In this document: one piece after another, positions 1 to 64,000 of the stretch
Numbering within the stretch: position 1 is the stretch's first letter
Layout: every line of letters starts with the position of its first letter
NCBI GenBank assembly: GCA_034521575.1
Contig: JAXHMJ010000003.1
Location: 186,001 to 250,000, forward strand
Direction of reading: 5' to 3'
From: a candidate division KSB1 bacterium
Lineage (GTDB): Bacteria; Zhuqueibacterota; Zhuqueibacteria; Residuimicrobiales; Krinioviventaceae
Length of the DNA stretch: 64,000 nucleotides
Translations under genes and position numbers: made by a program
Notes under the pieces: model-generated
Seen by the model: only the letters and a program-made list of their open reading frames with translations
What the model was told of the DNA's origin: nothing
Databases searched by the model: none

Positions 1-1793
1 TGTATAAAATTGTTTTTGATGGCAATGTCCAATCGGGGTACGATTACGAACAAGTTAAAAAGCAAGTGGCCGGTCGCTTCAAATTGAGTGAACCGCGCGT
101 TAAGCGGCTTTTTTCCGGAAACCGTATTGTGCTGAAAAACAACATTGATTTTGAAACCGCGCAAAAACTCAAATCTGAGTTTGAAAGCACAGGCGCCTTG
201 TGCAATATTGTTGCCATGCGTACAACACAAGCGAATGATTCAAAACAAAACGGCTTGAAAATCCGCTGTCCGCATTGCGGGCACCAGCAAAAGGTGGGCA
301 AAGCCTGCCTGAATTGCGGATTTGTATACGGCCGGTCTCGTGCAACGGCACGCGAATCCCGGATCGCGGAGCAGCAAGCGGTCGAATCGGAGCTACCGTC
401 CGGTTTTGATAAATCCGACTGGCAGCATGACAAACTCGATCGCTCGCATTGGCAGCCGGCTGTGCTGTTTGTGTTGACGTTTGGTCTCTATTTCCCGTTC
501 TGGTTTTATCAGACCTGGAAAAAACTTGTTAAATATAGAAATATTGATGCAGAACCTCTGCTGCAGACATTGTTTTTACTGGTTCCCCTTTATAATCTGA
601 TTGTTATTTACAGACTTTACGCAACGATTGAGGATGAGACCTTTAAAGAACGGTACGGCTTTTTTAACGGCCGTTCTGCTTTTTTTATTTTTGTTCTTCC
701 CTGGGCGATGTTTTCGGGAATTGTGATTTTGAATATCCCGGGACCGTTCTGGCTGGTGTACAGCCTGTCGGCATTTGCGATTGCCGGTGCACAAAACGCC
801 TTGAATGCCATGTACGCCGCCCATATAAAATCACTGCCGCAAAGACCGTTGGCCGTAGGCTGGTTAACAGCTGCAATTGTGTTTATTGTACTTGTTCTCA
901 GCGCAGAACTGCTGGTGTGGATCTCCAATCGCGAGATGATGAAACAATTTGCCGAAATGACGAGCACACAAATTGATCCTTTGATTTTAGAACCGGCAAA
1001 CTCATCCGGCATGGATCTCACCGAGGCGTTTGCAGACTATGTGCAAACCGCAAAAGGCATGATGAACCGGCGATTTGTTGACAAACGAAAGGGGAAAACG
1101 ATTTTTTTTACCGTCATGGATCGTCTGGCGCGTGCAAAATTCTCTGACATTGCAATTGAATCCGGGCCGGGGCGTTACACGCCACCGGCAACAGAGGTGT
1201 ATAGAAACCAACAGGACATGATGCAGATTCATGATGTGATCGATGCACAGAACCGTTCCGCTCCGATGTGGGAGGGTTTTTATATCAATGTGGAGTATCT
1301 CGTTCCCCTGTTTATTGATAAAAACAAGTTTCTGGATCAACATTTACGCCAATCCACAATTGATCTGGCTTTTTCACCCCTTCAGGAAATCAGGCAATAT
1401 CAGCATCATACACAGGCTCTGGAGATCAAGGCGCAGGAAAACAAGAACGACGAACTGCTGAATAAAATAAAAGATATTGCCTGGGGAATTGATTGTTATT
1501 TCAAGCGAAATCTGACAGACAGCCGAACCGGTGATCGTACCCGTGAATTGTCGCGCATGTTGAGCCTGTGCGGCAGTTCATATCCGCCTGGTGTGCTCAT
1601 CCGTCTGCGTCATACGTTGCAGCGCAATGATGTGCGCTTGTTTGTGTATGATGTACAATATGAAAAAAAAGGTTATCGTCTGGCGGCGAAAAAGGGCGAA
1701 AGCCAGTGGGTAATTCATGACTCGCTGGATGAATCTGTGATTTCGCAGGTCTATACCACAGAAAATATCTCTGCATTGTTGCAGCAGCTTTAA
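1..1793 (+). CDS. Zinc-ribbon multi-pass membrane protein (5' edge cut)
   Basis: The frame is open from base 3, and the two bases before it (tg) fit an NTG start, so the real start probably lies one base outside the window and gives MYKIVFDGN... An alternative GTG is at 66. The first ~70 residues resemble the small N-terminal module often seen ahead of zinc ribbons in bacterial membrane proteins. Next come two CxxC pairs (CPHCG ... CLNCG, about residues 90-107 counting from the presumed start), a zinc ribbon, and then about five hydrophobic segments (roughly residues 150-310). The C-terminal ~270 residues are soluble and unrecognised. I cannot assign a function. A clear intrinsic terminator follows the stop, so it is the last gene of its transcript. 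Confidence 0.75.
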   Translation, partial: YKIVFDGNVQSGYDYEQVKKQVAGRFKLSEPRVKRLFSGNRIVLKNNIDFETAQKLKSEFESTGALCNIVAMRTTQANDSKQNGLKIRCPHCGHQQKVGKACLNCGFVYGRSRATARESRIAEQQAVESELPSGFDKSDWQHDKLDRSHWQPAVLFVLTFGLYFPFWFYQTWKKLVKYRNIDAEPLLQTLFLLVPLYNLIVIYRLYATIEDETFKERYGFFNGRSAFFIFVLPWAMFSGIVILNIPGPFWLVYSLSAFAIAGAQNALNAMYAAHIKSLPQRPLAVGWLTAAIVFIVLVLSAELLVWISNREMMKQFAEMTSTQIDPLILEPANSSGMDLTEAFADYVQTAKGMMNRRFVDKRKGKTIFFTVMDRLARAKFSDIAIESGPGRYTPPATEVYRNQQDMMQIHDVIDAQNRSAPMWEGFYINVEYLVPLFIDKNKFLDQHLRQSTIDLAFSPLQEIRQYQHHTQALEIKAQENKNDELLNKIKDIAWGIDCYFKRNLTDSRTGDRTRELSRMLSLCGSSYPPGVLIRLRHTLQRNDVRLFVYDVQYEKKGYRLAAKKGESQWVIHDSLDESVISQVYTTENISALLQQL

Positions 1794-1873
1794 AATGGCT
1801 GAAACAATGAACACCTTTCTGATCAAAGGACTTTATAAAATACTTGAAATCGTGATCTCGATTGATTATATTA

Positions 1874-1904
1874 AAATAACCGCTGTTGACGCGGTTATTT
1901 TTCA
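1874..1904 (+). terminator. Rho-independent terminator
   Basis: A 10-bp perfect stem (AAATAACCGC / GCGGTTATTT) with a 7-nt loop runs into a short T-rich tail. It lies 80 bp after the zinc-ribbon membrane protein gene and insulates it from the kinase gene. Confidence 0.75.
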
Positions 1905-1938
1905 AACATTAATTTGAACCGGTTCAAATTAATGTTTG
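1903..1938. promoter_or_regulatory. 36-bp perfect palindrome, candidate LacI-type operator
   Basis: Both 18-nt arms are perfectly complementary (left arm CAAACATTAATTTGAACC), centred between 1920 and 1921. The core TTGAACCGGTTCAA resembles operators of LacI-family repressors, which often have a central CG with A/T-rich flanks; E. coli GntR sites carry ACCGGT. It lies 65 bp before the start of a sugar-acid kinase gene. It could also form an RNA hairpin, but it lacks a T tract. No LacI-family gene is in the window, so the regulator is unknown. Confidence 0.55.
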
Positions 1939-2002
1939 TTCAAGTTTTATGTTGCTAAAAGCCGCCAAAATGCTATTTGTGTATAAAACGAAAGGATTGA
2001 AT

Positions 2003-3082
2003 ATGGATTTGCAACTGAAAAAAAACTGTAAATATGCTTTACTGGTACCCACCAGCATTGGATTGCGCATTACACCGGTAAACGGTCAGCCGGTGCACTC
2101 TAGCGACATGTTTAAAATGCAGACCACCAGCGCCGAGACCAATGTGGCCAGCGTGTCGTCTTTTCTGGGACTGCCGGTCAAGGTCTTGACGGCATGGGTC
2201 AAGGACAGTCCGCTATCGCGTTTCATCAGCGACAACCTGGCCGGTCGACATATGAATGTGGAAGCCAAGATCGTGGAACAGGGTGGCCCCTGGGGCTATC
2301 GGCATCAGTTCAATGTTGCGGACAGGGGCACCGGATCGCGAGGTCCGCGGGTGCATAACGACCGCGCCGGTGAGGTGGGCCGCACCCTGAGCGCTGAGGA
2401 TTTCGATCTGGAGCGCATATTCGGCGAGGAGGGCGTGCAGATTATTCATTTATCCGGACTTGTGGGCGCATTATCTCCGGAAACCGGACAGTTTTGTCTG
2501 GAACTGGCGCGCGCTGCCCGTAAACATGGAACCCGCATTTCCTTTGATTTGAACCACCGCGCCTCGTTCTGGAAAGGCCGTGAAGATGAGCTGCATGCGA
2601 TTTTTAAGGAAATTGCCGGTATTTCCGATGTTCTGGTGGGCAATGAAGAGGATTTTCAGCTCTGCCTCAACGTGGAAGGACCGGAAGCCGGCGGCAAAGA
2701 CCTAACGGCCAAGATTGATGGGTTCAAAGGCATGATCAATGCCGCGAAACAGACATTCCCGAACGCCTCGGTGTACGCCACAACCCTGCGTCAGGTGGTC
2801 AATGCCAACTCGCATCTCTGGGGCGGCATCATGTCCGCGGGCGATGACTGGCATGTGGTGGAACCGCGGCCGATCACGGTTCTGGACCGCATCGGCGGCG
2901 GCGACGGATTTGTCGGCGGCATGCTCTATGCCATCCTGAAAGGCTGGAAACCGGAAGACTGGCTGCATTTCGGTTGGGCCAGCGGCGCTCTGGTCACAAC
3001 TCTGGAAACTGATTACGCTCAACCCGCAGACGAAGAACAGATTTGGAGTATCTGGGAAGGCAATGCCCGGGTGAAACGATAA
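2003..3082 (+). CDS. PfkB-family sugar kinase, 2-dehydro-3-deoxygluconokinase-like
   Basis: This 359-residue ribokinase-fold kinase probably phosphorylates 2-keto-3-deoxygluconate or a related sugar acid, ahead of aldol cleavage. PfkB features are present: an N-terminal sugar-binding segment with ETNVASVSSFLGLPV (the usual GGAxxNVA region), FDLNHRASFW in the middle, NEEDF, and the C-terminal signature DRIGGGDGFVGG carrying the catalytic Asp and the anion hole. The ATG at 2003 is chosen over 1949 because GAAAGGA lies 7 nt upstream. A palindromic operator candidate precedes it and a terminator follows, so it is probably monocistronic. The family is firm; the KDG substrate is an inference from overall sequence character. 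Confidence 0.8.
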   Translation: MDLQLKKNCKYALLVPTSIGLRITPVNGQPVHSSDMFKMQTTSAETNVASVSSFLGLPVKVLTAWVKDSPLSRFISDNLAGRHMNVEAKIVEQGGPWGYRHQFNVADRGTGSRGPRVHNDRAGEVGRTLSAEDFDLERIFGEEGVQIIHLSGLVGALSPETGQFCLELARAARKHGTRISFDLNHRASFWKGREDELHAIFKEIAGISDVLVGNEEDFQLCLNVEGPEAGGKDLTAKIDGFKGMINAAKQTFPNASVYATTLRQVVNANSHLWGGIMSAGDDWHVVEPRPITVLDRIGGGDGFVGGMLYAILKGWKPEDWLHFGWASGALVTTLETDYAQPADEEQIWSIWEGNARVKR

Positions 3083-3121
3083 GTGTGATGGGTAAATGGA
3101 GAATTGTGAAATATGAAACCA

Positions 3122-3148
3122 GGCCGGCGAATTCGTCGGCCTTTTTTT
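3122..3148 (+). terminator. Rho-independent terminator of the kinase gene
   Basis: GGCCGGCGAATTCGTCGGCC folds on itself (GGCCG.CGA / TCG.CGGCC) and is followed at once by seven T residues. It lies 40 bp after the kinase stop codon. Confidence 0.85.
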
Positions 3149-4061
<913 letters not shown>

Positions 4062-4670
4062 ATGAAACGCTTTACATTTTTTCTTGCACTGGCAGCTGCC
4101 TTGGCATATTTATTCACAGCAGTACCGCAGGTTCAGGCACAGTCGGATGATACGCATGGTCGTGAATTTGTCGATGAAAACGGCGATGGTTATAATGACA
4201 ATGCGCCGGACAGTGACGGCGACGGCATTCCCAATGGCCAGGATGAGGACTATGAGCGTCCCGAAACCAGCCAGAGACGCGGTCAGGCCGGAAACGGTGA
4301 AGGGGCCCGCGGCGCCGGATTTGTGGATGCAGACGGTGACGGATTCAATGACAATGCGCCGGACAGTGACGGCGACGGCATTCCGAACGGCCAAGATGAA
4401 GACTATGAACGCGCCGGATCAGGCCGCGGACATGGCGCCGGTTCGAACGCCTTTGTCGATGCCGATGGTGACGGCTTTAATGACAATGCACCGGACAGTG
4501 ACGGTGACGGGATCCCCAACGGTCAGGATGCAGATTGGGAACGACCGGAAGATTGTCTCGGACGCGGTCAGATCGGTAGACAGGCCGGTGGGCGCTTTGA
4601 TACGCCCAAAGGCGGTGATGCTGACGATGAAACACCCCGAGGCGGCCGCGGACAGCGCGGTAACAAGTAA
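4062..4670 (+). CDS. Secreted protein with three Ca-binding (thrombospondin-3/EF-hand-like) repeats
   Basis: A signal peptide (MKRFTFFLALAAALAYLFTAVPQVQAQ) is followed by three near-identical units of about 31 residues. Each has FVDxxGDGxNDNAPDSDGDG then IPNGQDxDxER, the Asp-rich D-x-D-G-D-G loops that bind calcium in thrombospondin type 3 and dockerin-like repeats. Gly/Arg-rich linkers separate the units, and the tail is rich in Gly, Arg and Asp. The ATG at 4062 is preceded by GGAGGA, which rules out the upstream in-frame codon at 4023. The protein is probably exported to the periplasm or surface; its role is unknown. The repeats are also close at DNA level, suggesting recent duplication or homogenisation. 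It stands alone with its own terminator. Confidence 0.8.
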   Translation: MKRFTFFLALAAALAYLFTAVPQVQAQSDDTHGREFVDENGDGYNDNAPDSDGDGIPNGQDEDYERPETSQRRGQAGNGEGARGAGFVDADGDGFNDNAPDSDGDGIPNGQDEDYERAGSGRGHGAGSNAFVDADGDGFNDNAPDSDGDGIPNGQDADWERPEDCLGRGQIGRQAGGRFDTPKGGDADDETPRGGRGQRGNK

Positions 4671-4738
4671 TTTGATATCAGGCGGATCATGAAAACAGAT
4701 CTGCCTGCTATCACAAAATTCTTTTTCGTTCTCCCCCG

Positions 4739-4765
4739 AGCCCGGTTTTCGAACCGGGCTTTTTA
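4739..4765 (+). terminator. Rho-independent terminator with UUCG loop
   Basis: A 9-bp perfect stem AGCCCGGTT / AACCGGGCT closes a TTCG tetraloop and is followed by TTTTTATTT. It ends the Ca-repeat gene and abuts the 3' end of the fragment on the opposite strand. Confidence 0.9.
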
Positions 4766-5080
4766 TTTGATATAGAGCAGTTTCTGTGTGTCGCGAAACG
4801 AGCCCGCACGCATCTGCAGCAGATAGACGCCTGCAGGTAACAGGGCGCCGTCTGTGCCGCAGCCGTTCCAATGCAATTCGTGTTGTCCGGCAGACCGGCG
4901 GCCGTTATACAGGGTTGTGATCTGCTGTCCGTTCATATTGTAGAGGATAATCTCAACCCGGCTGTTCTGCGCCAGATCATATAATACGAATGACAGATGC
5001 AGAATACATATACCGAATTCAAAAAATATTGACAGAGAGATCATTTTTTTGTATGTTAATACGGGTTGGATGTTGTTCAT
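4763..5080 (-). pseudogene. Remnant of a Por/T9SS C-terminal sorting-domain protein
   Basis: The last ~70 residues of this frame match the secretion-system C-terminal sorting domain: YDLAQNSRVEIILYNMNGQ, then a turn and AGQHELHWNG, then LPAGVYLLQM and a basic C-terminus ending LLYIK. Immediately upstream the expected NPFNP segment and the passenger domain are missing; the N-terminal ~35 residues are low-complexity hydrophobic sequence unlike the family. The fragment therefore looks like the 3' stump of a larger secreted-protein gene whose 5' part was lost, where the ECF sigma locus now begins. Confidence 0.55.
5029..5057 (+). promoter_or_regulatory. Sigma-70-type promoter of the ECF sigma gene
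   Basis: A perfect -35 TTGACA (5029-5034), a 17-bp spacer and a -10 TATGTT (5052-5057) sit about 48 bp before the ATG at 5105. It overlaps the start of the decayed fragment on the other strand. Confidence 0.6.
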
Positions 5081-5104
5081 ATCTTTTATTAAAGGGATTG
5101 TTTT

Positions 5105-5654
5105 ATGTATAGCGGGGAAGCGTACACTCTGAGTGAATCTGTAAAGATTGAGTTGAAAGAAAAAATAGAGTCCGCCTGGTTGCTGGTGTATTCAAAATTT
5201 AATTTGCAGATACTTGAAGTTTGTTACTGGTTTTGCCGGAACCGGGAAGATGCCAAAGATATCAGGAATGAAACTTTGCGCATTTTTCAGCATATCCGGA
5301 CGTTTGATATACAGCGTCCGTTTTACCCCTGGCTTTTAAGCATCTGCAGGAATTTGTGTGTTGATTATTGCCGTAAAAAGCGTCCGGTTTGCCTGGATCC
5401 GAACGATATCGAGTACAGCATGTTGGTTTATCCTGCGAATATTTACAGAGAGCGGCCCCGTCTGGGGCAAATATATACGGCAATGGCTGATCTGACGCCC
5501 TGTCAACGCCGATGTCTTTTGCTTTTTTATTTTAAGGGCTATTCCTATAAAGAAATTGCAAAAATATCCGGATTTTGTCAAAAAAGTCCGTTCTTTTATT
5601 CAAAACGGTCGGCGACGCATCCGGGTTTTTACAGCAAAGGCGGAGAGCATGTGA
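5105..5654 (+). CDS. ECF-type RNA polymerase sigma factor, frameshifted in region 4
   Basis: Region 2 is visible as FCRNREDAKDIRNETLRIF and PFYPWLLSICRNLCVDYCRK, and region 4 as LTPCQRRCLLLFYFKGYSYKEIAKISGF. The literal frame then drifts into unrelated sequence and stops at 5698. Skipping one base near 5575 restores the recognition helix, VKKVRSFIQNGRRRIRVF, and a stop at 5652-5654, so the intact product is about 183 residues. AAAGGG lies 9 nt before the ATG. A membrane-anchored gene follows in the same direction, as expected for a sigma/anti-sigma-like pair, though the partner is not a recognised anti-sigma factor. Whether the shift is real or a read error cannot be decided here. Confidence 0.75.
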
Positions 5655-5758
5655 TTCAACGCCAAAAGCATAAAGATTTCACTGTTGAAACGGAATGAAA
5701 CCGTGGCAGGGATGTGTTATAATATATAACGCACTAAAATATAAGAGATTACCCCCAA

Positions 5759-6377
5759 ATGAACCGACAACGCTCATCCTCTCTCTACAATCGAAAACTT
5801 GCGGCGCTGGCCGTGATCCTGCTGGCGCTTGCCGTGGTATTCTGGATGGTGATGCGCTACAGTCGTTCGCACATGATTCGTCTGGCCGAGCTTGAATTTG
5901 TACGCGTGCAGAATCTGCAACAGCCGTCTTCACCGTCTCCGTCCCTTGAGCACGGCATCCAGGCATTTCACGACGGCAATTACTCGTCTGCCCTGATCTC
6001 TCTGGGACAGCATCTGCAGGAGCATCCGGACTCGTATTTCGGTTCCTTTTATTCCGGTCTGGCACGGATCAAGAGCGCGCCGCTGCAGATATTGGGGGTG
6101 ACGCTGGCGTTTGATCCCGAGGCCGTGCGCCTGGCGTTGCGTGATATGCAGAATGCGCGGAAAACGGCTGCGAATCCGCGGCAGACGGCCAATTGTCTTT
6201 GGTTTGCCGCCAGGTCGCATTTGATGCTCTGGCCGGCCGCAGGAGGCGCGCAAAGCGTTGCTGGAAATTCTTGAACTTGAAGAAGCGCCGGAGCGCGTGC
6301 AGGATGCGCGGGGCTTGTTGCAGAGGCTGGAGCCGGTGATTAAAGAGCGGGCCTATTCAGATTCTTCGTCAGTGTAA
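5759..6377 (+). CDS. Membrane-anchored TPR-like protein next to the ECF sigma gene, frameshifted
   Basis: One N-terminal membrane helix (AALAVILLALAVVFWMVM) is followed by a helical domain with TPR-like sequence, GIQAFHDGNYSSALISLGQH. In the literal frame the protein ends at 6274. Removing one base near 6229 continues the helical repeat as LMLGRPQEARKALLEILEL and ends at 6375-6377. The gene follows the sigma gene by ~105 bp and its 3' end overlaps the beta-propeller gene on the opposite strand by 25 bp. It may control the sigma factor or act with it in an envelope response; this is inferred only from position and anchoring. A short GTG frame at 5651 between the two genes has no recognisable content. 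Confidence 0.6.
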
Positions 6378-8908
6378 TCAGGATACAATTTTTGCATACA
6401 GTCCGGACAGATACCGTGTGAAAACTGCAGTTCGGAACGGGTTTGTATATAGCCTTCCAGCTGTTCCCAATAGCCGTCATCGTGACGGATCTTTTTACAA
6501 TTGGCGCAAATCGGAAGCAGTCCGCTTAATGTCTTAATATGGGCTGTGGCCTCTTTGATGCGTTCATTGAGGATACGTTCCTGTTCAAGGTGCCGGTGGA
6601 TTCGCCAGCGAAAGATAGCGTAAATAGCGCCCGCAACCAGGAAAAAGATTAAAATATAAAATCCCGGGGTTTGATAAAAATGCGGCTGTAGTACAAAATT
6701 TATCGCTGCACCTTGGGTGTTCCAGACGCCGTCGTTATTGCAGGCGATGACCCGGAATGCGTAATCACCGGGCGGTAAATTCGTATAAAAGGCTGAGCGA
6801 CGGGTTCCGGCGTTAACCCAATTTTTATCATATCCCTCTATTTTGTATTTAAACCGAACATTTTGAGGTTCTTTAAAGCTCAAAGCGGTGTAATGAAATT
6901 CAAGTTTTTGCGTACCTGCCGCAAAGGTGGTGTTGCTTTCTCGATAAGATCTGATTTCATCGCTGCGTATCGATTCTATGTGAACCGGCGGCGGTGTCTG
7001 GTTGCTTTTAAACGTGCCCGGCACAATTTTAACGGCACCTTTTGAGGTGGCAAACCAGAGCGACCCGTCGTGCGCTTTCCATCCGGACGGTTGCCAGTCG
7101 CCAAAACATGCTTTTGTTTTCATGCCCTCCTGGACACCATAGACTTTGCAGTGCAGAGAATCGGTATGACCTGCGGCAAATTCGGCCAATTCTTTTTTCT
7201 CTACGTGGCCAATGCCAACCGGACTGCTCAACCATAATCCTCCCTGATCATCTCCGAGTACGCAGTAAATTTCATTGGTGAACAAGCCATCTTTGTAGGA
7301 AAATGCGATAAATTCGCCGTTTCGATAGCGGGTCAATCCGCCCTGTGGAGAGCTGATCCACAATGTCGAGTCCTTGTCTTCATAAATAGAACTCACCCAG
7401 TTGTTGGCAAGCCCGTCCCGCGTCGTAAAGTGACGGCTGACGCCATTGCGGATACGGACCAGCGAATCCGCCATACCGATCCACAGTGCCCCGTCCTTTG
7501 CATAATGAAAACAGGTCATATATTCGCGGTTTGGATAAGGCTTGCCGTCAGCCATCAGGTAAGGTTCGAGTCTTCCCTCGACAAATCGTCGGATTCCGAC
7601 ATGATCAAAATATATAATTAAGCTGCGGTCGTCTTCGGTGATGGCCGATATCCATTTATCCGGAAGGCCGTCGCGGGTTGAGTATTGCCTGATGATTCCG
7701 TTTTTCAGTTTCGAGAGTGCGCCCGTTTGTCCGGTCCAGATACTAGAATCGCGCGCCACGTATACAGGGCCGACTGGTATTTCATTAAATACGCTTTTAT
7801 CCTTTCCGAATTTTGTAATGCTGGCCGATTGGCTGCTGCAGAAATACAGGCTGTTGTCCGGAGATTCGACAATACTTGAAATAAAATTGTTGTACAATCC
7901 GTCATAGGTCGTGTATGTTGTCAGGTTGATATTTTTGAACTGATTCAGACCGTCTGAGGTGCATACCCAGAGATTGTTTTCGTGATCTTCGGTGATGGAC
8001 AGGACATTATTATCGGTCAGGCCGTCGTTTTTTGTAAAACGTGACCAGGTGTCGCCGCTGCTCAATCGGTTCAATCCGCTACGCGTTCCTGTCCACAAAT
8101 TATTGTCTTTATCTTTGTAAACGACATTGATGCGTTCACCCTGTGCATAGGTTTTTACAGTTTTGTCGTTCATTACACGCGCCAGTCCATTGGCTGTACC
8201 GATCCACATGATCGACTGTCTGTCAAAATGCAGGCAAGTAATATTGTTGTGGGGAAGGCCGTCGTGTTGTTTGATTTGTTTTAGAATCTGTTGGCCCGCC
8301 GCATCCAGGATAAATACTCCCTCGTGGGTTCCGGCCCATATTCGGCCTGAATTATCGATGGCAAGAGCCGTAACATAATTGGGTTCGAGCATCAAAGGCG
8401 TATACATGGTACTGTCGAGTCGATACAACCCGATAGAAGTTCCGATCAGCGGTCTGTGATCTGCGGATTCGATGAGGGCGTTGATCTGTGTGTTGAAAAA
8501 ACCTTCTAAAAGTGCGTGCCTCCGGACCTGGCCGTCTTTCAAATGCCTGAATCCGGTCCATTTGGTGCCCACCCACAGGCCATTGTCCCGGGATCGAGCC
8601 AGTGCGGTGATAGAACCGTCGGGCTTTTGACTTGGCTCTGTGCGGATGGAATCGAAACTCACCCCGTCAAAACGAAACAGACCGGCGGACGTTCCAAACC
8701 AAAGATAACCGTCGTGGGATTGTAGACTCACATTTACTTTATTCGCGGGCAGACCGTTCATGGGGAGCCATAAAGAGTGGCCGTATTGAGCAATGGATTT
8801 TTCAGGATCAAGTGCAAACAGTGCAGAGAGATTGCAGAATAACAACGTGAATAGAATGATCCACAAAATAGATTTAGGAGTTGCCATATCTGTTTGGGAA
8901 ATTGACAT
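6353..8908 (-). CDS. Two-component-type beta-propeller sensor (Reg_prop, Y_Y_Y) with C-terminal Cys motif
   Basis: A signal segment (ILWIILFTLLFCNLSALFA) precedes about 14 Reg_prop blades with the recurring pattern DGLxxNxVxSIxEDxxxxLWxxT, building two seven-bladed propellers in the periplasm. A Y_Y_Y domain (LEFHYTALSF ... KYKIEGYDKNW ... LPPGDYAFRVIA) follows, then a membrane helix near residue 770 and a short cytoplasmic helix. Instead of a histidine kinase the protein ends in about 50 residues, LSGLLPICANCKKIRHDDGYW ... HGICPDC, a CxxC...CxxC motif found at the C-terminus of various bacterial sensor proteins. The ATG at 8908 has AAGG 8 nt upstream; the frame is open to an ATG at 8977. It is probably a carbohydrate-sensing receptor with an uncommon output. 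Confidence 0.8.
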   Translation of the reverse strand: MSISQTDMATPKSILWIILFTLLFCNLSALFALDPEKSIAQYGHSLWLPMNGLPANKVNVSLQSHDGYLWFGTSAGLFRFDGVSFDSIRTEPSQKPDGSITALARSRDNGLWVGTKWTGFRHLKDGQVRRHALLEGFFNTQINALIESADHRPLIGTSIGLYRLDSTMYTPLMLEPNYVTALAIDNSGRIWAGTHEGVFILDAAGQQILKQIKQHDGLPHNNITCLHFDRQSIMWIGTANGLARVMNDKTVKTYAQGERINVVYKDKDNNLWTGTRSGLNRLSSGDTWSRFTKNDGLTDNNVLSITEDHENNLWVCTSDGLNQFKNINLTTYTTYDGLYNNFISSIVESPDNSLYFCSSQSASITKFGKDKSVFNEIPVGPVYVARDSSIWTGQTGALSKLKNGIIRQYSTRDGLPDKWISAITEDDRSLIIYFDHVGIRRFVEGRLEPYLMADGKPYPNREYMTCFHYAKDGALWIGMADSLVRIRNGVSRHFTTRDGLANNWVSSIYEDKDSTLWISSPQGGLTRYRNGEFIAFSYKDGLFTNEIYCVLGDDQGGLWLSSPVGIGHVEKKELAEFAAGHTDSLHCKVYGVQEGMKTKACFGDWQPSGWKAHDGSLWFATSKGAVKIVPGTFKSNQTPPPVHIESIRSDEIRSYRESNTTFAAGTQKLEFHYTALSFKEPQNVRFKYKIEGYDKNWVNAGTRRSAFYTNLPPGDYAFRVIACNNDGVWNTQGAAINFVLQPHFYQTPGFYILIFFLVAGAIYAIFRWRIHRHLEQERILNERIKEATAHIKTLSGLLPICANCKKIRHDDGYWEQLEGYIQTRSELQFSHGICPDCMQKLYPDYTDEESE

Positions 8909-9229
8909 AAATATGCCTTGTCCGTTCTCTGTCTTTAGCTTTTGTCCTCTCGTCCTGAAAATCGGGATAGAGCTCATCCTGACAATGCGGGCAAATGCTG
9001 TGAGTGACTGGATTTCACAGTCGTTCTGAATGAACCTGTCAACCTGTCAGCCCGCTGCCTTTTTCATCACATCTTCCCCCTGATTTATTGCTTGAATAGG
9101 ACCATGATTCATCGGCCCGAAATGTGTCATAAATCCGGGCATTTTATGTAAAAAAAGGAACGACATTTTTTACATTTGCCGGTTATTATACATATTTATT
9201 TCTAAAAAATCAAGAATGATTTTTATTTT

Positions 9230-11575
9230 TTATCTGAATGCCTGAAATCGGACTCGACGTACGGCCCCGGTTTGATCCTGCACAGTTAGTTGGTGTTCAC
9301 CGGCCGGCAGATTTACTTTTACATTATGCGGTTCGCGGGTTTCTGCCAGAAATGAACCGTTCAGGTACCAGAACAGATGCATAGAGGGAGTGGCGTGTTT
9401 TGCCTTAAAGATCACCGGTTCAAAGGTGCCGCTGAACGTGCGCGGAATCTGAATGCGAATGTCCGGGATGGGATATTCGATGGCAAATTGACGCTCACGG
9501 TGAACTGCCGGACAATCCGGATGATGTCGCGGCGGCGATTCCACCATGCGATTTTGACGCTGCATAAGCTGTCGGACGGGCGGCGGATAGATGGTGCGTG
9601 TACACCACACGGTATCGGAAGGGGTCCAGCATTGTGAACACACTTGATATCCGTTGCTGTCCAGAATATAGCGTTTGTGGAAGGAACAGGTCTTGGATTC
9701 CCAGGCGACAGCAGGCGCTTCAACGCGAATGGTGTCCGGACACCAGGGGGAAGGCGAAAGACCGCTGACCGGACATACGGCTTTCAGCCGCAGATCGGAT
9801 TCCGGTTTTTCCGGCCACAGAGGTTGGTTGCTGCGGCAGAGCTGATTAAACAGTTTAAACAGCACCGGACCGGCGGCGCTGGAGCCGTACAGATCGGTAT
9901 TGCCTTGCCCGGAAAAGTGTCCGGCCCATACGCCAATCACGTATTGTGAGTTGACGCCGATCGCCCAGGCGTCGCGCTGACCGTAACTGGTACCGGTTTT
10001 CCAGGCCACGGGAATCTGATTGTTGAAAAACGGCCAGTAAAATTCCGTTCCGGGACGATCGACAGTTGCGAGCGCTTGCAATGTCAGCCAGGCGGCGCCG
10101 GGGGAACAGACGGCTGCAGCGGGATGCTGAGGCTCCGCATTCCAGCGCAGAGGCGTACTGCGGCCGAGATTTCCCAGGGATGCAAACAGTCCGCAACATT
10201 CCCACAGCGACGCTTCGGCGCCGCCCAGAATCAGGGACAGTCCGTATTCTTCCGGCGACCGGTTCAGGCTGGTCAATCCCGCATCCGTGAGGTTGTAATA
10301 AAAGCGGTCCATGCCGTAATCCTGCAGCAGAAACACGGCCGGGATGTTCAGGGAATATCGCAGCATGATGTCCAGACTTACCAGTCCGTGACACGTTCCG
10401 GAGGCGTTTTGCGGTGAAAAATTGCCGAAAAATGCAGGTACATCCGGCAGTTTTGTCGTCAGGGTATACGGACCCCGGTCCATGGCACAGGCAGCCAGAA
10501 ACGGTTTGAGCAGGCTGCCGGTGGAGCGTGCGGCCTGCACGCCGTCCACCTGACCGCCGGGCAATTTAAAGAATCCCTGGGACCCGACATAGCCGCGCAC
10601 CCGGCCGGTGGCGGTTTCTGCAACAAGGGCGGCGTAATTGCGGATGCCGTGGGTGGAAAAAAATCCCGCATAGGAATCGAGGATCAGATTTAGTTGGTGT
10701 TGAATGTCAGAGTCCAGGGTGGTGCAAATACGGTGTCCGGATTCCTGTGCCAGCGCCTGGGTGCAAAGATGCGGCGCTTTGAACACCATACGTTCCGGCA
10801 GCCGGGGTAACGGTTCCCGGCAGGCAAGATGACAGCTCAGGGAGTCCAACCTGTGAGTGCGGTACAGCCGCTGCAGCAGATGATTGCGTTTTTGCAGCAA
10901 ACGGCTGCGTTGTCTGTCCAGATTGATCATAGATGGCGAGTTGGGGAGAACCGCAAAAAGCGCGGCTTCCGCCCAGGTGAGGTCTCTGGGCGGTTTATCA
11001 AAGTAGCGTAAAGATGCGGCCTGCAGACCGACGGTATTGCCGCCCATGGGCACATGCGCCGCATACAGGATCAGCTGGTCATGTTTGCTGAAATGCAGAC
11101 TCAGTTTCAGCGCGGTCAGGCACTCGCGCAGTTTATTGAACAGGGTACGCGGTTTCGGGTGATCCAGTCGGGCTATCTGCATGCTCAGGGTGCTGCCGCC
11201 GCGGACAATGCGGCCGCTCTGCAGATTGATCCGGACAGCGTTCAGCAGCGCTAACGGGTCTATGCCGTGATGCGAGAAAAAACGCTTGTCTTCAAACGTC
11301 AGCACCGCCCGCACATATTTTTCCGGCAAGTCCAGAGAATCCGGCGGAAACCGGTATTGTTCATCTTTGGCCAGCGTAACGCGCAGCATGTTATTTTGCC
11401 GGTCGGTGACGATACGCGAATAGGATATATCCGAAAACGGCGCCGGAGGAATGAGCAGCCAGATGAAAATGATAATCAGGAGCGTAAATATTTTAGGTGC
11501 GCTGATTCGGCGGATGTCAAGTGATTTTTTTGTCAAACGCAGGACTCGAGTTGTGTGAAAAACCGTTTCCCGCAA
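9230..11575 (-). CDS. pbpC: Penicillin-binding protein 1C (peptidoglycan glycosyltransferase/transpeptidase)
   Basis: This bifunctional inner-membrane enzyme has one N-terminal membrane helix (TLLIIIFIWLLIPPAPF), a GT51 domain with the catalytic EDKRFFSHHGID and RGGSTLSMQIAR motifs, and a transpeptidase domain with STGSLLKPF (SxxK), YSLN (SxN) and KTGTS. After it comes the ~180-residue C-terminal region typical of PBP1C, containing several Cys residues and a BiPBP_C-like beta domain. Length (781) fits the family. The alpha-2-macroglobulin gene (yfhM-like) that often accompanies pbpC is not adjacent. All catalytic motifs are intact. Confidence 0.92.
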   Translation of the reverse strand: MRETVFHTTRVLRLTKKSLDIRRISAPKIFTLLIIIFIWLLIPPAPFSDISYSRIVTDRQNNMLRVTLAKDEQYRFPPDSLDLPEKYVRAVLTFEDKRFFSHHGIDPLALLNAVRINLQSGRIVRGGSTLSMQIARLDHPKPRTLFNKLRECLTALKLSLHFSKHDQLILYAAHVPMGGNTVGLQAASLRYFDKPPRDLTWAEAALFAVLPNSPSMINLDRQRSRLLQKRNHLLQRLYRTHRLDSLSCHLACREPLPRLPERMVFKAPHLCTQALAQESGHRICTTLDSDIQHQLNLILDSYAGFFSTHGIRNYAALVAETATGRVRGYVGSQGFFKLPGGQVDGVQAARSTGSLLKPFLAACAMDRGPYTLTTKLPDVPAFFGNFSPQNASGTCHGLVSLDIMLRYSLNIPAVFLLQDYGMDRFYYNLTDAGLTSLNRSPEEYGLSLILGGAEASLWECCGLFASLGNLGRSTPLRWNAEPQHPAAAVCSPGAAWLTLQALATVDRPGTEFYWPFFNNQIPVAWKTGTSYGQRDAWAIGVNSQYVIGVWAGHFSGQGNTDLYGSSAAGPVLFKLFNQLCRSNQPLWPEKPESDLRLKAVCPVSGLSPSPWCPDTIRVEAPAVAWESKTCSFHKRYILDSNGYQVCSQCWTPSDTVWCTRTIYPPPVRQLMQRQNRMVESPPRHHPDCPAVHRERQFAIEYPIPDIRIQIPRTFSGTFEPVIFKAKHATPSMHLFWYLNGSFLAETREPHNVKVNLPAGEHQLTVQDQTGAVRRVRFQAFR

Positions 11576-11802
11576 AAGTATGAAAAATAATTTGGATTGA
11601 AAAGGAAATAAGCAAAATCATAGGGCAATTGAAACCCGATTGCCCGGAATATTTGCCCGCGGTTATCTCGATGGTTATGCTAAAAATACATACAGCTTGA
11701 AAAAACGGTTTAAAGATTAGGCCGTTTCCTTATACATCACTCTTTTTTTTCTTTACGATAAATGTGGTTAATTTTATAATTCCTCCCTGGGCCATTTATT
11801 AT

Positions 11803-11841
11803 AAGCAACAGGGTGTGCCGAAAAGCCAAGTCCCTGTTGCT
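11803..11841. terminator. Stem-loop 3' of the SHOCT gene
   Basis: AGCAACAGGG and CCCTGTTGCT form a perfect 10-bp stem with a 19-nt loop just beyond the minus-strand stop at 11850. The sequence after it on the minus strand is A/T-rich but lacks a clean T tract, so it may be a weak terminator or an mRNA-stabilising hairpin. Confidence 0.5.
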
Positions 11842-11849
11842 CATTTTGT

Positions 11850-12065
11850 TTATCCAGTTAGATCACGCTTCTTTTCTTCGAATTCCTGTTTATCGATTTC
11901 GCCCAGGGCATAGCGTTCTTTGAGTATGTCCAAAGCTGATTTTGGCTCTCTCGGAGAGGTGTTCGAGTTTTGGGCGGAACGCACCACAGCCCAGATGATC
12001 AACCCCAGAACAACCAGGCCCAATATCCAGCCCCATCCCATAAATCCCGTTCCGTATCCATGCAT
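11850..12065 (-). CDS. Small SHOCT-domain membrane protein
   Basis: This 71-residue protein has a Gly/Trp-rich start (MHGYGTGFMGWGW), one membrane helix (ILGLVVLGLIIWAVV) and a C-terminal SHOCT motif, LDILKERYALGEIDKQEFEEKK. SHOCT modules are oligomerisation or anchoring elements. Very similar small proteins occur in heavy-metal resistance clusters, and here it ends the copper-handling group. A ribosome site AAGGAGG precedes the ATG. Confidence 0.8.
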   Translation of the reverse strand: MHGYGTGFMGWGWILGLVVLGLIIWAVVRSAQNSNTSPREPKSALDILKERYALGEIDKQEFEEKKRDLTG

Positions 12066-12108
12066 GTTAACCTCCTTTCTGCGTGTTGTTGACTTGATTC
12101 ATCATGCC

Positions 12109-12711
12109 CTATTGCTGCGGGTTCATGGATTTTAGCATTTCTTTCTGATCATCATTGAGCACGGTTTTCATCCTTTTCAAGGTTTCATAAGCAGCGATGT
12201 GCATGTCGATCTTGATGTTCGAGCAGAATTGCATTTGCTTTTTAATCTGACCCGCAGTCGCCTCCTGTTTCAGCATGTTTTCCAGATCGACTCTTTTTTT
12301 CCTTAAATCGGTTTTATAGTCAATCTGCTGTTTCTGAAAATCAGCGCGCATATCGATCAGTTTTTTCGATTGATTTTGGGTTAGGGTCAATTCCTCCTGC
12401 ATTTCGGGAAGCATTTTGACCATCATCATGACGTTCATCATGGGACTCTGCTGCATCATTCCACAGCTCATCATACCGCCGTGCATCATCCCGCGGCTCA
12501 TCATTCCTGACATCATACCGTTCTGCATCATGCCACGCCCCTTCATGCCACTGTGCATCATCCCGCGTCCCATCATACCGGGCATCTCATCTGTGCTGTC
12601 GCTCGGCATCATCTGGCTGCTTCCCGCATGCTGCATGCCCTGTTGTGCTGACACCGGGACAAGAAAAAAAGCGGTCAATGCTATCGTAAAAACTGCTGTG
12701 AATAATCTCAT
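12109..12711 (-). CDS. Periplasmic Met-rich Spy/CpxP-like protein
   Basis: A signal peptide (MRLFTAVFTIALTAFFLVPVSAQ) is followed by ~60 residues with a dozen MM pairs in GxMM or GMM repeats, typical of periplasmic Cu(I) binders. The C-terminal half is Spy/CpxP-like, with an LTLTQNQSKKLIDMRADF helix (LTxxQ motif) and a long basic coiled segment ending LNDDQKEMLKSM. The ATG at 12711 is chosen because AAGGAGGT lies just upstream; the frame opens at 12738 without one. It lies downstream of the multicopper oxidase on the same strand, and a copper-sponge or chaperone role is the natural inference. Confidence 0.75.
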   Translation of the reverse strand: MRLFTAVFTIALTAFFLVPVSAQQGMQHAGSSQMMPSDSTDEMPGMMGRGMMHSGMKGRGMMQNGMMSGMMSRGMMHGGMMSCGMMQQSPMMNVMMMVKMLPEMQEELTLTQNQSKKLIDMRADFQKQQIDYKTDLRKKRVDLENMLKQEATAGQIKKQMQFCSNIKIDMHIAAYETLKRMKTVLNDDQKEMLKSMNPQQ

Positions 12712-12827
12712 GGTGTACCTCCTTAAAGTTGGATTCAAACATGTTGAACTGTTTCTGTCTTTACTATATTCAAATGCTGTGCCATAATGATAATACTTCT
12801 TAAGTATAATAAAAACAATTATTAAAA

Positions 12828-12916
12828 CTTTTGAGACGATATTAACATCGTAGAATAGTACTCGGACTGCAGATCAAAGTGTAGAATATTCAACACTGTC
12901 ATAGGGGTCTCAAAAG
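12828..12916. repeat. Spaced 10-bp inverted repeat
   Basis: CTTTTGAGAC (12828-12837) and GTCTCAAAAG (12907-12916) are perfect inverted copies enclosing 69 bp, in the gap between the multicopper oxidase and the Spy-like gene. They could be the ends of a tiny mobile remnant or a long-range mRNA stem; nothing between them is coding. Confidence 0.4.
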
Positions 12917-12942
12917 ATATTTTAAAAATTCAGGCCTGCGAT

Positions 12943-14517
12943 TTAACCGGATTCGATCCGGTAATTGCGCATCATGCCCATATCCTCGTGTTCCAGATTG
13001 TGGCAATGATACAAATACAATCCGCTGAAATCCTCAAATCGGAGCGCCACCTGCACCCGCGCACCCGGCAGCAGCAGAAAACTGTCCTTTCTGCCATGAT
13101 CTACAACACCGTCTTTGAGCGCGTCCCAGGCTGCGGCGAAGCGCGGATCGATCTGACGATCAAAAATTTTGAACTGCAAACCGTGAATATGCACCGGATG
13201 CGGCATATTCATCATGCCGCCCATCATGCCCATATCGCCGCCCGCATTGATAAATTCCCAGATTTCTGTGGTGTTCAGCTTTACTTTTTCATAGTCAGCA
13301 ACATCTGTCATTTCAAACGTTCTGCCGTTGATGGTCCATTGCATATGTCGGCCCATGGCGAATTCAAAGCGCCTCGGCTCGTTTGAATTGGTGGCATCCT
13401 GTGCTGACAGAGGCTCAAAGTCTGAGAGCTTTGAGGGCAGCTGAAAGCGGTTGTTCGCTTTATGTGTGATTTTCACGCGTGAAATATCAAAGGCTGCGCC
13501 GTTTTCCGGTACATTGCGGTTTGTACCGCCCATCATGCCGCGTCCCATCATACCCATACCGGCATCAACTCCCGGTATAGGAAGACTGACCAGTTTGAGT
13601 TCATCACCCGGATGACGGTCTGAAAAATCAGCGATCACATCAAAGCGTTCGGCCGGGCCCAGGGTCAGAAAAGGCCGGGTGACAGGTTCTTTGAGTAATC
13701 CGCCGTCTGTGCCGATCACGGTCATCGGAGTCCCGTCCTGCCAGGCCAGCTTGTAGATACGCGAATTGGAGCCGTTTAATATTCGCAGCCTGTAAACGCC
13801 GGTGTCCGCTTTTAAGGTATATCCGGACTTTCCGTTGACCAGCACGGTATCACCCAGGAATCCCAGCATCTGCTGCATACGGTTCTGAATGTAGATCAGT
13901 TGGTTGTCCGGACTAAACTGTCGATCCTGAATGATCAGCGGCACGTCATGATCGCCGGCCGGCAGGTTCAGCTGTTCCTCTTCCTCGTCTGTCACCAGAA
14001 ACAGACCGGCCAGTCCGCGATACACCTGGGGGCCGGTTTTTCCATGCGGATGCGGGTGAAACCAGTAGGTGCCGGGACGGTCCATAATGGTAAATTCATA
14101 GACGTATTCTCCGCCCGGTTTGATCACATAGCGCGGATGACCATCTGCCTCCGGCGGCACATGCAGGCCGTGCCAGTGAATGATGGAAACCTGGTCGACC
14201 TGATTGCGGAAATAAATACGCATCTTTTGTCCGCGACGCGCTTTGATGACCGGTCCCACCCAGGTATCCGGCAGGTTGGTCAGAGCGTTTGCATCGCCTT
14301 TTATAACCTCACCCGTGTAATGCCATATACCGGTTTCCGGACCGTCCAAAATCTGCAGGCGTCCGGGTTTTGCAGTCAGGTTGATCTCTATATCCGGGAT
14401 AAAATCCGGATCTGGTTTGGCGGCACGTGATGTGTTCCCGCGGCCGCAGGATGAGAGCAAACCGTTGGCCGCCAGCGCGCCGAGTCCTGCTGTTTTGAAA
14501 AACGTTCGACGTTTCAT
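12943..14517 (-). CDS. Multicopper oxidase, periplasmic cuprous/laccase-like
   Basis: A twin-arginine signal (MKRRTFFKTAGLGALAANG) exports the folded enzyme. All four copper-ligand blocks are present: HWHGLHVP, WFHPHPHG, HPVHIHGLQF and YHCHNLEHEDMGMM, the last giving the type 1 His-Cys-His with an axial Met. Two Met-rich inserts (GMGMMGRGMMGG and GGDMGMMGGMMNMP) recall the Met-rich region that binds Cu(I) in CueO. The enzyme probably oxidises Cu(I) to Cu(II) in the periplasm using oxygen, which implies at least occasional oxic exposure. The 524-residue length is normal. It belongs to the minus-strand copper group. Confidence 0.9.
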   Translation of the reverse strand: MKRRTFFKTAGLGALAANGLLSSCGRGNTSRAAKPDPDFIPDIEINLTAKPGRLQILDGPETGIWHYTGEVIKGDANALTNLPDTWVGPVIKARRGQKMRIYFRNQVDQVSIIHWHGLHVPPEADGHPRYVIKPGGEYVYEFTIMDRPGTYWFHPHPHGKTGPQVYRGLAGLFLVTDEEEEQLNLPAGDHDVPLIIQDRQFSPDNQLIYIQNRMQQMLGFLGDTVLVNGKSGYTLKADTGVYRLRILNGSNSRIYKLAWQDGTPMTVIGTDGGLLKEPVTRPFLTLGPAERFDVIADFSDRHPGDELKLVSLPIPGVDAGMGMMGRGMMGGTNRNVPENGAAFDISRVKITHKANNRFQLPSKLSDFEPLSAQDATNSNEPRRFEFAMGRHMQWTINGRTFEMTDVADYEKVKLNTTEIWEFINAGGDMGMMGGMMNMPHPVHIHGLQFKIFDRQIDPRFAAAWDALKDGVVDHGRKDSFLLLPGARVQVALRFEDFSGLYLYHCHNLEHEDMGMMRNYRIESG

Positions 14518-14536
14518 ATTATCTTTCCTGTCATTT

Positions 14537-15160
14537 TTATTTCTCCGCTATGATCAATTTGACAATATCCAGCCACAGATCTATCACCCGACTGTTTTCA
14601 AATCCTGCTTTTTTTAGATTGTCCACGGTTTCCCGGTTGATGTTAGCGCCATAAATATGCAGGGGAACCGGATTCAAGATATCCATCATCGCACCCAAAA
14701 CCGGTTTGTGGCTGCGCACATGCTCCAGCATCACGGCACGGCCGCCGGGTTTGAGCACCCTCCGGATTTCTCTGAATCCTCTAACCGGATCCGGCACCGA
14801 ACAAAACACACAGGAGGTGACCACGCTGTCGAAATGATTGTCCGGGAAATCCATATTCTGAACATCCATGACGCGCAGATCGAATTCTCTGTTCATTTCA
14901 GCGGCTTTGCGTTCGGCCCGTTCGATCATGGCCGGACTGAAATCGATGCCGGTCACCTGTAAGTGATCCGGATACCAGGCCAGATTTTTACCCGTGCCTA
15001 CACCCACTTCAAGAACCCGGCCTCTGATATTTTTCATCAATGTGCCGCGCCAGTTGGCCAACATATGCTCCATGGGGCTTTCGAGGATATCATAAATCCC
15101 GGCAATGCGGCTGTAGCGGTTGCGGATTTTGTCTGTTTGTTTATTTGGCATTTTTATCAT
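14537..15160 (-). CDS. Class I SAM-dependent methyltransferase (UbiE/PmtA-like)
   Basis: Motif I is VLEVGVGTGKNLAWYP, followed by the acidic residue of motif II in TGIDFSPAMIERA, and motif post-I/III as FDSVVTSCVFCSVPDP and LKPGGRAVMLEH. The 207-residue length and the C-terminal INPVPLHIYGANINRETV-like segment fit small ubiE/phospholipid-methyltransferase homologues often annotated near metal-resistance genes. The acceptor is unknown. It lies 20 bp upstream of the multicopper oxidase gene on the same strand and is likely cotranscribed. Confidence 0.8.
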   Translation of the reverse strand: MIKMPNKQTDKIRNRYSRIAGIYDILESPMEHMLANWRGTLMKNIRGRVLEVGVGTGKNLAWYPDHLQVTGIDFSPAMIERAERKAAEMNREFDLRVMDVQNMDFPDNHFDSVVTSCVFCSVPDPVRGFREIRRVLKPGGRAVMLEHVRSHKPVLGAMMDILNPVPLHIYGANINRETVDNLKKAGFENSRVIDLWLDIVKLIIAEK

Positions 15161-15283
15161 TTATTTACGACTATGAAGCACTGATTTTGCCGTATACAGA
15201 ACTGCAGGCAGCACGGATATCTATCGAAATAAAAACAGAAATATCATCTGCAGCGTGTACACGAGCGAGCCCGGAATCCCGTA

Positions 15284-15748
15284 TTATGGCTCCGTTGTTT
15301 GCCTCATTTCATTCATCTGCTCCAGCATGCTCTGGTAATTCTGCATCATCAGATTCATGTGCTTTTGCATCTGTTCGAGACGGGTTTTATATTCCCGGTT
15401 CTGCATCAGCTCCGAATCATTCATCAGAGAGTTCATGGTGTTCATGACCTGATTCATATCGCGGGCCATGTCATGCATGTGTCCGCTCATGGTTATCATG
15501 GAATGTCCATAAACCGTATCCACTCCGGATCGGGCTTCCATATGCTGCTGCCAGTCGTCCCGCATTTGACCGGACAGGGTTTGCAGATCATTCATATGGT
15601 CGGCCATACCGGGCATTCCCGTCATTTCTCCGCTGCCTCGGTGCATACTCGAGTAATCCTGATTCATATGTTCGGCGTGCTGTTCATTGTTGCATGCCGT
15701 ACCCAGAATTAAAAGTGAACATATCATAATCGTCAATACAGCTCTCAT
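15284..15748 (-). CDS. Met/His-rich lipoprotein
   Basis: A lipoprotein signal (MRAVLTIMICSLLILGTAC, lipobox LGTAC) leads a mature chain with about 25 Met and many His residues arranged as MHxM, HMHDM and NxMxxMN patterns on long predicted helices. GGAGGT precedes the ATG. It sits between copB and the methyltransferase gene. A periplasmic metal-binding role, probably for Cu(I) through Met/His clusters, is inferred from composition and context; I know of no named family. Confidence 0.65.
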   Translation of the reverse strand: MRAVLTIMICSLLILGTACNNEQHAEHMNQDYSSMHRGSGEMTGMPGMADHMNDLQTLSGQMRDDWQQHMEARSGVDTVYGHSMITMSGHMHDMARDMNQVMNTMNSLMNDSELMQNREYKTRLEQMQKHMNLMMQNYQSMLEQMNEMRQTTEP

Positions 15749-15761
15749 AAAGTACCTCCGT

Positions 15762-17816
15762 TCAGCTTTTTACATTCATCTTGCGTTTCAGAAATTGCGC
15801 GTTGATGGCGACAATCACTGTACTCAAACTCATTAATATCGCACCCAGGGCCGGACTGATGACAATCCCGGCGTGCAGCAGCACACCTGCAGCCAGGGGA
15901 ATAGCCACCACATTGTAGCCGGTGGCCCAGACAAAGTTTTGAATCATTTTGTGATAGGTCGCTCTGCCGAACAGAACCAGAGAAGCGATATCTGCAGGAT
16001 TGCTGTTCACAAGAATAATATCCGCGGTTTCCGCGGCAATATCGGTTCCTGATCCCACGGCAATGCCCACATCAGCTGTGGCCAGGGCCGGCGCGTCATT
16101 GATGCCGTCACCGGTCATGGCGACAAATTCACCGTTCTTTTGAAATTCCTTGACCTTTTCCAGTTTCTGGTCCGGCAGAATTCCGGCATAATAGCCATCC
16201 AGCCCCAGTTCCTCGCTGACGCTTTTGGCGACCTGTTCATTGTCGCCGGTCATCATCACTACTTTGAGTCCATTGTTCTTTAAGGTTTTGACCGCGTCAT
16301 AGGATTCGCTGCGGATCTCATCCGCCATGGCGATGAATCCGGCCAGCTTACCGTCTATGGTTACAAATACCACGGTTTCCTGTTCGTTTTTATAAGCCTT
16401 GTCCGGGATATGCATATTTTTTTCTTTGATTGCTTCGGGACTGACCACGCGGATTTTCTTGTTTTCCACATCCGCTTCAATGCCTTTGCCGGTGATGGCG
16501 TTAAAGTTCTCGGCTTTGGGCAGCTTGATGTTCTTCCTGTTTGATTTTGTCCAGGATGCCGACCGCCAGGGGATGTTCGGATTGCGATTCCAGAGCGCCG
16601 GCCAGACGCAGGATGTCATTGTCCTTAACCTCATCATTCAGTGCCCCATAGCGGGTCACACCGAAATTGCCCCGGGTCAAAGTGCCGGTTTTGTCAAAGG
16701 CCAGCAGGGTGATTTTGCGTGAATTTTCAAATGCCGTGCGGTTGCGGATCAGCAGACCTTTTTGTGCCGAAATGGACGTGGAAATGGCCACCACCAGGGG
16801 GACGGCCAGTCCCAATGCGTGCGGACAGGTAATGACCATGACCGTCGCCATGCGTTCGAGCGCAAAGACAAACGGGCGGCCGAGCGCCAGCCAGGTTGCC
16901 AGCGTCCCGAATCCGATGGTGAGCGCAATGAGGGTCAGCCAGAAGGCGATGCGGTCGGCCAGATTCTGGGTTTTTGACTTTTTGCTCTGCGCCTCGCGTA
17001 CCATATTGACCACCTTGGACAGGTAAGCGTCCTCGCCCACTTGTTTGACCCGGACCGTCAAGGAACCGTTGCCGTTGATGGTTCCGCCGATCACCTTGTC
17101 ATCCTTAGCCTTTGTTGACCGGTTTGGATTCGCCGGTCACCATGGATTCGTTGACGTGACTCTTTCCCGTCGACGATCTCGCCGTCCACCGGGATTTTTT
17201 CACCGGGACGCACCAGTACCTGCTGACCGGCTTTTAGTTCATCCACGTTGACATCTGCGGTATCGCCGTTTTTGAGCAGATGCGCTTCTGACGGCATCAT
17301 TTCTACCAGTTTCTGCAGAGAGCGGGAAGCGCCGAGCACGGATTTCATTTCAATCCAGTGTCCCAGCAGCATAATATCGATCAGGGTCACCAGTTCCCAG
17401 AAAAACGTGCTTCCGGATACGCCAAAGGTGGTTGCCGAACTGTAACCCCAGGCCACGGTAATGGCCACGCCGATCAGAGTCATCATGCCGGGTTGTTTAT
17501 TCTTGAGTTCATCCGTTAGTCCGGTTAGAAACGGCCAGCCGCCGTAGAAAAAGACAACAGTGGACAATCCGAATAGAATATATCCGTCAATACCCGGTAT
17601 GAACGTAAAGCTGAATCCCAGCAGACCCTGAATCATCGGCGACAGGATCAGAATGGGTACGGTAACGGCGAGCGAGATCCAGAACCGGCGGCGGAAATCG
17701 CGGATCATCATGGCGTGATGGCTGGTGTGGTCGTGGGAATCGTGATCATGAGCATGGCCGTTGTGATTGTGGCCCTGATGCTGATGTTTATGTGATTGTT
17801 CGTGATGGTTATGCAT
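15762..17816 (-). CDS. copB: CPH-type P1B copper-exporting ATPase (CopB-like), three frameshifts
   Basis: Read on the minus strand, the protein starts with a His-rich tail (MHNHHEQSHKHQHQGHNHN), has the usual membrane pairs, the CPH metal motif in TCPHALGLAVPLV, the phosphorylation site DKTGTLTRG, SEHPLAVGI in the nucleotide-binding domain, and MTGDGINDAPALA. CPH marks the P1B-3 (CopB) group. The literal sequence is split in three: one extra base near 17161 and another near 17108 interrupt the actuator domain around VNESMVTGESKPV, and a third near 16545 interrupts the nucleotide-binding domain. Correcting all three gives one continuous ~684-residue protein, so either the reads are wrong or the gene is freshly inactivated. 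Confidence 0.85.
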
Positions 17817-17847
17817 AGAGTTGGTTTCCTTTATTGCGTTTATTTTG

Positions 17848-17863
17848 TATTGTTATAACAATA
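17848..17863. promoter_or_regulatory. 16-bp perfect palindrome upstream of copB
   Basis: TATTGTTATAACAATA is fully self-complementary and lies 32 bp before the minus-strand copB start, where a repressor of the copper cluster could bind. No CsoR, CueR or CopY gene is in the window. Confidence 0.4.
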
Positions 17864-18135
17864 ATAAGGAGGGTGTTTATTCAAAAGTATACGATTATGG
17901 GGCGCAAAATATTCTGCGATAACCGCTTTTTTGTTCTGTTCTTTCAATGACCAAATCCAATCGGATGCGGGCTGTTTTGTCTTTTGGGTAAAAACCGGTT
18001 ATGATTTTTTTGCAGAAAATGGCCATATACCGCCGCACATAGACGTGCGCGATGGAAACTATGCATTTGCGAGTCCGTGAAAATCAACAGCATCTGATTT
18101 TTCTCACCCGAATGCATATTTGTTAAAAAACATGC

Positions 18136-18183
18136 TTGACATTCTGATTGGTTCTTGTTAAAATGTTACTACATGTAATAACA
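18136..18183 (+). promoter_or_regulatory. mazEF promoter with overlapping dyad
   Basis: TTGACA (18136-18141), a 17-bp spacer and TAAAAT (18159-18164) form a near-consensus promoter. A near-perfect 20-bp inverted repeat, TGTTACTACATGTAATAACA (18164-18183), overlaps the -10 and the expected start point. That is where a MazE-type antitoxin would autorepress. The rest of the 388-bp gap (17817-18204) shows nothing further that I can name. Confidence 0.6.
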
Positions 18184-18204
18184 AAATAATGTTGAGGACT
18201 CGAT

Positions 18205-18453
18205 TTGGATATTAAAGTTCAAAAAATTGGAAACTCTAAGGGTATCCGGATTCCTAAAAAAGTCATTCATGCCTGTGAAATTTCTGATGTCGTGGAGCTT
18301 TATGTGACCGGCAAGACCATCACGATACAGGCGAAACGAAAACCCAGGGAAGGCTGGGCAAAGGCTGCCAAAGCAATGCATCAAAGAGGGGATGATAAAT
18401 TGTTCCTGCCTGATGAACTCGATACGAACGTTCATTCTCCCTGGAAAAAGTAA
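18205..18453 (+). CDS. mazE: MazE/AbrB-fold antitoxin
   Basis: The 82-residue protein begins at a TTG with GTTGAGGA 7 nt upstream. Its first ~45 residues are a SpoVT/AbrB swapped-hairpin DNA-binding fold: IQKIGNS-type start (VQKIGNSKGIRIPKKVI) and VELYVTGKTITIQ. The flexible C-terminal tail ending HSPWKK would neutralise the toxin. The stop TAA is followed directly by the toxin ATG, the usual coupled arrangement. Confidence 0.85.
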   Translation: MDIKVQKIGNSKGIRIPKKVIHACEISDVVELYVTGKTITIQAKRKPREGWAKAAKAMHQRGDDKLFLPDELDTNVHSPWKK

Positions 18454-18768
18454 ATGCAATACGATATTTATCTTGTAAATCCTGAACCGAAATTCGGCAG
18501 TGAACCGGATAAACTCAGACCCTGCATCGTTGTTTCTCCGGATGAATTGAATCAATATTTGCAAACGGTGGTGATTGTACCGCTTACCTCTTCACTTTGC
18601 GATTGGCCGTTCAGAGCGCTCATTGAGTATGACGGTCGAAAATCAGATGCCTGTATTGATCAAATCCGGGTGATTGACAAACAGCGATTGATCAAAAGAA
18701 AAAGCCGTCTTTCGATCCAGGAGATTCAAAGCGTAAAAGATTTGATTCGCGAAACGTACGTTGACTAA
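18454..18768 (+). CDS. mazF: MazF/PemK endoribonuclease toxin
   Basis: The chain has the MazF/PemK/CcdB fold: YDIYLVNPEPKFGSEPDKLRPCIVVSP near the N-terminus (the usual LxPxxGxExxKxRPxvVvS pattern), VVIVPLTSS in the middle, and DQIRVIDKQRLIKRKSRL carrying the conserved catalytic Arg region. At 104 residues it has the standard length. The enzyme cuts mRNA at short sequence motifs when the antitoxin is degraded. It starts on the base after the antitoxin stop. A hairpin (TAAACCG / CGGTTTA) follows at 18778-18815. Confidence 0.88.
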   Translation: MQYDIYLVNPEPKFGSEPDKLRPCIVVSPDELNQYLQTVVIVPLTSSLCDWPFRALIEYDGRKSDACIDQIRVIDKQRLIKRKSRLSIQEIQSVKDLIRETYVD

Positions 18769-18844
18769 AGGGCGGTCGTAAACCGAACGAGGAGTAGCAG
18801 TCTATCGTGCGGTTTAGGGGTATATCTGGCCGGTTCCCGAATTT

Positions 18845-19711
18845 CTATTTTTCGGGAAATCCCATCAAATCATTCTTTGAAAACGACCATTCCGGCGTGT
18901 ATATGACGGTATCTGAATTTAATCTGTACCATGGACTGATGCTGTCATGCCTGTTATGCAATATCTGGATCTCCTGGGCCGGCATGTAGCTTTGCGCCAG
19001 CAGGTAGATGCGTTCACCCGTGCTTGCATGTTTGGCCATATCCACGACAATCACCGCATGTCCGGGCATGCCGCCCTGGATCAGCACATCGCCGATTTGC
19101 ATCTTGTGAAACGCTACTGACTCTAATTCCCGGGACAGGGACAGGGTGCCGGCATACATGAAAATCAGCTGCATATACTGCCGGAAATCGTGATAGGTAT
19201 TGGACGGGGCATAGCGGTTGTTCCAGCGGGTTGTATTGCCCTCAACGATCATGCGCCGGCCCTGCATCCATTCCGAATAATCGACTCGAAAACCGTTGGT
19301 GAAATTGAAATGGATGCTGTCATATTGCTGCTGCTGCCACAAATACTCCGCCCGCAGCCGCATCACCGCATCCGCGCATTGATGCAGGTCCTGATCCCCG
19401 ATCGGCAGGTCCACAACCGCCACGTACACACCGTGATTCGGCTTGCTGCCACCGTCATAATATTTTGCCGGTGAGCCGTGCGCTTTGAGCGGTAATGTTC
19501 TGAGATATGCCGTGAACGAGTTTTCTGAAGCAGGACTGCGCCGGAATCCCTGCGGCGTCCGGATTCTGTTTTGAATAACAGCGCCGGTGGTATCGATGAG
19601 TGGATTTCCGGTATGGTCAGTCTGCCGGGTTTGCGGATGATCTGTCTGCGCTTCACAGCCGGTCAGGCAGAGGAATAGACCGGTGATGAGGATGTAATGG
19701 ATTTGTTTCAT
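18845..19711 (-). CDS. DUF4846 lipoprotein
   Basis: The start at 19711 gives a lipoprotein signal (MKQIHYILITGLFLCLTGC). The mature chain carries the conserved blocks of DUF4846: SFTAYLRTLPLKAHGSPAKY, DQDLHQCADAVMRLRAEYL, IHFNFTNGFRVDYSEWMQG, SNTYHDFRQYMQLIFMYAGT and GDVLIQGGMPGHAVIVVDMA with AQSYMPAQEIQIL. The H and D pattern in the last block recalls a papain-like/NlpC-type fold, but the activity is not known to me. The frame is open to 19810 without a better start. Two long intergenic repeats lie upstream. Confidence 0.8.
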   Translation of the reverse strand: MKQIHYILITGLFLCLTGCEAQTDHPQTRQTDHTGNPLIDTTGAVIQNRIRTPQGFRRSPASENSFTAYLRTLPLKAHGSPAKYYDGGSKPNHGVYVAVVDLPIGDQDLHQCADAVMRLRAEYLWQQQQYDSIHFNFTNGFRVDYSEWMQGRRMIVEGNTTRWNNRYAPSNTYHDFRQYMQLIFMYAGTLSLSRELESVAFHKMQIGDVLIQGGMPGHAVIVVDMAKHASTGERIYLLAQSYMPAQEIQILHNRHDSISPWYRLNSDTVIYTPEWSFSKNDLMGFPEK

Positions 19712-19810
19712 CTGATAGATTATACCTGTGTTTGAGCCTTTTTGTTTCAGGGATTGCTTGTTGTTCTCGTGCTTTTCGTTTTCTCGTTCCGTCAGTCCCG
19801 TCCCCGCCAC

Positions 19811-19992
19811 CTCGTTCCGTCAGTCCGCTTGCGGAATGCCATCTGGACACTCTGTGTCCAGTGCCTGATGCTTGAGGCATAAGCTTGCTGGTTGAGATTG
19901 TGCTTTAGCTCCTAAATGAGGCTCTTTCGGCAGTTGTTTGCCGGGACACAGAGTGTCCGTGCTGCATTCGCGGGCAGAGTGAGGGAACGATG
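19811..19992. repeat. Long intergenic repeat, copy A
   Basis: About 182 bp that recurs at 20090-20274. Shared landmarks in order are CCTCGTTCCG, GCGGAA, GGACACTCTGTGTCC (a 15-bp near-palindrome), CTTGAGGCA, AAGCTTGC, GAGATTGTGCTTTAGCT, GGCAGTTGTTTGCCGG, GGACACAGAGTGTCC and GTGCTGCATTCGCGGGCAG. The two 15-mers are inverted copies of each other, so each unit can fold into a long stem. No coding function is visible. Confidence 0.8.
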
Positions 19993-20089
19993 AAAAAGAT
20001 ACGGACGAGTCCGTGAGGTACGCGGGCTGAGTGTCTGTCCTGCCGCGACGGTCACGGACGACGAACCTCGTCGTCCGACATCCCCGCGC

Positions 20090-20274
20090 CCTCGTTCCGC
20101 CAGTCCTTTGGCGGAACGCAGTTTGGACACTCTGTGTCCAGTGTCTGGTCCTTGAGGCAGAAGCTTGCCTTTAGAGATTGTGCTTTAGCTCACATACATT
20201 TGTCTTTGTCGGCAGTTGTTTGCCGGGACACAGAGTGTCCGTGCTGCATTCGCGGGCAGAGTGAGGGGGACGAT
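20090..20274. repeat. Long intergenic repeat, copy B
   Basis: Second copy of the 182-bp element, in the same orientation, with a ~97-bp spacer between copies that itself holds two hairpins (around ACGGACGAGTCCGT and GACGACGAACCTCGTCGTC). Its start and end match copy A over the listed landmarks with scattered substitutions. It abuts, and probably replaces, the 3' end of the unrecognised gene that follows. Confidence 0.8.
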
Positions 20275-21103
20275 GCGACGAGGATATACAACGTAAAAAT
20301 GCGGTAATGATCCTTGTAAACATGTTCAGAATTAAATTGCTGAAAACTCGCCGTGTAGGTCCAGATGATGCGTCCGTCATCGTCGTAATAAATCAGTTCG
20401 CCGCTGTCGTTGGGGTCGATGCGGCTCAATGTACCGAGGAACACCTCATTGCGCTCATCGTGATAACATCATGCAGCCGTAAAGAAAAGGGCGCGGATGC
20501 GTCTGCATTCAGGATGTCCCACATTTTCTGCAGCAGTTGCGGAACCGTATCCTCGGGTTTCATGTGCCGGTAGATTTGACCCATCATGGGCTCTGTCGGC
20601 ATCCGAACCGGAGGCGGGGCGTCAGCGCCTGAGTAAATCAGGATACCGCGGATATCCTCTGCTGTCCGCAAAGTATCCGACTGTTCAGCAGCCAGTTTCA
20701 GATTGCGCAGCAGTTTGGCGCTTTCCGGGTCGCGTTCTCTGAAAATTCGATACAGTCCCTGACGAGTGCGAGCGGTAACCAGCCGCCGCAAATGCAACAA
20801 TGCGGTTTCTTGACAGTCTATCGGTTCTTGCAGTGATTGAAAGTAATGTTTCAATCGAATCAGACAATTGTGTTCATCGCGTTCGAACAAGTCGGCAACC
20901 GCATCCAGGGCAATGGATTCCAGCGCATGCTTTGTGTTGTCTTTGATATCAGTCAGATGCAGCCCCTGGCGTTGTTTGAATTTGAGATACGCGACGGACA
21001 GGCGCAGGACAATCTCAATGAGCGCCCTGAGTTCGGACCCGGTTAGATAGCCGCTGCGGCATTTTTGCCAGAGGTGAAAGAGGGAAACGTCTGTTTTCTG
21101 CAT
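20190..21103 (-). CDS. Unrecognised protein, frameshifted, 3' end running into repeat B
   Basis: I do not recognise this family. The first ~215 residues are helical, with LRALIEIVLRLSVAYLKF and LLHLRRLVTARTRQGLYRIF. The literal frame stops at 20426 just after LRLHDVITM. Inserting one base near 20456 continues as DERNEVFLGTLSRIDPNDSG and a beta-rich segment (ELIYYDDDGRIIWTYTASF), which then enters the repeat and stops at 20190. The natural C-terminus is probably near 20285. No motif gives an activity; RLVTARTRQGLYRIF is basic and might bind nucleic acid, but that is a guess. Confidence 0.5.
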
Positions 21104-21245
21104 AGGAAAATGTTTTGATTGGTGCAATATACTGAAACATACTCAATTCAACCTTTACAAGCAAGTCCGGTTATTAAAAAAATGTCAATGTATCATTCTT
21201 TTATTGATTTCCATGCCTGAAATCACTAAAATAGACAGAATATCT

Positions 21246-24082
21246 ATGAAAATCTATAAACTGTACATTCTATTGCTGTGCGTCTTGGTGGGAAAGTTCG
21301 GCTGCAATGAGCAGCCGGTGAATAACGGCGCTCCGGCCCTGTTGTCGTTGACGGTACGCAATGCGGATCAGGATCCGGTGGTGCATGCCCGGGCTCAGAC
21401 CTCCGGGCAAAGCGCCTTGTCGGATTCAACCGGCCGCATTGATATGCACTGGCGTCCGGGCGGACGGTTCTTCATCTGACGGCGCCGGGATATCAGGACC
21501 GGACCGACACCCTGAGTTTACAGTCGGGGCGTAATACTATGGGATCAGTGACACTGGGGTCTCTGAATGATCTTTGGCTGGACTTTATGAAAACCGCAGA
21601 TAATCCCGCTGACCAACAGCAGGTTTTGGAATTCTGCGGCTTTAGAGTGACGGAACAGGCAGCACACACCAATGGCCTGGCGCCGGCGCATGTGAACAGT
21701 ATATATTTACTGCATCAGGACCGGACAGGCGTAACCGCCAATGAAATATATCAGGAACTTTTGTTGTACGGAATGGTTACTCGTCGGGGAGACGCGCTGG
21801 GCAAGGCGGAGTTTATAGATCTGCTGCAGGCGCTTTGCACTGCCGCTCAGCAGCATCCGGCGGCTCCGCATTCGTTATTGTATCAATATCTGCTGCTGGA
21901 CGAGAACGGCGATATGAGCAAATCACCCCAGAGTATTGTGGCCTCGACATCGTTCACCCCGCTTCAAAGCGTCATGCTGCTCTCGGCTTTTTCTATCCTG
22001 GCGCACTCGCCGGTGACAGACTATCGGCCGTTTGCCCGTTCACTGCAGGCGGCTTTGAGTGAAAACTGGATGTCTGTGCCGGTGGACGCCGGTATCGATC
22101 AGGGAGAGTTTTCAGATGCTGTGACAGACCCTGCACCGGGATTGGCTGCGTTGCGGCTGGGACTGGAAATCGGTTCGGGGTTGTCCGCGCCCGCATCCGG
22201 TTTGAATGCCCAATATCTGCCGTTTACAGCCTCGGGTGCGCTGAATGAGGGAACGGCGCTGGGAAATCTGGCTGCTGCATTTCTGTATAAAATTCAAACC
22301 GGTCGTCTGGGACAGATGCTGAGTGCAAATGAACAGCAGGATCTGTATTTGAACCAAACCGGTGAGTTTACCTCGGAAACGGGCGCGCTCTCGATAATGC
22401 ATCCGGCATCCGGTGATGTCTGGGCCATGGGTGACACGCTCGAGGTAACCTGGAATACGGGGATGCTGGGCGGTACGGTCCGGCTTGATTTATACAAAGG
22501 CGCTGAGCCGCTTGAAAATATTGTTGCTTCAACCGGGAATGACGGATATTTTGGCGACTATGTGCTGCCATTGAATTTGCAGACCGGCAATGATTACCGC
22601 GTCTATATCCGTCATCGTGAACAGCCCGGTTATTTCGATTTCGGGGACCGTTTTGTCATTCAACCGCAGTCCGATCTGCTTTCCATCACCGAACCCAACC
22701 GGTCAACGGTCTGGGTGCAGGGACAATCCCGGGCGCCGATCCGCTGGGATAGCCGATTTGCAGCAGGCAATGTATCCATTCTTTTGATTCGCGGCTCGAA
22801 TTTCAAAACGATTGCCGCCAATACACCGAATGACGGCGAGTATTCAGAATTCACGGTTCCGGTCTCACAACCCCCGGCGGAAGATTACCGCATCCAGATT
22901 CAGCGTCTTGATGATCCGGCGATTTCTGACCAGAGTCCGTTGTTTGAGATACGCGCCTCTGAAGACACAGGGTTTCAAGTTACGCAACCGGACGCCTACA
23001 GTCGCTGGATGCCCGGCGAAACGGTTCAAATTGCCTGGCAGAGTCAGGGCAATCCCGGGGAAACGGTGAGGATTGCGCTGGTTTCACCCGAAAACCAGAT
23101 TTTGGAAATCGCTGCTGAAACGGTCAACGACGGACAATTTTCCTACACGTTGCCTGATGACCTAAAAGCCGGAACCGGCTACCGTGTCCGGATTGCATCT
23201 GTTCGTTCTGAGGTGTATGCCTACAGTTCAGCGTTTGAGATTCTGGCGGCAGATCAGGGATATATCCGTGTGACACGTCCATCTGCAGAAAGCGTTTGGG
23301 TGCCCGGCAGCACAGTGGAATTTATCAAATGGTCGGCAACGGAGCATTCGGGATCACAGGTGCGGATTGTCCTGTACTGCGATGCTTCGCCTGTGCTGAC
23401 TATTGCAGAATCCGCTCAAAACAGCGGGACCTTTGCGTTTTCCGTGCCTGCCGGACTCGCCGCAGGAGAAAATTATCGGGTGAGTGTTCAATCGCTGCAG
23501 AATGAGATTGCCGATACCAGTCCGGCCTTTACAGTTATTCCCGAAAGCAGTGGATTTTGGCAGACGTTTGAGTCAGATGCGGGAAACTGGCAACCGCTCC
23601 TTGAATCCGCAACCTGGCAGGTGGAGAATGGCGTTTATCAATGTACCAGCCATCCTCTGTCCGCTGCATCGGTTTACGATGCCGGTTTTTCGGGTTCGTT
23701 TACCTATCAGGCCGATATTGCATTCACATCGTCCTCAGCAGGCCTGGTTTTCTTTGTGAACGCAGAGGCGCAGGGGTATGCGTTCACCGTCAACCGCAGC
23801 AGTGAATTTTCTCTGTTCTATATTCATTCGGACGACAAGGCGGATACTCTGATGTCAAAATTCCGGCATCCTGCTGTGGCCATTGAACCCGGCAATAGCC
23901 TGAATCTGCGAATCGAATATAAAGCATCTGAGGAATTATTTTCTTTTTATGCTGATGAGCAGTGGCTGTTTTATGCCGGCGACAGTCGTTATACTGATGG
24001 AAAATTTGGTGTGTTTTCAGAGTGGTGTTTGGGTGAAAAATACAGCTTGTTTGATCATGTAAAGCTGTTGATTCGCCCGTAA
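21246..24082 (+). CDS. Large surface lipoprotein with Kre9/KNH-like repeats, frameshifted
   Basis: The ATG at 21246 gives a lipoprotein signal with Cys near residue 21. A short Ig-like segment (LLSLTVRNADQDPVVHA) is interrupted by a missing base near 21466; restoring it continues as VLHLTAPGYQDRTDTLSL into the long frame from 21539. A helical domain of ~230 residues follows. Next come four repeats of about 95 residues built on SIMxPxxxxVWxxGxxxxxxW ... NDGxFxxxxP ... YRVxIxS, like the Kre9/KNH (Ser-Thr-rich GPI-anchored) beta domain. The ~180-residue C-terminal domain (FWQTFESDAGNWQP ... FGVFSEW) resembles a concanavalin-like/DUF1080 fold that often binds glycans. It is probably a cell-surface adhesion or glycan-binding protein. 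Confidence 0.7.
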
Positions 24083-24128
24083 TTGAATGTTTCGAAATGT
24101 TTAGCGCAAGGGGGCTGGCAGATTCTGA

Positions 24129-24177
24129 CAGAACAGAAACAGGACCTTTGCACTGCAGCCCTGTTTCTTCTGTTCTG
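24129..24177. terminator. Long stem-loop between convergent genes
   Basis: CAGAACAGAAACAGG (24129-24143) pairs with CCTGTTTCTTCTGTTCTG (24160-24177) with a 3-nt bulge and a 16-nt loop. It lies between the convergent lipoprotein and thioredoxin-like genes and could terminate both, although the T tract is weak. Confidence 0.55.
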
Positions 24178-24190
24178 CGCGACAGAGGCA

Positions 24191-24763
24191 TTAAAAATAA
24201 TCGGGTTGGTTGCCCGGTTTCCACTTTATATTGCATCCCACAGAGGGTTTTTGATCCTGACCGATGGGTTCGCCGGTCAACAGACGTTCGACGGCCAGAC
24301 TCAGATCCTTGCCGGTTACCGGTTTGTCGTTTGCCGGTCGACTGTCGTCAAACTGTCCGCGATACACAAGTTTGTGATCGCTGTTGAATAAAAAGAAATC
24401 CGGTGTACAGGCCGCGCGGAATTGTTTTGCCACCTCCTGTGATTTATCCAACAGATAAGGAAAGGTAAATTTAAAAGTCTCTGCTACTTTTTTCATCTCT
24501 TCCGGTTTATCATTCGGATAGGCCTGATAATCATTGGACATGATTGTGACGACACGGACCCCGTTATCCTGATAGTCTTTGAGTCGTTCGGCAAGCACAT
24601 TGATGATATTTTTAACATAGGGGCAGTGGTTGCAAATAAAAGCTATTAGCAGGGGTTGATTTTCAAAATCCCGATTCGAAACACGTTTGCCGTTCATGTC
24701 GGGCAATTGAAAATCCGGACAAGGTGTTCCCAGTTCTAACATGGTAGAAGGGGTGTGAGCCAT
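24191..24763 (-). CDS. Thioredoxin-fold AhpC/TSA-like protein
   Basis: The ATG at 24763 has AAAGGAG 8 nt upstream. The chain follows the peroxiredoxin/thioredoxin-like layout: CPDFQLPDMNGKRV, then AFICNHCPYVKNI, where CNHC takes the CxxC position, then FPYLLDKSQEVAKQFRAACTPDFFLF with the cis-Pro loop, YRGQFDDSRP, and a conserved SVGCNIKWKPGN tail. This cytosolic family is common in bacteria with no signal peptide; activity as a peroxidase or disulfide reductase is probable but not established. Length (190) is normal. Confidence 0.8.
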   Translation of the reverse strand: MAHTPSTMLELGTPCPDFQLPDMNGKRVSNRDFENQPLLIAFICNHCPYVKNIINVLAERLKDYQDNGVRVVTIMSNDYQAYPNDKPEEMKKVAETFKFTFPYLLDKSQEVAKQFRAACTPDFFLFNSDHKLVYRGQFDDSRPANDKPVTGKDLSLAVERLLTGEPIGQDQKPSVGCNIKWKPGNQPDYF

Positions 24764-24898
24764 AGAATTCTCCTTTACGTTGGTTTGAACATAAAACAGT
24801 ATCATGTACTTGATACATTCCGAAATTTGAGAAAAAAATGCTGCTTTTTTTTACGATATAAAATGATATCTTTTAGTGGTCAAGCATGAAAGGAATAT

Positions 24899-25516
24899 GT
24901 GGAATTTTTAATCACCGGAATTGTTCTTGGATTGTCCGCGGGCACCAGCCCCGGGCCGCTTTTTGCCCTGGTGGTAAGTGAATCCCTGCGCGGAACCACG
25001 GCTGACGGGATCAAAGTGGCGTTATCCCCGCTGATCACGGATGCGCCTATCATTCTGTTATGCTATTTTCTACTGCGTCAGATACAGGATCTGCCTCTGC
25101 TGTTGGGTGTGATCTCCTGCATCGGTGGTGTTTACGTCCTGTACCTGGGGATTCAGAGTTTGCGCGTACAGCCTGCAGCGTTTAAAGTGTCGGGGCGCCG
25201 CCGTACGGCCGCACTCTGGAAAGGTGTGGTGACCAACGCTGCCAGTCCGCATCCCTATCTGTTCTGGATCAGTGTCGGTACGCCTCTGATGATGCGAGCT
25301 CTGGAAACCGGGGCGTTGCATATTGTATTGTTTCTGGCCGGTTTTTACGTCTGCCTGGTCGGGGCCAAAACCATTCTGGCTGTCGTTTCCGGGCAGTCAA
25401 AGCGGTTTTTGAATGAAAGTATCCTTGTTCATGTGAATCGTGTGATGGGAGTTATCCTGATTGTGTTTTCTCTTTTGCTCTTTTATCAGGCTTTTCGATT
25501 TTTCCTGCAACTGTAA
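24899..25516 (+). CDS. LysE/RhtB-family exporter
   Basis: This 205-residue inner-membrane protein has six hydrophobic segments and the LysE signature GLSAGTSPGPLFALVVSESLRG at the N-terminus, plus SPHPYLFWISVGTPL in the middle. The family exports amino acids or related small molecules; the substrate here is not predictable. The start is a GTG at 24899 with AAAGGA a short 5 nt upstream. It faces rtcB convergently with only 10 bp between stops. Confidence 0.82.
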   Translation: MEFLITGIVLGLSAGTSPGPLFALVVSESLRGTTADGIKVALSPLITDAPIILLCYFLLRQIQDLPLLLGVISCIGGVYVLYLGIQSLRVQPAAFKVSGRRRTAALWKGVVTNAASPHPYLFWISVGTPLMMRALETGALHIVLFLAGFYVCLVGAKTILAVVSGQSKRFLNESILVHVNRVMGVILIVFSLLLFYQAFRFFLQL

Positions 25517-25526
25517 TCGGATCAGG

Positions 25527-26954
25527 TTATCCTTTGATCACGGACAATGGTTTTAATTTGGCAACCTTGTTGGCAATACCCGCACCTGCGACCGCTTCCA
25601 CCACCTGAGAGACGTCTTTATACGCGTCCGGCATTTCTTCAGCGACTGTTGAACGGCCGGTTGAGCGCAGATAGATGCCCCGGTCTGCGAGTTCGCGGGT
25701 GATATCGCGGCCGCGCGCCGCTTTTTTGGCTTTTGTGCGGCTCATCACACGTCCGGCTCCGTGACAGGCGGACCCGAACGTGTCCTGCATGGCCTGAGAT
25801 GTACCCGTGAGCACATAGGAATAACGCCCCATGTCACCGGGGATAAGCACGGGCTGACCGATTTCGCGATAGTCCGCGGGTATTTCCGGATGCTGCGGCC
25901 CAAAGGCGCGCGTGGCGCCTTTACGGTGCACGCACAATTTCATAGATACCCCGTTCACCTGATGGGTTTCGATCTTGGCGATATTGTGAGCCACTTCATA
26001 GACCACACGGATTTCGGACCCGGCAATGCCCAGGGCTTGTTCGAATGCTTTTCGGACGCGGGAGGTGATCAGCTGCCGGTTGGCAAAGGCAAAATTAACA
26101 GCGCAGGCCATGGCAGATAGGTAATTCCGGCCTTCTGCGGACTGGATCGGAGCGCAGCACAACTGCCGGTCGGGCAGTTTGATCCCGTATTTTTGCGCCG
26201 CCTGCAGCATCACTTTGATAGCGTCGTCACAAACCTGGTGTCCGAATCCCCTTGATCCGGTGTGGATGAGCACCGTGACCTGATCTTTTTCCAGGCCCAG
26301 CACCTTTGCGGCATTTTCGTCGAACAGGGTTTGTACCGCGCCCACCTCTACGAAATGATTGCCGGAGCCCAGAGTGCCGACCTGATCACGACCGCGTTTC
26401 AGTGCCCGGTCACTGACCAGCTGCGGTTCGGCGCCGGCCATTTCGCCGTTTTCTTCTATTTTATCCAGATCCTGCGGAACGCCGTAGCCCTGTTCGACGC
26501 ACCAGCGCGCGCCCTGTTTGAGCAGGTTTTTCTGTTCGCGGCCGGATAATTTGACGGATCCGGTTGATCCCAGACCACTGGGGATGCTTTTAAAAAGCTC
26601 ATCGGTCAGGGATTTCAGGCGCGGTTTGATATCCTGAACCGAGAACGGGGTTTTCAATAGCCGAACCCCGCAGTTGATGTCATATCCCACACCGCCCGGC
26701 GAGATGACGCCGTTGTCCATATCAAACGCCGCTACACCACCGATCGGAAATCCATATCCCCAGTGAATATCCGGCATGGCCCAGGAATAATTGACAATTC
26801 CCGGCAGACATGCCACATTCATGGCCTGCTGCGGCGCATTATCCGACAGGATGTCATTCAACATGGATTCGGTTGCAATAATGCGCGCGGGTACGCGCAT
26901 ATCCCCGCTTGGGGGGAATTCAAAACAATAGTCATTGATTTTTTGGGGGGTCAT
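25527..26954 (-). CDS. rtcB: RtcB 3'-phosphate/5'-OH RNA ligase
   Basis: The protein joins RNA 2',3'-cyclic phosphate or 3'-phosphate ends to 5'-OH ends using GTP and Mn2+. Active-site blocks are intact: SPGGVGYDINCGVR with the metal-binding Asp and Cys, GTLGSGNHFVEV, HTGSRGFGHQV, VAHNIAK, and CVHRKGATRAF near the guanylylated His. Length (475 from the ATG at 26954) is typical of the RtcB1 type; the frame opens 12 nt further up at a TTG. No rtcA, rtcR or archease gene is next to it. It serves in tRNA or damaged-RNA repair. Confidence 0.93.
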   Translation of the reverse strand: MTPQKINDYCFEFPPSGDMRVPARIIATESMLNDILSDNAPQQAMNVACLPGIVNYSWAMPDIHWGYGFPIGGVAAFDMDNGVISPGGVGYDINCGVRLLKTPFSVQDIKPRLKSLTDELFKSIPSGLGSTGSVKLSGREQKNLLKQGARWCVEQGYGVPQDLDKIEENGEMAGAEPQLVSDRALKRGRDQVGTLGSGNHFVEVGAVQTLFDENAAKVLGLEKDQVTVLIHTGSRGFGHQVCDDAIKVMLQAAQKYGIKLPDRQLCCAPIQSAEGRNYLSAMACAVNFAFANRQLITSRVRKAFEQALGIAGSEIRVVYEVAHNIAKIETHQVNGVSMKLCVHRKGATRAFGPQHPEIPADYREIGQPVLIPGDMGRYSYVLTGTSQAMQDTFGSACHGAGRVMSRTKAKKAARGRDITRELADRGIYLRSTGRSTVAEEMPDAYKDVSQVVEAVAGAGIANKVAKLKPLSVIKG

Positions 26955-27160
26955 ATCAACTCGCAATTATTTTTTCTTCTGGACACAGCGAACCGGGCCT
27001 GGGTTTTTGATCTTTTTTTGACCCATGAGCTCGTTTGTGCCGTCAAAACTGATCTCACAATATACAATGAAGAACCACTCATTTCAACGCTTTTTCAATT
27101 CTTTATAAAAACAGATAAATGTATTGCTTTTCATCCGATTATTTTTTAAACTTTTGATAA

Positions 27161-27277
27161 AGCAAAGGTTGTTTGATTGGGAACAAATACGGTTTCGCTG
27201 TCGCCGATGTCGATCAGGAGAGACGTGTCGTAGAACAGCGCACCATGATCCCGCAATCTATCACAAGGAAACATTGA
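27161..27277 (+). pseudogene. Possible C-terminal remnant before the fucosidase gene
   Basis: A 38-codon frame begins directly after an in-frame TAA and reads SKGCLIGNKYGFAVADVD, then QERRVVEQRTMIPQSITRKH, then stop. The charged, protein-like composition in an otherwise A/T-rich 330-bp gap (26955-27286) suggests the last part of a lost gene. I cannot name the family. Its stop overlaps the leader of the fucosidase gene. The rest of the gap shows no gene. Confidence 0.25.
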
Positions 27278-27286
27278 GAGGATATT

Positions 27287-28588
27287 ATGTCAAAGACAAT
27301 GCTGTTGAGCTTACTTGTTCTGGTTTTCAGTACGACTTTTGCACAGGAACCTGCTTACCAGCCGACAGCGGAAAATTTAGAGGCGCGCGAATGGTTTCAG
27401 GATGCAAAATTCGGATTGTTTGTACACTGGGGTGTTTATTCTGTGCTTGGAGACGGTGAATGGGTGATGCAGGTCCAATCTATTCCCAAAACCCCGTATG
27501 AAAAACTTGCTTCTTTTTTCAATCCCATTGACTTTGATCCGGCTGAATGGGTGGCTATGGTCAAAGACGCGGGAATGAAATACATCACCATCACCAGCAA
27601 GCATCATGACGGGTTCGGGATGTTTGATTCCGAGTTGACGGATTGGGATATTGTTGACCGAACCCCCTACCAAAAGGATGTGCTGAAAGCCCTGGCAGAT
27701 GAATGTCATAAACAGGGAATCCGGCTTTTCTTTTATTATTCGCAACTGGACTGGCATCACAACGATTATTATCCGCGCGGCAACACCGGCAAGTCGGCCG
27801 GCCGCCCGGATACCGGCAACTGGGATGCTTATATTGATTATATGAACGCTCAGCTCACGGAACTGCTCACCGGCTACGGTGATATAGCCGGTATCTGGTT
27901 TGACGGCATGTGGGACAAGCGCGAGGCGGACTGGCGGCTGCAGGAGACCTATTCCCTGATTCATGATCTGCAGCCCGGATGTCTGATCGGGAGCAATCAT
28001 CACCGGGCGCCCAAGCCGGGTGAGGATATTCAGATGTTTGAAAAAGATCTGCCCGGACAAAACAAGTCCGGTTTCAGTAAAGGTTCCGAGGTGGGCAATC
28101 TGCCGCTGGAAACCTGTGAGACCATGAATCACTCCTGGGGATTTAATCTGCAGGACCGGGATTTCAAAACATCGCGCGACCTGATCCATTATCTGGTCAA
28201 GGCGGCCTGTCATAATGCCAATTTTCTTTTGAATGTGGGGCCGATGCCGAACGGCAATATTCAACAGGAATGTGTGGATACATTAAAAATTGTCGGCGAC
28301 TGGATGGATACATACGGGGAAACCCTTTACGGCACCCGCGGCGGCCCGATCCCGCCGGCGGACTGGGGTGGCAGCACCCGAAAAGATGATGTGGTCTATG
28401 TGCATATTCTCAACTGGCAGGATGATGCTTTTCTGATAACCGGTCTGGACACGATTCAATCGATTCATCTCTATTCCACGGGCGAAGCGCTGGATTATAC
28501 ACAAACCGAATTCGGGACGGTTGTGGATCTGTCCTATACCGAACCGCTGATTGACCGGGTTTTGACGATTAAAACCGAAAACAAGTGA
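27287..28588 (+). CDS. Alpha-L-fucosidase, GH29, secreted
   Basis: A signal peptide (MSKTMLLSLLVLVFSTTFA) leads a GH29 catalytic domain: WFQDAKFGLFVHWGVYSVLG, ITITSKHHDGFGMF, and the nucleophile region IAGIWFDGMW with the conserved Asp. NFLLNVGPMPNG and a short beta-sandwich follow. The enzyme removes terminal L-fucose from glycans outside the cytoplasm. GAGAGGA precedes the ATG. It begins a tight same-strand operon with a sugar MFS transporter, a ROK protein and a sulfatase, which points to a sulfated fucose-containing substrate such as fucan or fucoidan. Confidence 0.92.
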   Translation: MSKTMLLSLLVLVFSTTFAQEPAYQPTAENLEAREWFQDAKFGLFVHWGVYSVLGDGEWVMQVQSIPKTPYEKLASFFNPIDFDPAEWVAMVKDAGMKYITITSKHHDGFGMFDSELTDWDIVDRTPYQKDVLKALADECHKQGIRLFFYYSQLDWHHNDYYPRGNTGKSAGRPDTGNWDAYIDYMNAQLTELLTGYGDIAGIWFDGMWDKREADWRLQETYSLIHDLQPGCLIGSNHHRAPKPGEDIQMFEKDLPGQNKSGFSKGSEVGNLPLETCETMNHSWGFNLQDRDFKTSRDLIHYLVKAACHNANFLLNVGPMPNGNIQQECVDTLKIVGDWMDTYGETLYGTRGGPIPPADWGGSTRKDDVVYVHILNWQDDAFLITGLDTIQSIHLYSTGEALDYTQTEFGTVVDLSYTEPLIDRVLTIKTENK

Positions 28589-28615
28589 GATTAAAACATA
28601 TCAAGGAGCGATTCA

Positions 28616-29767
28616 ATGAGAATGAAAACATTACCGATTTTTCTGGTGTTTCTATGCATGGGATTCGGAGATGCTGTAGGCCCGTTTGTCGGCCTGGCCA
28701 AAGAAACCTTTCAGCTTTCCAATACCATGGCCCAGTTGATTCCGTTTACGGGATTTTTAATGTTTGGATTGTTGTCCGTGCCCATGGGAGTGTTTCAGGA
28801 CAAACACGGTAAAAAAAACGTGCTATTGACAGGGGTTTTGATTATGCTGATTGGATTGCTGATTCCGACTATTTTTGGATTCAGCTATTACGCCCTGTTT
28901 CTGGTTACCATTCTGCTTTTGGGTGCCGGTGCGACCATCCTTCAGGTGGCCGGCAACCCGATCATGCGCGACGTTTCAGCCGAAGGAAAATATTCGAGAA
29001 ACCTGTCTCTGGCTCAGTTCGTCAAAGCCATTGGTTCGTTATCCGGTCCGCTGATTCCGGCGGGCGCCGCTTATTTTTACAGCCGGGACTGGCGAGTGAT
29101 TTTCCCGGTTTACAGTATCGCGCTGATGTTGACTTTATTATTGATTGCGTTTATGCGGATTCACGAAAAAGAGGTCAAAGAAAAGACCGCCAGTTTCAAA
29201 TCCTGCTTGTCTCTGCTGAAAGATAAATTTGTTCTGATGATGGTGCTCGGTATTTTTCTCTATGTCGGATCCGAGGTGAGCATGAGTTCAGGAGTTCCCA
29301 TTTATCTCGAAAGCGAATTCGGTGTGGATATCAGCACTCTGGGTGTGCTGGGCGCCGGTTTGTTTTTTCTGACCCTGACCATCGGCCGTTTTGCCGGCGG
29401 TATCATTTTAAACTGGATGAAACCGGCTAATTTTCTCATGCTGACGGTGGTGTTGGCTGTGATTGGGATCATCGGCTTGTTTTTTGGCGTGCAGACGATT
29501 GCTATTATCAGCGTCATTTTAATCGGATTGAGTTTTGCCAATATTTTCCCGCTTATTTTTTCTATAACGGTAGACCGCATGCCGGAGCGCTCGAACGAAC
29601 TCTCCGGGCTCATGGTGACAGCGATCGTCGGCGGCGCTGTGCTGCCTCTCTTGATGGGTGTTTTGGCGGATCTGACGAATTCACTGATCGGCTTTCTGGT
29701 GCCGTTGGCGGCCATGCTGTATATCACCACTATTGCATTGAGTGTAAAACGAACAAATAATACTTGA
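28616..29767 (+). CDS. MFS sugar transporter (FucP/FHS-like)
   Basis: The protein has 12 predicted membrane helices in 383 residues, with the MFS loop-2 signature GVFQDKHGKKNVLL and a pattern resembling the fucose:proton symporter group, including GAGATILQVAGNPIMRDV in helix 4 (FucP carries a similar QxxxNP element). AAGGAG lies 8 nt before the ATG and 28 bp separate it from the fucosidase stop. It probably imports the monosaccharide released by the fucosidase; fucose itself is inferred from context. Confidence 0.82.
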   Translation: MRMKTLPIFLVFLCMGFGDAVGPFVGLAKETFQLSNTMAQLIPFTGFLMFGLLSVPMGVFQDKHGKKNVLLTGVLIMLIGLLIPTIFGFSYYALFLVTILLLGAGATILQVAGNPIMRDVSAEGKYSRNLSLAQFVKAIGSLSGPLIPAGAAYFYSRDWRVIFPVYSIALMLTLLLIAFMRIHEKEVKEKTASFKSCLSLLKDKFVLMMVLGIFLYVGSEVSMSSGVPIYLESEFGVDISTLGVLGAGLFFLTLTIGRFAGGIILNWMKPANFLMLTVVLAVIGIIGLFFGVQTIAIISVILIGLSFANIFPLIFSITVDRMPERSNELSGLMVTAIVGGAVLPLLMGVLADLTNSLIGFLVPLAAMLYITTIALSVKRTNNT

Positions 29768-29780
29768 AAAGGACAGAGGT

Positions 29781-30884
29781 ATGGATTACAGAACAGATGA
29801 ACGCATTGTTCTCACATTGGATGCCGGCGGTACCAACTTTGTGTTTTCGGCGATACAGGGCTGCCGCGAGATTATCGAGCCGGTCCGACTGCCGGCGCAT
29901 GCGAATGATCTGCAAAAAAGTTTGCAATCGCTTTCGGATGGATTTCATCAGGTCAAGAATAAACTGAGCGCCAAACCCGTAGCGATCAGTTTTGCCTTTC
30001 CCGGGCCGGCGGATTATCCGCGCGGGATTATCGGCGATTTGGGCAATTTGCCGGCGTATCGCGGCGGTGTGGCCCTGGGACCGATGCTGGAGGCCGAGTT
30101 TGATCTTCCGGTGTTTATCAATAATGACGGCGATCTGTATGCTTATGGTGAAGCTATTGACGGATTTCTGCCCAAAGTCAATAGCCGGCTGCGCGAATAC
30201 GGCACCCCGAGGCAGTTTCATAATTTATTTGCCGTTACCCTGGGAACCGGATTCGGCGGCGGCCTGGTAAGCAATAATTCATTGTATATCGGCGACAATG
30301 CCGCAGCCTGCGAAATCTGGATTACCCGCAACAAACTGCACCCGGATTCGTTTGCAGAGGAAGGCGCCAGTATCCGGGCGGTTCGCCGGGTCTATGCTGA
30401 ACACGCGGATATCAGTTTCGATGATGCGCCGGAACCCAAAGATATTTATGCGATTGCGACGGGGGAAAAACGAGGAAACCGGGAAGCAGCCGTAAAAGCG
30501 TTCGATGAACTGGGCGAGGTTGTCGGTGACGCCCTGGCGAACGCGGTCACGCTGTTTGACAGTCTGATCGTCATCGGCGGCGGACTGAGCGGCGCTCATG
30601 CACTGTTTCTGCCGGCCGTGGTTCGGGAAATGAACAGCAAGCTAAAGACGCGGGGCGGCGAATCTGTTGACCGGCTGGTACAAAACGTGTATAATCTGGA
30701 AGATGAGCAGCAATGTCAATCATTTCTAAAAGGTGAGGTTACCACTATCACCGTGCCGGGAACGGAAGAACTAGTGAAATATGATCCGGAAAAACGCATC
30801 GGTGTCGGTGTGGCTTCTCTGGAGACCAGTCAGGCTGTTTCTGTTGGCGCGTATGCCTTTGCCCTGGATAATCAGTACAAATGA
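29781..30884 (+). CDS. ROK-family sugar kinase or regulator-derived protein
   Basis: The ATP-binding ASKHA motif LTLDAGGTNFVFSAIQG opens the chain; FINNDGDLYAYGEA gives the catalytic Asp region, VTLGTGFGGGLV the phosphate-2 loop, and VIGGGLSGAH the adenosine site. The zinc-binding CxCGxxGCxE block of typical ROK kinases is not visible, and at 367 residues it is longer than usual because of an extra C-terminal segment around TRGGESVDRLVQNVYNLEDE. It lies 13 bp after the transporter gene. A sugar kinase role is probable; fucose kinases known to me are not ROK proteins, so the substrate is uncertain. Confidence 0.78.
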   Translation: MDYRTDERIVLTLDAGGTNFVFSAIQGCREIIEPVRLPAHANDLQKSLQSLSDGFHQVKNKLSAKPVAISFAFPGPADYPRGIIGDLGNLPAYRGGVALGPMLEAEFDLPVFINNDGDLYAYGEAIDGFLPKVNSRLREYGTPRQFHNLFAVTLGTGFGGGLVSNNSLYIGDNAAACEIWITRNKLHPDSFAEEGASIRAVRRVYAEHADISFDDAPEPKDIYAIATGEKRGNREAAVKAFDELGEVVGDALANAVTLFDSLIVIGGGLSGAHALFLPAVVREMNSKLKTRGGESVDRLVQNVYNLEDEQQCQSFLKGEVTTITVPGTEELVKYDPEKRIGVGVASLETSQAVSVGAYAFALDNQYK

Positions 30885-30897
30885 TCGGAGGTAAGCT

Positions 30898-32343
30898 ATG
30901 ACCCAAACAACAAGACGGCATTTTCTACAGACCTGTTCCGCCGGATTCGCTGCAGCAGCTCTCGGTACGCTGCCAGGCTGTTCTCAACCGAAATCTCTTC
31001 CCAATCTTGTCATTATCTTTACGGATGACCAGGGATACGCTGATGTCGGAGTTTACGGCGCTCAGGGATTCGAAACCCCGAATCTGGACCAAATGGCCCA
31101 GGCGGGACGCCGGTTTACGGATTTTCATGTGGCATCTCCCGTCTGTTCGCCGAGCCGGGCGGCATTGCTCACCGGATGCTATCCGCAGCGGGTGGGATTG
31201 CCCATGGTGCTGTTCCCGGACGGTCCGGAATGGACAAAAGGCAAATCAGAACTCGGTTTGAACGAAAACGAAACCACGTTGGCGGAATTGTTGAAATCGA
31301 AAGGATATCGCACGGCGTGCTACGGCAAATGGCATTTGGGGCATCATGAACCGTTTCTGCCCGTCAATCACGGATTCGATGACTATTTCGGTCTGCCCTA
31401 CAGCAATGACATGCGGCCCGAAGATAATCCGGCCTATCCGCCGCTGCCACTGATTCAGGGTACCGAGGTCATTGAAGAGAATCCGGATCAATCGCTGCTC
31501 ACCCGGCGCTATACGCAAAAAGCGCTCGAGTTTATCAACAAAAATGCGGATCAGCCGTTTTTCCTGTATTTGGCGCACAGCATGCCGCATGTACCGTTGT
31601 ATCGATCCGATCGGTTTGCTGGTATTTCCGAACAGGGCGTATACGGAGATGTGATCCGGGAAATCGACTGGTCCGTGGGGCAGGTTCTGAAAACTCTAAA
31701 AGACAATGGATTGGATGATAACACTCTAATTGTATTTGTCAGTGACAATGGACCCTGGACGGTTTTCGGTAATCACGGCGGGTCGGCGGGACCGCTGCGC
31801 GGCTGCAAACAGACCGTGTTTGAAGGCGGACAGCGGGTTCCCTGCATCATGCGCTGGCCCGGCAAAATTCCGGAAAACAGCGTTTGTGACTCATTTGCAA
31901 CCACTATGGATATGCTGCCGACGATGGCGGCTTTGGTGAATGCCGATCTGCCGCCGCGCAAAATTGACGGTCATGATATCCGTCCGCTGGTGTTTGCTGA
32001 TGCGAATGCTGAAACCCCCTATGAGGCGTTTTATTATTACGATGGACCCACCTTAAAAGCGGTGCGCAGCGGCAAATGGAAACTGCATGTACCGCATGAC
32101 TACAAGGGCGTCAAACAGGCGGGCATGGACGGCGAAAAGGGAACCTATTTTTATCAAAAAATCGAGCTGTCCCTGTTTGATCTGGAGCAGGATATCAATG
32201 AAGATCAGAATGTAGCCGACCAGCACCCCGAGGTGGTCCAACGACTGTTGGCCGCTGTCGAACAGGCTCGAGCAGATCTGGGGGATCATGACCGGAAGGG
32301 CAAGGGTGTGCGGCCGTGCGGTCATTTAAAAGACTATAGTTAA
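30898..32343 (+). CDS. Arylsulfatase A-type S1 sulfatase, Tat/lipoprotein-exported
   Basis: A twin-arginine lipoprotein-like signal (MTQTTRRHFLQTCSAGFAAAALGTLPGC) is followed by the sulfatase core: LVIIFTDDQGYADVGVYG with the calcium Asp pair, and the formylglycine site PVCSPSRAALLTG with catalytic Cys at residue 83. GKWHLG, VSDNGPWT and a conserved C-terminal subdomain follow. All are intact. The Cys must be converted to formylglycine by a maturase that is not in this window. The gene closes the fucosidase operon and would remove sulfate esters from the same glycan. A terminator lies 8 bp after the stop. Confidence 0.92.
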   Translation: MTQTTRRHFLQTCSAGFAAAALGTLPGCSQPKSLPNLVIIFTDDQGYADVGVYGAQGFETPNLDQMAQAGRRFTDFHVASPVCSPSRAALLTGCYPQRVGLPMVLFPDGPEWTKGKSELGLNENETTLAELLKSKGYRTACYGKWHLGHHEPFLPVNHGFDDYFGLPYSNDMRPEDNPAYPPLPLIQGTEVIEENPDQSLLTRRYTQKALEFINKNADQPFFLYLAHSMPHVPLYRSDRFAGISEQGVYGDVIREIDWSVGQVLKTLKDNGLDDNTLIVFVSDNGPWTVFGNHGGSAGPLRGCKQTVFEGGQRVPCIMRWPGKIPENSVCDSFATTMDMLPTMAALVNADLPPRKIDGHDIRPLVFADANAETPYEAFYYYDGPTLKAVRSGKWKLHVPHDYKGVKQAGMDGEKGTYFYQKIELSLFDLEQDINEDQNVADQHPEVVQRLLAAVEQARADLGDHDRKGKGVRPCGHLKDYS

Positions 32344-32350
32344 AACCCGG

Positions 32351-32385
32351 GATCACCGGATATATCAATTCCGGTGATCTTTTTT
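32351..32385. terminator. Bidirectional terminator between convergent genes
   Basis: GATCACCGG / CCGGTGATC forms a 9-bp perfect stem followed by six T residues on the plus strand; A residues on the other side serve the minus-strand MFS gene, whose last codons overlap it. Confidence 0.85.
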
Positions 32386-33540
32386 CCCGCCCGGCAGCAG
32401 CCAAACCGCCGGAATCCCCAGCAGCGATACAAGCGCCGCAATTTTAAAACTTGTTTCCAGTGTCCATAAATCACCCATGCCGCCAATGAGTACAGAGACC
32501 AGTGAACCGGCTGTAAAATTAATGGTCATATAAATCCCGTTAATCAATGCCGGCCGGCCGGAGCCGTTATCCTGCACCAGCGCCAATAGAACCGGGCCGG
32601 AGGCAAAGATAAAAAAGCCCAGGAGAATCAGAACGGGGATACGGATCAGCGTGCCTGAAATGATGAATATCCACATTAATACAGGAGCGGCGATAGAGAT
32701 AATGATCAAGGTTGGTTTTCTGCCGATTTTGTCGGATATGCTGCCCGACAGGAATGTACCCGCTGCGCCGGAAAGCTGCAGAATGGACAACAGTCCGCCG
32801 CCGGTCCAGGCCGAAGCGCCCTTGGCTGTCATAAAGGTGGGCAGAAACGTGGTAAACGCGTTTTTGGTCAGCGCCCGGAAAAACACAACCGCAGACAGGG
32901 TGAGGAAAAACGGCGCCAATCCTCTCAATGTCCTGAAAAGATGCGGACGCCGGGATTCACTGTGATTCTGCACCTTGACCGTGTGCAGTCGCCAATGCAA
33001 AACTCCCGAGGCAAGCAGTCCGAACGGGGTCAGTTTCCATGAACCCTCCAGGCCCCACAGCGAGACTGCGCCGAGTATGGTCAAGGGTCCGAGGGTGCGG
33101 GCCAGTTCACCGCCCAGCATGTAAAAGCTCATACCCTTGCCGATGCGGTTGCCGGATAAATTGCGAATGATGACCGGGGCCGGCACATGGAACATGGTGG
33201 AACTGATTCCCATGACAATCAACAGGATGACAGCTGCTGTATAAGACGGCGCCAGTCCCAGTAAGCTCATGACAACCGTGGTCAGCGCCGGTGAAACAAT
33301 TAAAAAGGTTTTCATTGACAGCCGGTCCGCGAGAATCCCTACCAAAGGATTCAGCAGGGACGGCAAACGCTGAAATACGGATAACAATCCGGCCAGCGAA
33401 TAGGATATCCCCAGTTTTTCGATCAGGAATGGTAAAAGCGGTGCAAGAAACGATGAATAAATATCATGAATCATGTGCGCCGCACTGACCGTGATCACGT
33501 TGGTATATTGGAAATCTGATGTTTTGCTTTTGTTTTGCAT
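32365..33540 (-). CDS. MFS transporter, fosmidomycin-resistance (Fsr)-like
   Basis: The start at 33540 gives a 391-residue, 12-helix protein. It opens with VSAAHMIHDIYSSFLAPLLPFLI, typical of the Fsr-like subgroup, and has the loop motif GILADRLSMKTFLIVSPAL and a second copy at GSISDKIGRKPTLII. Such proteins export small molecules or sugars; the substrate is unknown. The frame opens 100 codons further upstream but that part has no membrane-protein character. It converges on the sulfatase gene. Confidence 0.8.
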   Translation of the reverse strand: MQNKSKTSDFQYTNVITVSAAHMIHDIYSSFLAPLLPFLIEKLGISYSLAGLLSVFQRLPSLLNPLVGILADRLSMKTFLIVSPALTTVVMSLLGLAPSYTAAVILLIVMGISSTMFHVPAPVIIRNLSGNRIGKGMSFYMLGGELARTLGPLTILGAVSLWGLEGSWKLTPFGLLASGVLHWRLHTVKVQNHSESRRPHLFRTLRGLAPFFLTLSAVVFFRALTKNAFTTFLPTFMTAKGASAWTGGGLLSILQLSGAAGTFLSGSISDKIGRKPTLIIISIAAPVLMWIFIISGTLIRIPVLILLGFFIFASGPVLLALVQDNGSGRPALINGIYMTINFTAGSLVSVLIGGMGDLWTLETSFKIAALVSLLGIPAVWLLPGGKKDHRN

Positions 33541-33870
33541 TCGAATGTTGTATTTTAAAACAGTCCGAAATATAAGACTATTTTGAGGCAAATCAAACAG
33601 GCAGATTAAAAAAAACAGCAAAACTTGCAGGAGCTTGCCGCGAAAACGTCTCCAAAGCACAGGATGCGTGTCGGATTTGATGCCGGTCGTGCGTTGCGAG
33701 TGCGGATTCTGATCTGCACAGCTTGGCCAAAACGACAGGCCGAGACCAAGAACTGGCCGCTGGATTGTGCCGATGCCTTGAGCGAACTCGAAAGTGATGC
33801 GCTGCCGAAGCGTATGACAAAACGCCAGGGTCAAGCTCTGCAACTGTAATTGAACTGCAAACGGAAAGCG
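33541..33870. other. Intergenic stretch without recognisable gene
   Basis: About 330 bp between the divergently placed MFS gene and the convergent end of the amidohydrolase gene. Open frames run through it on both strands, but none starts properly or resembles a known protein. One short frame (SDLHSLAKTTGRDQELAAGL, near 33705-33765) has a faint likeness to DNA-alkylation-repair helices and may be a remnant; I would not call it a gene. Confidence 0.4.
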
Positions 33871-34689
33871 TCAGCGTTCGGCGTCATGTGCATCCCAGGC
33901 AGCAAGCAGAGGGTTGGCGTTGGTCAGCAGCTGCTTGATCTGCAAGTCTGACAAGTTCAGTCGGGACCCCAGTTGTTGTAGTGTCTCCGCGGGCCGGTAA
34001 AGCGGATAATCGCTGCCAAAGCAAATATGGTCTCGGGGTATGGTGTTGAAAATGGCTTCAAGATCGGACTGGCTGATAAAATCCAGCGAACTGGAAGTAT
34101 CGATATAAATGTCCAGATCCCGATACTGTTCGACGACATACGGCCAGTGCAGGTAGCCGCCGAAATGAGCGGCTATCAGGTTGAGATCCGGAAACTTGCG
34201 CTTGATACGCGCCACCTTGTGCGGAGATGACGGTGACCGGTCCGGCGGCTGTTCATTTCCCACATGCAGCATCACCACAAAGCGGCCTTCAAGAGCAGCA
34301 AAAACAGACTCCAGCCGCGGATCCGCCAGATCAAAGCCCTGAAAATCCGCGTGCAGCTTGAGACCATGAATGCCATAAGATTCAAGTCGATTAAGCTCAG
34401 CTTCCCAATCCGCGTATTCCGGGTGAATGGTGCCGAAACTGTACAAGCCGGGACGACTGGTCTGTACCTGAATCGCCCAGTTGTTGGCCGGCATCACCTG
34501 GGCGGGACGTGTTGCGGCATTGTGGACAACGGCTTTGTCAATACCGGCAGCATCAAGATGACGCCGTAGATCGTCCAGGAGTCCGCTGCCCGCCGGTGCA
34601 ATGCTGTAAGTATCGGCAAGCTGCTGCAGCACACGGTCCGCGATTTTGGGACTGAACGCGTGGGTATGAATGTCAATCGTCGGCTGCAT
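33871..34689 (-). CDS. TIM-barrel amidohydrolase (amidohydrolase 2 family)
   Basis: Metal-dependent hydrolase features are clear: IDIHTHAF (HxH on strand 1), HGLKLHADFQ, MLHVGNE with the strand-5 His, LIAAHFGGYLHWP, and CFGSDYPLYR with the strand-8 Asp. The C-terminal NPLLAA is also typical. At 272 residues it matches the decarboxylase/lactonase-like branch. The substrate is unknown. GAAAGG lies upstream of the ATG. It is divergent from the pyruvate kinase gene. Confidence 0.82.
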   Translation of the reverse strand: MQPTIDIHTHAFSPKIADRVLQQLADTYSIAPAGSGLLDDLRRHLDAAGIDKAVVHNAATRPAQVMPANNWAIQVQTSRPGLYSFGTIHPEYADWEAELNRLESYGIHGLKLHADFQGFDLADPRLESVFAALEGRFVVMLHVGNEQPPDRSPSSPHKVARIKRKFPDLNLIAAHFGGYLHWPYVVEQYRDLDIYIDTSSSLDFISQSDLEAIFNTIPRDHICFGSDYPLYRPAETLQQLGSRLNLSDLQIKQLLTNANPLLAAWDAHDAER

Positions 34690-34787
34690 ATCAAAGGCCT
34701 TTCGTTATACGTCTTTTTAAAAAATGTACCCGGTTGATTCAAGCGAATAAAGATACTAAATTTAAGCGAAAACTAAAAGGAGCGCCT

Positions 34788-35839
34788 ATGCGAACCGAAA
34801 TACTGGCCACCCTGGGTCCGGCAACCATCGATAAAATCAATGATCTTTGTCAAAACGGTATTTCCGGAGTCCGCATCAACAGTTCGCATGGCGAAAAAAG
34901 TGAATATATCCGCATGATCCATGACTTTCGTGACTGCACCCCCACCGGATATGTTCTATTTGATATCAAAGGCCCCAAGATACGACTGGGCGATTTTCCG
35001 GACCCTCTGCCGGTTCACAGCGGTGAGCGGATTACTCTGCTGGTTCCGGAAGAAAGCGAACAAGGATATCCAGTCGTTGATGATACCGCCCGCGGTATTC
35101 CGGTGAGTTATCCGAGTCTGGATCAATATATCAAGCCCGGGCATCGATTGCTGATCGATGACGGCTATGTGGGATTGCGTGTGGAATCTGTGCAGTCCGG
35201 AAAAATCCACTGCCGGGTGACATATGGCGATCAGCTTCGCTCGCGTAAAGGTCTGAATCATCCGGACACGGTGATTGATTATCCCTATACGATGCCCCAG
35301 GATGTAGAAATGATCGAATTTGCGATTCAGCAAAAGGTGGATTTTATTGCAGATTCGTTTACCCGCAATGCAGAGGATGTGCGCGAAATGCGCGGGCGGC
35401 TTTGGGGGACGGACATTCGGATTGTTTCAAAAATCGAGAATCCGGAAGGAATTCGAAATTTCGATGCCATTCTGCAAGAGACGGATGCCATCATGATTGC
35501 GCGCGGCGATTTGGGGTGGAACTGGAAGCCTGGAAACTACCCGAGCTGCAGAAACAAATGATCGAGGCCTGCAATCGGGTCGGCAAACCCGTGATCACCG
35601 CCACCCAGATGCTGGAATCCATGATCGACAACCCGCATCCCAGTCGGGCGGATGTGAGCGATACAGCCAACGCCATTTATGACGGCTCGGATGTGATCAT
35701 GTTGTCCGGAGAAACTTCAATCGGCCGATATCCGCTTGATTGTGTGCGTATGATGAAGCGTATCGGTAAAGAGGTGGAACATACCCGGCGTTACCAAAGC
35801 AAAAAGAAAAACGTCCACACACTGACGGAATTAATTTAA
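34788..35839 (+). CDS. pyk: Short pyruvate kinase-like protein, frameshifted
   Basis: The chain has pyruvate kinase blocks in order: [33 protein letters not shown], a B domain, [10 protein letters not shown] with the catalytic Lys, [10 protein letters not shown], and after the break [45 protein letters not shown] base is missing near 35514 (GGGGT where GGGGGT restores [14 protein letters not shown]). AAAAGGAG precedes the ATG. The rebuilt protein is about 350 residues and ends where the allosteric C-terminal domain should begin, so it is a naturally short variant. Whether it makes pyruvate in glycolysis or acts on another phosphoenol substrate is open. Confidence 0.82.
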
Positions 35840-36915
35840 TAGACTTGGTCTTTTAGAGCTGAATCAATGATCCCGCCGCCGATGAGCCTGTCACCCTGAT
35901 ACAGGACAGCGCTTTGTCCGGGGGTGACTGAGGGACGCGCATGCTCGAAACGCAGGGTAAAGGAATCGTCATTGACATGCGTGATCATCGCAGCCGCACC
36001 GGGATCATTGTATCGAATATGGGCTGTAACCGGTGTGCCCGGGTCTGGCCGGGAAACCGAAACCCAGTTGGCGTTATCAGCGTGCAGGCCGTTTGCCAGC
36101 AAATCCGAACGGTCACCGATCCGGATACGGTTGTGGTCGGCATCGATTTCCACAACATAGGCGGGCTTGCCCAGAGCGATACCCAGTCCTTTGCGCTGTC
36201 CGATGGTGTAAAACGGAATGCCTTTGTGTTCCCCCAGCACATTCCCTTGCATGTCTACAATTTCCCCGGGTTCAATTTTAACCCCCTCTTTTTTGAGCGT
36301 TTCAATGAGAAAGCGTTTGTAATCATCGTCCGGAATAAAGCAGACATCCTGACTCTCGGATTTGTGCGCAATATCCAGGCCGGAATTATGAGCGATTTCA
36401 CGTACATTGGATTTGGAGAGTCCTTCCAGCGGAAACATACTGCGGGCCAGCTGATCCTGCGTCAGGCGCCACAGGGCATAAGATTGATCCTTGTCCCGGT
36501 TTTCGGAACGTATTAGCTGATAGCGACTGTTTCGAAACAGACGCACATAATGCCCGGTAGCCATATACTCTGCTCCTTGTTCCAGAGCCTTTTGCTGCAA
36601 CAGCCCCCATTTGATGGTTCGATTGCAGGTGACACAGGGATTGGGTGTGCGCCCGGCAAGATACTCGCGGATAAATTCATGAATGACTCTGTGCTGGAAA
36701 TCCGATTGCAGTGAGTAGAGACGATGCTCAATACCCAGCGTTTGGCAAACACGCCGGGCATCCTCTGCCGCCTGAGCCGCTCTCCGGCATTTTGACTCGT
36801 AATGAATCATGGTGATGCCGAACACGCTATATCCCTGTTTCAGCAACAGAACAGCGGCTGCGGAACTGTCCACACCGCCGCTCATGGCCACGCCTGTAAT
36901 GATGGTTGTTTGCAT
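35836..36915 (-). CDS. mnmA: tRNA-specific 2-thiouridylase MnmA
   Basis: MnmA thiolates U34 of tRNA Lys, Glu and Gln. The PP-loop [12 protein letters not shown] is at the N-terminus, the first catalytic Cys is in [15 protein letters not shown], the second in ESQDVCFI, and TGHYVRL and [13 protein letters not shown] are all present. Length (359) is standard. Its 3' end overlaps that of the pyruvate kinase gene by 4 bp on the opposite strand. Confidence 0.95.
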
Positions 36916-36985
36916 AGATTGCTTTTTTTATGTTATAGTATTTTGACGCATGGGCCCGGGTTCCCGGCGACCGGGATTCGGCCGG

Positions 36986-38203
36986 TTACCAGGCCTCCGC
37001 ATTTGGATTTGTTTCCTGAATATACAAAATTTCTGTTTTGTAGGTGGTTCGATCATATCCGGTTGATTTGAAAAGAAACTCAAAGAAATCGGGTAGACGA
37101 CCAAACCGCCGGATCATAATCTGGTTCAGGGTTTTGATGCTTTCCGGATCAGTCAGATACTTTACGATTCCTGTGGTGCCGGTTTCGTGGAAACTGGCCA
37201 GAATAATGATTGTGTTACCGCCGGGGCCGGGGATTTTTCTCACGCTGCCGTAATCGATGTGATATCTCTGCGGATCTGCATTATCCGTAAAATTGAGCGT
37301 GTCCGATCCGGTGTTCAATACGATCCGGTTCGGAAATACATGATAGGAAAGTTCAGAATGATTGAATGTAACATCCAGAATTCCCAATGTATGAAAAGAA
37401 CCGATAAAAAGAATATCATAGCTGCGCAAATCTTCCGCTGTCAGCAGAGAAGCCGGTTTCAGTTTATAAGAGAGTTGGGACAAAATGCTGTTGTTCAATT
37501 GAATAAACGGCCAGACACTGTTTTGCGGAAACAGATAATAGGGCAGAGGTCTCAAGTCATCCGGGTTGGATCGGGTCTGCAGAAAAGCCTCAAAGTCTTT
37601 TAACGAATTGATATTGTCTTTGCGGAGGATGGTTCGGGAGGCGGGGTCGGTGCCGTCTCTGACGTAAAAAAAATGATCGCCAAGAGCGACCAGGCGGGGG
37701 AAATCATGGTCTGTGATTGAATTCCACAACGGCGTAAAAACCATTTTTTTGCGGTTGCTCTGCAAAGTGCCTTGCGGTATTACAGAGAGATGCAGGTAAA
37801 GAATATATGCAAACAGCGCAAGAATAAAAAAGCATTTTTTGTGGGTTTTGATAAAGAAAAAGAGCCGGTTGATCTCGCTGTTCTGAGTGTGTACAAATCG
37901 GACCTGATAATGACCTTTGGGAATGACGAGTTTAACCGGATCCTTTTTACCCGAGTTGCTGTAATACTGTTCCAGTTTTTTTCGCAGCTTGTAAACAGAT
38001 ACGCGGACGCTCGTATCCTCAGCCGGATTAAAGGCTTTTTTGTGAAACAGATGTTCAGCGATGGTTTGTTCTTTGATCGTTTTTTTGTCAAGGCAGGCTT
38101 TAACCAGAAATTGCAGGAGGTTTTGATGCAGCGAGGAGTGTTTAAATTCCTGACTGGTCAATATCTTTTGCAGAATTTTATATTTGGTCTTTTCGTCAAT
38201 CAT
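36986..38203 (-). CDS. Membrane-anchored winged-helix regulator (ToxR-like architecture), paralogue 1
   Basis: The N-terminal ~105 residues form a winged helix of the kind seen in adenylate-cyclase-associated and acidobacterial membrane regulators: LLQFLVKACLDK, IAEHLFHKKAFNPAEDTSVRVSVYKLRKKLEQYY, and LVIPKGHYQVRF. One membrane helix follows (CFFILALFAYILYLHLSVI). The ~265-residue outer domain has VALGDHFFYV, YDILFIGSFHTLGIL, HIDYGSVRKIPGPGGNTIII and KSTGYDRTTYKTEILY. The 405-residue paralogue at 51787-53004 shares all these blocks. It is transcribed away from the GH9 gene and so probably controls it in response to an extracytoplasmic signal. The family name and ligand are unknown. Confidence 0.75.
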   Translation of the reverse strand: MIDEKTKYKILQKILTSQEFKHSSLHQNLLQFLVKACLDKKTIKEQTIAEHLFHKKAFNPAEDTSVRVSVYKLRKKLEQYYSNSGKKDPVKLVIPKGHYQVRFVHTQNSEINRLFFFIKTHKKCFFILALFAYILYLHLSVIPQGTLQSNRKKMVFTPLWNSITDHDFPRLVALGDHFFYVRDGTDPASRTILRKDNINSLKDFEAFLQTRSNPDDLRPLPYYLFPQNSVWPFIQLNNSILSQLSYKLKPASLLTAEDLRSYDILFIGSFHTLGILDVTFNHSELSYHVFPNRIVLNTGSDTLNFTDNADPQRYHIDYGSVRKIPGPGGNTIIILASFHETGTTGIVKYLTDPESIKTLNQIMIRRFGRLPDFFEFLFKSTGYDRTTYKTEILYIQETNPNAEAW

Positions 38204-38231
38204 ATCAATGTGTCTTTCAACTGAAGGTATG

Positions 38232-38278
38232 CTGTAAAAAATGCATATCCCGGATGTTTACTGCTGCTTTACAGTGAA
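38232..38278. promoter_or_regulatory. Candidate operator cluster between regulator 1 and GH9 gene
   Basis: The intergenic region carries CTGTAAA (38232-38238), GTTTACTG (38256-38263) and TTTACAGTGAA (38268-38278). These are three occurrences, in both orientations, of a TTTAC(A/T)G half-site; the last two are spaced 11 bp. The same half-site forms a stronger dyad before paralogue 2. Confidence 0.4.
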
Positions 38279-38370
38279 GATAACAGTTTTTAACTACATT
38301 TTCCATTAAAAATTAGCTAGATTATAAAGAATGTAGAATGGTTCTGTATGTTAAAGAAGAAAGGAAAATT

Positions 38371-40927
38371 ATGAATTTCCTGCTAAAAAAACCCGTCACA
38401 CTGTATCTCGCAGCAGCGGCATTTTTATTTTTTATATGCTGTATCACTGCCGTCAGCGCGCAGCAGTCACTGACTTTGAATGCAGAAGAGGGCTTTTATG
38501 AAAAACCCGGTCTCAATATTCTGATATTCAATAACGCTTATGAAGGCGCATTTAATGATGCCAAAATGAGCGCCATTGAACTCATCCATCATGATGTCCG
38601 CACTGCGACCAACGGAGATGTCCGCTTGATGCCGACACCGGAACAGTGGGACCTCATACCGGAATTTGTTGAAAAGAAAGTTGACAAAAGCAAGCAAACG
38701 GTTCAGGCCTATTTGCGGTATCCTGATTATGATTTTAACTATCGTATCGCAACGCAAGCCAGAGACGGCGGCGTGCTGATTACTGTGCATCTGGATGAGC
38801 CCCTTCCGGATGACCTGCAAGGGCGGGCCGGATTCAATATGGAGTTTCTGCCTTCGGCTTATTTTGAAAAAAGCTATATGATGGATGAACAGACCGGTGT
38901 CTTTCCGTTGTATCCATCCGGCCCCATGCAGATCAAGGAAGAATCGTCGTTTCCTCAATATGAGGGTTTTTCCACCTCGGAGCGACTGATCAAAGAGGGC
39001 TCGGTCCAGCCGCTTCCGTTGGCGGTCGGTCGACATTTTCGTACTCGCTCCTGAAGATGTGGAGCGGCATGTCAGTATCCAATCACGCACGGCTGATTTA
39101 AAGTTGTATGATGGACGCAACAAGGCGCAAAACGGCTGGTTTGTTGTGCGCAGTCTGATTCCGACGGAAACTTCCGGTAAAGTGATCGAGTGGTTTCTCA
39201 AAGCCGGCACAAAACCGGACTGGATCCGAACTCCGGTGATTGCCCATTCCCAGCTGGGATATCATCCGAATCAGGATAAAACCGCAGTGATCGAGCTGGA
39301 TATGCGCGATGAGCCCCTAAAATCCGCAACCCTGTTCAAAGTTGACAAGGACGGTAGTCTGATTCAGGCCTACAGCGCGGCGCTCGAATCATGGGGAGAT
39401 TTTCTTCGTTATCAGTATCTGATGTTTGATTTTTCCTCCGTTCAGAAATCCGGCATTTATGTGATAGAATATGGCGATCAACGGACGCGTGCGTTCCGGA
39501 TTGCTGAGGATATCTATGAAACGGCCTGGTATCCCTCGCTTGAAGTGTATATGCCGGTACAAATGGATCATATGCTGGTGAATGAGGCCTATCGGGTCTG
39601 GCACGGCGCTTCTCATCTGGATGATGCTTTGCAGGCTCCTGTGAATCACACGCATTTTGACCTTTATGCTCAGGGACCGGAAACCGATTCCCCTTATGAA
39701 CCCGGTGAACATATCCCCGGATTGAATGTCGGCGGATGGTATGATGCGGGTGATTATGATATTCGCACTCAAACTCAGTATTCCGTGGTATCCACGCTGG
39801 TCGATGTATGGGAGGAATTTGGCATCAGGCACGATGATACGTATGTGAATCAGCAAACGCGGCGTGTGGAACTCCATCATCCGGATGGTGTACCGGATGT
39901 ATTGCAGCAGATTGAGCATGGTGTGTTGCAGCTGTTGGCGCAGCATCGCGCTGTTGGGCATGCGATCCCCGGCATTATAGTCGGACACTTGCATCAATAT
40001 CATCACCTGGGTGACGGACTGACCATGACGGATAATTTGATTTACGACAGTGATCTGGCGCCGCATGAAAAACAAGGCAACCGTAGCGGTAATTTTGATG
40101 ACCGCTGGGCGTTTACCAGCAAATCCACTCCGCTTAATTATGGATCGGCTGCGGGACTGGCTGCTGCCAGTCGCGCATTGAAAGACTATAAACCTGAACT
40201 GGCGGATGAATGTTTGAAAACCGCTCAGGATGTCTGGGAAAGCGAACACAGCCAGGAGCCGGATCTGTTCCGGTCCGGTAATGTCACCGGCGGCAACCTG
40301 ACGATGGAAGAACTGAACTGTGCGATTCAACTGCTGCGCACCACCGGCGATGAAAAATACGCGGATCGGATTCAGGAACTCTGGCCCTCTCTTGCAGAGC
40401 GTTTTAATTGGGTGGCGCCTGATTTGATTCCTGTACTGCCCGAATTGGGGGAATCCATTAACGCTGAATTTAAAGAGAAATTAAAAAGCTCGCAGGAGCA
40501 AATGTCGCGTTCAGTCGATAATCCTTTTGGTGTCCCCATTTCCCGGGGAACCTGGGGCGGCGGCGGCTGGGTGACCCGAATGGCGGTGGGTCAGTACAAG
40601 CTGCATAAAGCCTTTCCCGACATTATCGGACCGGACGGTGTGTTCAAAGCTCTAAATTATATCCATGGATGTCATCCCGGGTCCAGTATTTCCTTTGTGT
40701 CCGGCGTGGGCACCTGGTCCAAAAAAGTGGCGTATGGCAGCAATCGCGCGGATTTTTCGTTTATCGCCGGCGGGGTTGCCCCCGGTGTGGTCGTTTTGAA
40801 ACCTGATTTTCCGGAAAATAAAGAGGATTGGCCGTTTTTTTGGGGAGAAAATGAATATGTGGTGAGCGGCGGACCGGTTTATATTTACGCGGCCAATGCT
40901 GCGCATCGTCTGCTGAATGAAAAGTAA
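38371..40927 (+). CDS. GH9-family endoglucanase-like glycoside hydrolase, secreted, frameshifted
   Basis: A signal peptide (YLAAAAFLFFICCITAVSAQQ) is followed by a ~230-residue beta domain and, from about residue 270, an Ig-like CelD_N segment (HSQLGYHPNQDKTAVIE). The GH9 barrel has GLNVGGWYDAGDYD, carrying the catalytic base Asp, NYIHGCHPGSSISFVSGVG, and WGENEYVVSGGPVYIYAAN with the acid Glu. An extra base near 39033 splits the gene; removing it joins PLPLAV to VDIFVLAPEDVERHVSI. The corrected protein is ~851 residues. AAAGGA precedes the ATG. It lies divergent from regulator 1. The substrate is probably a beta-glucan, but many GH9-like enzymes of this length are uncharacterised. Confidence 0.82.
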
Positions 40928-40965
40928 TATCCTCCGGATATTACCTTGGCTGTTTCAGGACAGGA

Positions 40966-42417
40966 TCAAAAAGACGGGGCTTTCGGCAGTTCAAAACTGA
41001 ACCGGGAGCCCTGTCCGATTGTACTCTGAACATGAATTCTGCTGTTGTGCGCTTCCAGAATATGTTTGACAATAGCCAGGCCCAATCCGGTTCCTCCGAC
41101 CTCTCTCGACCGTTCTTTGTCCACACGATAAAAGCGTTCAAAGATGCGTGACAAATGCTGCTGTTCGATGCCGTTCCCTGTATCGGATACGTATATTTCC
41201 ACGATATTGTTTTTTACCGTGTATCCCAGTTCTACCTTGCCGCCCGGGACATTGTATTTGATGGCATTTTGCACAAGATTCTGGATAACCTGATTCAGAC
41301 GGTTGATGTCGCCGTAGATGCGAATGTGGTCGTTGTGACTGTTGGACATGACGATTTTGATATTATTTTCTTCAGCCACTTCGCGTAAACCGTAGGCGTG
41401 TTTTTTCAACCAGTTATGGACATCAAAATGATCCATGGTCATCTTCATTTCACCGGATTCAATGCGTGAAATGTCAATAAGGTCGCTGAGCAAATTGTTC
41501 AGCCGGTCGGCCTGACGGTAAGCTTTTTTGATGAATTTTTTCTGCTGTTTCCGCGGCGCATTGGGATTCTGCATCAGGGTTTCCAGGTACCCCTGAACGG
41601 TAAATATGGGGGTGCGGAGTTCGTGCGAAACGTTGCCGAGAAAATCGCTGCGCATTTTCTGCAGTTTTTTCATCTCGATCAAGTCCTGTCGCAGTTTGTC
41701 CATCATCTCATTTAAAAGCTCTGCAAGCTCAGCCAATTCGTCATTGCCTTCGTGGTGGAATCTTGCGTTCCAGTCGCCTTGTTTTATTTTTTCAGCCACC
41801 ACAGACAGTTTGTGAATCGGATACGTCAAATGGCTTGCTGTGATGTAGCTGATAATCACAACGACAATCAATGCCATGCCGCCGGCCGCCATGATTTTCC
41901 AGCGTACGGTTTCCAGCACTTTTTGAATATCCTCCATGGGAATGGCAAGTCTGAGGTAATGTATATTGTTCGATGATCCGCTGTGCGAATAGATTTTTGC
42001 GGCATAGTACATGAATTGATGTATCGTGGCGCTGGTGCGTTCATCCTGCCCCCGCTTGAACTGACGCGCTTCTCTGATCTCGGGCCGGTTGATGTGATTT
42101 TCAATATACGGAAGAGAGTCCAGTGGAACCTGGGAATCGAAAATGACTGTTCCGACGGAATCGATCAGGGTCAGGCGCTTGTTTGATTTTTTGGCATACC
42201 GCGTGAAAAAGGTATATGTTGAATCACTGGAAAAATCATGTAACCGTTCTGATAAAATAAAATCGAGTTCATGTAACTGTGTGCTCAGTTGTTCAAAAAT
42301 TCGCGCTTTGTAATACTTTTGAATTTCGAAAGAAGAGATAATACTGGAAATAAAGATGGATATACACAGCAAAGAGATGATGAGTAGAATTATTTTTTTT
42401 CGAAGCGACAATCGCAT
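40966..42417 (-). CDS. phoR: Phosphate-type sensor histidine kinase PhoR-like
   Basis: Two membrane helices (IILLIISLLCISIFISSII and GGMALIVVVIISYITAS) flank a ~150-residue periplasmic sensor, followed by a HAMP linker. The H-box is NVSHELRTPIFTVQGYLE, the N-box NLVQNAIKYNVPGG, then DTGNGIE and GGTGLGLAIVKHI. The start at 42417 lies 4 nt after the response-regulator stop, so the pair is translated in order phoB-phoR. The frame opens upstream at 42537 inside phoB, without support. The adjacent PiT gene makes a phosphate role likely; the periplasmic sensor differs from the short E. coli PhoR. Confidence 0.85.
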   Translation of the reverse strand: MRLSLRKKIILLIISLLCISIFISSIISSFEIQKYYKARIFEQLSTQLHELDFILSERLHDFSSDSTYTFFTRYAKKSNKRLTLIDSVGTVIFDSQVPLDSLPYIENHINRPEIREARQFKRGQDERTSATIHQFMYYAAKIYSHSGSSNNIHYLRLAIPMEDIQKVLETVRWKIMAAGGMALIVVVIISYITASHLTYPIHKLSVVAEKIKQGDWNARFHHEGNDELAELAELLNEMMDKLRQDLIEMKKLQKMRSDFLGNVSHELRTPIFTVQGYLETLMQNPNAPRKQQKKFIKKAYRQADRLNNLLSDLIDISRIESGEMKMTMDHFDVHNWLKKHAYGLREVAEENNIKIVMSNSHNDHIRIYGDINRLNQVIQNLVQNAIKYNVPGGKVELGYTVKNNIVEIYVSDTGNGIEQQHLSRIFERFYRVDKERSREVGGTGLGLAIVKHILEAHNSRIHVQSTIGQGSRFSFELPKAPSF

Positions 42418-42421
42418 GTAC

Positions 42422-43153
42422 TTAGAGTTCTTTCTTGAATCGGTATCCGACACCCTTGATTGTCTCGATATGGTCCATAAAGGGTTTTTCCAGTTTTTCA
42501 CGAATTTTACGAATATGTACATCAATGGTACGATCAATCACAACCACATTATCATCCCAAAGTTCATCTAAAAGTATCTTGCGGGTGATGACCCGGCCCG
42601 GTCGCTGGGCCAGAAAGGTCAGGATATCAAACTCTTTTTTGGTCAGCATGATTTCTTTGTCTTGCGCACTGACTTTATAGCTTTCAGGATCAATGTATAG
42701 AGCGCCGAATTGCAGTTGTTTGTTCAGGTTCTTTTCAAGAGGAGCTGAATGTTTCCGTAAGGTGCTTTTTATCCTCGCTAAAAGTTTCCGGATGGCAATC
42801 GGTTTGACCACATAATCATCCGCTCCCAGCTCCAGCCCGACAATTTCATCAATTTCATTATCTTTGGCGGTTAAAAAGATCACCGGGATTTGATTGGTAT
42901 TGGTTTTTTTGCGGAGTTCGCGCAATACTTCCCAACCGTCCTTTTGCGGCAGCATGATGTCCAGTAAAATCAAATCCGGTTTGGCATTTTCTGCTTTCTT
43001 TAAAGCCTCATCTCCGTCCTTGGCTTTTATAATGACATAACCCTCTGCCTCTAAATTAAATTCCAAAAGGTCCCGGATGTCTTTTTCATCATCTACAATC
43101 AATATTTTTTTGACATGGTTAAAGTCCAATATAGTATTTGATTTTTGTCTCAA
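42422..43153 (-). CDS. phoB: OmpR/PhoB-family response regulator
   Basis: The receiver domain has ILIVDDEKDIRDLLEF, the phosphoacceptor in DLILLDIMLPQKDG, the FLTAK Thr/Ala, and YVVKPIAIRKLLARI with the conserved Lys. The OmpR winged helix has LTKKEFDILTFLAQRPGRVITRKILLDELW and DVHIRKIREKLEKP, ending with KGVGYRF. Divergent transcription from the PiT transporter and the phased TTAACA repeats between them support a Pho regulon role with autoregulation. Confidence 0.88.
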   Translation of the reverse strand: MRQKSNTILDFNHVKKILIVDDEKDIRDLLEFNLEAEGYVIIKAKDGDEALKKAENAKPDLILLDIMLPQKDGWEVLRELRKKTNTNQIPVIFLTAKDNEIDEIVGLELGADDYVVKPIAIRKLLARIKSTLRKHSAPLEKNLNKQLQFGALYIDPESYKVSAQDKEIMLTKKEFDILTFLAQRPGRVITRKILLDELWDDNVVVIDRTIDVHIRKIREKLEKPFMDHIETIKGVGYRFKKEL

Positions 43154-43220
43154 GATAATTAAATTTAGCTAATTTTACATAATGTAGCTGTCATTCAGGT
43201 ATTAATCAAGGGAAAAAATC

Positions 43221-43248
43221 TTAACAAAAAGTTAATAATAGATTAACA
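43221..43248 (+). promoter_or_regulatory. Candidate Pho box: three TTAACA-type repeats at 11-bp spacing
   Basis: TTAACA (43221), TTAATA (43232) and TTAACA (43243) are spaced exactly one helical turn apart, matching the Bacillus PhoP-type box TT(A/T/C)A(C/T)A with 5-nt gaps. They lie between the divergent phoB and pitA genes; a plausible -10 TATACA is at 43267-43272 for the transporter. Confidence 0.65.
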
Positions 43249-43334
43249 TAACAATAAGACGCTGTTTATACATTAAAAACTATGGTCGTAAAATAGTGCC
43301 ATCTGTTTGCTAAAAAGAAAGGAATACAGAACTC

Positions 43335-45545
43335 ATGGAGCTCTATCTGTTTGTTGTTGTTGTGCTCTTTGGTCTTGCCATTTCGGACTTGATAGTGGGT
43401 GTCAGTAATGACGCTGTTAATTTTATAAGCTCTTCTATTGGATGTCAGGCGGCGTCGAAAAGAACCATTATGATCGTCGCAGCGATTGGCATGCTGCTGG
43501 GTGTATTGTTTTCCAGCGGTATGATGGAAGTTGCCAGAAAGGGGATTTTTCACCCACAATACTTTGTGATGAGCGACCTGCTGATCATCTTTCTCGCTGT
43601 TATGATTGCCGATATCATTTTACTGGATTTATATAGTACATTTGGACTCCCTACGTCTACAACTGTATCGATTGTTTTTGAACTCTTGGGAGCTGCTGTT
43701 GCGGTTTCCTCACTCAAGATCATCAGAGCCGGCGATAGTTTGTCAAGGCTGGGTGACTATATCAATACAGACAAAGCGCTGGCCATCATCAGCGGTATTC
43801 TTTTATCGGTGGTGGTTGCGTTCATCGCCGGAGCCATCATTCAGTCGATTATTCGCACCGTCTTTTCCTTTGGATATGAAAAAAATATCAAAAAATGGGG
43901 CGCACTCTGGGGTGGTGTGGCATTAACGACGATTACCTATTTTATTTTGATCAAGGGCGCAAAAGGCTCAACGTTACTGACCGATGATGTGGTGGCATGG
44001 ATAAAAGCAAACACGATGCTGATTATGGGGGGCAGTCTTGCGTTCTGGACCATCATCTTTCAGCTATTGACCTGGTTTACCCGAATAAACATATTAAAGA
44101 TTATCGTGCTGGTGGCAACCGGATCTCTGGCCATGGCATTCGCCGCCAATGATCTGGTCAATTTTATCGGGGTTCCGATTGCGGGTTTTCATGCGTTTCG
44201 GATTGCCGCATCCAATCCGCTTAACCCATTGGAAACGCCCATGGACACGATGGCGGGTGAGGTTCAAACGGCCAACTGGATGCTCTTAATTGCCGGTGTT
44301 ATCATGGTGGTTACTCTGGTGCGCTCGAGAAAAGCACGCAGTGTGACCAAGACCCAGGTTGGATTGAGCCGACAGGATACGGAGCATAATGAACGTTTTC
44401 AGGCAACTCCTTTATCGCGAGTTGTTGTCCGGATGGCCTGCAATGTTACTCAATTTTTCAAATCCATCACACCGATCAGTATCCAGAATAAAGTTAATGA
44501 ACGGTTTGATGAAAGTCAGTCTCCTTTGAACCAGATTAAATTTAAAGACCGCCCGGCCTTTGATCTTTTGCGCGCCAGCGTCGAACTTGTGGTTGCCAGC
44601 GCGCTGATCTCGTTTGCAACCTCTCTCAAGCTTCCGCTTTCCACCACGTATGTGACATTTATGGTGGCTATGGGCGCATCATTGTCTGATCGTGCATGGG
44701 GGCGCGAAAGCGCGGTCTACCGCATCACCGGAGTGTTTACAGTGATCGGCGGATGGTTTCTGACTGCGATTATTGCATTTACTATGGCAGGTGTTTTTGC
44801 CACTCTGATTTTTCAATTCCGTATTTTTGCAATGATCCTTCTGGTGCTTTTTGCCGTTTACATGGTCTATCGTACGCATCTGATCCATAAAAACCGAGAT
44901 GCTGAAGAATATATGAAAAAGGATAAAACCGATGAATTGCCTCCGGTTCTGAGTTGTGTGCATAAATGCGCCAATTATTTTGAACGGGTACGGATCGTTA
45001 TTACTCTTTCTATTGAAGGTCTGATAAAGGAAGACCGGAAACAGGTAAAAGCCGGTAAGGAAGAAGCAAAGACACTAAAAAATGATGGAAAAATATTGTT
45101 GCGCGAATTCATGACGATGACGCAAGATCCTGAAAGTATTGATGAGATCAGTCCGCGGACGATTGCTGCTATTCGCGGTGTGGGCCGGCATGTGGATGAA
45201 ATCGCACAAGTCAGCGCCAATCATGTTTTGAATCAACATCGCGGACTGGACAAGGATCAAAAAGAAGAATTGGCTGATATTCTCAAGGAACTGGATAAAT
45301 TTATCCGTGAAAGCAATGAGATTTTTAAAGATGAAGACCGGGGAAAAATCAGCAAAGCGATTACACGGGGACAGGAAATCAGTGAAGCGATCCACAAAAA
45401 GAGCCGACAGCAAATCAAGCGCATTAAAAAGGGTAAAACAAAAACCCGCATTACACTGTTATTTATAAATATATTGTCTTTTTGCAATGAAGTTGTCAAC
45501 GAGTATGTTGAAGTGCTCAAGGGGTACAACGAAATGTTTGACTAG
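43335..45545 (+). CDS. pitA: PiT-family inorganic phosphate transporter with C-terminal PhoU-like domain
   Basis: The two PiT repeats are visible: GVSNDAVNFISSSIGCQAAS near the N-terminus and FAANDLVNFIGVPIAGFHAF later, with GLPTSTTVSIVFELLGAAV and KLPLSTTYVTFMVAMGAS. The first ~520 residues are membrane-embedded, with a long cytoplasmic loop. Residues ~540-736 form an all-helical PhoU-like tail with basic coiled segments (DRKQVKAGKEEAKTLKNDGK), making it much longer (736) than E. coli PitA. AAAGGA precedes the ATG. Phosphate import under control of the adjacent PhoB-PhoR is the natural reading. Confidence 0.87.
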   Translation: MELYLFVVVVLFGLAISDLIVGVSNDAVNFISSSIGCQAASKRTIMIVAAIGMLLGVLFSSGMMEVARKGIFHPQYFVMSDLLIIFLAVMIADIILLDLYSTFGLPTSTTVSIVFELLGAAVAVSSLKIIRAGDSLSRLGDYINTDKALAIISGILLSVVVAFIAGAIIQSIIRTVFSFGYEKNIKKWGALWGGVALTTITYFILIKGAKGSTLLTDDVVAWIKANTMLIMGGSLAFWTIIFQLLTWFTRINILKIIVLVATGSLAMAFAANDLVNFIGVPIAGFHAFRIAASNPLNPLETPMDTMAGEVQTANWMLLIAGVIMVVTLVRSRKARSVTKTQVGLSRQDTEHNERFQATPLSRVVVRMACNVTQFFKSITPISIQNKVNERFDESQSPLNQIKFKDRPAFDLLRASVELVVASALISFATSLKLPLSTTYVTFMVAMGASLSDRAWGRESAVYRITGVFTVIGGWFLTAIIAFTMAGVFATLIFQFRIFAMILLVLFAVYMVYRTHLIHKNRDAEEYMKKDKTDELPPVLSCVHKCANYFERVRIVITLSIEGLIKEDRKQVKAGKEEAKTLKNDGKILLREFMTMTQDPESIDEISPRTIAAIRGVGRHVDEIAQVSANHVLNQHRGLDKDQKEELADILKELDKFIRESNEIFKDEDRGKISKAITRGQEISEAIHKKSRQQIKRIKKGKTKTRITLLFINILSFCNEVVNEYVEVLKGYNEMFD

Positions 45546-45553
45546 GCCTTGTT

Positions 45554-45580
45554 GCGGGAGTGGAGCCTTTCCACTCCCGC
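45554..45580 (+). terminator. Stem-loop after the phosphate transporter
   Basis: GCGGGAGTGG / CCACTCCCGC forms a 10-bp perfect stem with a 7-nt loop, 9 bp after the transporter stop. No T tract follows, so it may attenuate rather than stop transcription into the TonB receptor gene. Confidence 0.55.
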
Positions 45581-45585
45581 CCTCC

Positions 45586-45613
45586 TTAATAAACTCTTAA
45601 CTTTGGTTTTATC
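45586..45613 (+). promoter_or_regulatory. Second, weaker phased Pho-box-like array
   Basis: TTAATA (45586), TTAACT (45597) and TTTATC (45608) repeat at 11-bp spacing, with TATATT at 45634-45639 as a possible -10 placed as in the pitA promoter. The third unit is poor, so this is suggestive only. It would put the TonB receptor gene under PhoB. Confidence 0.4.
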
Positions 45614-45683
45614 CTTTAATAAAACGGTCTGACTATATTTAAATATCTTTAGCAGAAACTTTAACCAACAATGAGGTATTTAA

Positions 45684-48542
45684 ATGTACAAGACAGTATT
45701 GTATTGTATCGTTTTGCTTTTTCTTTTCTTTGCAAATTTATTATTCGCACAAACAGGAACAATAACCGGTAAAATTGTCGACTCGGAAACGGGTGAAGCG
45801 CTGATCGGGGTCAACGTCATTCTGCAGGGCACGATGATCGGGGATGCCACGGATATGGACGGCGAGTATCGGATCAAAAATGCACCGGTCGGTGATTATA
45901 CCGTCATGGGTTCCTATATGGGGTACAGCCGGATCACCATTCAGGATGTTGCGATCCGGACCAATCAGGTTGTAACGCTCAATTTTACAATGACCATGGA
46001 ATCGCTGCAGGGTGAAGAAGTGGTGGTAACCGCCAAAGCGGTGCGCAACACAGAAGCAGCCTTGTTAAAAGATCGGCAAAAAGCCAAAACCATCAGTGAT
46101 GCCATCAGCGCGGAAATGATCTCGGAAAGCGGCAGCGGCAATGCGGCCGAAGCCATGAAACAGATCACCGGCGCTTCGGTGGTTGACGGCAAAAAGGTGT
46201 TTGTGCGCGGACTGGGTGACCGTTATACCAGCACACAGCTGAACGGCGCTGAAATTCCCAGCGCAGATCCTTACAGCCGTTCCGGGTCTATTGACATTAT
46301 TCCTTCTAATTTGATTGATAATATTGTAACCGTTAAAAGTTTTACACCCGACAAACCCGGGAATTTTTCCGGCGGAACGGTCGATATACAGACCAAAGAT
46401 TTTCCCGAAGATTTATCCCTTTCTTTTTCAGCATCCAGTTCTTTTAATTCGCAAACAACATTTAATGATAATATACTCGCATTAACCAACGGCAGTTCGC
46501 TGAACTGGCTCGGATTTGCGGATAAGGGAATGGATATACCGGATTTTGTCGGTAAAGATCTGACACAGATCGATCCGATTGCAGCGGGTAAAAATGCTGA
46601 ACAAGCTCAGTTTATTGAAAACTATACAGATGCTTTTAATCATTCCATGGCCCCGACCAAAGGTTCGGCGCCTCTGAACCAAAGCTATTCATTTTCCGTC
46701 GGAAATCAGGTTGAGTTTCTCGGCCGTCCCTTGGGTTTTCTGGCAAGCGCTACTTATAGCAACAAGCATAAAAGTTATGATGATGGAGTGTATGCCCGCT
46801 ATGCGCTCAAAGCCCTGTCCGAGAATGCGTCCGGTCTGGAAAATATCTTTCATTTGAGTGATCAAAAAACCCAGGCCGAAGTTTTGTGGGGCGTCACATT
46901 AAAGTCCTCTTACAAATTGAATAAAAATAATAAACTGAGTTTTACCGGACTTTACAACCAAAATGGTGTGAGTACCGCGCGAAAGTTATCCGGCCCGTTT
47001 CCCTATGATCTAAATGATGATGAAGTTTATCAGGTTTCCACGCAGCAGTATAACGAACGCAGTCTGCATTCTTATCAATTGGACGGCGATCATAAATTGC
47101 AGGCGTTAGACGCTCAGGTCAGCTGGAAGGCATCATATGGACGTTCCACCCAGGATGAGCCGGATTTGCGTTATTTTACCAGCTACATCAACGGTCAGGG
47201 CACCTATGGCACCAAAACCAATATCCCCCAGGAACGCTTTTATCGCTATCTTGACGAAGATCGCTATGAAGGCAACCTGGATATAACAAAATCACTGAGC
47301 TTTTGGAACGGATTAAAAGGCAGTGTTAAATGGGGTGGCGCTTATGCGTTTAAAACCCGTGATTTTGATGAACGCCGTTTCGTCTACGAGCCCAACAGTG
47401 ATATCGGCGTTGAGCTGCGGAATGCGGGCGGTGATATTAACGAGTTGTTTTCCGATGAGAATCTCGGTTTGACCGGCGCACGTGTGGCGCCGAACGGCAA
47501 TGTCTATAACGAATTCGGTATCTATATCACCGAAACCGCGCAAATTTCCAGCAATTATACCGGTGATCAGTACATTAATGCCGGATATGCCATGCTTGAT
47601 ATGCCGTTATCCATCAAGCTCCGGTTGGTTGGCGGGGTGAGATATGAAACCACCGAAATGCAAGTGATCAGTGAAGACCCGGAACAACCCAAAGGCACAG
47701 TTTCGACACAGGACCTGCTGCCGTCCGCAAATTTGATTTACACCCTTTCTGATAATATGAATATCCGGTTTGCCTATGGAAAAACCCTGGCTCGACCGTC
47801 ATTCCGCGAAATTTCAAACTTTGCTTCTTATGATTTCAAGGAAGGTGATAAATACATTGGAAATCCTGAATTGAAACGCACTTTGGTGGATAATTTTGAC
47901 CTGCGCTGGGAATGGTTCAGCCGCCCCGGCGAACTGTATGCCGTCAGCGTTTTTTCCAAATCCTTTACCAATCCCATTGAAATAGTGATCAAAAATAACA
48001 ATTACTGGATCACCTGGCAGAATGTGGATCAGGCGACCACATTTGGTGTCGAATTTGAAGCGCGCAAACGTCTTGATATTTTACACAGCGCCCTGTCTAA
48101 TTTCATGGCCGGCGGTAATTTGTCCCTGATTTATTCCGAGGTGGATATCAGTGACAGGGAACTGGAGATTATTCGCGCCACCAATCCTGAAGCAGAGGCA
48201 TCGCGACCGTTCCAGGGTCAATCGCCTTATCTCTTGAATCTAAATATCAGTTATGATAATCCGCAAAACGGTCTGGCCACCAGCCTTTACTATAATATTT
48301 TCGGTGAACGATTGGCTGCAATCGGTAAAGGCGGCACCCCCGATATCTATGAACAACCCGCCGCCATGCTGAATTATTCGCTGTCAAAGCGGATCGGGAA
48401 ACATCTGTATTTTAAATTTGCCGTTAATAATATACTGGATGCAAACGAAAAGAAAATGCATGAATTTAAAGAAAAAGACTATATAACCACGCGTTATCAA
48501 AGAGGACGGACGTTTTCACTCGGTTTAAAATACAATCTCTAA
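45684..48542 (+). CDS. TonB-dependent outer-membrane receptor
   Basis: A signal peptide (VLYCIVLLFLFFANLLFAQ) precedes a carboxypeptidase-regulatory-like beta domain (ITGKIVDSETGEALIGVNV ... YMGYSRITIQDV). A TonB-box-like segment GEEVVVTAKAV follows, then the plug with SGSGNAAEAMKQITGASVVDGKKVFVRGLGDRYTST and LPSANLIYTLSDNMNIRFAYGKTLARPSFREI in the barrel. The chain ends with a typical beta-strand, RTFSLGLKYNL. At 952 residues it is normal for the family. It lies between the phosphate transporter and a secreted beta-helix protein on the same strand. No SusD partner is present. Uptake of a phosphorus-containing ligand is inferred from location only. Confidence 0.88.
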   Translation: MYKTVLYCIVLLFLFFANLLFAQTGTITGKIVDSETGEALIGVNVILQGTMIGDATDMDGEYRIKNAPVGDYTVMGSYMGYSRITIQDVAIRTNQVVTLNFTMTMESLQGEEVVVTAKAVRNTEAALLKDRQKAKTISDAISAEMISESGSGNAAEAMKQITGASVVDGKKVFVRGLGDRYTSTQLNGAEIPSADPYSRSGSIDIIPSNLIDNIVTVKSFTPDKPGNFSGGTVDIQTKDFPEDLSLSFSASSSFNSQTTFNDNILALTNGSSLNWLGFADKGMDIPDFVGKDLTQIDPIAAGKNAEQAQFIENYTDAFNHSMAPTKGSAPLNQSYSFSVGNQVEFLGRPLGFLASATYSNKHKSYDDGVYARYALKALSENASGLENIFHLSDQKTQAEVLWGVTLKSSYKLNKNNKLSFTGLYNQNGVSTARKLSGPFPYDLNDDEVYQVSTQQYNERSLHSYQLDGDHKLQALDAQVSWKASYGRSTQDEPDLRYFTSYINGQGTYGTKTNIPQERFYRYLDEDRYEGNLDITKSLSFWNGLKGSVKWGGAYAFKTRDFDERRFVYEPNSDIGVELRNAGGDINELFSDENLGLTGARVAPNGNVYNEFGIYITETAQISSNYTGDQYINAGYAMLDMPLSIKLRLVGGVRYETTEMQVISEDPEQPKGTVSTQDLLPSANLIYTLSDNMNIRFAYGKTLARPSFREISNFASYDFKEGDKYIGNPELKRTLVDNFDLRWEWFSRPGELYAVSVFSKSFTNPIEIVIKNNNYWITWQNVDQATTFGVEFEARKRLDILHSALSNFMAGGNLSLIYSEVDISDRELEIIRATNPEAEASRPFQGQSPYLLNLNISYDNPQNGLATSLYYNIFGERLAAIGKGGTPDIYEQPAAMLNYSLSKRIGKHLYFKFAVNNILDANEKKMHEFKEKDYITTRYQRGRTFSLGLKYNL

Positions 48543-48590
48543 TTCTTTCTAACTCACTAAATCTAAAAAAAGCAAAGAGGAGTAACGCAC

Positions 48591-51560
48591 ATGAAATTGA
48601 AACTAACTTGTCTTTTAATCTTGACTGGAATCCTGCTGTCCGGTTTTGCCGCGATAGCGGATACCAGCGAATTCTTTGATCAGGTGAACTACAAAGGCGC
48701 TTTTGGTTCATCCATCTGGATGAAGGGATGGACCGCGCTGGACGAATATGATTTCCTGGTTGAAGACAAAGTATCCGCTGGTCAGGTTACAGTAACGGAT
48801 GAAAGCATTAATGCCGGTGATGTTGTGTACTGGACCGCTGATAATACTTATGTATTAGACGGTCTGGTTTATGTTGAAGCCGGCGCTGTTTTGAATATTG
48901 AAGCCGGAACGGTGATCAAAGCCAAAGTCGGTAGTAGTGAAAATGCCAGCGCACTGATTATTTCAAAAGGCGCAAAAATCTTTGCTGAAGGTACGGCTGC
49001 AAAACCGATTATTTTCACAGCTGAAAGCGATGATGTTACAGATCCCTATGATGTGACACCTGATGTCCGCGGACAATGGGGTGGTTTGATTATTCTGGGT
49101 CATGCTATAATCAATGAAGCCGGTGGTGTCGATTATGTTGAAGGTATCGCTGAAGAATCCGAACGGACACAGTTCGGTGGTAATGACGATGACGACAATT
49201 CCGGTGTACTGCGCTACGTATCAATCCGGCACGGCGGTACCGAACTGGCTCCCGGTGATGAAATCAATGGTTTGACTCTGGGCGCTGTCGGTCGTGGAAC
49301 CACAATCGAATACGTTGAAGTGTTTGCCAACAAAGACGATGGTTTTGAGTGGTTTGGCGGTACCGTGAACTGTAAACATCTCATCGCTGCCTATTGCGGT
49401 GATGACGGTTTTGATCATGATGAAGGGTTGCGCAATAAAATGCAGTTTCTGTTCACCCTGCAGGATTCCGCCGCTGCCGGGCGTTCCGGTGAACATGACG
49501 GCGGTCACGATCCTGAAGACGGCGAACCGTTTGCTTATCCGGTTATTTACAACGCAACTTATGTTGGCCCGGGAATGGAATCTTCCCAGACCGATGTTGC
49601 TTTGAAACTGCGTGATAACTGGGGCGGTGAGTATGTCAACTCTATTTTCGGAGATCGTTCCGGCAAAGCTCTGGATATTGAACAGACAGATAATTACGCG
49701 CAGGACAGCAAAAAGCGTCTGGATGATGGAGAAATTGTCATCAAAAACAACCTGTGGTTCAATTTTGCTCCGGGAATGACCGCCGATTCTCTTGGTGTGA
49801 ATCCCTGGGATGTAGCGGTTTTTGAAAATGACGCGAATATGAATGAACTGCTGGATGCAAGTCCCCTGGCAAGTATCAGCCGTGACCAGGACAATGGCTT
49901 GGATCCGCGTCCGGTTCAGGACGGCCCGGCTTATCAGAATCTTGCTGAAATCCCGCAGGATGATTTCTTTGAACAAGTGAATTACAAAGGCGCATTCGGT
50001 TCAACCAACTGGATGAAAGGATGGACCGCGCTGGATGAGTATGATATGCTCGTAGAAGATAAAGTTGCCGCCAATCAAGTAACCGTAACAGACGAAAGCA
50101 TTAACGCTGGTGATATGGTGTACTGGACGGCTGACAATACGTATGTATTGGACGGTCTGGTTTACGTTGAATCCGGCGCTATGTTAAATATTGAAGCCGG
50201 TACAATCGTAAAAGCCAGGTCCGGCAGCAGTGAGAATACCAGCGCATTGATCGTCTCCAAAGGCGGAAAGATCTATGCCGAAGGTACCGGTGTGAATCCC
50301 ATTATTTTCACCGCTGAAAGCGATGATGTGACTGATCCTTACGACGTGACACCTGATGTGCGCGGGCAGTGGGGCGGTTTAATCGTTCTGGGTCATGCTG
50401 TCATCAACGAAGCCGGCGGCATTGACTATGTTGAAGGTATTGCCGAAGAATCCGATCGGACTCAGTTCGGTGGGAATGATGATCATGATAATTCAGGTGT
50501 GCTGCGCTATGTCTCTATTCGTCACGCGGGAACCGAGCTGGCTCCCGGTGATGAAATCAACGGCCTGACCCTGGGCGCTGTGGGTAATGGCACCACCATT
50601 GATCATATCGAAGTTTTCGCCAATAAAGACGACGGTTTTGAATGGTTCGGCGGTAATGTCAATTGTAAATACCTGATCGCTGCGTACTGCGGTGATGACG
50701 GTTTTGATCATGATGAAGGTATCCGCAGCAAAATGCAGTTCCTGTTCACACTGCAGGATTCCGCCGCTGCCGGGCGTGCCGGTGAGCATGACGGCGGTCA
50801 TGATCCTGAAGACGGCGAACCCTTTGCTTATCCGGTGATTTACAATGCCAGCTATTTTGGTCCGGGCATGGAATCTTCCCAGACTGATGTTGCTTTGAAG
50901 CTGCGCGATAACTGGGGCGGTGAGTACAAAAACTCGATCTTTGGAGATCGTTCCGGTAAAGCCCTGGACATTGAACAGACAGATAATTACGAACAAGACA
51001 GCAAGAAACGCCTGGATGACGGACAGATTGTAATCATGAACAACCTGTGGTTCAATTTTGCACCGGGAATGACAGCCGATTCTCTCGGTGTGAATCCCTG
51101 GGATGTGGCTGTATTTGACGATGCTTCCAACATGAATGAACTATTGACCACCACCCCGGTTGTCAGCATCAGCCGTGATCAGGACAAGGGTCTGGACCCG
51201 CGTCCGGTACAGGATGGACCGGCTTATCAGAACCTGGCCGGCTATCCGATGATGGAAACTGGTGTTGAGGTGGTGAATCGCAGTGAAACCCTGCCGGTCG
51301 AAAATCAGCTGGTGCAGAACTATCCCAACCCGTTCAACCCGGTTACAACGATCCAGTATGATCTGAATGCTGCATCTCGGGTTAAACTGACCGTTTTCAA
51401 TACACGGGGTCAGCAGGTTGCTGAACTGGTGAACCACCTGCAGCAGGCCGGTTCTTATACGGTGACCTGGAATGCCTCTGATATGCCCTCCGGTGTTTAT
51501 CTGTACACACTGGAAACAGGCAGCCGGATCATAACCCGAAAAATGATGCTCATTAAATAA
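48591..51560 (+). CDS. Secreted tandem-duplicated parallel beta-helix protein with Por sorting domain
   Basis: A signal peptide (LTCLLILTGILLSGFAAIA) precedes two ~430-residue units (about residues 28-455 and 457-885) that are nearly identical in protein and DNA. Each starts FFxQVNYKGAFGSxxWMKGW and runs through NTYVLDGLVYVE, ALIxSKGxKIxAEGT, RGQWGGLIxLGHA, FGGNDD, LRYVSIRHxGTELAPGDEI and NKDDGFEWFGG, which look like rungs of a right-handed beta-helix rich in Asp/Gly. The C-terminal ~90 residues are a sorting domain (NYPNPFNPVTTIQYDL ... GVYLYTLETG ... MMLIK), so the protein is exported and probably surface-attached. GAGG precedes the ATG. It follows the TonB receptor by 48 bp, likely one operon. 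Function unknown. Confidence 0.82.
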   Translation: MKLKLTCLLILTGILLSGFAAIADTSEFFDQVNYKGAFGSSIWMKGWTALDEYDFLVEDKVSAGQVTVTDESINAGDVVYWTADNTYVLDGLVYVEAGAVLNIEAGTVIKAKVGSSENASALIISKGAKIFAEGTAAKPIIFTAESDDVTDPYDVTPDVRGQWGGLIILGHAIINEAGGVDYVEGIAEESERTQFGGNDDDDNSGVLRYVSIRHGGTELAPGDEINGLTLGAVGRGTTIEYVEVFANKDDGFEWFGGTVNCKHLIAAYCGDDGFDHDEGLRNKMQFLFTLQDSAAAGRSGEHDGGHDPEDGEPFAYPVIYNATYVGPGMESSQTDVALKLRDNWGGEYVNSIFGDRSGKALDIEQTDNYAQDSKKRLDDGEIVIKNNLWFNFAPGMTADSLGVNPWDVAVFENDANMNELLDASPLASISRDQDNGLDPRPVQDGPAYQNLAEIPQDDFFEQVNYKGAFGSTNWMKGWTALDEYDMLVEDKVAANQVTVTDESINAGDMVYWTADNTYVLDGLVYVESGAMLNIEAGTIVKARSGSSENTSALIVSKGGKIYAEGTGVNPIIFTAESDDVTDPYDVTPDVRGQWGGLIVLGHAVINEAGGIDYVEGIAEESDRTQFGGNDDHDNSGVLRYVSIRHAGTELAPGDEINGLTLGAVGNGTTIDHIEVFANKDDGFEWFGGNVNCKYLIAAYCGDDGFDHDEGIRSKMQFLFTLQDSAAAGRAGEHDGGHDPEDGEPFAYPVIYNASYFGPGMESSQTDVALKLRDNWGGEYKNSIFGDRSGKALDIEQTDNYEQDSKKRLDDGQIVIMNNLWFNFAPGMTADSLGVNPWDVAVFDDASNMNELLTTTPVVSISRDQDKGLDPRPVQDGPAYQNLAGYPMMETGVEVVNRSETLPVENQLVQNYPNPFNPVTTIQYDLNAASRVKLTVFNTRGQQVAELVNHLQQAGSYTVTWNASDMPSGVYLYTLETGSRIITRKMMLIK

Positions 51561-51577
51561 ACGATTGCGATACACCC

Positions 51578-51681
51578 CGCCTGGTGCTTTGCACTGGGCG
51601 GAACTATATTTCCGCCAGGCCCTGCAAATGTTCAGGTTAAGGTTTCTGCTAAAACCACCTCGTATTCGCAGGGCCTTTTTT
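51578..51681 (+). terminator. Structured 3' end of the beta-helix gene
   Basis: A long-range stem AGGCCCTGC (51617-51625) / GCAGGGCCT (51668-51676) is followed by a T6 tract. Two smaller hairpins lie before it (CGCC..GTGC / GCAC..GGCG at 51578-51600 and GGCGGAA / TTTCCGCC around 51597-51616). Confidence 0.65.
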
Positions 51682-51786
51682 GTATACACATTGTAAAAAG
51701 AAAAAGTTTTCCGGAAAGGCAGGAATTGTACTTTTGTATGAATTATCGTTCTTGTTAATTTAGCTGTTTAAGACACATTTTTCAGT

Positions 51787-53004
51787 TTACCAAAAGTTTG
51801 ATGTTTTTTCAATTTCTCCCGAATACAGTATTTCAGAATTAAAAGCCGTCCTTGAAAAACCGGAGACTTTGAGAAGGACATCAAAATAAAGGGGAAAAGA
51901 ATTGCCGTCAAAAGACCGCGCGATATCAGTGAGAGATTCAATCGTTGTGAATGCATTGGATGCACCGGCCATGCCGGTCTCGAAAAAGCTGATAAACAGG
52001 ATCAGTGTATTTTGATTGGGCCCGGGTATTTTTCTGATCAGACAATAGTCAATATGCTCTTCATCCGGTTCTCCGTTTAGATTCAGGGTTTGCAGCGAGT
52101 CACCCAGAGAAAGGGTCACATGAGTCGAGCTTGTCTGCCCCAACTCATAGTTGACCAGAATGTCTTTAAGCGCCTGTTCCAGTATGTACAGGTTCCGAAA
52201 CGTGCCAAAGAAGATGATATCATTGGTCAGTATGTCTGAAGTTTTCAAGTTTGACGAGTTTTGGAACATGATGTTGGATTTAAAAGAGAAAAACGGCAGA
52301 ATGTTGTCCAGAGGCAGGATACTGATCATCGGCACAAACGAATAATTGGTTTGGCCCTGGTAGCGGTTTTGCAGTTCCGGATGTTCAGAAATATAGTGTT
52401 CAAAATCATAGCCGTTATTAATACTGTGTTTACGCAGGATTGTACTGTCGTTCTTTGTGACAAAAAAGAAATCGTCTCCCAAAACCATAAAGAGTGGTGA
52501 ATCTGATTGGGTAAAATCCGACCATACCGGATGATTCAGCAGGCGCATATGATCTTTGCCGACTGATTGCCGCAATTGTCTGAAATGTATTTCCAATACA
52601 ATGATGGACAACGCAAGTACTGTTATAACCCCATAGAGGATGTAATGAGATTTCAGTACGCTTTTTATTTTCACTCCTTTTGAAGCCGGGATAAACAATA
52701 CATTGTGGTGACCTTTGGGAATGGTCAACCTGATCTTTTCTTTACTCCCCTCGGTTCGATAATACCGGTCCAGTTTTTTTCGCAGATTGCTGATATAAAC
52801 GCGAACAGTTGAATCTTCCGCAGGATTAAAGTCAGGGGATTTGCCGAAAATTTCAACAGCGATATTGTATTCTTTGGGGGGTTCATCGGTTAATGATGCT
52901 TCAACCAAAGCGGTCAGCAATCGTTTATAGGTATTGGAGCCGCAAAACTCTGAACTTTCCAAAAGCCGATTTAATGCCTGTTTTTTATCGTTTATAGAGA
53001 TCAT
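51787..53004 (-). CDS. Membrane-anchored winged-helix regulator (ToxR-like architecture), paralogue 2
   Basis: The layout equals paralogue 1 at 36986-38203, with the same length (405). The winged helix has LLTALVEASLTDE, IAVEIFGKSPDFNPAEDSTVRVYISNLRKKLDRYY and LTIPKGHHNVLF; a membrane helix follows (YGVITVLALSIIVLEI). The outer domain has MVLGDDFFFV, DIIFFGTFRNLYIL, HIDYCLIRKIPGPNQNTLIL and KVSGFSRTAFNSEILY. Cys appears where paralogue 1 has Gly in HIDY(C/G). It is divergent from the sulfatase-GH94 cluster and so is its likely regulator. The DNA-binding family is clear; ligand and mechanism are not. Confidence 0.75.
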   Translation of the reverse strand: MISINDKKQALNRLLESSEFCGSNTYKRLLTALVEASLTDEPPKEYNIAVEIFGKSPDFNPAEDSTVRVYISNLRKKLDRYYRTEGSKEKIRLTIPKGHHNVLFIPASKGVKIKSVLKSHYILYGVITVLALSIIVLEIHFRQLRQSVGKDHMRLLNHPVWSDFTQSDSPLFMVLGDDFFFVTKNDSTILRKHSINNGYDFEHYISEHPELQNRYQGQTNYSFVPMISILPLDNILPFFSFKSNIMFQNSSNLKTSDILTNDIIFFGTFRNLYILEQALKDILVNYELGQTSSTHVTLSLGDSLQTLNLNGEPDEEHIDYCLIRKIPGPNQNTLILFISFFETGMAGASNAFTTIESLTDIARSFDGNSFPLYFDVLLKVSGFSRTAFNSEILYSGEIEKTSNFW

Positions 53005-53072
53005 AACTATCCCGGGTTGTATGGACTGCCAGATTTGAGTCGGGTTTTAATGGTAATATAGCATCACAAATG

Positions 53073-53114
53073 GTAATTTACAGTAAATTACAGTTAAAAT
53101 ATACAGTAAATTAC
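53073..53114. promoter_or_regulatory. Candidate operator: dyad GTAATTTAC-A-GTAAATTAC plus direct repeat
   Basis: A perfect 9-bp inverted repeat around one base (53073-53091) overlaps the first of two identical 13-mers TACAGTAAATTAC (53079-53091 and 53102-53114, 23 bp apart). It lies 69 bp before the regulator start and ~375 bp before the sulfatase start. The rest of the 484-bp gap (53005-53488) is A/T-rich and shows no gene. Confidence 0.55.
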
Positions 53115-53488
53115 TTGAAAAAGTCAATCCTTTTTATGTATTATAAAATATTTAAATACATTGTCTGTCAGCTCAATATGTGCTCCCTTTTTATTCGGCG
53201 TATTCATTCCGGATTAATAGACAGTCGTTTTAGGCGTTTCCACTTTTCCGGGCACTGCTTTTTAGTATTTAAGGCTGATTTAAATGTTTCCGAGATTTAA
53301 ATTGTTTAATATGCATCTAAATCGATATTTTTGCAAGGAAATGGACTTTATTTTTCTTATTATTACAGACCTAATTATTTGATGTGGTTAATCTTTTTGT
53401 GTAAATATGCATCGATCTTTAATGGTTTCTGTTCCGTTGGTTATAAACTGTTATGTACTATTACAGGTCGCATAGAGAAAAGACTCGA

Positions 53489-55117
53489 ATGAAAACCCGA
53501 CGTGAATTTATCCGGACTGCCGGCATGATGATTCCCCTGACAGGTCTCAGCCTGTTATCCTGTGAGCGTTTCTCCAAATTACCCAATATTCTCCTGATCA
53601 TGGCTGATGATTTGGGCTATTCTGATCCGGGCTGTTATGGGAGTTTTATTGATACGCCCCACCTTGATAATCTGGCGAAAAACGGCATTCGTTTTACACA
53701 ATTTTATAACACATCCCGGGGCTGTCCCACGCGAGCCAGTTTGTTCACCGGATTTTATGCGCACCAAACGGGACTGGGGTGGATGCCGGCCGCCGATTTG
53801 GGTCATCCCGGATATACCGGACGATTGAACGACAAGAAGACATTGGCGGAAATGCTGAAACAGGCTGGATATTCTACTTTTATGTCCGGCAAATGGCATC
53901 TCTGTTCTGAAGACAATGCACACGCAGACGGGGATATGAAGAATTGGCCGATGCAGCGCGGATTTGAGCGCTTTTTCGGCACACTGGGCGGGGGAGGCAG
54001 CTACTTTGATCCGCCCTCACTCATGTGGCACAACTCACGCGCCCGGATCAACCGCAATTTTTATTTCACGGATTCCATAAGCGATGCCGCCCGCCTTTTC
54101 CTCGGTGAGCATTTTGAAAAAAATGCCAATCCGTTTTTCATGGTCGTGGCCTATACCGCTCCGCACTGGCCGCTGCACGCGAAAAAAGCAGATATTCAAA
54201 AATACAGGGGGCGATTCCTGCAGGGATGGGATAGACTGCGGGAATCTCGCTATAAAAAGATGCTTGATCAAGATATCCTATCGCAAGACTGTACATTTTT
54301 ACCGGGAATCCAAAACTGGAAAGATCTGAGTGATCAGGAAAAAGATGATATGGATAAAAGAATGTCTGTCTATGCCGCTCAAATTGATTGCATGGATCAA
54401 GGCATTGGACGGATTCTGGATACCTTGAGAGAGCATAGCGCCCTGGATAATACTCTGATATTGTTTACTTGCGACAACGGCGCAAGCGATGAACAAATCT
54501 CACGCCGATCAGATCGCACGGACCTGATCGGCACCCGGATCAGTTTTGAGAGCTATGGCAAATCCTGGGCTCATTGCAGCAATACACCCTTCCGCGGCTA
54601 TAAAGGACAAACTTACGAAGGCGGTATTGCCGCTCCGCTGATTGCTCACTGGCCTGAACAAATCGGGGATCCCGGGCGGATCTGCCGTCAAATCGCACAC
54701 GTCATTGATATTGTTCCGACCTGTCTGCAGGCAGCCGGTATGGCTGATTTGATTTTTGGCAACAAGGCCGGATATTTACAGGGGATATCCGTTCTACCCT
54801 GGATTCAGGAAACCACTGCACCCACATCCCGGACATTGTTCTGGGAACATCGCGCCAACCGGGCTGTACGTGACGGTGATTGGAAACTGATTTCGCACGC
54901 ACAAACTGATCCGCCGTACACCGGGGAATGGGAACTTTACAATATGAGAACAGACAGGTGCGAAACACAAAATATTGCGGCTGAATATCCGCAGATGGTA
55001 CAATCCTTGTCTGAAAAATGGCAAGCTTGGGCGGAAAAAAATAATGTCCTGCCTCTTGATGGCCGCCCGGAATCTGAAAAAATTGCGAATCCTATGGAAA
55101 ATATTTCTAAACCCTAG
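53489..55117 (+). CDS. Arylsulfatase-like S1 protein lacking the formylglycine Cys
   Basis: The ATG at 53489 gives a twin-arginine-like signal ([19 protein letters not shown]). The fold is complete: [18 protein letters not shown] with the calcium Asp pair, [25 protein letters not shown], and a large C-terminal region. The catalytic motif, normally C/S-x-P-x-R, reads G-C-P-T-R in [13 protein letters not shown]: Gly78 sits where the modified Cys belongs and the Cys is one place late. Related enzymes usually read CCPTR, so one base change (TGC to GGC, 53720-53722) would explain it. Either this copy has lost sulfatase activity, binds only, or the base is wrong. It starts the GH94 cluster. Confidence 0.85.
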
Positions 55118-55136
55118 TACAGGAGACAAAAAAAAG

Positions 55137-57572
55137 ATGAAATTTGGTTATTTTGATGACAACAAGAAGGAATATGTGATTACCAACCCCCGCACTCCCT
55201 ACCCCTGGATCAATTATCTGGGAAGCCAGGACTTTTTTTCTCTCATCTCGAATACAGCCGGTGGTTACAGCTTTTATAAAGATGCACGATTTCGCAGACT
55301 CTCCCGATACCGTTACAATAATATTCCTCTCGACACCAACGGGCGCTATTTTTACATCAATGACGCCGGCACGGTTTGGAATCCGGGTTGGCAGCCTGTA
55401 CAAACCGAACTGGATGACTATTCCTGTCGGCACGGACTTGGATATTCTGTCATTCGCGGTGTAAAAAACGGCCTGAGCGCCGAGGTTTTATTTTTTGTCC
55501 CCGTGAATGATAATGCCGAAGTGCAAAAAGTGGTTGTTAAAAACGAAACACAACAACGCAAGTCATTCAAATTGTACTCGTTTATAGAGTGGAATCTGTG
55601 GAATGCCCTGGACGATATGACTAATTTTCAGCGGAATTACAACACCGGTGAGGTTGAAATTGACGGCTCTATGATCCTTCACAAGACAGAATACCGCGAG
55701 CGTCGCAATCATTTTGCGTTTTATTCGGTGAACCAGCCTGTTGCCGGATACGACACGGACCGTGAAACATTCGCCGGTCTTTATAACGGTCTGGATCGTC
55801 CGGATACGGTTTTGAACAATAAACCCGGCAATTCTGTGGCCCATGGATGGTCACCGGTTGCCTCCCATTGCCTTGAAATCAATCTGGAGCCGGGAGAAGC
55901 ACAGACTTTTGTGTTTGTACTCGGTTATATTGAAAATGAACCGGATGATAAATGGGATGCTTCGGGTGCCTTGAATCGAAAAAAAGCCAAACAGCTGGTC
56001 AACGCTTTTGATACTGCCGATAAAGTGGATGCTCAATTAAAAGAGTTGAACCGATACTGGGATGATCTGCTGTCCGCGATTCAGGTTCAAAGTCATGATA
56101 AAAATCTCGACCGTATGGTAAATATCTGGAACCAATATCAATGCATGGTTACCTTTAACATGTCGCGCAGCGCGTCCTATTTTGAGAGCGGAATTGGAAG
56201 AGGAATGGGGTTCCGGGATTCCAATCAGGATTTGATCGGCTTTGTACATCAGGTGCCGGAGCGGGCGCGTCAACGCATTCTGGATATTGCAGCCACGCAA
56301 ATGCAGGACGGCAGCGCTTATCATCAATATCAGCCGTTGACCAAAAAAGGCAATGATGCTGTGGGCAGCAATTTCAATGATGATCCCATGTGGCTGGTCC
56401 TGGCGGTGTCCGCTTATATCAAAGAAACCGGAAAAATGGATATACTGGATGAGGATGTCATGTTCGATAATGATCCTGACAATACAGCCTCTTTGTTCGA
56501 ACATTTGTCCCGTTCCTTTTACCATGTTGTTCACAATAGAGGTCCGCACGGCCTTCCGCTCATCGGCCGCGCCGACTGGAATGATTGTCTGAATCTGAAT
56601 TGTTTTTCGAATGACCCGGACGAGTCCTTTCAAACCACTGAAAACAAAGAGGGTGGAAAGGCCGAATCCGTGTTTATCGCAGCCATGTTTGTAATTTACG
56701 GCAAAGAGTACGTTGAACTGTGCCGGCGTTTGAATAAAGAAAAAGAAGCGGATGAGGCTCTGTCGCATATTGAGGAAATGATTAGTGTGATCAACAAAGC
56801 CGGGTGGGACGGTGACTGGTTTGTTCGCGCCTATGATCACAATGGCGACAAGGTCGGCGGACAAGAATGCAAAGAGGGACGGATTTTTATCGAAACCCAG
56901 GGTTTTTGCACCATGGCGGATATTGGTGTGCAAGACGGCCGCGCTCAACAGGCGCTTGATGCGGTCAGGGAGCATTTGGACTGCAAATACGGTATTGTGC
57001 TGCACAATCCGCCTTTTACCCGCTATTATCTGAACCTGGGCGAAATTTCCACTTATCCGCCGGGATATAAAGAAAACGCAGGCATCTTTTGTCACAATAA
57101 CCCCTGGATCATGATCGGGGAAACACGAATCGGCCGCGGCAGCCGGGCGTTTGAGTATTATCGAAAAATTGCACCCTCTTATCTGGAAGAGATCAGCGAC
57201 CTGCATCGGACCGAACCCTATGTATACGCGCAGATGATTGCCGGCAAGGATGCGGTCAAACCGGGTGAAGCTAAAAATTCCTGGCTCACAGGTACGGCTG
57301 CATGGAATTTTTACGCCATCACGCAATATATTCTCGGCATTCGCGCCGATTATGACGGACTGATGATTGACCCCTGTATACCCAAAGACTGGGACGGTTT
57401 TACCTATGTACGCAAATACAGAGGTGCCGTTTATAATATCACTGTTGAGAATCCGCAGGGAGTTGAAAAAGGCGTCAAATCAATCACAGTTGACGGAAAA
57501 TCCCTGGACGGTCAATGTGTGCCGGTGGCAGCGCAGGGAGCCAATGTGAATGTGCGGGTTGAAATGGGATAA
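55137..57572 (+). CDS. GH94 cellobiose/laminaribiose-type phosphorylase
   Basis: AGGAG precedes the ATG at 55137. The protein (811 residues) is cytosolic, with no signal peptide. GH94 blocks are present: [22 protein letters not shown] at the N-terminus, the [12 protein letters not shown] substrate-binding segment (Asp361), and [12 protein letters not shown] with the acid Asp480. [11 protein letters not shown] and the conserved [11 protein letters not shown] close to the C-terminus complete the set. GH94 enzymes split a beta-linked disaccharide with phosphate, giving sugar-1-phosphate. It lies 20 bp after the sulfatase and 46 bp before a GPH symporter, which would import the disaccharide. Cellobiose is the commonest substrate but not certain here. 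Confidence 0.9.
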
Positions 57573-57617
57573 TGACAAAACGGGAGCTATCCCGCTTTTT
57601 TACAAGGAGACGGAACA

Positions 57618-59249
57618 ATGAGTCAGAACAAGGTCAAGTTTGCAGAAAAAATCAGTTACGGACTGGGAGATACCGCCTCAAATCTCTATTTTCAGACGTT
57701 TATATTTTTCCTGGCATATTTTTACACCGATGTATTCGGGATTTCTGCAGCTGCTGCAGGAACCATGTTTGCTCTGACCCGGATCTGGGACGGGATCAAT
57801 GATCCCCTGATGGGTATTATCGCGGACCGCACGCAGACACGCTGGGGCAAGTTTCGCCCTTATTTGCTGTGGATGGTGATTCCTTACGCCGTCATTGGAG
57901 TGTTGACATTCACAACCCCGAATTTCAATGCCACGGGTAAACTGATTTATGTGTATGTCACCTATACTTTGATGATGATGATTTATACGGCGATTAATAT
58001 CCCCTATTCTTCATTGATGGGGGTGGTTTCACCCAATCCCAAGGTTCGCACCGGCTTTTCTCAGTACAGGTTTATACTGGCATTTGTCGGCGGGTTTATT
58101 GTTCAGGGGGTGACACTGCCCCTGGTTGGCGTTTACGGCGGAGCCGATACCTCTGTGCTTACTGCCACTGTCAATGAATCACACCAAATTGTGATCACGG
58201 AACAGGGCGAAGGAACATCAAAATTATCCTTCAAAGGAACGGACAGGCAGGGTGAAAAACTTGATCTGGACAAAATGGTCTGGGTCAATACGCCGGAAAT
58301 CCTGGCTGAAGGTGATACCACCAGCGGTATTGTTTTTCTGGAAAGCGGCTTTGAACAGGCGCAATTCGCCCTGCCGGTCTGGTTCCCGGATATCAACTGG
58401 GATGAAGCGGATTATCAACTCAAAGTGATCAATGAACGCAAAGGCTTTCAATGGACCATGACCACCTTTGCGCTCCTGGCCATGATTCTGTTCCTGATCA
58501 CCTTTTTCAACACCAAGGAACGCGTGCAGCCGTCGCTCCGACAAAAAACATCCTTGAAACATGATTTAGGTGATTTGATCCGCAATGTTCCGTGGGTCAT
58601 TCTGTTTTTTCTGGGGATATTCACCCTCACGCACACCTGTCTGAGGAACGGAGCCATTATTTATTATTTCAAATATTATGTCGGGAATAAAGGGCTCGCT
58701 ACCAGTTTTATGCTGGCGGGAACCGCTGCGACGATCATTGCCATTTTCCTAATTGGATGGGTGTCTAATCGTTTCGGCAAAAAACGTACTTATATTGTCT
58801 GTATGCTGCTGACCACTGTTTTTACATCGGCTTATTATTTTCTGGACAAAGATCAGATTGTCCTTATATTCATTTTTCAGGTGTTGGCTAATTTTACATT
58901 TGGTCCGACCTCGCCGCTGGTCTGGGCGATGTACACGGATGCCGCCGATTATTCAGAATGGAAGTGGGGACGCCGGGCTACCGGTTTGGTCATGTCTGCG
59001 TCAACCATGGCGCAAAAATTCGGATGGGCCATCGGCGGCGCCTTGACCGGTTGGCTGCTGGCAGCGTTTGGGTTTCAGGCCAATGTCGAGCAAACCCCGG
59101 AAACCATGCAGGGACTTCGGCTTATGTTCAGCTGGATTCCTGCTTCAGCCAGTTTGCTGGGTGCATTTTTGATGGTGATTTATCCGTTGAGTGAAGATAA
59201 AATGCAGGAGATTATGTCGGATCTGGATAAACGAAGAATGGAAGAATAA
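57618..59249 (+). CDS. GPH-family sugar:cation symporter with extra-membrane insert
   Basis: The GPH (MFS-related) signature is seen in EKISYGLGDTASNLYFQTF, TRIWDGINDPLMGIIADRTQTRWGKFRPYL, and YTAINIPYSSLMGVVSPNP. About 100 residues (175-275, VLTATVNESHQIVITEQ ... YQLKVINERKGFQ) form a hydrophilic beta-rich insert between membrane helices, making the protein 543 residues against a usual ~460. GAGACGGAACA precedes the ATG. It probably brings in the disaccharide cleaved by the adjacent GH94 phosphorylase. Confidence 0.85.
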   Translation: MSQNKVKFAEKISYGLGDTASNLYFQTFIFFLAYFYTDVFGISAAAAGTMFALTRIWDGINDPLMGIIADRTQTRWGKFRPYLLWMVIPYAVIGVLTFTTPNFNATGKLIYVYVTYTLMMMIYTAINIPYSSLMGVVSPNPKVRTGFSQYRFILAFVGGFIVQGVTLPLVGVYGGADTSVLTATVNESHQIVITEQGEGTSKLSFKGTDRQGEKLDLDKMVWVNTPEILAEGDTTSGIVFLESGFEQAQFALPVWFPDINWDEADYQLKVINERKGFQWTMTTFALLAMILFLITFFNTKERVQPSLRQKTSLKHDLGDLIRNVPWVILFFLGIFTLTHTCLRNGAIIYYFKYYVGNKGLATSFMLAGTAATIIAIFLIGWVSNRFGKKRTYIVCMLLTTVFTSAYYFLDKDQIVLIFIFQVLANFTFGPTSPLVWAMYTDAADYSEWKWGRRATGLVMSASTMAQKFGWAIGGALTGWLLAAFGFQANVEQTPETMQGLRLMFSWIPASASLLGAFLMVIYPLSEDKMQEIMSDLDKRRMEE

Positions 59250-59428
59250 ATAAACACACGTTCGGGCATTGCAGATATTGGATTTGCAAATGTTTGGTCC
59301 GAGAGTTTCTTGGAGAGCAAATGGTCAGGCGCGAGAAGGGAGGGCGCCTGACCCGCTCTAAATGAATGTTGTTGTGTCTGTGGAAAAACCGTATTAGGGT
59401 TACGGTTATGTATTGCTTGGAGACGGGT

Positions 59429-61042
59429 ATGTCACGTGTCAATCGACGTCAGTTTTTGAAATTCGCAGCAGCCGGTACTGTTTTGTTTCCCACCGCTAAC
59501 ACGCTGACCGGATGCGCCGGGTGCAGACGTCCCAATATTATTTTCTTTATTGCCGATGATATGCTTCCGGAAATGTTTAATTTTTTGCCGGAAGGACGCG
59601 GCAAAAATTTAACCCCCAATCTGGACCGGCTGGCGCGTGAAGGCACAATTATGATGAATCAATATGTGGCCTCTCCCGTCTGTACGCCGAGCCGTTACAA
59701 TTGTCTGACCGGACGCTATGCAAGCCGCGCCAGAAATGAATCATTTTTGCAGCGAACCCGGCGGGAAAAAGGACAAACCGTGATCCAGTGGAATTCTTTT
59801 ATCACTGAAAGGGACAGCACGCTTCCCAAAATTCTGCAGGCCAATGGGTATACTACGGGTATGGTCGGCAAGAATCATGTTATTCATGTAAATAATTATT
59901 ATCAATTCCCGGATTATAATGCCGATCCCAAAGCCCCGAAAATTGCCGCCAAATTACGTGAAAACAGCGAAAACCTTCAAGCTGCTGTGAAACAAGCCGG
60001 CTTTGATTATGCGGAGCGGCTTTATCACAATAATCCCAATTTCATCGGACTGGCGGATGTGGCTGTGCAGAATCTGGATTGGATCACAGAGGGTGGACTT
60101 TTATTTATCGAATCGAACCGGAATACTCCTTTTTTTCTGTATTTTGCCACCACCGTCCCGCATCAGCCTAATGAACCCGAGCGTTCCTGGAATGCCAATC
60201 CCCTTGTGACTGCACAAGGAATTTTGGAATCCCCGCCGGAAGGCATGCCGCCCCGGGAAACCATTGCGCGTCGAATAAAAAAGGCCGGACTGGAGGGGAC
60301 AGGAAGAGAAAATCTGCTATGGCTGGATGATGCTCTGGGAGCTCTGTTAGATAAACTGTGTGAACTCAATCTGGATAATGATACTTTGCTGTTCTTTTTC
60401 AATGACCATGGTCAGCATGACAAAGGAACTCTTTATCAGGGAGGCGTTCGTACCCCCAGTGTGGTATGGAAAAAAGGTGGTTTTGAATGCGGTGAGGTCA
60501 GCACTACCCGTGTATCCAATGTTGATTTTGCACCCACCATTCTGGACTATACCAACAGCCGCTATGATCCGAATATGTTTGACGGCACCAGTTTTCGATC
60601 GGTTCTGCAGGGACGTTCAAAAATTATACATGACCGGCTATACTTTGAATTGGGGTACAGTCGCGGACTGTTAATGGGGGACTGGAAGTATATTGCTTTA
60701 CGATATCCGGATTATGCGGAAAACAGGACTTTTTCTGAAAGAAAACAGGTGCTGGATGCATACAATCGCGGCAGAGAGTTTCGAAATATGAAAATTGTCA
60801 ACCGCGATCCTTCCAAACCTTACAGTCATCTGGAAATCATACCGGGTGGAGGTCATGCTGAACACGAATCTTATGGCAAGCGGCCGGGGTATTTTGATTC
60901 GGATCAATTGTATAATATCTCGGAGGATCCGGGTGAGACAAACAATCTTGCACAAGATCCAACGTATCAAACAAAGCTGACAGAAATGCAGCAGGCGCTC
61001 GATGAAATGACCGATGATCTGCCAGGAGCGTTTAAAATATAG
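59429..61042 (+). CDS. S1 sulfatase, Tat/lipoprotein-exported
   Basis: The ATG at 59429 gives MSRVNRRQFLKFAAAGTVLF, a twin-arginine signal, followed by a Cys-containing LTGC. Catalytic features are intact: IIFFIADDMLPEM, PVCTPSRYNCLTGRY with the formylglycine Cys at residue 85, and FNDHGQHDKG. The 538-residue protein has extra segments around DNYYQFPDYN-like sequence and a conserved C-terminal EDPGETNNLA block. It is 180 bp after the GPH gene on the same strand, probably the last gene of the polysaccharide cluster. Confidence 0.88.
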   Translation: MSRVNRRQFLKFAAAGTVLFPTANTLTGCAGCRRPNIIFFIADDMLPEMFNFLPEGRGKNLTPNLDRLAREGTIMMNQYVASPVCTPSRYNCLTGRYASRARNESFLQRTRREKGQTVIQWNSFITERDSTLPKILQANGYTTGMVGKNHVIHVNNYYQFPDYNADPKAPKIAAKLRENSENLQAAVKQAGFDYAERLYHNNPNFIGLADVAVQNLDWITEGGLLFIESNRNTPFFLYFATTVPHQPNEPERSWNANPLVTAQGILESPPEGMPPRETIARRIKKAGLEGTGRENLLWLDDALGALLDKLCELNLDNDTLLFFFNDHGQHDKGTLYQGGVRTPSVVWKKGGFECGEVSTTRVSNVDFAPTILDYTNSRYDPNMFDGTSFRSVLQGRSKIIHDRLYFELGYSRGLLMGDWKYIALRYPDYAENRTFSERKQVLDAYNRGREFRNMKIVNRDPSKPYSHLEIIPGGGHAEHESYGKRPGYFDSDQLYNISEDPGETNNLAQDPTYQTKLTEMQQALDEMTDDLPGAFKI

Positions 61043-61237
61043 TTACCGGCTCAATTAGATCCTAAAGAGTGATGGTTTTCAATTGATCCTATCCATATTT
61101 TTTTTACTGCTAATGTATAGCACCTGTCTCTGTTCTTAAAGCGTCTTTTAAAAAGATCAAAATTGTTTAAATATTTTTATTGCTTATGGTCATGCATTTA
61201 TATATTTTAAATTCAATATATATAACAGGAAGCAGGC

Positions 61238-61665
61238 ATGAGGAACCAATTTGTAATAAACCGTTCTTTGATTCTCGTTTGTTTTGCACTGTTTTATTTT
61301 TTCGCATCTCAGGCCCTGGCAGCCTCATTAATACGTGGAAAGGTGGTTGACAGCAAAACCGGTAATTCGCTTCCGGGGGCCAATGTATATTTAGAGGGGA
61401 CCCATATCGGCGCAGCAACGGACATGAAAGGCAATTATGTCATCAACAATGTTCCGCCCGGCGCCTATTCAATGCATGTCACTTATATCGGCTATCGGGA
61501 AAAGACGCTGCAAGTCAAATTGACCGCCAATGAAAAAGTGACTCACAATATTGAACTGGAAAAGTCCTAAAAGGCCAGGGCGTTGTGGTAACAGCCCAGG
61601 CTGAGGGCCAGATGCAGGCTATCAATCAGCAGATCTCTCCCAATACGATCAAGAATATACTATCA
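61238..61665 (+). pseudogene. Truncated TonB-dependent receptor (N-terminal ~145 residues only)
   Basis: A signal peptide (SLILVCFALFYFFASQALA) and a complete carboxypeptidase-regulatory-like domain (IRGKVVDSKTGNSLPGANVYL ... YIGYREKTLQVKL) are followed by a stop at 61568-61570. Restoring one A in the preceding A-run continues as VLKGQGVVVTAQAEGQMQAINQQISPNTIKNIL, the start of a receptor plug, until about 61665, where similarity ends and the 3' end of the pabB-pabC gene on the other strand begins. The remaining ~800 residues are missing. AGGAAG precedes the ATG. It is a recombination or assembly junction. Confidence 0.7.
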
Positions 61666-63397
61666 CGCATTCAACCTGCCACAATCCGCGAACCGAGTTC
61701 ATGCAGAAAACTTTTTGGCTGTTCAGCAGATCATCCCGGGTTAATGATTTGACACGCAGTTTTTTCTGCTCCAGCAAATAACGTCGATACACACCGGGCA
61801 GCAGGCCGGCGGAAACCGGAGGAGTGTACAATAGACCGTCGATCTGCAAGGCGATATTGGCGGTGCAGGATTCGGTGAGTCGGTGCTTTTCATTCCAGAG
61901 CAGGACGTCCGCTGTGGATGCCTGCTGCAGGGCGCGTTCGTACATGCTTCGGTCCGAGGTTTTGTGGTACAAACGGGGATCGTCCGAAGAAACCGGCGCA
62001 CTGGCCAGGCTGATGCGGTAGCGCCGGGGATGCGGGATGAGCGGAGATGCCTCAATAGCCATGTTTCCATCCGGGTAGAGATATAATTTTGCTTTTAATT
62101 CCTGCTTGTCTGTATCTATTCCGGATTTCAGCTGCTGCCCGGCTCTGCTTGCGTCAAACGGAAATCCAAAATAACGAGCGGAGTGGCGCAGACGGTCTAA
62201 ATGCAGATCCAGAAGAAAGAAACCCGTTTCCGCCCTCCATAACAATGATTCGAACAGATAGTGGGGCGGCATTTGATGTAAAATCCTTGTTTTGGTGAGT
62301 GTTTCCCGGTATTCATGAGAATCAACAGAATCCCAGACAATGCCGCCGCCGGTTCCGTACTCGGCCCGGCCCGATTTCTTGTTCCACAGCAGAGTGCGGA
62401 TGGCCACGTTGAACTGGGATCGGTTTTCCGGGGACATGAATCCAATGCTGCCGGTGTATATATTCCGCGGTGTGGTCTCGAGTTTCGTGATGATGTTCAT
62501 GGCGCTTGCCTTGGGAGCGCCGGTGATGGAGGCTGCCGGATAGAGCGCCTTGAAAATATTGACCCGGGAAGCATCTGTCAAGCAAGTGACGGTACTGGTC
62601 ATTTGCCAGACCGTCGGATAGCGCTCCACCTGGTTCAGAAAGGGGACGTCGATGCTGCCGGTCCGGGCCACCCGCCCCATGTCGTTGCGCACCATATCCA
62701 CAATCATGGTGTTTTCCGCCCGGTCTTTTGCAGAGTGGTAAAGCCGGTTGGCCCGCTGCTGATCCTGACATGCTGTAACGGCGCGCGCAGCGGTGCCTTT
62801 CATCGGTTTGGATACCAATTTGTCTGCATTAGTGCTGAAAAACAATTCCGGCGACGCGCAGCAGATGCACCAGTCCGGTAGATTGATGCAGGCGCCGTAC
62901 CCCGGACCCTGAGCGCGGATCATCTGCTGAAACAGCGGCCAGGGTTCACTGTGTAATTCTGCCCGCTGACGATAGGTATAGTTCACCTGATAGGTGTCGC
63001 CGCGCCTGATGTGCTGTTTGATGGTCTGTATGCAACGCAGATAGTGTTTCCGTGTGACAGAGGGCTGCCAAATCAAGGCTCCCGCCTCTCCGCTCGGCTG
63101 GTTGGGAAACCGGACCGGCTCTGCCTGACGGTACAGGCCGAACCATAGCAGCGGAAAACCGGCTGGTGCATGCGTGTGCAGCGCCGGATCAAATGCGGAA
63201 GCCGCTTCGTAGGACAGAAACCCCGCCGCCCACAATCCGTTCTGTCTGACTGCGGATTCGATTTCTGTGAGAGCGGGCAGGACCTCCTGACAGCTGTCTG
63301 CCTGGATAATGCGGAGAGGATGGGAGAACAGATTCCAGCTGTGATCGTTTCGGTCGAATAGCAGAACACTGTTTTCAGATAATTGGTTGCAATGCAT
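61649..63397 (-). CDS. pabB: Fused aminodeoxychorismate synthase component I / aminodeoxychorismate lyase
   Basis: The N-terminal ~370 residues are the chorismate-binding PabB domain: GDTYQVNYTYR, KPMKGTAARA, DRAENTMIVDMVRNDMGRVA, PAASITGAPKASAM and YGTGGGIVWDS. The C-terminal ~190 residues are a PLP-dependent class IV lyase-like PabC domain (WRAETGFFLLDLHLDRLRHSARYFGF, NEKHRLTESCTANI, PGVYRRYLL). Together they make 4-aminobenzoate for folate. Length (582) fits the fused family. Its start overlaps nothing; its 3' end abuts the truncated receptor. Confidence 0.9.
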   Translation of the reverse strand: MHCNQLSENSVLLFDRNDHSWNLFSHPLRIIQADSCQEVLPALTEIESAVRQNGLWAAGFLSYEAASAFDPALHTHAPAGFPLLWFGLYRQAEPVRFPNQPSGEAGALIWQPSVTRKHYLRCIQTIKQHIRRGDTYQVNYTYRQRAELHSEPWPLFQQMIRAQGPGYGACINLPDWCICCASPELFFSTNADKLVSKPMKGTAARAVTACQDQQRANRLYHSAKDRAENTMIVDMVRNDMGRVARTGSIDVPFLNQVERYPTVWQMTSTVTCLTDASRVNIFKALYPAASITGAPKASAMNIITKLETTPRNIYTGSIGFMSPENRSQFNVAIRTLLWNKKSGRAEYGTGGGIVWDSVDSHEYRETLTKTRILHQMPPHYLFESLLWRAETGFFLLDLHLDRLRHSARYFGFPFDASRAGQQLKSGIDTDKQELKAKLYLYPDGNMAIEASPLIPHPRRYRISLASAPVSSDDPRLYHKTSDRSMYERALQQASTADVLLWNEKHRLTESCTANIALQIDGLLYTPPVSAGLLPGVYRRYLLEQKKLRVKSLTRDDLLNSQKVFCMNSVRGLWQVECVIVYS

Positions 63398-63495
63398 GTG
63401 TCGATGGGGATGAATGGATTCGAATCATATTGGCTAATTGTTGTTCCAAGGTAATCCTTTTCATTCAAACATACAATAGAGGACTGTAAAATTTA

Positions 63496-64000
63496 TCAGC
63501 GCCCAGCGTGTTCATACAATCGTTTTGCCGGATTGTCCGCTGATACACTCCAGGATATAGCTTTATACCCGGATTCTGCGCTCTGTAAAAGCTGTTTAGG
63601 CAGCAGGGTTCCGATCCCCCTGCTGCGGAATTCCGGCAACACTGCCAGAACCAGTTCAGGGGTATCCTCATCGACAAATCCATAACCTTTGTTTTGCTCA
63701 GGGAATAATCTGAACCAGGCGGCTCCCATTTCTTGTCCGGTTCGTTTATTTACGGCAATGAATCCCGTATCTCCATTTTTTTCCCAGTTCTGAAAGTACC
63801 GGGTGAGTGCGGGATCTGACAGAATGCTCCGATCCGGAGGTTCTGCACCTTCCGGAACGAATACAGCCTGATACATTGTTTCCTGCTGAAACCGATGCTG
63901 TTCATGCGTTAACGGTAGAATGTCAATGACCGGATTCAATATATTACTCTGCTCCGCTTTGAATCTCTCTCTCCAATCCGCTTGGTCCGTGAGGTGCAAT
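63496..64000 (-). CDS. GNAT-family acetyltransferase, 5' cut by window edge
   Basis: The acetyl-CoA motif A is clear in LVLAVLPEFRSRGIGTLLPKQLL (the R/Q-x-x-G-x-G/A loop), preceded by FIAVNKRTGQEMGAAWFRLF and FVPEGAEPPDRSIL. The frame is open to the edge; a TTG at 63999 is the only in-window upstream start, so the gene probably continues outside. It ends early at YEHAGR, where relatives usually have another strand, so a small 3' frameshift is possible. The substrate is unknown. It lies upstream of pabB on the same strand. Confidence 0.75.
   Translation of the reverse strand, partial: LHLTDQADWRERFKAEQSNILNPVIDILPLTHEQHRFQQETMYQAVFVPEGAEPPDRSILSDPALTRYFQNWEKNGDTGFIAVNKRTGQEMGAAWFRLFPEQNKGYGFVDEDTPELVLAVLPEFRSRGIGTLLPKQLLQSAESGYKAISWSVSADNPAKRLYEHAGR

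Follow-up and report, generated by a model that had tools for sequence, protein, structure and literature searches.

A TonB-Dependent Receptor and a Duplicated β-Helix Protein Encoded behind a Candidate Pho-Box Promoter in a KSB1 Bacterium

Organization of the Locus

The window analyzed here, a stretch of 64,000 nt from contig JAXHMJ010000003.1 (positions 186,001 to 250,000) in the 5.26-Mb genome of a candidate division KSB1 bacterium, carries phoR and phoB on the minus strand, followed by pitA, a TonB-dependent receptor (TBDT) gene and the gene for a 989-aa protein on the plus strand. The sensor histidine kinase (40966..42537) is of the PhoR/PnpS type, with HAMP, HisKA and HATPase_c domains, and its best NCBIfam matches are PnpS (6e-87) and PhoR (1.8e-80), both under the curated cut-offs. 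The gene for the PhoB-type response regulator (42422..43153) is divergent from pitA, and its product also matches NCBIfam PhoB best (1.2e-72), with 243.9 bits (cut-off 296). The PitA-type phosphate transporter (43335..45545; PHO4, PF01384, 2.1e-30) is the only PHO4 protein of this genome. Downstream of pitA is a GC-rich hairpin (45554..45580, plus strand) with an 11-bp stem and no T-run, which was read from the sequence and is absent from the terminator scan results. The receptor gene (45684..48542) follows, and then, after a gap of 49 bp, the gene for a two-unit β-helix surface protein (48591..51560). A hairpin flagged 3' of the latter (51577..51601, plus strand) is the probable end of the transcription unit, the scan itself being weak (13 sites against 8.9 expected). 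The order is that given in a preliminary description of this DNA, where a receptor and a sorting-domain protein were said to follow the phosphate transporter.

The whole island, from phoBR to the β-helix gene, is bracketed by genes for two homologous 405-aa proteins (36986-38203 and 51787-53004, both minus strand); neither has an NCBIfam match, and the one that was searched against Pfam has none there. A single PstS-like protein, scoring just under the family cut-off, is encoded on another contig of the genome beside an M28 peptidase (L171:6038-8499), apart from the receptor–β-helix pair, and no pst permease genes are obvious among its neighbors.

Candidate Pho-Box Promoters

Two phased arrays of Pho-type boxes were found on the plus strand. 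The first (43221..43274), 5' of pitA, consists of TTAACA, TTAATA and TTAACA in 11 bp steps, with a -10 element TACATT. The second (45586..45639) precedes the receptor and consists of TTAATA (45586), TTAACT (45597) and TTTATC (45608), with TATATT at 45634. In both cases the third box and the -10 begin 26 bp apart (43243 to 43269 and 45608 to 45634), so that the -10 placement noted in the preliminary description is exact. In dinucleotide shuffles, any three-box array arose in 6 of 20,000 replicates of the 300 bp upstream region, and in 10 of 20,000 replicates of the 138-bp intergenic stretch. With zero mismatches, the array plus -10 occurs at only two sites in 5.26 Mb, pitA and the receptor, and because the pattern was partly shaped on these very sites, the comparative evidence weighs more.

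Upstream of 50 homologous TBDT genes, pairs of TTAAY boxes are separated by 11 bp in 20 cases and by 22 bp in 11, with 0–2 cases at each other spacing, while dinucleotide shuffles gave an average of 0.46 and a maximum of 3. Three-box arrays are present in seven sequences upstream of homologous receptors (0.03 expected), and a -10 of the form TA..TT follows the third box at a start-to-start distance of exactly 26 bp in eight promoters, namely the two in the window and those of L051, L074, L091, L098, L100 and L104. When the presence of an array was defined by a fixed score threshold (≥24), it was found before the first gene of 20/46 homologous pairs and before 1/43 control TBDTs (Fisher 2e-6); among 411 long control ORFs, about 1% have an upstream region that reaches the threshold. 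The box also matches the TTTAACA core of the motif measured by DAP-seq for PhoP of Riemerella (PMC9603813). An upstream Pho-box array, as belongs to members of a Pho regulon, is therefore present at the receptor gene, and by these sequence comparisons it is not a product of chance and recurs before homologous pairs.

The sole array-positive control TBDT precedes a phytase gene, an arrangement like that of the low-Pi-induced TBDT–phytase pair Fjoh_1367/1368 of Flavobacterium johnsoniae (PMC8115612). At L164:9044-12917 (G011:C27), a TonB receptor gene with a strong TTAACA array is followed by a phytase gene (PF02333, 1.9e-45); no PF02333 phytase is encoded in the genome of the window.

In the same genome as the window, four sites match the complete pattern with one mismatch. 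One of them, a Pho-type promoter (G000:C5:1020588-1020641, minus strand), precedes a PAP2 phosphatase–GT4 gene pair (L177:949-1554), and the best NCBIfam match of the GT4 enzyme is a phosphatidylglycerol glycosyltransferase. Lipid glycosyltransferase genes are familiar from the remodeling of lipids during phosphate starvation, and this is perhaps the role of the PAP2–GT4 pair. The phoBR cluster of F. johnsoniae likewise includes a glycosyltransferase (PMC8115612). An array was also looked for before the M28–PstS-like pair of the genome, and none was found. A scan for consensus promoters was set aside, as its yield (18 found, 16.3 expected) was no better than chance. In the Verrucomicrobia loci L075-L083 (e.g., L079), GTGAC/GTTAC boxes set 11 bp apart lie 5' of the receptor, possibly representing a lineage-specific Pho box; a further peak in box spacing is seen there at 31 bp.

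The TonB-Dependent Receptor

The receptor, of the CC_0171/Fjoh_0545 kind, has the domains of a TonB-dependent transporter: a CarboxypepD_reg-like N-terminal domain (PF13715), a plug (PF07715) and a barrel (PF00593). It scores 241 bits against TIGR01782 (cut-off 310). Its AlphaFold2 model has a pLDDT of 84, and the nearest PDB structures are siderophore and heme TBDTs (TM ~0.5, 12% identity). Searching the PDB by sequence gave one weak match (E 0.0099), to a SusC homologue and restricted to its N-terminal domain. Identity as a SusC/RagA (SusCD) receptor was rejected, the score for TIGR04056 being 51 bits against a cut-off of 368 and the partner a β-helix rather than a SusD-like protein.

The Two-Unit β-Helix Protein

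The 989-aa protein consists of a signal peptide without a lipobox, two units (48669..49946 and 49959..51236) that are 88% identical as protein and 83% as DNA, and a type A sorting domain of the type IX secretion system (T9SS) at 51321..51548 (PF18962, 1.9e-10; TIGR04183, 5.1e-12). A signal peptide together with a C-terminal sorting domain is what defines T9SS cargo, and the tail indicates that the protein is displayed at the surface. About 150 T9SS-like tails are encoded in the genome, and these account for the further matches to the whole protein, which is otherwise the sole member of its family there. The model of one unit (AlphaFold2, 60 homologues) is a right-handed β-helix with a pLDDT of 93, so the duplicated β-helix of the preliminary description, which had advised predicting the structure of one unit, is confirmed at the level of a confident model. 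Structural neighbors of this model are pectin methylesterases, pectate lyases, epimerases and glycosidases, all at weak significance (E ~1e-3, TM ~0.3–0.4). A sequence search of the PDB returned no relatives of the protein, and no model in Pfam or NCBIfam covers the unit.

Nine acidic residues (D224, D225, E228, D246, D247, D250, D252, E276 and D278, unit numbering) are kept in 98–100% of 59 units. The motif DDGFE/DDGFD repeats at 22 residues, the length of one coil, and so stacking of these residues is expected; a cluster of all nine is suggested by their spacing and by secondary structure, and such near-invariant carboxylates suggest a metal-bridged site, in which metal would be bound between them.

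The two units of one protein are often closer to each other than to units from other genomes, indicating that the doubling arose, or was homogenized, repeatedly. A motif FF..V.YKGAF..NW..GWT heads each helix in the window (48669-51236) and trails the helix in most single-unit homologues (L059, L071, L074), a shift that amounts to a circular permutation and is probably the mark of tandem duplication. Anchoring varies by lineage, with a T9SS tail in Calditrichota/Ignavibacteria-type genomes and a lipobox in most members from Bacteroidota and Proteobacteria; neither was found in those from Verrucomicrobia.

Gene Neighborhoods of Homologous Pairs

A receptor gene adjoins the β-helix gene in 57/63 loci, and the other six end at contig ends. 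The receptor usually comes first, while the β-helix gene leads in most Bacteroidota loci and on plasmids of Sphingomonas, Indioceanicola, Alteromonas, Pseudoalteromonas and Hymenobacter. Phosphate genes (phoBR as a pair, pst, phoU or pit) were present at 22/49 pair loci spanning 9 kb or more and at 0/38 control loci, the controls being other receptors of related genomes and of the window's own (Fisher 4e-7); some pair loci come from related genomes, near-duplicates were dropped where noticed, stretch lengths are unequal and the two samples of pair loci partly overlap. An E. coli PstS probe by itself missed divergent PstS proteins, and those found in the flank census were included in the recount. 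Co-occurrence with phosphate genes had been named in the preliminary description as a check of its proposal, and the opposite result, homologues across many genomes with no such genes nearby, did not emerge.

Of 117 proteins encoded directly beside the pairs, nine are response regulators, PhoB-like ones among them, and nine belong to the PstS family, these two groups being the commonest; M28 peptidases follow with five, two are phosphate-selective porins, and siderophore or iron genes are absent from the commonest families. At about half of the homologous pair loci the stretch seen lacks a phosphate gene, and the plasmid pairs of Parabacteroides, Hymenobacter and Aureibacter have no Pho genes within 12 kb, so that by position the family is not exclusively linked to phosphate.

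On plasmids of Sphingomonas and Indioceanicola the order is β-helix, TBDT, gsp genes, the same as in the elpS-cc0171-T2SS cluster of Caulobacter crescentus. These homologues align to the window unit at 34–35% with the acidic motif largely retained; the Sphingomonas example (34.7% identity, 9e-31) lies 5' of the TBDT gene and gspC-J. An Alteromonas plasmid carries phoB–phoR–pstS, a 2OG-Fe(II) oxygenase gene and the β-helix–TBDT pair with its own ExbB, ExbD and TonB. A dedicated DUF3450-ExbB-ExbD-TonB set accompanies the pair on plasmids of both Alteromonas and Pseudoalteromonas (L123:9343-20123, L124:3906-16164), and the Alteromonas β-helix protein has three units. A gene pair for an M28 metallopeptidase and a PstS-like protein recurs beside the receptor–β-helix pair (L055, L090, L102, L103), and the gene directly 3' of the β-helix gene at L051:7198-8838 encodes a phosphodiester glycosidase (NAGPA) that also has golvesin and T9SS domains.

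Predicted Function and Alternative Explanations

The receptor and β-helix genes probably form one PhoB-controlled transcription unit for a surface binder and a receptor that imports a phosphorus-bearing ligand. As judged from the conserved promoters, PhoR/PhoB would at low phosphate activate pitA and the receptor–β-helix genes through the TTAACA-type boxes, phased at 11 bp and placed 26 bp from the -10. The β-helix protein would then be exported by the T9SS and retained at the surface. We infer that the doubled helix binds the ligand there, probably through metal ions on the nine carboxylates of adjacent coils, and hands it in a physical complex to the receptor, which would pump it into the periplasm, from where phosphate could cross via PitA. 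The promoter and partnership steps are well supported by sequence; gene order, the array, near-universal pairing, the predicted fold and residue conservation are observed features. A Pho-regulated outer-membrane system had been proposed in the preliminary description, and the conserved phased array, the fixed -10, synteny with phosphate genes and the production of homologues under Pi starvation (PMC8115612, PMC2996285) argue in its favor; the further proposal there, of a phosphorus-rich ligand collected by the β-helix, is plausible.

The main rival makes the β-helix protein a glycosidase- or phosphodiesterase-like enzyme that cuts a phosphorus-containing polymer at the surface, with the receptor importing the fragments. 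The fold neighbors listed above are enzymes, if weakly matched, and the F. johnsoniae proteins FI and FII were modeled as polygalacturonase-like (PMC8115612). In one relative the phosphodiester glycosidase gene lies downstream, and the 22-residue spacing between N222-D224 and D246-D247 may resemble the start of the GH28 polygalacturonase motif series (NTD, DD, GHG, RIK); inspection of the translation, however, shows that GHG and RIK are missing from the unit, which is thus not of GH28 type. Nine near-invariant carboxylates are also more than a β-helix hydrolase typically needs. Purified ElpS, the Caulobacter relative, was without phosphatase activity (PMC2996285), and on balance an enzymatic role looks unlikely.

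Less probable again is that the pair serves the TonB-dependent uptake of a metal or siderophore, with iron or calcium, for example, on the carboxylate cluster, and with phosphate co-regulation reflecting the coupled availability of metal and phosphate. The acidic cluster could hold a metal, and the closest solved receptors are those for siderophores and heme, but TBDTs fold alike whatever their ligand (here TM ~0.5 at 12% identity). The commonest flanking genes do not concern iron, and in F. johnsoniae FII, its TBDT and related genes are reported to be low-Pi responsive and tightly repressed under Fe and N limitation (PMC8115612). It is harder still to see the pair as an importer of polysaccharide or peptide for carbon that lies beside phoBR-pitA by accident. 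Nearby ORFs in the window do include a sulfatase and others that seem carbohydrate-active, and many pair loci lack a phosphate gene; against this very improbable explanation stand the conserved Pho array with its fixed -10, the enrichment of phosphate genes relative to control TBDT loci and the Pi-specific induction of homologues.

A binder and receptor for a phosphorus-bearing ligand is the preferred reading here. A bolder version, which we offer tentatively and would not presume, is that TonB-powered outer-membrane import of phosphate or phosphoesters employs a β-helix with a stacked multi-carboxylate metal center, capturing its ligand as a metal complex, in at least Calditrichota/KSB1, Ignavibacteria, Bacteroidota, Verrucomicrobia and Proteobacteria, with delivery by T9SS tail, as a lipoprotein or in association with a T2SS. 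The comparisons tie the receptor and β-helix protein into one conserved Pho-promoted unit across phyla and single out nine residues as targets for mutation. They bear on the passage of organic or scarce phosphorus through the outer membrane of starving bacteria, a question that can be tested directly in laboratory strains.

Comparison with Known Systems

The pair had been put forward as one with no described function, which is not right, since ElpS/CC_0171 as well as FI and FII with their TBDTs have been described as systems of Pi starvation. ElpS (CC_0170) is a surface lipoprotein made by C. crescentus under phosphate starvation, and its gene adjoins the TBDT gene cc0171 and T2SS genes; overexpression raises extracellular phosphatase activity, and two results speak against the present model, namely that deletion of elpS gave no phosphatase phenotype and that cc0171 was reported to be constitutive (PMC2996285). 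The resemblance lies in a surface protein with an adjacent TBDT gene, whereas ElpS is a lipoprotein with T2SS-aided release, and kinship with the window protein is traced through the Sphingomonas and Indioceanicola homologues in the same gene order.

In F. johnsoniae, phoR, phoB, a TBDT gene (Fjoh_0545) and that for lipoprotein FII (Fjoh_0546) form PUSIV (Fjoh_0543-0546), while PUSIII contains FI (Fjoh_3856) and its TBDT (Fjoh_3857); Pi depletion induces FI, FII, their TBDTs and PhoB, and FI is the top exoprotein of phosphate-starved cells, at 18.7% (PMC8115612). FII, annotated as pectin-lyase-like and induced by Pi depletion, belongs to a cluster of phoR, phoB, TBDT and β-helix-type protein like that of the window. 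The Flavobacterium proteins are outer-membrane lipoproteins, however, whereas the window protein has T9SS export and a doubled helix, and pitA lies between phoBR and the pair. FI–FIII share 31–36% identity with ElpS (PMC8115612), and their kinship with the window protein is drawn from this published similarity and the shared context.

Looser parallels are the vitamin B12 transporter BtuB-BtuG, a TBDT with a dedicated ligand-binding partner in the form of a surface lipoprotein lid (PMC10404256), and the SusCD-like PusCD proteins of phosphate utilization, a Pi-regulated TBDT with a surface binding partner (PMC8115612). The former is an analogy only, as partner, ligand and regulation are unrelated, and the PusCD partner is SusD-like where that of the window is a β-helix and its receptor not a SusC.

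The window protein is homologous to members in elpS-cc0171-T2SS or phoBR contexts and has an adjacent TBDT gene, as in the ElpS/FI-FIII family, in which induction of production by phosphate starvation is published for ElpS and FI–FIII. Lipoprotein anchoring, possibly not essential to that family, is lacking, and with a T9SS tail in place of the lipobox the protein is best called a family variant. The pair would work in the manner of Caulobacter ElpS/CC_0171 and Flavobacterium FII/Fjoh_0545, pairs that have each been studied in phosphate-starved cells, and is of a kind already described; what is new here is the T9SS-exported, duplicated-helix form of the Calditrichota/KSB1 type.
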